Below are positions 1 through 20,361 of a DNA stretch of 20,361 bases, piece after piece. Under the pieces are notes generated by a model. It worked only from the letters and a program-made list of their open reading frames with translations, had not been told where the DNA came from and searched no databases. The position numbers and the translations under genes are program-made. How positions within the stretch are numbered: the first letter of the stretch is position 1; every line of letters begins with the position of its first letter. This DNA is from a virus. The stretch lies in IMG/VR virus record IMGVR_UViG_3300007708_000032, positions 1 to 20,361 of that record. The stretch is one strand, 5' to 3'.

Positions 1-2
1 CC

Positions 3-464
3 TTCGAGGACCTGCAGGCTCGGATAGCCGCTGCTTTCAATAGCCTTGCGGAGATTGCCGATGATGTGCAGGTAACCGACTCTGATATCTCTGCGGCTCA
101 CGCTGTATTCACGGGTACCAAGGCCGCGACGGAAACGATGCTCTCCTCCCCGGGGACCATTGTGCATATAAAGGCGCTGCTGGACGAGTACGATAAGGTC
201 GTCATTCAATCTGCGGCCCAACTGCGAACCTACGTAACAAACAAGTTGATTGTGGATTCGGCTAACCCCGATCCGCGGATTCGGCTCAAGTGCTACGAAC
301 TGTTGGGCAAAATCTCGGATGTCGGGCTGTTTACGGACAAGACTGAAATCACCATGCGGCACCGCCCAACGGAAGAACTGGAGCAACTACTGCGTGAGCG
401 TCTTATGAAGACTATCGACGCGGATATGTTTGCGATCACTCCCCCTGCGGACCCGTTTGAATGA
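3..464 (+). CDS. Terminase small subunit-like protein, 5' end outside window
   Basis: The frame is open from the first complete codon (TTC at position 3) to the TGA at 462-464, with no stop upstream, so the gene begins outside the window. An internal GTG at 66 is probably not the real start. The visible part is 153 residues. Its middle (about residues 65-115) reads like the small terminase-type proteins of environmental podoviruses: a helical stretch, then a segment around NPDPRIRLKCYELLGKISDVG, then a charged C-terminal tail rich in Glu and Arg. Small terminases recognise phage DNA and feed it to the large subunit. The position directly before terL, with a 4-base ATGA overlap, supports this role. 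The family has few invariant residues, so the assignment rests on context and the conserved LLGKISDVGLF segment; a generic terminase-linked protein is the alternative. Confidence 0.65.
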   Translation, partial: FEDLQARIAAAFNSLAEIADDVQVTDSDISAAHAVFTGTKAATETMLSSPGTIVHIKALLDEYDKVVIQSAAQLRTYVTNKLIVDSANPDPRIRLKCYELLGKISDVGLFTDKTEITMRHRPTEELEQLLRERLMKTIDADMFAITPPADPFE

Positions 465-2023
465 CCGACCGTACGGATATCCAGCGCCTGCTGGACAACC
501 TCCCAAAGATGTCGCATCTGGACATGGCGAACACACTGGCCTTGCTGGATGAGTTGGAAGAGCGTAAGCGTACGATGCTGGCGCAGAGCGAGTTTCTTGC
601 GTTCATTGCGGCAGTTGACCCTGCCTATAAGTTTGGTACGCACCTGAAGCGATTGGGTGCGCTTCTGACGCAAGTTGAGTTGGGCGAGAAGGATCGAGTA
701 GCCGTGTCGATGGCCCCCCGGTTTGGTAAGAGCCAGATGATCTCCATTTACTACCCTGCGTGGTACTTGGGTAAACACCCCGATCACAAGATGATCGTAG
801 CCTCCCATACGGTTGACCTAGCTGTGGATATGGCGCGTAAGGTTCGTAACCTGATGCAAACCCCAGACTACAAACGGATATTCCCGGGCGTAGCTATTGC
901 TGCCGATGCCAAGGCTGCAGGCAAGTGGAACACGACTAAAGGTGGAGAGGTTTACGCCACAGGCGTAGGTGGAGCATTGGCAGGCCGGGGGGCCGACCTG
1001 ATTGTGGTGGACGATCCGATTTCCGAACAAGACATCAAGAGCGGAAACACAACATCCCTAGACGGCATTTACGAGTGGTTTCGTGCAGGCTTGCGCACAC
1101 GGCTTATGCCCGGGGGAAAAATATGTATCTTACATACTCGCTGGCACCAGCGGGACCTGATTGGGCGCTTGCTGAAGGACAGTTCGCTGAACGAAGACGG
1201 CGATCAGTACGATATGTTCGAGTTTCCGGCCATTTTGGAGTTTCCAAACCCGCTGGCCGACGCTGAAAGTCCCGATTTTGACCCCGATGCCCCTGCAGTA
1301 CTGCAGAAATCGCTGTGGCCGGAGCAATGGAGCTTGGATTCCCTCCTGCGGACCAAGGCGTCGATGCCATCATGGCAGTGGAACGCCCAATACCAGCAGA
1401 ATCCGACCGCGCAAGAAGCTGCGATCATCAAACGAGACCATATTAAGTGGTGGCCCCATGAGAAACCTCCTGCTGTGGACTACATTGTGCAGTCATTTGA
1501 TACTGCGCTCACCACAAAAACCCGTTCTGACTACTCTGTGTGCCAAACATGGGGTGTATGGAAGAATGAAGAGGATATAGACAATGTAATCCTGCTAAAT
1601 TGTGTGGTAGGTAAGTGGGAATTCCCTGAATTGAAGCAAATGGCCCTGCAGCAGGCCAAAGATTGGGAGCCCGATAGCATAATTGTCGAGGCTAAGGCCA
1701 GTGGTCAGCCCCTGATTGACGAAATGCGGCGCTCTGGCTTGTTTGTGCAGGACTACAGCCCCGGTAAGGGCCAAGATAAGATAGCAAGGCTGAATTCTGT
1801 CAGCGATATGTTTATGAGTGGGCAGGTATGGTTCCCGGAAACGGGATGGGCTACCAGCGTGGTAGAGGAGTTGTTGGCTTTCCCTAGCGGGGAGCATGAT
1901 GACCAAGTGGATACATTGACGCTGGCGCTTATTCGGATTCGTAAGGGTGGGCTCTTGCGGCTAACGTCCGACCACGGGGATAATTCAGACTTCCAAGCGG
2001 CGCGTAAAGCCACTTACTACTAA
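461..2023 (+). CDS. terL: Terminase large subunit (packaging ATPase and nuclease)
   Basis: This 520-residue protein is the motor that pumps DNA into the prohead and cuts the concatemer. The N-terminal ATPase has a Walker A-type loop at about 84-92 (MAPRFGKSQ, a variant of the usual GxGKS/T form) and a Walker B at 179-185 (ADLIVVDD); a likely coupling motif lies at 222-231 (ILHTRWHQ region). The C-terminal RNase H-like nuclease shows its acidic residues: D347 in QSFDTAL, E410 in IIVEAKASGQ, and D480/D481 in HDDQVDTLTLAL. This arrangement and length fit the Terminase_6 N/C type. The ATG overlaps the stop of the small-terminase-like gene, indicating translational coupling; the ribosome site is otherwise weak. 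The portal gene follows 12 bases downstream. All catalytic residues expected for activity are present. Confidence 0.96.
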   Translation: MTDRTDIQRLLDNLPKMSHLDMANTLALLDELEERKRTMLAQSEFLAFIAAVDPAYKFGTHLKRLGALLTQVELGEKDRVAVSMAPRFGKSQMISIYYPAWYLGKHPDHKMIVASHTVDLAVDMARKVRNLMQTPDYKRIFPGVAIAADAKAAGKWNTTKGGEVYATGVGGALAGRGADLIVVDDPISEQDIKSGNTTSLDGIYEWFRAGLRTRLMPGGKICILHTRWHQRDLIGRLLKDSSLNEDGDQYDMFEFPAILEFPNPLADAESPDFDPDAPAVLQKSLWPEQWSLDSLLRTKASMPSWQWNAQYQQNPTAQEAAIIKRDHIKWWPHEKPPAVDYIVQSFDTALTTKTRSDYSVCQTWGVWKNEEDIDNVILLNCVVGKWEFPELKQMALQQAKDWEPDSIIVEAKASGQPLIDEMRRSGLFVQDYSPGKGQDKIARLNSVSDMFMSGQVWFPETGWATSVVEELLAFPSGEHDDQVDTLTLALIRIRKGGLLRLTSDHGDNSDFQAARKATYY

Positions 2024-2035
2024 CGAAAGATATTT

Positions 2036-4525
2036 ATGGCAACCTCAAGTATGTCCCCTTCCCTAACACCTGCACCTATGGGGCTTGGGGCCATTATGGA
2101 TACTCTCGAAAACACTGAACCGGATTTGGAAATCGAAATTGAGAACCCGGACCGCGTGACGCTGGCAGATGGTAGCGTAGAGATTACGCTGATTCCAGAG
2201 CCCACCAAGGGTGAGGACTTTGGGGATAACCTCGCTGAGTTCATGGACGAGGGTGAGTTGACTACCCTCGCAGGTGACCTGCTGGCGCTGGTGGATGCCG
2301 ATATAAACTCCCGTAAGGACTGGGTTGACGCTTATGTGAAAGGCCTTGAGGTCTTGGGTATGAAGTACGACGAGCGTACAGAGCCTTGGAGTGGGGCGTG
2401 TGGCGTTTATTCCACAGTGCTGACAGAAGCGGCTATTCGGTTCCAAGCGGAGATGGTTACCGAGACGTTCCCCGCCGCAGGCCCGGTAAAAACTTCCATC
2501 GTGGGGGCCTCGACCAAGGATACGGAAGCGGCAGCCGCCCGGGTTCAGGAGGACATGAACTACCAGATTCTGGAGAAGATGCCTGAGTATCGGCCAGAGC
2601 ATGAGCGCATGTTGTTTAACCTCGGCCTGTCGGGTTCTGCCTTCAAGAAGGTGTACAACGACCCCTCACTGCGTAGGCAAGTGGCTCTGTTCGTACCTGC
2701 AGAAGATGTGATTATTCCTTACGGCGCGTCGAGTTCGCAGACCGCAGAGCGGGTTACGCATGTCATGCGCAAGACCGAGAACGAGGTTCGCAAGCTGCAG
2801 GTAGCGGGGTTCTACCGGGATATAGAGCTTGGTGATCCAGTACATATCACTACGGACGTTGAGAAGAAGAAAGCCGAAGAGCAGGGTTACAGCGTCACGG
2901 ACGACGACCGGTTCCAGTTGCTTGAGATTCACGTAGACTGGGACATGCCCGGGTACGAGGATGAGGACGGCATTGCATTGCCGTATGTGGTGACTATTGA
3001 GCGCGGCACCAGCGAAGTGCTGGCTATTCGCAGGAATTGGGAAGAAGACGACGTAACCAAGCTGAAACGTCAGCACTTCGTACAGTACACCTACATCCCC
3101 GGCTTCGGCGCTTATGGCTTCGGACTGGTTAACCTGATCGGCGGCTACGCCCGCGCAGGCACTTCCCTGATCCGTCAGTTGATTGACGCAGGTTCGCTGG
3201 CTAACTTGCCGGGTGGCTTGAAGGCTCGTGGCTTGCGCATCAAGGGCGACGACACTCCCATCGCTCCGGGCGAGTTCCGTGACGTGGATGTGGCTTCTGG
3301 GACCGTGCGTGACAACATCATGCCCCTGCCATACAAGGAGCCTAGCCAGACACTGCTGGCCTTGTTGAACCAGATTACCGACGAAGCCCGCCGCTTGGGC
3401 GCTATCAGTGACATGAAAATCGCTGACATGTCGGGCAACGCCCCGGTAGGTACAACGCTGGCGCTGTTGGAGCGCACGCTGAAGACCATGAGTGCTGTGC
3501 AGGCCCGGGTTCATGCGTCCATGAAGCAAGAGTTCAAGCTGCTGGCCGCGATCATTGGAGACAACGCTCCTGATGAGTATGAATACGACCCTGCTAAAGG
3601 CGACCGTAAAGCCAAGCGCGGCGACTACTCTATGGTGGAGGTTATCCCCGTCAGCGACCCCAACAGCACCACAATGGCGCAGCGGATCATGCAGTACCAA
3701 GCGGCTATTCAGTTGGCCCAAGGCGCTCCGCAGATTTACGACTTGCCTCAGTTGCACCGTCAGATGCTTGAAGTATTGGGTATCAAGAACGTTGAGAAGC
3801 TTGTGCCGGTTGACGATGACTTGAAGCCACGCGACCCGATCAGCGAGAACATGGCGTTCCTTAACGGTAAGCCAGTCAAGGCGTTCATCTACCAAGATCA
3901 CGACGCTCATATCGCTGTTCACACAACGTTTATGAAAGACCCCATGATTGGGCAGACGATGGGGCAGAACCCAATGGCGCAGCAAATGATGGCGGCGACG
4001 ATGGCGCATATCTCTGAGCACTTGGCCTTCGCATACCGCCGCAAGATCGAGGAGCAGATGGGCGTTACGATGCCCGCACCTGATTCAGAGTTGCCGGAGG
4101 ATGTGGAAGTTCAACTGGCCCGCCTGACCGCTCAAGCGGCTACGCAGTTGCTGCAGTTGAACATGGCACAGGCCCAACAGGCACAGGCCCAACAGGCGGC
4201 ACAAGACCCGATGATGCAACTCCAACAAGCCGAATTGCAACTCAAAGGCAAGGAAGTTGAGCTTAAGGGCCAGAAGATTCAGGGCGATCTGCAGATCAAG
4301 CAAGCGGAACTGCAACTCAAAGCGCAGGAAATGGCTAGCAAGCAGGGCGAGGACCCAGCGCTGGCTCAACAACGCCATGCTCAGACCATGCAGCAGACCC
4401 AGCAAGCCCACGAGCAACAGCTTACGCATGCGCAACAGACGCAGCAACAGAAGATGGCCGCAGCAGTTCAGGCCAACCAACTCAAGCAGCAGCTAGCGGC
4501 GCAGAAACCTAGGACACCAACATGA
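2036..4525 (+). CDS. Portal protein
   Basis: The 829-residue protein is placed directly after terL and has the features of long portal proteins of short-tailed phages. It would form the dodecameric ring at one capsid vertex through which DNA enters and leaves. After an acidic N-terminus (about 1-80) comes a conserved core (DWVDAYVKGLEVLG..., then the EPWSGACGVYSTVLTEAA region near residue 120) and a long helical region containing GYARAGTSLIRQLIDAG near 365-380, resembling the portal clip and stem. Residues about 690-829 are very rich in Gln and Ala with heptad-like repeats (QAELQLKGKEVELKGQKI), a probable coiled-coil tail. P22-type portals have a C-terminal helical barrel in this place, so this tail may do a similar job; that is inference. 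It ends in a 4-base ATGA overlap with the next gene. A very long open frame on the opposite strand is a codon-usage shadow. Confidence 0.9.
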   Translation: MATSSMSPSLTPAPMGLGAIMDTLENTEPDLEIEIENPDRVTLADGSVEITLIPEPTKGEDFGDNLAEFMDEGELTTLAGDLLALVDADINSRKDWVDAYVKGLEVLGMKYDERTEPWSGACGVYSTVLTEAAIRFQAEMVTETFPAAGPVKTSIVGASTKDTEAAAARVQEDMNYQILEKMPEYRPEHERMLFNLGLSGSAFKKVYNDPSLRRQVALFVPAEDVIIPYGASSSQTAERVTHVMRKTENEVRKLQVAGFYRDIELGDPVHITTDVEKKKAEEQGYSVTDDDRFQLLEIHVDWDMPGYEDEDGIALPYVVTIERGTSEVLAIRRNWEEDDVTKLKRQHFVQYTYIPGFGAYGFGLVNLIGGYARAGTSLIRQLIDAGSLANLPGGLKARGLRIKGDDTPIAPGEFRDVDVASGTVRDNIMPLPYKEPSQTLLALLNQITDEARRLGAISDMKIADMSGNAPVGTTLALLERTLKTMSAVQARVHASMKQEFKLLAAIIGDNAPDEYEYDPAKGDRKAKRGDYSMVEVIPVSDPNSTTMAQRIMQYQAAIQLAQGAPQIYDLPQLHRQMLEVLGIKNVEKLVPVDDDLKPRDPISENMAFLNGKPVKAFIYQDHDAHIAVHTTFMKDPMIGQTMGQNPMAQQMMAATMAHISEHLAFAYRRKIEEQMGVTMPAPDSELPEDVEVQLARLTAQAATQLLQLNMAQAQQAQAQQAAQDPMMQLQQAELQLKGKEVELKGQKIQGDLQIKQAELQLKAQEMASKQGEDPALAQQRHAQTMQQTQQAHEQQLTHAQQTQQQKMAAAVQANQLKQQLAAQKPRTPT

Positions 4526-4713
4526 CTGAACTAGAAGTTTTGGATAAGAAATTTAAGGCCCATGTGGAGTACATGGCGGACTCCCTTGCAAAGGGGAGTT
4601 GTAAAGACTTTGGGGAGTACCAAAGAATGTGCGGGGTTATCTACGGTCTTGGCCTCGCACTGACCGATCTACAAGACCTGCGTAAAAACTTGGAGCGATA
4701 TGAAGCCGAATGA
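4522..4713 (+). CDS. Small conserved-type hypothetical protein
   Basis: This 63-residue protein is not recognised. It is mostly helical in character, charged at both ends, with a hydrophobic middle (GVIYGLGLALTDLQDL, about 38-53) that is too interrupted to be a confident membrane segment. It starts inside the stop of the portal gene (ATGA overlap) behind an AGGA box seven bases upstream, and its last codons overlap the next gene by 14 bases. Such tight packing between portal and co-chaperonin supports real expression and a role linked to head assembly, but no function can be assigned from sequence alone. Confidence 0.75.
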   Translation: MTELEVLDKKFKAHVEYMADSLAKGSCKDFGEYQRMCGVIYGLGLALTDLQDLRKNLERYEAE

Positions 4714-5116
4714 ATTTTTAATAAGCCACACGGCAGACCCTAAAGGGCCGGTGTCTATATTGGCGGAAAACAACGAAGCCAAAGCCAAACAGATTCCCGA
4801 CCCGGTTACATACCATATTCTGTGTATGCTTCCGGAGGCAAAGGAAGAGTATGAAGGCGGGATTCTGAAATCAGATCAAGCTAGACACCACGAAGAGTTG
4901 TTGTCCCCAGTACTGTTTGTAGCAAAACTCGGCCCTGACGCATTTAAAGATGAAAAACGTTTTCCCTCCGGACCCTCTTGCGCAGTGGGTGACTTTATTC
5001 TTGTACGCCCTAACACGGGCACTCGCATGAAGATTCACGGCACCGAGTGGCGAATTTTGAATGACGACTCTGTGGAAGCAGTTGTTCAGGACCCCCGCGG
5101 TATCCAACGTCCCTAA
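4700..5116 (+). CDS. GroES-like co-chaperonin
   Basis: The 138-residue product has the layout of a chaperonin-10 protein. A first strand region (VTYHILCMLPEAKE, about 36-49) is followed by a GGIL segment at 53-56 matching the GGIVL mobile loop with which GroES contacts GroEL. After a spacer come VGDFILV (96-102) and a last part GTRMKIHGTEWRILNDDSVEAVV (107-129), which matches the GroES pattern of a Gly-bounded turn followed by a strand ending in an ILAVV-like motif. It is longer than host GroES (about 97 aa) because of an N-terminal extension of about 35 residues and an insert near 75-93. T4 gp31 is the classical phage precedent: it replaces GroES for folding the capsid protein. The position between portal and scaffold fits that role. 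I am fairly sure of the fold; partner specificity is inference. Confidence 0.78.
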   Translation: MKPNEFLISHTADPKGPVSILAENNEAKAKQIPDPVTYHILCMLPEAKEEYEGGILKSDQARHHEELLSPVLFVAKLGPDAFKDEKRFPSGPSCAVGDFILVRPNTGTRMKIHGTEWRILNDDSVEAVVQDPRGIQRP

Positions 5117-5125
5117 GGAGATATT

Positions 5126-6082
5126 ATGAACATCGAAAAAACTGAATTTGAATTCCCCGACGAAGTTGAATCCGTCAAACCCCGAGTTGGCGGTCGTGTA
5201 GTAACTCCTGAGCCTGAGTCGGAGCCAGAAGTCGAGATTGTTGACGATACTCCTGAGAAGGACCGTAATCGTAAGCCTATGGCCGAAGCGCCGGTAGACC
5301 CTACCGACGAGGAGCTAGACAGTTATTCTGATAGCGCCAAGAAGCGCATCAAGCACTTTACCAAGGGCTATCACGAAGAGCGTCGGGCTAAAGAGTCCGC
5401 ATTACGCGAGCGCGAGGAGGCGGTGCGTATTGCACAGACTATTGCGGAAGAGAACCGGCAGCTTAAGGGCTCCCTTAACCAAGGGCAGACCGCTTTATTG
5501 GAGCAGGCCAAGAAAGTAGTCGCTAATGAGTTGGACGCCGCCAAGCGAGCCTACAAGACTGCATATGAGGCCGGGGATTCTGATGCACTTGTAGACGCGC
5601 AAGAAAGCATGACTGCAGCGAAGTTAAAAGCGGAGCGAGTTAATAATTTTCGGCCTACCCCTGTACAAGCCGAAACTCCTGTGGTACAACCACAACAATT
5701 CGTTGTCAATCCTCCTGAAGATCGAAAAGCAGTAGAATGGCAGCGAGAGAATAGTTGGTTTGGTTCTGATGATGAAATGACTAGCTTTGCGCTTGGTTTG
5801 CACAACAAACTAATCAAAGACGGCATTGATCCACAGTCCGATACCTATTATGATCGAGTTAATTCTCGTGTACGACAAGTGTTCCCAGACAAGTTCGAGT
5901 CAGAAGGAACCGCTGATGCTCCATCTCAGCGTACACAAAAAAAGAACGTAGTGGCACCCGCAACCCGAAGTACTGCTCCCCGAAAGGTCGTACTAACGCA
6001 AACGCAAGTGTCTATCGCCAAAAGGCTTGGAGTTCCCTTGGAACTGTATGCCCGTAAGGTTGCTGACGAAATGAGGAAATGA
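5126..6082 (+). CDS. Scaffolding protein
   Basis: The 318-residue protein begins behind a strong AAGGAG site at 5114-5119. It has an acidic, proline- and glutamate-rich disordered N-terminus (1-70), a long charged helical/coiled-coil stretch (about 70-185, including DSAKKRIKHFTKGYHEERRA and an ALREREEAVR segment), a flexible linker and a basic C-terminal end (RKVVLTQTQVSIAKRLGVPL...RK). Acidic start, coiled-coil middle and basic helical end are typical of internal scaffolds, whose C-terminus binds the capsid protein while it assembles into a prohead. Its location just upstream of the head genes fits. No serine-protease motif is evident, so it does not look like a fused prohead protease. The 3' end abuts the next gene with an overlap. 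Confidence 0.85.
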   Translation: MNIEKTEFEFPDEVESVKPRVGGRVVTPEPESEPEVEIVDDTPEKDRNRKPMAEAPVDPTDEELDSYSDSAKKRIKHFTKGYHEERRAKESALREREEAVRIAQTIAEENRQLKGSLNQGQTALLEQAKKVVANELDAAKRAYKTAYEAGDSDALVDAQESMTAAKLKAERVNNFRPTPVQAETPVVQPQQFVVNPPEDRKAVEWQRENSWFGSDDEMTSFALGLHNKLIKDGIDPQSDTYYDRVNSRVRQVFPDKFESEGTADAPSQRTQKKNVVAPATRSTAPRKVVLTQTQVSIAKRLGVPLELYARKVADEMRK

Positions 6083-6084
6083 TT

Positions 6085-6537
6085 ATGGCTGAAACTATTA
6101 GACAACCACGCGATTTGGAAACCCGAGCGAAAATGGAGCGCCCCACAAAATGGATGCCGCCCCAGCTACTGCCTGACCCTAACCCGGAACCCGGCTTTGC
6201 ATTTCGTTGGATTCGGATCAGTACGTTGAATAATTCCGATCCGCTTAACGTCTCTTCAAAACTTCGTGAAGGTTGGGAACCTGTAAAGGCTTCAGATCAT
6301 CCTGAAATTAGACTTATGTCTGGGCAATCTTCTCGATTCCCTGATTCGGTTGAAATTGGCGGTTTGTTGCTGTGCAAAACACCCGTGGAGTTTGTGGAAC
6401 AACGCGATGCGTACTACCGCCAACAAGCGGACGCTCAAATGAATTCCGTAGATAACACTTATATGCGTGAAAATGACCCACGGATGCCTATGTTCAAAGA
6501 ACGTAAGTCCCAAGTCACTTTCGGTAAAGGTACTTAA
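6085..6537 (+). CDS. Hypothetical protein between scaffold and capsid genes
   Basis: The product (150 residues from ATG 6085) is not recognised by family. It contains a Trp/Arg-rich centre (FAFRWIRIST near 38-47, EGWEPV near 62-67) and a C-terminal charged tail. An in-frame ATG at 6079 overlaps the scaffold stop, but the GAGGA box at 6073-6077 lies only one base from it and seven bases from the ATG at 6085, so the latter is preferred. Genes of this type commonly sit between scaffold and capsid genes in environmental podoviruses; a minor head role is an inference from place only. Confidence 0.75.
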   Translation: MAETIRQPRDLETRAKMERPTKWMPPQLLPDPNPEPGFAFRWIRISTLNNSDPLNVSSKLREGWEPVKASDHPEIRLMSGQSSRFPDSVEIGGLLLCKTPVEFVEQRDAYYRQQADAQMNSVDNTYMRENDPRMPMFKERKSQVTFGKGT

Positions 6538-6551
6538 TTTAGGAGTCTAAG

Positions 6552-7403
6552 ATGGCTTACCCCACCGTTGATGCCCCCTACGGGCTAAAGCCGGTCAATC
6601 TGATCGGCGGTCAAGTTTTTGCGGGTTCTACCCGTGAGTACCCAATTCAGTATGGCTACGCCACTGATATTGGTTATGGCGATTTTGTTGCGTTGAACCG
6701 CGGCAATACCGTACGTTTATCGGTCACCGCTGCAGGCGCAAGTGGTCTGGTCGGTGTGTTCCTCGGTTGTTCGTACACAAACCCGTTGACCAAGCAGAAG
6801 TTCTTCTCGCAGTACTGGCCGGCAGGTACGTTGGCGGGTGACGCAGTAGCTATTGTTACTGATGATCCTGACACCGTGTTCAAAGGCGTTGTTTGTTCGG
6901 CTACTACCGTTATTGGCGCTGCTAATACCGCACTGATCGGCCAAAACATTCAGATGATTAACAACGCTGTTAATCTGAACAACGGCAACTCCACGAACGC
7001 TATTGCCGCTGTTGTTGGTGCAGGCGCTCCCGCTATCACAGGTACGTTCCCCCTGCGGGTTTTGGACGTGGTTCGTGAGACGGCTACGGCTGTTTCGGCA
7101 GTTGGCTCTTCTTCCGGCACCGCAATTACGCTGACAGGCACAGGCCTTCCAAGCGCGATTCTGGCGGGCTCTGATGTAGCCTACATTGCGGCTAACGGTC
7201 AGTTTGTGGAGACCGGTTCGTACGTGCAAGCCAATACGGCTGCAGGTGCTACCACTGTCAACATCAACTTGGCAATCGCCGTTCCCGGCAGCATCGTTGC
7301 AATCCCAGCAGGCTCAACCATTGTATTTACTCAGTACTCAGAGATTTTGGTGAAAATCAATCACTCTCAGCACCAGTATTACATTGGCGCAGCAGTCGCT
7401 TAA
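6552..7403 (+). CDS. Probable capsid decoration/cement protein
   Basis: This 283-residue protein is rich in Gly, Ala, Val and Thr with alternating hydrophobic residues, consistent with a beta-rich virion protein. The N-terminal half (PYGLKPVNLIGGQVFAGSTR, then GLVGVFLGCSYTNPLTKQKF) resembles proteins that directly precede the major capsid gene in many phage head modules and that are often labelled structural or cement proteins. The middle (about 175-250) is low-complexity Ala/Thr/Ser/Gly sequence with a possible Ig-like repeat. A strong AGGAG site at 6541-6545 and placement 14 bases before the capsid gene indicate high co-expression. The decoration role is inferred; the virion-structural nature is more certain. 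Confidence 0.65.
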   Translation: MAYPTVDAPYGLKPVNLIGGQVFAGSTREYPIQYGYATDIGYGDFVALNRGNTVRLSVTAAGASGLVGVFLGCSYTNPLTKQKFFSQYWPAGTLAGDAVAIVTDDPDTVFKGVVCSATTVIGAANTALIGQNIQMINNAVNLNNGNSTNAIAAVVGAGAPAITGTFPLRVLDVVRETATAVSAVGSSSGTAITLTGTGLPSAILAGSDVAYIAANGQFVETGSYVQANTAAGATTVNINLAIAVPGSIVAIPAGSTIVFTQYSEILVKINHSQHQYYIGAAVA

Positions 7404-7417
7404 TAAGGAGCTAAATC

Positions 7418-8329
7418 ATGGCTATTTCACGCGCACAACTACTTAAAGAACTGCTCCCCGGTCTGAACGCCTTGTTCGGTCTGGAATATGCGAAGTACGG
7501 CGAAGAGCACAAGGAAATCTACGAGGTTGAGTCCTCAGAGCGTTCCTTTGAAGAAGAGACCAAGCTCTCTGGCTTCTCCGCCGCTCCAGTGAAGAACGAG
7601 GGTTCTGCCATTGCTTATGACAATGCGCAGGAAGCTTGGACCGCACGATACAACCACGAAACCATCGCAATGGGCTTCAGTATCACTGAAGAGGCAGTTG
7701 AGGACAATCTGTACGATAGTCTCTCAGCCCGCTACACCAAGGCTCTGGCCCGTGGCATGGCATACACAAAGCAAGTAAAGGCTGCAACGGTCTTGAACAA
7801 TGCGTTTAGCTCCGCAGTCACTTACGGTGATGGCGTGTCTTTGTGTTCTACAGCGCACCCACTGGTCTCCGGTGGCACCAACAGCAACCGTCCTTCAGTC
7901 GCCGCCGACTTGAACGAAACCTCTTTGGAAAATGCCGTGATCCAGATCGCTGCATGGACTGATGAGCGGGGCTTGCTGATCGCTGCTAAGCCGAAGAAGC
8001 TGGTCGTTCCCCCTGCTTTGATGTTCGTGGCGACTCGTTTGCTCGAAACGGAACAGCGCGTTGGAACTTCTGACAATGATGTCAATGCCCTGAAGAACAA
8101 TGGTTCTATCCCCGGTGGTTACACCGTGAACCACTTCTTGACTGACACCAACGGCTGGTTCCTGTTGACGGACGTGCCGAACGGTCTGAAGCACTTTGTG
8201 CGCTCGCCATTGCAGAACTCCATGGATGGAGACTTCGATACCGGTAACGTACGCTACAAGGCTCGTGAGCGATACAGTTTCGGGGTCAGTGACCCTCTCG
8301 GCCTGTATGGCAGTCCCGGTTCGTCTTAA
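7418..8329 (+). CDS. Major capsid protein, Mu gpT-like (HK97 fold)
   Basis: The 303-residue product reads as a Mu gpT-type major head subunit. It starts with MAISRAQLLKELLPGLNALF, followed by an E-loop-like acidic region (EVESSERSFEEETKLSGF, about 36-53), then the helical spine (about 85-125, ITEEAVEDNLYDSLSARYTKAL region) and the P-domain/beta segments with STAHPLVSG and KPKKLVVPPALMFVA. Length matches gpT-like capsids of about 300 residues. It has the strongest translation signal of the region (AAGGAG eight bases before ATG) and is followed directly by a strong terminator, as expected for the most abundant virion protein. No N-terminal cleavage domain is visible, consistent with a separate scaffold gene upstream. 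Confidence 0.93.
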   Translation: MAISRAQLLKELLPGLNALFGLEYAKYGEEHKEIYEVESSERSFEEETKLSGFSAAPVKNEGSAIAYDNAQEAWTARYNHETIAMGFSITEEAVEDNLYDSLSARYTKALARGMAYTKQVKAATVLNNAFSSAVTYGDGVSLCSTAHPLVSGGTNSNRPSVAADLNETSLENAVIQIAAWTDERGLLIAAKPKKLVVPPALMFVATRLLETEQRVGTSDNDVNALKNNGSIPGGYTVNHFLTDTNGWFLLTDVPNGLKHFVRSPLQNSMDGDFDTGNVRYKARERYSFGVSDPLGLYGSPGSS

Positions 8330-8350
8330 TTTTTAGGCGTTCCTCATAGG

Positions 8351-8377
8351 GAAAGGGGCTTCGGCCCCTTTTCTTTT
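8351..8377 (+). terminator. Rho-independent terminator after capsid gene
   Basis: An eight-base-pair stem (8352-8359 with 8364-8371) closed by a UUCG tetraloop (core GGGGC-TTCG-GCCCC) is followed by a T-rich run (TCTTTT). It begins about 20 bases after the capsid stop and would end or attenuate the head-gene transcript. Confidence 0.88.
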
Positions 8378-8384
8378 AGCTTTG

Positions 8385-8393
8385 TGGTACACT
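8385..8393 (+). promoter_or_regulatory. Candidate extended -10 promoter for the first GIY-YIG gene
   Basis: TGG followed by TACACT (8385-8393) fits an extended -10 element (TGn + TAnnnT). No convincing -35 box is present because the upstream bases belong to the terminator stem. It lies about 28 bases before the ATG at 8421 and directly after the terminator, so the endonuclease gene needs its own start or terminator read-through. The call rests on motif fit only. Confidence 0.4.
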
Positions 8394-8420
8394 ATCGGTT
8401 GATAACACCCGGAGTATTTA

Positions 8421-9284
8421 ATGAGCATCATTTACGAAATTACCTGTATCGAAACTGGCAAGTTTTACATTGGTAGCACCATGAACAAAGCCCAACGGTG
8501 GGCCAGACATAGGCGAGAGCTAAGAGCCGGAATCCATGTAAACAAGCATATGCAAGCGGCATGGGCTAAATACGGCGAGGGAGCTTTTGAGTTTAAAGTC
8601 CTTGAAGAAGTGCAAACTCCGGCATTGTTATTTGCCGTAGAGCAGCGATACCTAGACAAGCATGTAGGAACCCCGCTTTGCTTCAACTGGTCTAAATATG
8701 CGGGCGCTCCTATGAGGGGCAAGTATGGGGCCGATACTCCTAACTTTGGGAAAGTACTGTCTGAGGAGGCAAAGCAAAAGCTGCGTATTGCCAATAGCGG
8801 TATAAAACACCCTAACTGGGGTAAAACTACTTCTGAGGTAACTAAGGCCAAAATATCGGAGGCTAACAAGACTAACCCGTGGAGGGGTAGCAAGCACACT
8901 CCTGAATCCATTGCAAAGATAGCCGCTGCTAGCACTGGACGTCCCGTATCGGAAGAGACCCGCTTGAAACGCTCGATAGCGCTCAAAGGGCGAGAGATAT
9001 CTACGGCGCAACGTTTACAGATATCACGTACCCTGTCCGGCGAGGGCAACTTCTGGTACGGCAAAGAACGCTCCGAAGAGTTTAAATCTCAGATACGAAA
9101 GGCGGTTGTAGTGACGGATTCCAAAGGCACTGAGACCGTTTACCCCAGTGTGCAAGCAGTACGAGAGGCGTTGCAACTTAAACCCCCTACAGTCAACCGG
9201 GCGCTAAAGTCCGGAACAACGTTAGTTCGTGGCCCACAAGCCGGATTAACGTTCAAATACCTTGCACCCACCCCCGCTTCCTGA
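8421..9284 (+). CDS. GIY-YIG homing endonuclease (GIY-YIG + NUMOD3 + NUMOD1)
   Basis: The 287-residue protein is a free-standing homing endonuclease that would cut a related phage genome lacking the gene and promote its own copying by repair. The N-terminal catalytic domain has IIY at 3-5, YIGS at 16-19, the catalytic-type Arg at R26 (RWARH) and Glu at E74, comparable to R27 and E75 of I-TevI. Residues about 105-225 hold NUMOD3-type repeats (SEEAKQKLRIANSG, SEETRLKRSIALKG), and the last 60 residues (VVTDSKG...YPSVQAVREAL...TVNRALKSG) look like a NUMOD1 DNA-binding segment. It sits between the capsid terminator and the promoter of the next gene. Its TGA stop forms part of that promoter. A CGGAG ribosome site precedes the ATG by six bases. 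Confidence 0.93.
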   Translation: MSIIYEITCIETGKFYIGSTMNKAQRWARHRRELRAGIHVNKHMQAAWAKYGEGAFEFKVLEEVQTPALLFAVEQRYLDKHVGTPLCFNWSKYAGAPMRGKYGADTPNFGKVLSEEAKQKLRIANSGIKHPNWGKTTSEVTKAKISEANKTNPWRGSKHTPESIAKIAAASTGRPVSEETRLKRSIALKGREISTAQRLQISRTLSGEGNFWYGKERSEEFKSQIRKAVVVTDSKGTETVYPSVQAVREALQLKPPTVNRALKSGTTLVRGPQAGLTFKYLAPTPAS

Positions 9285-9290
9285 TATATT
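9262..9290 (+). promoter_or_regulatory. Sigma70-like promoter with extended -10
   Basis: TTGCAC (9262-9267) and TATATT (9285-9290) are separated by exactly 17 bases. The TGA immediately before the -10 box, which is also the stop codon of the GIY-YIG gene, supplies a TGn extension. Transcription would begin near 9297, about 85 bases before the ATG at 9382. This is the best promoter match in the window. Confidence 0.68.
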
Positions 9291-9311
9291 GCAAGTATTC
9301 CGGGGTTACCG

Positions 9312-9356
9312 GTACATCAAACAGTCCCGGCTGACTGACATGCAAGATTGATGTAC
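9312..9356 (+). promoter_or_regulatory. Structured 5' leader (nested hairpin) upstream of virion gene
   Basis: GTACATCAA (9312-9320) and TTGATGTAC (9348-9356) form a perfect nine-base inverted repeat around a 27-base loop. Within the loop CAGTC (9322-9326) pairs with GACTG (9333-9337). The structure lies between the proposed start of transcription and the GGAG box at 9372-9375, with no T-run after it, so it is not a terminator. An RNA stability or translation-control element, a protein-binding operator or a fortuitous structure are all possible. Confidence 0.45.
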
Positions 9357-9381
9357 TTCAAACGCATGATTGGAGTCTCAA

Positions 9382-9909
9382 ATGGCTTTCGCAACACACC
9401 TTGGTCCGTGGATGCTCGGTACCGTAAAAGAAACTACGGGCACTACTGCCGGAACAATCCGCAATACGGGCCTGACTAGCAGCTTCCAAACGGTCAAACT
9501 GAATATGGTTGGTGCCGTTTCTGGTACGGCTATTCGAGTTTGTACCCTGCCTGCAGGCGCACACATCATCAACGTTATTGTTGATACCCTGACGACCCTG
9601 TCAGGCACGGTTACCGCCGCTACATTGACGGTCGGTACTGCAACTACCGCAGACCTGTTCTTCCCCTCTACCACGATCTTGGCCGCAGGACGCCAGAATC
9701 CTACCTTGACTGCTACGCAGTTGACTGCATACGCAGGCGTGGCCTCTGCAGCATCTCCAAACGGCATTGGCGTGGGTCCTACAGACGTTATTGTGATCGC
9801 AACCCCAACGTTTACTACAGGCTCTCCTAGCACTGCAGGTATCATCCAAGTCACTATTGGCTACCTCGTAGCGAATGACAACGGTGCAACCGCCCCTGCT
9901 TCTGCGTAA
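9382..9909 (+). CDS. Beta-rich virion structural protein, function unknown
   Basis: This 175-residue product starts at ATG 9382 behind a GGAG box; an in-frame TTG at 9370 lies upstream of that box's ideal spacing and is rejected. It is rich in Thr, Ala, Gly and Val, with very few charged residues, and contains a conserved-looking PAGAHIINVIVDTLTTLSG segment (about 55-73) followed by TLTVGTATTADLF. That composition suggests a beta-sandwich, as in head decoration or trimeric virion proteins, but I do not recognise a named family. It has its own promoter and terminator, making it a single-gene transcription unit right after the capsid block, which suggests high and separate expression. Confidence 0.72.
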   Translation: MAFATHLGPWMLGTVKETTGTTAGTIRNTGLTSSFQTVKLNMVGAVSGTAIRVCTLPAGAHIINVIVDTLTTLSGTVTAATLTVGTATTADLFFPSTTILAAGRQNPTLTATQLTAYAGVASAASPNGIGVGPTDVIVIATPTFTTGSPSTAGIIQVTIGYLVANDNGATAPASA

Positions 9910-9916
9910 GCAATCC

Positions 9917-9939
9917 GAGGGGCTTCGGCCCCTTCTTTT
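9917..9939 (+). terminator. Rho-independent terminator, near copy of the capsid terminator
   Basis: A UUCG-capped stem (AGGGGC-TTCG-GCCCCT, 9918-9933) with a G-U extension is followed by TCTTTTC. The stem core is the same as that of the terminator at 8351-8377. It sits 8 bases after the stop at 9907-9909 and just before the AAGGAG site of the next gene. Confidence 0.82.
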
Positions 9940-9956
9940 CAGCTTAAGGAGCCATT

Positions 9957-10214
9957 ATGGGTAAGCAAACTAACTATAGTCCGACGTTTCCTATGTATCC
10001 GGGCGGGGCTACGGCTGTTACGCTTAGCGATACAGTAAACCTTGCAACTCCATCGGTAATTTACGTAGGCAGTGGCGGTAACGTAAAAGTTACTACCGCA
10101 CAGGGTGATGACGTAACCTTCACAGGTATGTTGTCAGGTAGCATTATCCCAGTACAGGTTATTCGGGTATGGGCTACGGGCACTTCGGCTACCAGTCTGG
10201 TTCGGGTGTACTGA
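9957..10214 (+). CDS. Head spike base-like protein (RcGTA Rcc01079/GhsA type)
   Basis: The 85-residue protein has the pattern of the spike base family first seen in the Rhodobacter capsulatus gene transfer agent: an AVTLSDTVNL start segment (19-28), a VIYVGSGGNVKVTT strand pair (34-47), a DDVTFTGMLSGSIIPVQVIRV segment (51-71, where a Gly-x-x-Ile-Pro-Val turn is typical) and a C-terminal ATGTSATSLVRVY. In that system GhsA forms the base joining a fibre to the capsid surface. The very next gene, two bases away, encodes a head-spike-fibre-like protein, which strongly supports the pairing. Translation starts behind a strong AAGGAG at 9945-9950. The family match is from memory of its pattern, not from a search. 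Confidence 0.65.
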   Translation: MGKQTNYSPTFPMYPGGATAVTLSDTVNLATPSVIYVGSGGNVKVTTAQGDDVTFTGMLSGSIIPVQVIRVWATGTSATSLVRVY

Positions 10215-10215
10215 T

Positions 10216-11457
10216 ATGTCATTCGGGTTTGGCTTTGGGTTCCCCAGCGTGGGCGCTACCGGGACGGTGCCCACACTATCCTTGCCTTTCGCGGGGGCTA
10301 CCACTCTTGACCCTCGTATCGCATTTACCCGGTCCTCTAGTGGTACTTATATAGCTAGCAGCGGGATTATACAAACGGCTAGTACCGATGTACCCCGCCT
10401 AGATTACAGCCCCACTACCCTAGCGCCATTAGGCTTGCTGATTGAGGAACAGCGGACGAACTTGGCACTAGACTCAGGCGAGGTATTAAGTGGGACTGGA
10501 GGTGTGGTCGTTGCTAATCAGATTACGGCACCTGACGGCAGCTTGGCTGATTTCTTTCGAGAAGACACAAGTAATGGTGAGCATTATGCGGGTGACAGAG
10601 TTGTGGCCGTTACTGCGGGAACCACATATACATGGTCGTTTTATGCCAAGCTTGGCTTGACAGGGGAGGCCCGGCGGGTGTGCGTGAGAACTGGTGCCCA
10701 AGGCCCAGCGAATGTTGCTTTCGATCTTGAAACAGGTAGCGGTACTCTAATTGGAGGTGCTATTTCTTTCGGCAGTAGTTCTGCTGGAAATGGATGGTGG
10801 CGTTGCTGGATTGTGTTCATACCAACCGGCACCGGAGGGGCTGTGTTTCGTCAGCAACTATCAATAGGCACCAACACTGTTTACACAGGTAACGGCACCT
10901 CCGGCCTCTACTTATGGGGCGCCCAACTTGAAGTAGGGGCGTTCCCAACGAGCTACATCCCCACCGTAGCCAGCCAAGTCACCCGCACTGCCGACATTGC
11001 CTTGATGACAGGGGCTAACTTCAGTAGCTGGTACAACCAGACTGAGGGGACTTTTGTTGTGACCGCAAGGGATGTATCAAACCCCTTGGGTGTTATGGCA
11101 GCAACAGATGATGGCACATCAGCGAACCGCAATAGTATTTTTCTTGCGGGCGCTACAACAGCGGTTGGATTTAGGACAACTGTTGCTTCGGTGGTAGTCT
11201 CAGATATTGCCGTGGGAACGATAGTCAGCGGTGCGGCGTTTACTATTGCTGCGGCCTACAAGATTAATGACTTCGCTGCAACCCTTAACGGCGCTGCGGT
11301 AGTAGTGGACAGTCTCGGGGGTGTACCGCTAGGCCAAACGACCCTAAGGATTGGGGCCGATGTAGCTAATACGGCGTTTATCGGGGGCCACCTACAACGT
11401 CTGACCTACTACAACACCCGTCTGACCAACGCTGAACTTCAAACAATTTCTGGCTAA
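10216..11457 (+). CDS. Head spike fibre-like protein with lectin-like (LamG/ConA) domains
   Basis: The 413-residue protein opens with a glycine-aromatic segment (MSFGFGFGFPSVG), then a motif block (IAFTRSSSGTYI...VPRLDY...GLLIEEQRTNL, about 36-82) characteristic of phage head spike fibre and carbohydrate-binding virion proteins. Residues about 100-250 form a jelly-roll-like domain (TAGTTYTWSFYAK..., YLWGAQLEVGAFPTSYIPT). Residues about 270-413 resemble a LamG/concanavalin-like domain ending in FIGGHLQRLTYYNTRLTNAEL, with the typical surface-ligand fold pattern. It probably binds host polysaccharide from the head or tail surface. Its gene follows the spike base gene by one base, echoing the ghsA-ghsB order. 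A tail fibre is the alternative reading. Confidence 0.72.
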   Translation: MSFGFGFGFPSVGATGTVPTLSLPFAGATTLDPRIAFTRSSSGTYIASSGIIQTASTDVPRLDYSPTTLAPLGLLIEEQRTNLALDSGEVLSGTGGVVVANQITAPDGSLADFFREDTSNGEHYAGDRVVAVTAGTTYTWSFYAKLGLTGEARRVCVRTGAQGPANVAFDLETGSGTLIGGAISFGSSSAGNGWWRCWIVFIPTGTGGAVFRQQLSIGTNTVYTGNGTSGLYLWGAQLEVGAFPTSYIPTVASQVTRTADIALMTGANFSSWYNQTEGTFVVTARDVSNPLGVMAATDDGTSANRNSIFLAGATTAVGFRTTVASVVVSDIAVGTIVSGAAFTIAAAYKINDFAATLNGAAVVVDSLGGVPLGQTTLRIGADVANTAFIGGHLQRLTYYNTRLTNAELQTISG

Positions 11458-11459
11458 TT

Positions 11460-11717
11460 GTGGACTACACCCTTAAATTTGCGTCTGAAGCGGGAGCTAC
11501 CTTGGTACTATATGCGGATGGCAAACCGGTATATCCAAACCTTGATACGCTAGGCACTATCTTCAAACCTACGGGCAAGACCGAAATTATCGAAGGGGTT
11601 GAAATTCCAGTGATGGCGGCGACCCCCGGATGGCACGTTAATGTACGCTGTGACGAGAGCCCAGCGCTTGGTAAATACGTAGTTGTAGCAACTACTCCTT
11701 CTAGGATATGGGCGTAA
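11460..11717 (+). CDS. Small hypothetical protein after spike gene
   Basis: The 85-residue product starts with GTG at 11460, two bases after the stop of the spike gene, with no clear ribosome site, so it is probably translated by coupling. It has an alternating beta-like pattern (YTLKFASEAGATLVLYADGKPVYP) and a WHVNVRC segment near 60-66. I do not recognise the family. Adjacent position suggests a companion of the spike fibre, such as a fibre chaperone or an accessory virion subunit, but nothing in the sequence proves this. Confidence 0.65.
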   Translation: MDYTLKFASEAGATLVLYADGKPVYPNLDTLGTIFKPTGKTEIIEGVEIPVMAATPGWHVNVRCDESPALGKYVVVATTPSRIWA

Positions 11718-11719
11718 TT

Positions 11720-11971
11720 ATGGCTAAAAATCCATCTCTTGCCGTAGGCCGCGGCGAAAAACTTCCAGTGTCCAAGGGCGCGGGGTTAACCGCCAAGGGC
11801 CGCGCTAAGTACAATAAAGCTACCGGCTCTAACCTTAAGGCCCCCCAGCCGCAAGGCGGGGCTCGGAAAGATTCATTTTGCTCGAGAATGGCAGGTATGC
11901 CCGGACCGATGAAAGACGAGAAGGGTAAGCCCACTCGCAAGGCCGCATCACTAGCTAGGTGGAAATGTTGA
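11720..11971 (+). CDS. Small basic protein of the GLTAKGRAKYN type
   Basis: The 83-residue protein is basic and contains the blocks SKGAGLTAKGRAKYN (about 18-32), ATGSNLKAPQP, SFCSRMAGMPGPMKDEKGKP and a C-terminal RKAASLARWKC. This block order is a conserved small phage/bacterial family that I recall as a domain of unknown function (possibly DUF6321). An in-frame ATG at 11708 overlaps the upstream gene, but the MAKNPSLAVGRGEKLP start at 11720 fits the usual beginning of such proteins better; neither has an ideal ribosome site. A role as DNA-binding or virion protein is conceivable from charge only. It heads a run of small basic genes. Confidence 0.72.
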   Translation: MAKNPSLAVGRGEKLPVSKGAGLTAKGRAKYNKATGSNLKAPQPQGGARKDSFCSRMAGMPGPMKDEKGKPTRKAASLARWKC

Positions 11972-11972
11972 A

Positions 11973-12305
11973 ATGTCTGAAGCACGTACTGGGCCTGACC
12001 GTAGCGACGAACTCAATATGGTTCGCGAAATGCTGAACATGGCTGAGGCACGTACTGGGGCCGACCGTAGAACTGAACTCGATATGGTTCGTGAAATTGC
12101 CACGCACGCCTCTGATATTCGTCATATCCAAGAAGATATGGATACGATGTTGGAAGGCATGAAGAGTATGCAGAAGAGCCTTGCTGACATTAATGTCACA
12201 CTGTCGGAAGCTAAAGGCGGGTGGCGGGTACTGTTGATTATTGGGGGTGCTGCTGGTACAGTAGGTGCCGGGGCTATGCACCTCATCAACTGGTGGAATA
12301 AGTAG
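11973..12305 (+). CDS. Holin-like small membrane protein with coiled coil
   Basis: The 110-residue product has an N-terminal charged helical part consisting of a tandem 22-residue repeat (EARTGxDRxxELxMVRE, residues 3-24 and 25-46), a coiled-coil-like stretch (about 48-80), and a single hydrophobic segment near 85-105 (RVLLIIGGAAGTVGAGAMHLI) followed by WWNK. This resembles XhlA/DUF1515-type small phage membrane proteins, which often belong to lysis modules as holin-like or accessory factors. No endolysin is visible next to it in the window, so the lysis role is not proven. It begins two bases after the previous stop and its own stop overlaps the next GTG start by one base. Confidence 0.7.
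   Translation: MSEARTGPDRSDELNMVREMLNMAEARTGADRRTELDMVREIATHASDIRHIQEDMDTMLEGMKSMQKSLADINVTLSEAKGGWRVLLIIGGAAGTVGAGAMHLINWWNK
11979..12110 (+). repeat. Tandem in-frame 66-bp duplication
   Basis: Bases 11979-12044 and 12045-12110 are adjacent diverged copies encoding EARTGPDRSDELNMVREMLNMA-like units (second copy EARTGADRRTELDMVRE...). Both begin with GA[AG]GCACGTACTGGG. It extends the N-terminal helix of the holin-like protein by one repeat. Confidence 0.85.
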
Positions 12306-12655
12306 TGCCTTCTTCGACTATAAAGCAACATAATTTCATGGCGGCAATCGCCAAGAATCCTGCCTTTGCCAAGAAGGCCGGTGTCCCTCAGTCCGTAGGG
12401 GCTGATTTTATCAAGGCCGATACCGGTCGTAAATTTGCAAAAGGTGGTGAGACTATGGCTACAAAGAAAGCGATGCCCAAGGGCATGTTCGGTGATAAGG
12501 GCGCACTAGCGAAGCACGCGGCTAAACCCGCGTCCAAAGCGCACGCTGGCCTCAAAGCCGGGGGCATGACCAAGATGGCTAAAGGCGGCGGAGTGGAGTC
12601 TAAGGGTAAAACCAAGGGCACAATGATTAAAATGGCTGGCGGAGGTAAATGCTAA
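12305..12655 (+). CDS. Small basic AKGG-motif protein, possibly two joined modules
   Basis: The 116-residue product starts with GTG at 12305, overlapping the previous stop. The first part (residues 1-48: KQHNFMAAIAKNPAFAKKAGVPQSVG..., ending KFAKGG) is a common small phage protein pattern. The second part, from M51 on, is Lys/Gly/Ala-rich (MATKKAMPKGMFGDKG... KMAKGGGV... SKGKTKG...GGGKC). M51 at 12455 is preceded by AAGGTGGTGAG and could be an internal start, giving a 66-residue protein. The net charge is strongly positive. Function is unknown; DNA or capsid-interior contact is a guess from charge. Its last codons carry the GGAGG ribosome site of the next gene. Confidence 0.72.
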   Translation: MPSSTIKQHNFMAAIAKNPAFAKKAGVPQSVGADFIKADTGRKFAKGGETMATKKAMPKGMFGDKGALAKHAAKPASKAHAGLKAGGMTKMAKGGGVESKGKTKGTMIKMAGGGKC

Positions 12656-12945
12656 TGGACCGCCCTTCCAAACAAGAAATTGACGATCTGCGTAAGCAGG
12701 CCCTTATGGATGCCGCATATGAGGCGTCAATGCGCAATACTCCTCCCGCGCCAATGCGGCCCGCCTCCGCGCCTAGGGCTAAAGCACAGTCTGCTGCTGT
12801 TACAGAGATGCTTCAGGAAGCCCAAGACGCTAAGGCCCGCAAGAAAATTTCGGCTATGGGGTACGCTAAAGGCGGTTCTGTTAGTGCTTCCAAACGTGCT
12901 GACGGCTGCGCCACCAAGGGCAAGACCCGGGGCAAAATGCTGTGA
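12655..12945 (+). CDS. Small AKGG-motif protein
   Basis: The 96-residue protein has an N-terminal helical charged part (SKQEIDDLRKQALMDAAYEASM), an Ala/Pro-rich linker, a helix (VTEMLQEAQDAKARKKIS) and a basic glycine-containing tail: YAKGGSV at 70-76, SASKRADGCATKGKTRGKML at 77-96. ATG 12655 is chosen over ATG 12649 because GGAGG at 12641-12645 is nine bases from it and only three from the other. The tail SxSKRADGxAxKGKTxG recurs in small proteins of environmental phages as I recall them. Function unknown. It overlaps the next gene by four bases (GTGA). Confidence 0.72.
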   Translation: MDRPSKQEIDDLRKQALMDAAYEASMRNTPPAPMRPASAPRAKAQSAAVTEMLQEAQDAKARKKISAMGYAKGGSVSASKRADGCATKGKTRGKML

Positions 12946-13163
12946 GACCTAGCCGCGGACTGGGAGCTATGCTCGCGTCCAAAATGCCTAAGGCAAAGCG
13001 AACGAAGCGCCGGGATGATACCGACTTTGAGACCTTTGCCGAAGGCGGCACTGTGGGGCTGTGGGACAACATCAACGCCAAGCGAAAGCGCGGGGCCAAG
13101 ATGCGCAAGCCCGGGTCTCCCGGTGCTCCGACTGACAAAGCATTTAAAGATTCGGCCAAATAA
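12942..13163 (+). CDS. Small basic protein with FAEGG motif
   Basis: The 73-residue product starts with GTG at 12942 inside the stop of the previous gene. It is highly basic at both ends (KMPKAKRTKRR, 14-24; NAKRKRGAKMRKPG, 45-58), with a central FAEGGTVGLWDNI (32-44) and a C-terminal GAPTDKAFKDSAK. The combination of a [FY]A[KE]GG motif and an INAKRKR...MRKPG block matches a recurring small protein type in environmental phages that I recognise only as a pattern. It may bind DNA or RNA or be packaged in the virion; no direct evidence. It is the last gene before the intergenic region carrying the second GIY-YIG gene's promoter. Confidence 0.7.
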   Translation: MRPSRGLGAMLASKMPKAKRTKRRDDTDFETFAEGGTVGLWDNINAKRKRGAKMRKPGSPGAPTDKAFKDSAK

Positions 13164-13171
13164 TGACTACC

Positions 13172-13199
13172 TTGGGGGGTGGGTTCTTTGTGATATAGT
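13172..13199 (+). promoter_or_regulatory. Candidate extended -10 promoter of second GIY-YIG gene
   Basis: TGA followed by TATAGT (13191-13199) is a good extended -10. A weak -35-like TTGGGG (13172-13177) lies 16 bases upstream. Transcription would start near 13206, inside the 5' arm of the hairpin at 13200-13235, about 20 bases before the ATG at 13225. Confidence 0.55.
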
Positions 13200-13235
13200 A
13201 CCCCGTACACACTTGAAAGCACGTATGTACGGGGT
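13200..13235 (+). promoter_or_regulatory. Translation-control hairpin covering GIY-YIG start codon
   Basis: ACCCCGTACA (13200-13209) and TGTACGGGGT (13226-13235) are perfect reverse complements, giving a ten-base-pair stem with a 16-base loop. The loop holds the weak GAAAG ribosome site (13215-13219) and the stem holds two bases of the ATG at 13225. Transcripts reading through from upstream would contain both arms, whereas transcripts from the promoter at 13172-13199 would start within the 5' arm and could not form the full stem. T4 I-TevI is controlled in this way; the same role here is inference. Confidence 0.6.
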
Positions 13236-14091
13236 TATTTACAAAATTACAAACACTACAAACGGCCATTTCTACATAGGCCAGACTAAGATGCAGTTGG
13301 CGTCACGGTGGTCGAAACACAAACAAGACGCTAGAGCGGGCAAGGGGTGGGTATTAGCCGCCGCAATCCGCAAGTACGGGGCCGATGCGTTTACCCATGA
13401 AGTGATTGATAGTTGTGCGGATAGGGGCGCGCTTAATCTCGCGGAGATACGCTACATTGAGACCTTAAAACCACAATACAATTCCTGTGCTGGGGGCGGC
13501 GGGTTAGGTAGTCCAACGCAAGCAGTTCGACAGAAAATATCTGCCGCTATGAAAGGGCGGCTAACATCTGCGGGTACACGCGCAAGAATGTCGGCAGCGC
13601 AAAAAGGGCATTTCGTATCCCCAGAAACAACCGCTAAGATTCAAGCCGCGTTAAAGCCACGCTACCTTGCTATGCGTAATCTACGCATCCTAAAAAACGG
13701 TACCGCCGCTCGTGTTCGGATGCCTCGCGCCTACGTTAGCCCCCTTGCGGGTGTCTATGCGGCAGCAGGGGTCACTGAGAAGAACGCAAAGATTGCTCTG
13801 GCGGCTAGGTTGGGGTATGAAACAGGAACGCGGATACGGCCTATAGGCGAGAAGAACGCAATGTATGGAGTCCCCCGGTCAGAAACAACTAAAGCCTTGC
13901 TATCCATAGAAAATACGGGCGACGGTAACCCGTTTTATGGTATGTTGCATACAGAAGATACGCGTGATAAGATGCGAAAAGCCCACGCTTCGCGTGCCCC
14001 GGTAACCTGCCCACACTGCGGCAAGGTAGGCCACGTAAACGCTATGAAACGATGGCATTTTAAGAATTGCAGGGACCAAAATGGCAACTAG
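13225..14091 (+). CDS. GIY-YIG homing endonuclease with C-terminal zinc finger
   Basis: The start is set at ATG 13225, giving 288 residues; the frame extends upstream to 13015 but that part overlaps the previous gene and has no domain sense. The catalytic domain shows GVIY (3-6), YIG (17-19), R28 (RWSKH) and E74, so the key residues are intact. NUMOD3-type repeats follow (VRQKISAAMKGR, TRARMSAAQKG, ETTAKIQAAL; later SETTKALLSIENTG and TRDKMRKAH). The C-terminus has a zinc-finger-like CxxC...HxxxC set at C262, C265, H278 and C282 within a CPHCGK...RWHFKNC block common in phage endonucleases. It lies between the small basic genes and an adaptor-like gene, overlapping the latter by 11 bases without disrupting it. 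Confidence 0.9.
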   Translation: MYGVIYKITNTTNGHFYIGQTKMQLASRWSKHKQDARAGKGWVLAAAIRKYGADAFTHEVIDSCADRGALNLAEIRYIETLKPQYNSCAGGGGLGSPTQAVRQKISAAMKGRLTSAGTRARMSAAQKGHFVSPETTAKIQAALKPRYLAMRNLRILKNGTAARVRMPRAYVSPLAGVYAAAGVTEKNAKIALAARLGYETGTRIRPIGEKNAMYGVPRSETTKALLSIENTGDGNPFYGMLHTEDTRDKMRKAHASRAPVTCPHCGKVGHVNAMKRWHFKNCRDQNGN

Positions 14092-14773
14092 TGGCACGAC
14101 AGCTTTTAACTTAGACCTGACGGAACTGGTAGAAGAAGCGTACTCCCGTTGCGGGGCAGAGCTTAGGACCGGCTGGGATTTACGCACTGCCCGTATTTCG
14201 TTAAACCTGATGTTCGCAGACTGGTCGAATCGCGGTATCAATCTCTGGACTGTGGAGCAAGGGTCGATCCCTCTTGTAGCAGGCACGGCTACGTACGATC
14301 TGCCGGATAACACTGTGGACTTGATGGAACATGTTATCCGTACAGGTGCAGGGAGCGCCTCTACGCAGGCTGATCTGACGATTACGCGCATTAGTGTCTC
14401 CACCTATGCCACACTGCCTAACAAGCTGACCCAAGCACGGCCTATTCAGGTCTACATTAACAGGCAAGCCCCTACCCCCACGATAACCGTGTGGCCGGTC
14501 CCAGATGCCGCGCAGGCCTATACCTTCGTGTACTGGCGGCTCAAGCGTATTCAGGATGCTGGAAGTGGTAGCAATACGATGGCGGTGCCGTTCCGGTTCC
14601 TCCCCTGCATGGTAGCGGGGCTGGCGTATTACCTGTCCATGAAAGTTCCCGGGGCGATAGACCGTATGCAGGCCTTGAAAGAGCAGTATGATGAGGCATG
14701 GGATTTGGCTTCCTCCGAAGATAGGGACCGCTCCGCAGTCCGTTTTGTACCGCGTCAGATGTTCCTCGGGTAG
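14081..14773 (+). CDS. Head-tail adaptor-like protein (first of two)
   Basis: The 230-residue protein has a helical N-terminus (LDLTELVEEAYSRCGAEL..TARISLNLMFADWSNRG, about 11-52), a beta segment (LVAGTATYDLPDNTVDLMEHVIR), a ...TITVWPVPD turn and a C-terminal helical bundle (LAYYLSMKVPGAIDRMQALKEQYDEAWDLA). This layout of helices, strands and helices is that of proteins docking under the portal, such as P22 gp4/T7 gp11-like tail accessory or SU10-type adaptors. It has an AGGGA site before its ATG, which lies inside the end of the GIY-YIG gene. The exact subtype cannot be fixed by eye. Confidence 0.6.
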   Translation: MATSGTTAFNLDLTELVEEAYSRCGAELRTGWDLRTARISLNLMFADWSNRGINLWTVEQGSIPLVAGTATYDLPDNTVDLMEHVIRTGAGSASTQADLTITRISVSTYATLPNKLTQARPIQVYINRQAPTPTITVWPVPDAAQAYTFVYWRLKRIQDAGSGSNTMAVPFRFLPCMVAGLAYYLSMKVPGAIDRMQALKEQYDEAWDLASSEDRDRSAVRFVPRQMFLG

Positions 14774-14776
14774 GCT

Positions 14777-15457
14777 ATGCCGCATAAAGACCCTCTAATT
14801 GCAGCAGCTTGTAAACGGGCGTACTACTTGGCGCATAAGGACCAATGGCGTGTTAGTAACGCCAAGAGTAAAGCTAAACTACAGCAAGCAACTGCTATTA
14901 AAAAGTTGGCTGCAACCCTTGTACTGAAGCCAATAGAGGCGAAATTTTGTTTGGATTGCGCTATAGATATTACCGCCGTGTACAAGGCTAAACATGGGTT
15001 GCATTGCTTAGAGTGCGTAGCAAAATATAATAAGGCGTATCGTGAGGCTCATGCGACACGCATAGCAGCGCAAAAGCTAAGTTGGAAGCTTGAAAACAAA
15101 GAACACGTAGAAGCAAAATCTAGGCTGTACTCTTTGGCAAACCCAGACAAAAAAACCGCAGCCCGTAAAAAATGGAGCGCCGCTAATCCGGGGAAAGACA
15201 ACGCATCAAAGAAGCTAAACTCGGAAGCCCGACGAAAAAGGGTTCCGACATGGCTATCAGAGGATGATATTTGGATGATTGAGCAAGCTTATGAGCTTGC
15301 AGCGTTGCGGACTGCAATGTTTGGCTTTTCTTGGCATGTGGACCATGTGATCCCCCTCTGCGGTAAAAAAGTTTCCGGTTTACATACGCCGTACAACCTA
15401 CAAGTCATCCCAGCCATAGAAAACTTACGCAAGAGCAATAGAGTGGAGCTTGCATAA
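14777..15457 (+). CDS. HNH homing endonuclease with zinc-binding motifs
   Basis: The 226-residue product carries an HNH-type nuclease motif at its C-terminus: WHVDHVIPL (H187, D189, H190), PYNLQVIP with N207, and ENLRKSNR with N216 and N221, so the last catalytic position is Asn (an H-N-N variant). Upstream a CxxC-x15-CxxC set (C58, C61, C77, C80) probably binds zinc, and about 90-160 is basic and helical with KSRLYSLANPDKK-type repeats (NUMOD-like). It is free-standing and lies three bases after the adaptor-like gene, with its stop overlapping the next ATG by one base. The region is visibly more A-rich than the structural genes around it, in line with acquisition. Confidence 0.88.
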   Translation: MPHKDPLIAAACKRAYYLAHKDQWRVSNAKSKAKLQQATAIKKLAATLVLKPIEAKFCLDCAIDITAVYKAKHGLHCLECVAKYNKAYREAHATRIAAQKLSWKLENKEHVEAKSRLYSLANPDKKTAARKKWSAANPGKDNASKKLNSEARRKRVPTWLSEDDIWMIEQAYELAALRTAMFGFSWHVDHVIPLCGKKVSGLHTPYNLQVIPAIENLRKSNRVELA

Positions 15458-15846
15458 TGGCAAATAAATTCGCCAATGGTAAACGGGCTATATCGGAATG
15501 CGATAGGTGCGGATTCCGCTTCAAGCTAAAACTCCTCAAAAAAGAAGTAGTAAAGACCAAACAGATTAGCTTGCTGGTCTGCCCTACCTGCTGGACCCCC
15601 GATCAGCCTCAGTTGCAACTGGGTATGTACCCAGTGTCGGACCCACAGGGACTTCGAGAGCCCCGACCAGACCGCAGCTACAACACCTCCGGGATACTTG
15701 CAAATGGCTCCTACGGCGGGGGCAGCCGGGTATTTCAGTGGGGCTGGAATCCTGTAGGGGGCGCAAGTAGCTTTGATGCCGTGCTGACCCCAAATAACTT
15801 GGCGGCTACGGGATTTGTTGGTGCCGTTGCGGTAGTGATTTCATAA
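15457..15846 (+). CDS. Zinc-ribbon virion-associated hypothetical protein
   Basis: The 129-residue product has a four-cysteine cluster (C15, C18, C42, C45) around basic residues (RFKLKLLKKEVVKTKQ), which looks like a zinc ribbon, followed by a WTPDQPQLQLGMYPVSDPQGLREPRPDRS segment and a C-terminal low-complexity, hydrophobic part (NNLAATGFVGAVAVVIS). Small proteins of this type follow adaptor genes in related phage modules as I recall. It starts inside the stop of the HNH gene with a GGAG box eight bases upstream; before HNH insertion it would have followed the adaptor-like gene directly. The function is unknown. Confidence 0.7.
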   Translation: MANKFANGKRAISECDRCGFRFKLKLLKKEVVKTKQISLLVCPTCWTPDQPQLQLGMYPVSDPQGLREPRPDRSYNTSGILANGSYGGGSRVFQWGWNPVGGASSFDAVLTPNNLAATGFVGAVAVVIS

Positions 15847-15855
15847 GGAGCCACA

Positions 15856-16134
15856 ATGAAAACATGGATTGCCGATCTGGAGTTGCGTCAGCGCCTGCTG
15901 ATTGCCTTGATTGCCGTGGATCACTTGGTGCTTGTGTTACTCACACTGGGCAATTGCGCACGGGGCGAAACGATCTCAGCAAGTGCTTGGAGACAAGAGC
16001 AGGCTGGCAAGCTGCAAGGGCGCATTGCGCGGCCCGTGATCGACTGGCTATTTCACTTCATTGAGCGTGACCATTGCTCACAATCGTGGTTAGCTGAAAA
16101 GCACATGTACACCACACCCCCACGCGAGCGCTGA
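15856..16134 (+). CDS. Small membrane-associated hypothetical protein
   Basis: The 92-residue product has an N-terminal hydrophobic segment (LLIALIAVDHLVLVLLTLG, about 14-32), then a GETISASAWRQEQAGK block and an amphipathic IARPVIDWLFHFIERDHC segment. The block order (hydrophobic helix, ETxSxxAWR, then RPxIDxLF...HC) is a recurrent small phage protein pattern that I cannot name. It has a strong AAGGAG site. Membrane placement is likely; a lysis role (holin or spanin-like) is possible but there is no lipobox, and no endolysin next to it. Confidence 0.7.
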   Translation: MKTWIADLELRQRLLIALIAVDHLVLVLLTLGNCARGETISASAWRQEQAGKLQGRIARPVIDWLFHFIERDHCSQSWLAEKHMYTTPPRER

Positions 16135-16182
16135 ATGCGCGGGACTTGCGCCTAGTGGCGCTAGAAACTACCAAAGTTTAGA

Positions 16183-16210
16183 TTGACAAATTCGTATAAC
16201 TTGGCACACT
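16183..16210 (+). promoter_or_regulatory. Sigma70-like promoter upstream of small basic gene
   Basis: TTGACA (16183-16188) is a consensus -35 box. Sixteen bases later CACACT (16205-16210), preceded by TGG, forms a weaker extended -10. It lies in the 102-base gap before the gene at 16237, the longest such gap in this part, and about 26 bases before its ATG. A small GCGCC/GGCGC inverted repeat (16148-16161) upstream has no T-run. Confidence 0.55.
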
Positions 16211-16236
16211 GCCATAGTCACTAAAAGGAGCCTACG

Positions 16237-16434
16237 ATGGCATTCACCAAGAAGATGATGGGCAAGGAAGTTGGCGCAGCCTCTGTATATGCAAAGCCTC
16301 ATACAGGCTCTGTTGCGGGCGTAGACTTGACCAATAACGGCTACCCGCAGACGGGCATTAAAACCACGGGTACCAAGACTCGCGGTAACGGCGCAGCTAC
16401 AAAGGGCGTGACCGCCCGAGGACCGATGGCATGA
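16237..16434 (+). CDS. Small basic glycine-rich protein
   Basis: This 65-residue protein has no acidic cluster and many Lys, Gly and Thr residues (MAFTKKMMGKEVG..., then TGIKTTGTKTRGNGAATKGVTARG). It resembles the other small basic proteins at 11720-13163 in composition but lacks the AKGG motif. It is preceded by its own promoter candidate and an AAAGGAG ribosome site eight bases from the ATG, so it is probably expressed strongly. Its stop overlaps the start of the third GIY-YIG gene by four bases. Function unknown; it could be a virion-interior DNA-binding protein. Confidence 0.65.
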   Translation: MAFTKKMMGKEVGAASVYAKPHTGSVAGVDLTNNGYPQTGIKTTGTKTRGNGAATKGVTARGPMA

Positions 16435-17156
16435 ACTACGAGGGTGCGGGCTATGTTTACGCTATTAGGAACCGTGTAAACGGCCATGCGTACATTGGCA
16501 GCACAAAGGGCTACAAGGCTAGGTGGCACACACACCGTAGTGCCTTACGCCGAAAGGTCCATCATTCGTTTATATTGCAGCGAGCTTGGGACAAGCATGG
16601 GGAAGATGCTTTTGAGTTTAAAATTCTTTTAGTTTGCCCCCTTGAACTTAGGATATTCTACGAAACTAGGCTAATGGCGTTAGAAACCTATAACGTACTC
16701 CGAACTCCTAAGGAAATTGGGGTTCGGGGGGGCTGGACACACTCGGAAGAATTTAAGTCGAAGATGTCCATGTTGCATAAAGGAAAAGCACTGTCGGCGG
16801 AGCATAAAGCTAAGCTATCAGACGCGGCTACGGGACGAGTTTATAGTGAGGCGTTTAGAGCACAGGCGCGTGCTAGGCAGCGGGGGGTGGTACCCTCAGA
16901 GCAAACCAAAACAAAACTAAGTGCAGCGCGTACAGGGTATATAGTGTCCTTGGAGACCCGCAACAAGCTAGCGCGTAGCGCAGCGCAGCGCAGTATCGTT
17001 ACTGCCGGTATATCTATGGATAGAATTAGGTCAGTACAACCGTTGATTGAAGCGGGCGCCTCAGTACGTTGTGCGATAAAGTCTATAGGAATGTCCTCAG
17101 CTACCTATTACAAATATTGTACACAGCTTGCCCTCCAACCTAAGGAACTTGTATGA
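16431..17156 (+). CDS. GIY-YIG homing endonuclease with C-terminal helix-turn-helix
   Basis: The 241-residue product has YVY at 8-10, YIGS at 21-24, R31 (RWHTH) and E78 in FYETRL, the usual GIY-YIG catalytic set. NUMOD3-type repeats cover about 100-185 (SEEFKSKMSMLHKG, SAEHKAKLSDAATG, SEQTKTKLSAARTG, SLETRNKLARSA). The C-terminal 45 residues (IRSVQPLIEAGASVRCAIKSIG-type, ending MSSATYYKY) look like a resolvase-style helix-turn-helix, giving a third kind of DNA-binding end among the three GIY-YIG proteins of this window. It starts with a GAGGA box and overlaps both neighbours by four bases (ATGA), so it sits very neatly in the intergenic space. Confidence 0.9.
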   Translation: MNYEGAGYVYAIRNRVNGHAYIGSTKGYKARWHTHRSALRRKVHHSFILQRAWDKHGEDAFEFKILLVCPLELRIFYETRLMALETYNVLRTPKEIGVRGGWTHSEEFKSKMSMLHKGKALSAEHKAKLSDAATGRVYSEAFRAQARARQRGVVPSEQTKTKLSAARTGYIVSLETRNKLARSAAQRSIVTAGISMDRIRSVQPLIEAGASVRCAIKSIGMSSATYYKYCTQLALQPKELV

Positions 17157-17809
17157 CTACATACGTGGAGCTATGCTCGCAAGTTGCTGATATTACGCAG
17201 AATGAATATACGGCTGCCGAATATTCTTTTTTCTTTAAAACTACAGAACAACGGATATTCAATTCTGTTCAGCTTCCGTCGCTCCGTAAAACTGCAGCTA
17301 TTGCCGCTGTTATTGGGAATCAGTTCATCAACGTCCCTACAGATTTCCTGTCCGCGTTCTCCGTTGCGGTAGTAGACCCAACAACTTTGGAGTACACATA
17401 CCTGCTCAATAAGGATGTCAACTTTATCCGGGAAGCGTATCCTACGGTAGCTGCTACGGGAACTCCGAAGCATTACGCTATCTATGGAAACCAGACGGGC
17501 ACTGAACTCGCACTGCGATTCATCCTAGGCCCAACTCCCGATAAGGTCTACTCTACAGAGCTAGCTTACTTCTACTACCCAGAGTCCATTGTTACTGCTG
17601 GAACCACATGGCTAGGCGAGAACTTCGATTCCGCCCTGCTAAACGGAGCCCTCGTAGAAGCCATTCGCTTTATGAAGGGTGAGCAGGATATGGTCAAGCT
17701 GTACCAAGACATGTACGTACAGTCGATTACGCTGCTCAAAAACTTGGGTGATGGCAAGCTCCGTCAGGATGCTTACCGTAGCGGACAACCCCGAACCGCG
17801 GTAATTTGA
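17153..17809 (+). CDS. Phage adaptor protein (second of two)
   Basis: The 218-residue protein begins MTTYVELCSQVADITQNEYTAA and has N-terminal helices with SFFFKTTEQRIFNSVQLPSLRK, a beta core (QFINVPTDFLSAFSVAV, then HYAIYGNQTG and LRFILGPTPDK), and a C-terminal helical part (FDSALLNGALVEAIRFMKGEQDMVKLYQDMY). This pattern is that of the phage adaptor family exemplified by the SU10 adaptor, a ring protein below the portal that receives tail components. An AAGGA box precedes the ATG, and the stop lies one base before the next gene. The layout resembles the protein at 14081-14773, suggesting an old duplication. Confidence 0.75.
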   Translation: MTTYVELCSQVADITQNEYTAAEYSFFFKTTEQRIFNSVQLPSLRKTAAIAAVIGNQFINVPTDFLSAFSVAVVDPTTLEYTYLLNKDVNFIREAYPTVAATGTPKHYAIYGNQTGTELALRFILGPTPDKVYSTELAYFYYPESIVTAGTTWLGENFDSALLNGALVEAIRFMKGEQDMVKLYQDMYVQSITLLKNLGDGKLRQDAYRSGQPRTAVI

Positions 17810-17810
17810 T

Positions 17811-18230
17811 ATGGCTATAGCTCAAACCCTGTGCTCCAGCTTCAAACAGCAACTGTTTTTGGCGCAACACGACCTCAGTACGGATGTAATCAAGATCGCG
17901 TTGTACACGAGTGCCGCTTCTATCGGGCCGGATACTACGGTCTATTCGGTATCGGATGAGGTAGTGGGTACGGGATACACTGCGGGGGGGATTCCCCTTA
18001 CTGGCGCTACCGTGTTGCTATCAGGCACAACGGCCTACGTAGACTTTAACGACGCGGTATGGCCCGCAGCTACCTTTACAGCCCGGGGAGCCCTTTTGTA
18101 CAATAGCTCCAAAGCTAATAAGGCAGTAGCGGTACTAGACTTTGGGGCAGACAAAACGGGGTCTGCACAAACATTCACGATCCAAATGCCCACAAATGTA
18201 GCGTCTAGTGCGCTGCTTCGGATAGCTTAA
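17811..18230 (+). CDS. Conserved-type tail/virion protein
   Basis: The 139-residue protein has a pattern widespread among phage late genes: SFKQQLFLAQHDLSTDVIKIALYTS (about 10-34), then YSVSDEVVGTGYTAGGIPLTG, then ARGALLYNSSKANKAVAVLDFG and a C-terminal SSALLRIA. The alternating pattern suggests a beta-sandwich. It sits right between the adaptor and the tail fibre gene, which suggests a tail or receptor-binding accessory component; I cannot name a biochemical function. The start is one base after the previous stop, with only weak ribosome-site sequence. Confidence 0.75.
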   Translation: MAIAQTLCSSFKQQLFLAQHDLSTDVIKIALYTSAASIGPDTTVYSVSDEVVGTGYTAGGIPLTGATVLLSGTTAYVDFNDAVWPAATFTARGALLYNSSKANKAVAVLDFGADKTGSAQTFTIQMPTNVASSALLRIA

Positions 18231-18238
18231 AGGTTACT

Positions 18239-19111
18239 ATGGCAAGTTTATACTCTACCAACCTTAAACTCGAATTGATCGGGACCGGGGACCAAAGTGG
18301 TCTTTGGGGTGGCACAACCAATACTAACCTCGGCACTGCCTTGGAACAGGCTATCGTAGGTAAAGCCTCGCTTGTAACAGGGGACTTCACAGCCAACGTA
18401 GCCACCCTCACCCTGCTAGATACCAACGCAAGCCAAACGGCACGAGCCTTTGTACTGGATGTAACCGCTACGCTATCTGCTGCGGGTACGATCAACGTGC
18501 CGGCTATCCAGAAGCCCTACCTTGTGTTCAACAACACTGTAGGCGGGTTTGCCCTTACGGTTAAAGTTTCGGGTCTGACGGGGGTGGTAGTTCCCAATGG
18601 CAAACGGATGCTGGTGTACAACAATGGCACAGATGTCATTGACGGCATTAACTACCTTAATGGGGTAGCTACCAGTGCCCTAACGGCCACAACAGCGACA
18701 ACAGCGACAACCGCTGGAAGCGCTACGACCGCTGGAAGCGCTACGACCGCTGGAAGCGCTACGACCGCGGGTACTGCCACTAACATAGCGGGAGGGGTAG
18801 CAAATAACATACCGTACCAACTTGGCGCGGGCAGCACAAGCTACATTACGGCCCCCGTAACCCCCGGACATGTTCTGAGTTGGAACGGGACCGCGTTTAC
18901 GTGGGCCGCAGCCCCCGCTGCTACAACAGCCACAGCATTGGTGGGAGGCTCGGCGGGGGTAATACCGTACCAATCTGCGACTAGCACCACAGGGTTTACC
19001 GCTGCGGGAACTACAGGCCAGCTTCTGCAATCCACTGGAACTACGGCTCCGGTCTGGGTAGACCCAGCGCTTACTCCCGGACTTATCCTCTTTAACTTAG
19101 GAATCATCTAA
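18239..19111 (+). CDS. Tail fibre-like protein
   Basis: The 290-residue product has an N-terminal conserved region (SLYSTNLKLELIGTGDQSGLWGGTTNTNLGTALEQAI, typical of phage fibre proteins with a GTGDQSGxWGxxTN block), a beta domain (about 50-140) and a low-complexity TAGSAT hexapeptide-type stretch (about 155-180), followed by two copies of a GG-x-IPYQ...T-x-GQ/GHVL-x-W motif (NIPYQLGAGSTSYITAPVTPGHVLSW and VIPYQSATSTTG...GQLLQ...APVW, about 188-275). These motifs are common in fibre shafts. It would bind or position the receptor-binding tip. The stop overlaps the next ATG by one base. Confidence 0.8.
   Translation: MASLYSTNLKLELIGTGDQSGLWGGTTNTNLGTALEQAIVGKASLVTGDFTANVATLTLLDTNASQTARAFVLDVTATLSAAGTINVPAIQKPYLVFNNTVGGFALTVKVSGLTGVVVPNGKRMLVYNNGTDVIDGINYLNGVATSALTATTATTATTAGSATTAGSATTAGSATTAGTATNIAGGVANNIPYQLGAGSTSYITAPVTPGHVLSWNGTAFTWAAAPAATTATALVGGSAGVIPYQSATSTTGFTAAGTTGQLLQSTGTTAPVWVDPALTPGLILFNLGII
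18711..18764 (+). repeat. Three perfect 18-bp tandem repeats in tail fibre gene
   Basis: CCGCTGGAAGCGCTACGA occurs three times end to end (18711-18728, 18729-18746, 18747-18764), encoding a TAGSAT hexapeptide repeat. Upstream, 9-base ACAACAGCG units (about 18689-18708) encode a related Thr/Ala stretch. The in-frame unit could change copy number without breaking the gene. Confidence 0.9.
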
Positions 19112-19488
19112 TGTCTATCAATGCCCAATATGCGGCGACTGCAAAATCGCCTAGTGTAAATATCGCCACCGCTAACACTAATCGTGACGGCGTTACAGGT
19201 GTATATGGGACGCTAATGACCGCAGGTGCCTCAGGGTCCCGAGTGGATCGTATCAATATTACGGCGACCGCTACAACAACAGCAGGGATGATTCGTATAT
19301 TTCTTGGAACCGCTCTAATTCAAGAAGTGCCTGTGTGGAGTATTACTCCCGCAGCCTCAGTTCCCACGTGGTCTGTAGATATTACCTTTGATACAGGTTT
19401 AATCTTGCAAGCGTCAGCGGTGTTGAAAGTATCCACTAACAACGCAGAATCTTTTAATGTGACCGTAACAAACGGCGGGGACTTCTAA
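19111..19488 (+). CDS. Small beta-rich tail-associated protein
   Basis: The 125-residue product starts inside the fibre stop (TAATG) behind an AGGA box. It has an N-terminal ATAKSPSVNIATANTNRDGVTG segment and then alternating strands (RVDRINITATATTTAGMIRIFLG, VPVWSITPA, SVDITFDTGLILQASAVLKVST), a pattern of small beta-sandwich virion proteins lying next to fibre genes. I do not recognise a named family. It may be a fibre partner or a receptor-binding accessory protein; place is the only support. Confidence 0.7.
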   Translation: MSINAQYAATAKSPSVNIATANTNRDGVTGVYGTLMTAGASGSRVDRINITATATTTAGMIRIFLGTALIQEVPVWSITPAASVPTWSVDITFDTGLILQASAVLKVSTNNAESFNVTVTNGGDF

Positions 19489-19490
19489 TC

Positions 19491-20361
19491 ATGGCTAATA
19501 AAGGACTTTATGGGTATTCGGCCCCTCGGGCTACTACCGTTCCGAACTCGATAGCCCCTCCGCGGTGGTTACGGGCCAAGTTAATTGCAGCGACTACGAG
19601 TACCGAACTAGCCCCACTAAATTGCTGGCAAATCGGGGTGGCTGTTTTTGGCGGCGGCGGAACCGGTTCCGCTGCTGGTGGTGGTGGTGGTGGTGGTGGG
19701 TTTGCCTTTGGGATTGTAGATGTGGTTCCGGGGCAACGGCTACCGACGATAACAATCGGCAATATAGCGGGTACCTCCTCCTTTGGGTCTTTGCTTACGG
19801 CGACAGGGGGAACTACTGTCGTAGGTTCCGCGGGGGGCACGGGGGGCACGGGGTCCGCATCTTTGGCGTTGCGCGGGGCCTTTACAGCCTCTGGAGGTGC
19901 TGGAGGTGCCGCTGGTGGAGGTTTGGGGGGCGGCGGCGGGGCGGGGTCGTTCTATGGTGCAGGGGGCAGTGGCGCGGCTGGCCCTTTTGGTGGCGGTGGA
20001 GGTTTTGGAGGCGGCGGCGGGGTGGGCGTCGCTGGTGGTGGTGGTGGTGGTGGTGGTGGTGCGGGTCTTGGTAACTTTGGCGCAGAGGCTACTTTTACTA
20101 CGCTTGGCGGAGGGGGTGGTGGCACTGCGTCACGCAGTGTGGGCGGTGCGGGGGGTATGGGCCTGAGCGCAGTGGGCGGCGCGGCAGGGGCCAGTTCTGC
20201 CGGGGCTTCCGGTACCGGGGTCTTGGATGTAAACATCCTACTGCAACTTGTCCACATGGAGCTTAACGGTTCTGGCGGTGGGGGAGGGCAGGGGGCTACG
20301 GCTTTTGCGGGCGGCAACGGCGGCTCCGGGGGTGGTGGTGGTGGTGGTGCAAATAGCGGAC
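19491..20361 (+). CDS. Glycine-rich adhesin-like tail protein, 3' end outside window
   Basis: The frame from ATG 19491 stays open to the window end (290 codons visible), so the gene is truncated on the right. The first 50 residues are ordinary (MANKGLYGYSAPRATTVPNS, then a PPRWLRAKLIAATT segment). From about residue 54 on it is dominated by glycine, with runs of eight or nine Gly encoded by GGT repeats. A VVPGQRLPTITIGNIAG...TSFGSLLTATGG block (about 76-107) fits the glycine-rich domains found in phage tail-tip proteins, and a non-glycine segment (VLDVNILLQLVHMELNGSG) appears near 243-262. T-even gp38-type adhesins use polyglycine II-helix sandwiches to bind receptors; a similar role is plausible given the position after the fibre genes. 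Open frames in the other phases of this region are shadows. Confidence 0.82.
   Translation, partial: MANKGLYGYSAPRATTVPNSIAPPRWLRAKLIAATTSTELAPLNCWQIGVAVFGGGGTGSAAGGGGGGGGFAFGIVDVVPGQRLPTITIGNIAGTSSFGSLLTATGGTTVVGSAGGTGGTGSASLALRGAFTASGGAGGAAGGGLGGGGGAGSFYGAGGSGAAGPFGGGGGFGGGGGVGVAGGGGGGGGGAGLGNFGAEATFTTLGGGGGGTASRSVGGAGGMGLSAVGGAAGASSAGASGTGVLDVNILLQLVHMELNGSGGGGGQGATAFAGGNGGSGGGGGGGANSG
20034..20060 (+). repeat. GGT triplet repeats in glycine-rich gene
   Basis: Nine consecutive GGT triplets occur at 20034-20060. Seven more lie at 19677-19697 and six at 20331-20348, all in the reading frame of the glycine-rich gene. Copy-number slippage would lengthen or shorten polyglycine without shifting the frame. 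Confidence 0.9.

Follow-up and report, generated by a model that had tools for sequence, protein, structure and literature searches.

The window, a stretch of DNA of 20.4 kb from an uncultured phage, carries on its plus strand an intact gene for a free-standing homing endonuclease of 288 aa (13225-14091), surrounded by phage structural genes (terminase, portal, capsid and adaptor). The product has GIY-YIG (PF01541, 3.7e-08) and NUMOD3 (PF07460, 2.1e-14) domains, both above the Pfam cut-off, and matches phrog_314 of the PHROGs collection (1.6e-35). An alternative in-frame ATG is found at 13015; the ATG at 13225 was taken as the start because the N terminus specified from there, MYGVIYK, is invariant in nine aligned homologues. 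About 15 distinct relatives of the endonuclease, roughly 44-70% identical, were identified in viral contigs. They occupy the same place, just upstream of an adaptor gene whose first bases overlap the endonuclease gene's 3' end; in the window this is a SU10-type adaptor (14081-14773, plus strand; Pfam SU10_adaptor), and its relatives in named phages include those of DSL-LC04, Pelagibacter phage HTVC023P and Roseobacter phages CRP-901/902. A blastn search against annotated phages gave no match. Two groups of family members are referred to below as clade A (the window, L004, L009, L053 and L050) and clade B (L026, L052, L056-L058, L065 and L066). Several members are near-duplicates, and the family does not therefore amount to fifteen independent tests. 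The endonucleases of L057 and L058 are 77% identical while the adaptor proteins encoded downstream are 100% identical, a contrast which, read from the sequences, suggests recombination or co-conversion at the target gene.

The insertion can be read by comparison with uninterrupted adaptor loci. In the empty site L125, whose adaptor and upstream gene are 87% and 84% identical to those of the window, the stop of the upstream gene runs directly into the adaptor start (TAATGACTACCTCAGGC); in the window, TAATGACTACCT is followed by cassette sequence. A relic of the adaptor's original start, ATGACTACCT (13163-13172, plus strand), is identical to the uninterrupted start in L125, the left edge of the cassette falls at about 13172/13173, and the adaptor start has been re-made at the cassette's 3' end. 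The adaptor start is also uninterrupted in L132 (the empty site for clade B), L128 (for L004) and L126 (for L003), so that the insertion site is conserved, and longer relics of it can be read on the left flank of L050, L053 and L063. By these comparisons, the element is a free-standing gene inserted at the adaptor's first codons, with no intron, and its -35 region (see below) is partly dependent on the insertion site. Neither the -10 box nor the hairpin described below is present in the empty sites L125, L126, L128 and L132, indicating that both arrived with the mobile gene; they are absent as well from a deletion relic, L141. The latter (2980-3080) retains only the last codons of the endonuclease gene (MKRWHFDNCRSK) before the adaptor start, box and hairpin having been lost.

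The preliminary description of this DNA had placed at the endonuclease start an extended -10 element followed by a ten-base perfect inverted repeat, with the ATG at the base of the 3' arm and a ribosome site in the loop. The first two features were confirmed in the sequence. The element TGA-TATAGT (13191-13199, plus strand) directly precedes the 5' arm ACCCCGTACA (13200-13209), the perfect complement of the 3' arm TGTACGGGGT (13226-13235); the start codon is 13225-13227, with the U and G of the AUG inside the 3' arm, which extends over codons 2-4. The ribosome site does lie in the loop but is weak in the window copy (GAAAG, 13215-13219), though a clear GGAG stands at the same place in most clade A relatives. 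Within the window this is the sole perfect inverted repeat of at least 10 bp with a loop of 3-40 nt. Shuffled windows contain about 0.6 such repeats on average and, by simple arithmetic, about 0.04 would be expected to touch any of the approximately 28 gene starts. The 36-nt hairpin has a predicted folding energy of -18.7 kcal/mol (z = -4.3), equalled by none of 200 shuffles.

Promoter-like signals in the window copy are modest. The -35-like hexamer TTGGGG (13172-13177, plus strand) matches the consensus at three of six positions and stands 16 nt from the -10 element, and a consensus promoter scan of the window did not list this promoter because of its poor -35. Nor is the -10 element alone above chance, TGNTATNNT being seen five times in the window against 7.8 expected. 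The call of a putative promoter in the window is one that rests on relatives. In all 15 family members compared, a -10 box lies 25-29 nt before the ATG; it reads TATNNT in 14 of them (GATCAT in L056) and is kept although conservation upstream of it is poor. Clade B members have TATCAT as the box (GATCAT in L056) and, 17 bases upstream of it, TTGACA or a near match, a consensus promoter by sequence. A more distant pair, L061/L062 (45% identical), has no -10 box. The family's boxes (TATAGT, TATAAT, TATACT, TATCAT and GATCAT, plus the TTGACA of clade B) do not fit the T4 late promoter TATAAATA. A search that detects T7's own polymerase gave no T7-type enzyme in five related contigs of 60-67 kb, which may be incomplete. 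With the usual sigma70 spacing, transcription would be predicted to start at the sixth to eighth base after the -10 element (13205-13207, plus strand). The conserved position of the -10 box would fit an RNA lacking the 5' arm.

The leaders of the relatives fall into several layouts. In the clade A leaders, ACCC[A/C]GTAC comes after the -10 box and forms a helix with ATGTACGGGGT in the coding start; the loop contains the ribosome site. In clade B, the box is followed by ACCC[A/G]GACC (GATC in L056), complementary to GGTCTGG just 5' of the ATG; the CAU of the -10 box is able to pair with the AUG as well. L003 and L048 have a 5' arm AGCCCC in a slipped register that leaves the start codon in the loop, and L063 shows a third, weaker arrangement. 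Outside these genes, the box-plus-arm motif gave scattered matches only, none with such a leader. By direct counts, 85.9% of the cells in clade A and 97.6% of those in clade B are paired, values that drop to at most 61% and 44% when the arms are slid. The 5' arms of clade B are predicted to pair with clade B starts at a mean of -13.0 kcal/mol and with clade A starts at -7.2 kcal/mol; those of clade A pair with the starts of both clades (-14.1 and -12.1 kcal/mol), the coding start being the same in clade B. Because the clade B start region is G-rich, a test by shuffling individual 5' arms is of little power there. Compensatory changes between the arms, which the preliminary description had proposed to look for, thus take the form of a whole helix replaced between clades; pairwise covariation within clades A and B was not significant, lying not clearly above shuffles. 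The comparative support, as judged from these alignments, is a conserved position together with a replaced helix and not classical covariation.

Folding predictions indicate how such a helix would act on the start. In the window, opening the region from -14 to +15 would cost 21.8 kcal/mol in read-through RNA and 9.3 kcal/mol in an RNA starting 19 nt before the ATG. Among 286 control genes from adaptor loci (mean difference 1.4, 99th percentile 7.1), only one reaches the resulting difference of 12.4. On this measure twelve of the 15 family members rank within the top 2.1%, the exceptions being L052 (5.6%), L048 and L063. Over the narrower region from -14 to +5, with the same 19-base truncation, the difference in the window is 5.5, a value reached by 3% of controls, and the effect vanishes in L003 and L048, whose pairing there covers codons 2-4 only. 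A count of the bases that pair with sequence 5' of the predicted start does not single out clade A, because the clade A AUG pairs just downstream of that position. Folding and accessibility together predict that the hairpin sequesters the start in RNA begun upstream. A large opening-cost difference (7.3 kcal/mol) is also predicted for a small gene at 11708, whose start codon choice is uncertain.

These data support the I-TevI-like promoter-in-hairpin anatomy advanced in the preliminary description: homologues retain it, it travels with the mobile gene, and folding models predict that it closes the start strongly in read-through RNA only. We consider it likely, from the comparisons and the folding models, that the gene's own promoter lies within the start-codon hairpin, silencing read-through RNA and freeing the gene's own RNA. 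A cassette of about 0.9 kb (13173-14080), inserted at the adaptor's first codons, would have brought its own expression switch. In RNA that continues from the structural genes upstream, the 5' arm would pair with the start region and keep translation from initiating. Transcription by RNA polymerase carrying a sigma70-type factor would begin at about 13205-13207; the resulting mRNA would therefore be without the -10 box and without most of the 5' arm (13200-13209), leaving the start open. The promoter sequence itself would act as a tag present in read-through RNA only. Promoter activity, start site, read-through, the effect on translation and the benefit are the conjectural parts of this scheme; the presumed benefit is that the enzyme is kept low while the structural operon is strongly transcribed. 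Weighing against it, besides the poor -35 and Shine-Dalgarno sequence of the window copy, are the want of significant covariation within clades, the L003 and L048 hairpins with the start codon in their loop, the weak L063 arrangement and the missing box of L061/L062.

The weak signals of the window copy could also mean that the hairpin simply imposes constant poor translation, little protein being made from read-through RNA, and that the -10-like box is no working promoter, at least here. A poor -35, a weak Shine-Dalgarno sequence and a -10 not above chance in the window are what one would expect, but the near-constant distance of the box from the ATG in relatives, the consensus -35 at 17 nt in clade B and the persistence of the box within otherwise unconserved upstream sequence make this explanation rather unlikely. 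Since the repeat adjoins the -10 box, it might instead be a DNA operator at which a dimeric repressor, or the endonuclease itself, shuts the overlapping promoter, as I-TevI does as an autorepressor on such a site (PMC2988022). Arm sequence and spacing, however, differ between the clades despite homologous proteins, and among nine members none has a leader resembling the adaptor start; local alignments made with the re-made adaptor start as a stand-in for the homing site were no better than shuffles, and a homing-site-like operator was rejected on these grounds. Such findings would leave room for an unrelated repressor or for a further level of control, yet an operator as the reason for the repeat seems improbable.

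That the arrangement is accidental, the MYGV coding start being fixed by protein function and its upstream complement a coincidence, gains some plausibility from the 0.6 repeats expected in a window of this size. We regard it as very improbable given the far lower expectation at gene starts, the retention of the complement in clade A and its replacement by another helix in clade B. A strong intergenic hairpin could finally be a transcription terminator or an RNA-processing site between the two genes. The stem is followed by no U run, is absent from the terminator scan and has no Rfam match, and a terminator here would cut off the downstream adaptor gene; this reading is barely tenable. An Rfam RNA was likewise rejected for the interval 12600-14400, where no Rfam match was obtained, as was a tRNA.

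A promoter within the start-codon hairpin would be of the same kind as the control described for T-even endonucleases. With I-TevI, a hairpin sequesters the ribosome site in RNA started upstream, and RNA from a nearby promoter lacks the hairpin-forming sequence (PMC2988022). The same logic is described for I-TevI, I-TevII, I-TevIII, segB and mobE, all from T4-related phages (PMC2988022, PMC3014915). T4 genes e, soc and 49 also have sequestering helices over the start region (PMC2988022, PMC3014915), and closer-starting transcripts of gene e lack the 5' part of the helix (PMC3014915). Like I-TevI, I-TevII and I-TevIII, the present element belongs to a phage homing endonuclease gene, and it would share with them a hairpin in upstream-started RNA and a nearby promoter. 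Those genes, however, lie in group I introns under T4 middle or late promoters, whereas the present one is free-standing in a structural operon with a sigma70-like box. Its 3' arm, unlike that of I-TevI, extends into the coding sequence. Nor is it an I-TevI system in the strict sense: neither an intron nor an operator resembling the homing site, such as I-TevI possesses, was found. In architecture the closest cases are segB of T4 and mobE of Aeromonas phage Aeh1, free-standing genes whose sequestering hairpins are predicted or have been shown (PMC2988022, PMC3014915); these reside in T-even phages with T-even promoters, whereas here the genomes are of podophage type, the element travels with its gene, and the homologues have at least two different helices. 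Genes e, soc and 49 resemble it in having the start region sequestered in an RNA helix but are resident genes with T4 late promoters, whereas the gene studied here is mobile. What is new is the combination of a free-standing gene, a putative sigma70-like promoter, carriage on the cassette and interchangeable helices. No example outside T4-like phages was found in the open-access literature, to which the survey was confined.

The timing of the switch may also differ. RNA-seq of HTVC027P, an HTVC023P-type phage, sorted its genes into early, middle and late classes, and the same paper describes the late clusters of phages in general as genes for morphogenesis and lysis (PMC12753301). If the HTVC027P pattern holds here, structural read-through would be late and the sigma70 promoter possibly early, and the order would therefore be the reverse of that of I-TevI; the analogy suggests an early promoter and late, silent read-through.

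Other GIY-YIG genes give a varied picture. Two more lie in the same 20 kb (8421-9284 and 16431-17156), along with an endonuclease VII-like gene (14777-15457), and no comparable hairpin was found at either GIY-YIG gene. The one at 16431 overlaps the preceding gene; the leader of that at 8421 folds no better than shuffles, with a moderately high accessibility difference (5.4). The 8421 gene stands behind a terminator-like hairpin (8348-8375), perhaps another way of limiting read-through. A comparable layout, built with other arms, occurs at a different GIY-YIG gene, whose copies in L354/L085 and L355 are 77% identical: in L354 and L355 (2420-2530 in each), the -35/-10 spacer of a sigma70-like promoter includes a 5' arm able to pair with the start region, and the two differ in the arms they use. 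In L355, where the promoter-like sequence reads TTGACA-17-TATAAT, the spacer contains ATGCAACCT and the early codons AGGTTGCAT; L354 has GCCGTT/AACGGC, the 3' arm lying just 5' of the ATG. This layout was spotted while inspecting controls and is thus a lead rather than a test.

From the sequences compared, the promoter-in-hairpin arrangement known from T4 appears in several redesigned forms in phages unrelated to the T4-like ones. We tentatively propose, as a possibility somewhat short of a probability, that the sigma70-type version is a portable, repeatedly evolved module of free-standing phage endonucleases outside T4-like phages, silent in structural read-through and expressed early. If true, a form of control so far described for a few T-even endonucleases would be a general solution for mobile genes in foreign operons. 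Endonuclease genes could then land in structural operons and yet stay silent in read-through mRNA, the control travelling with the mobile gene and different helices being built to the same end.
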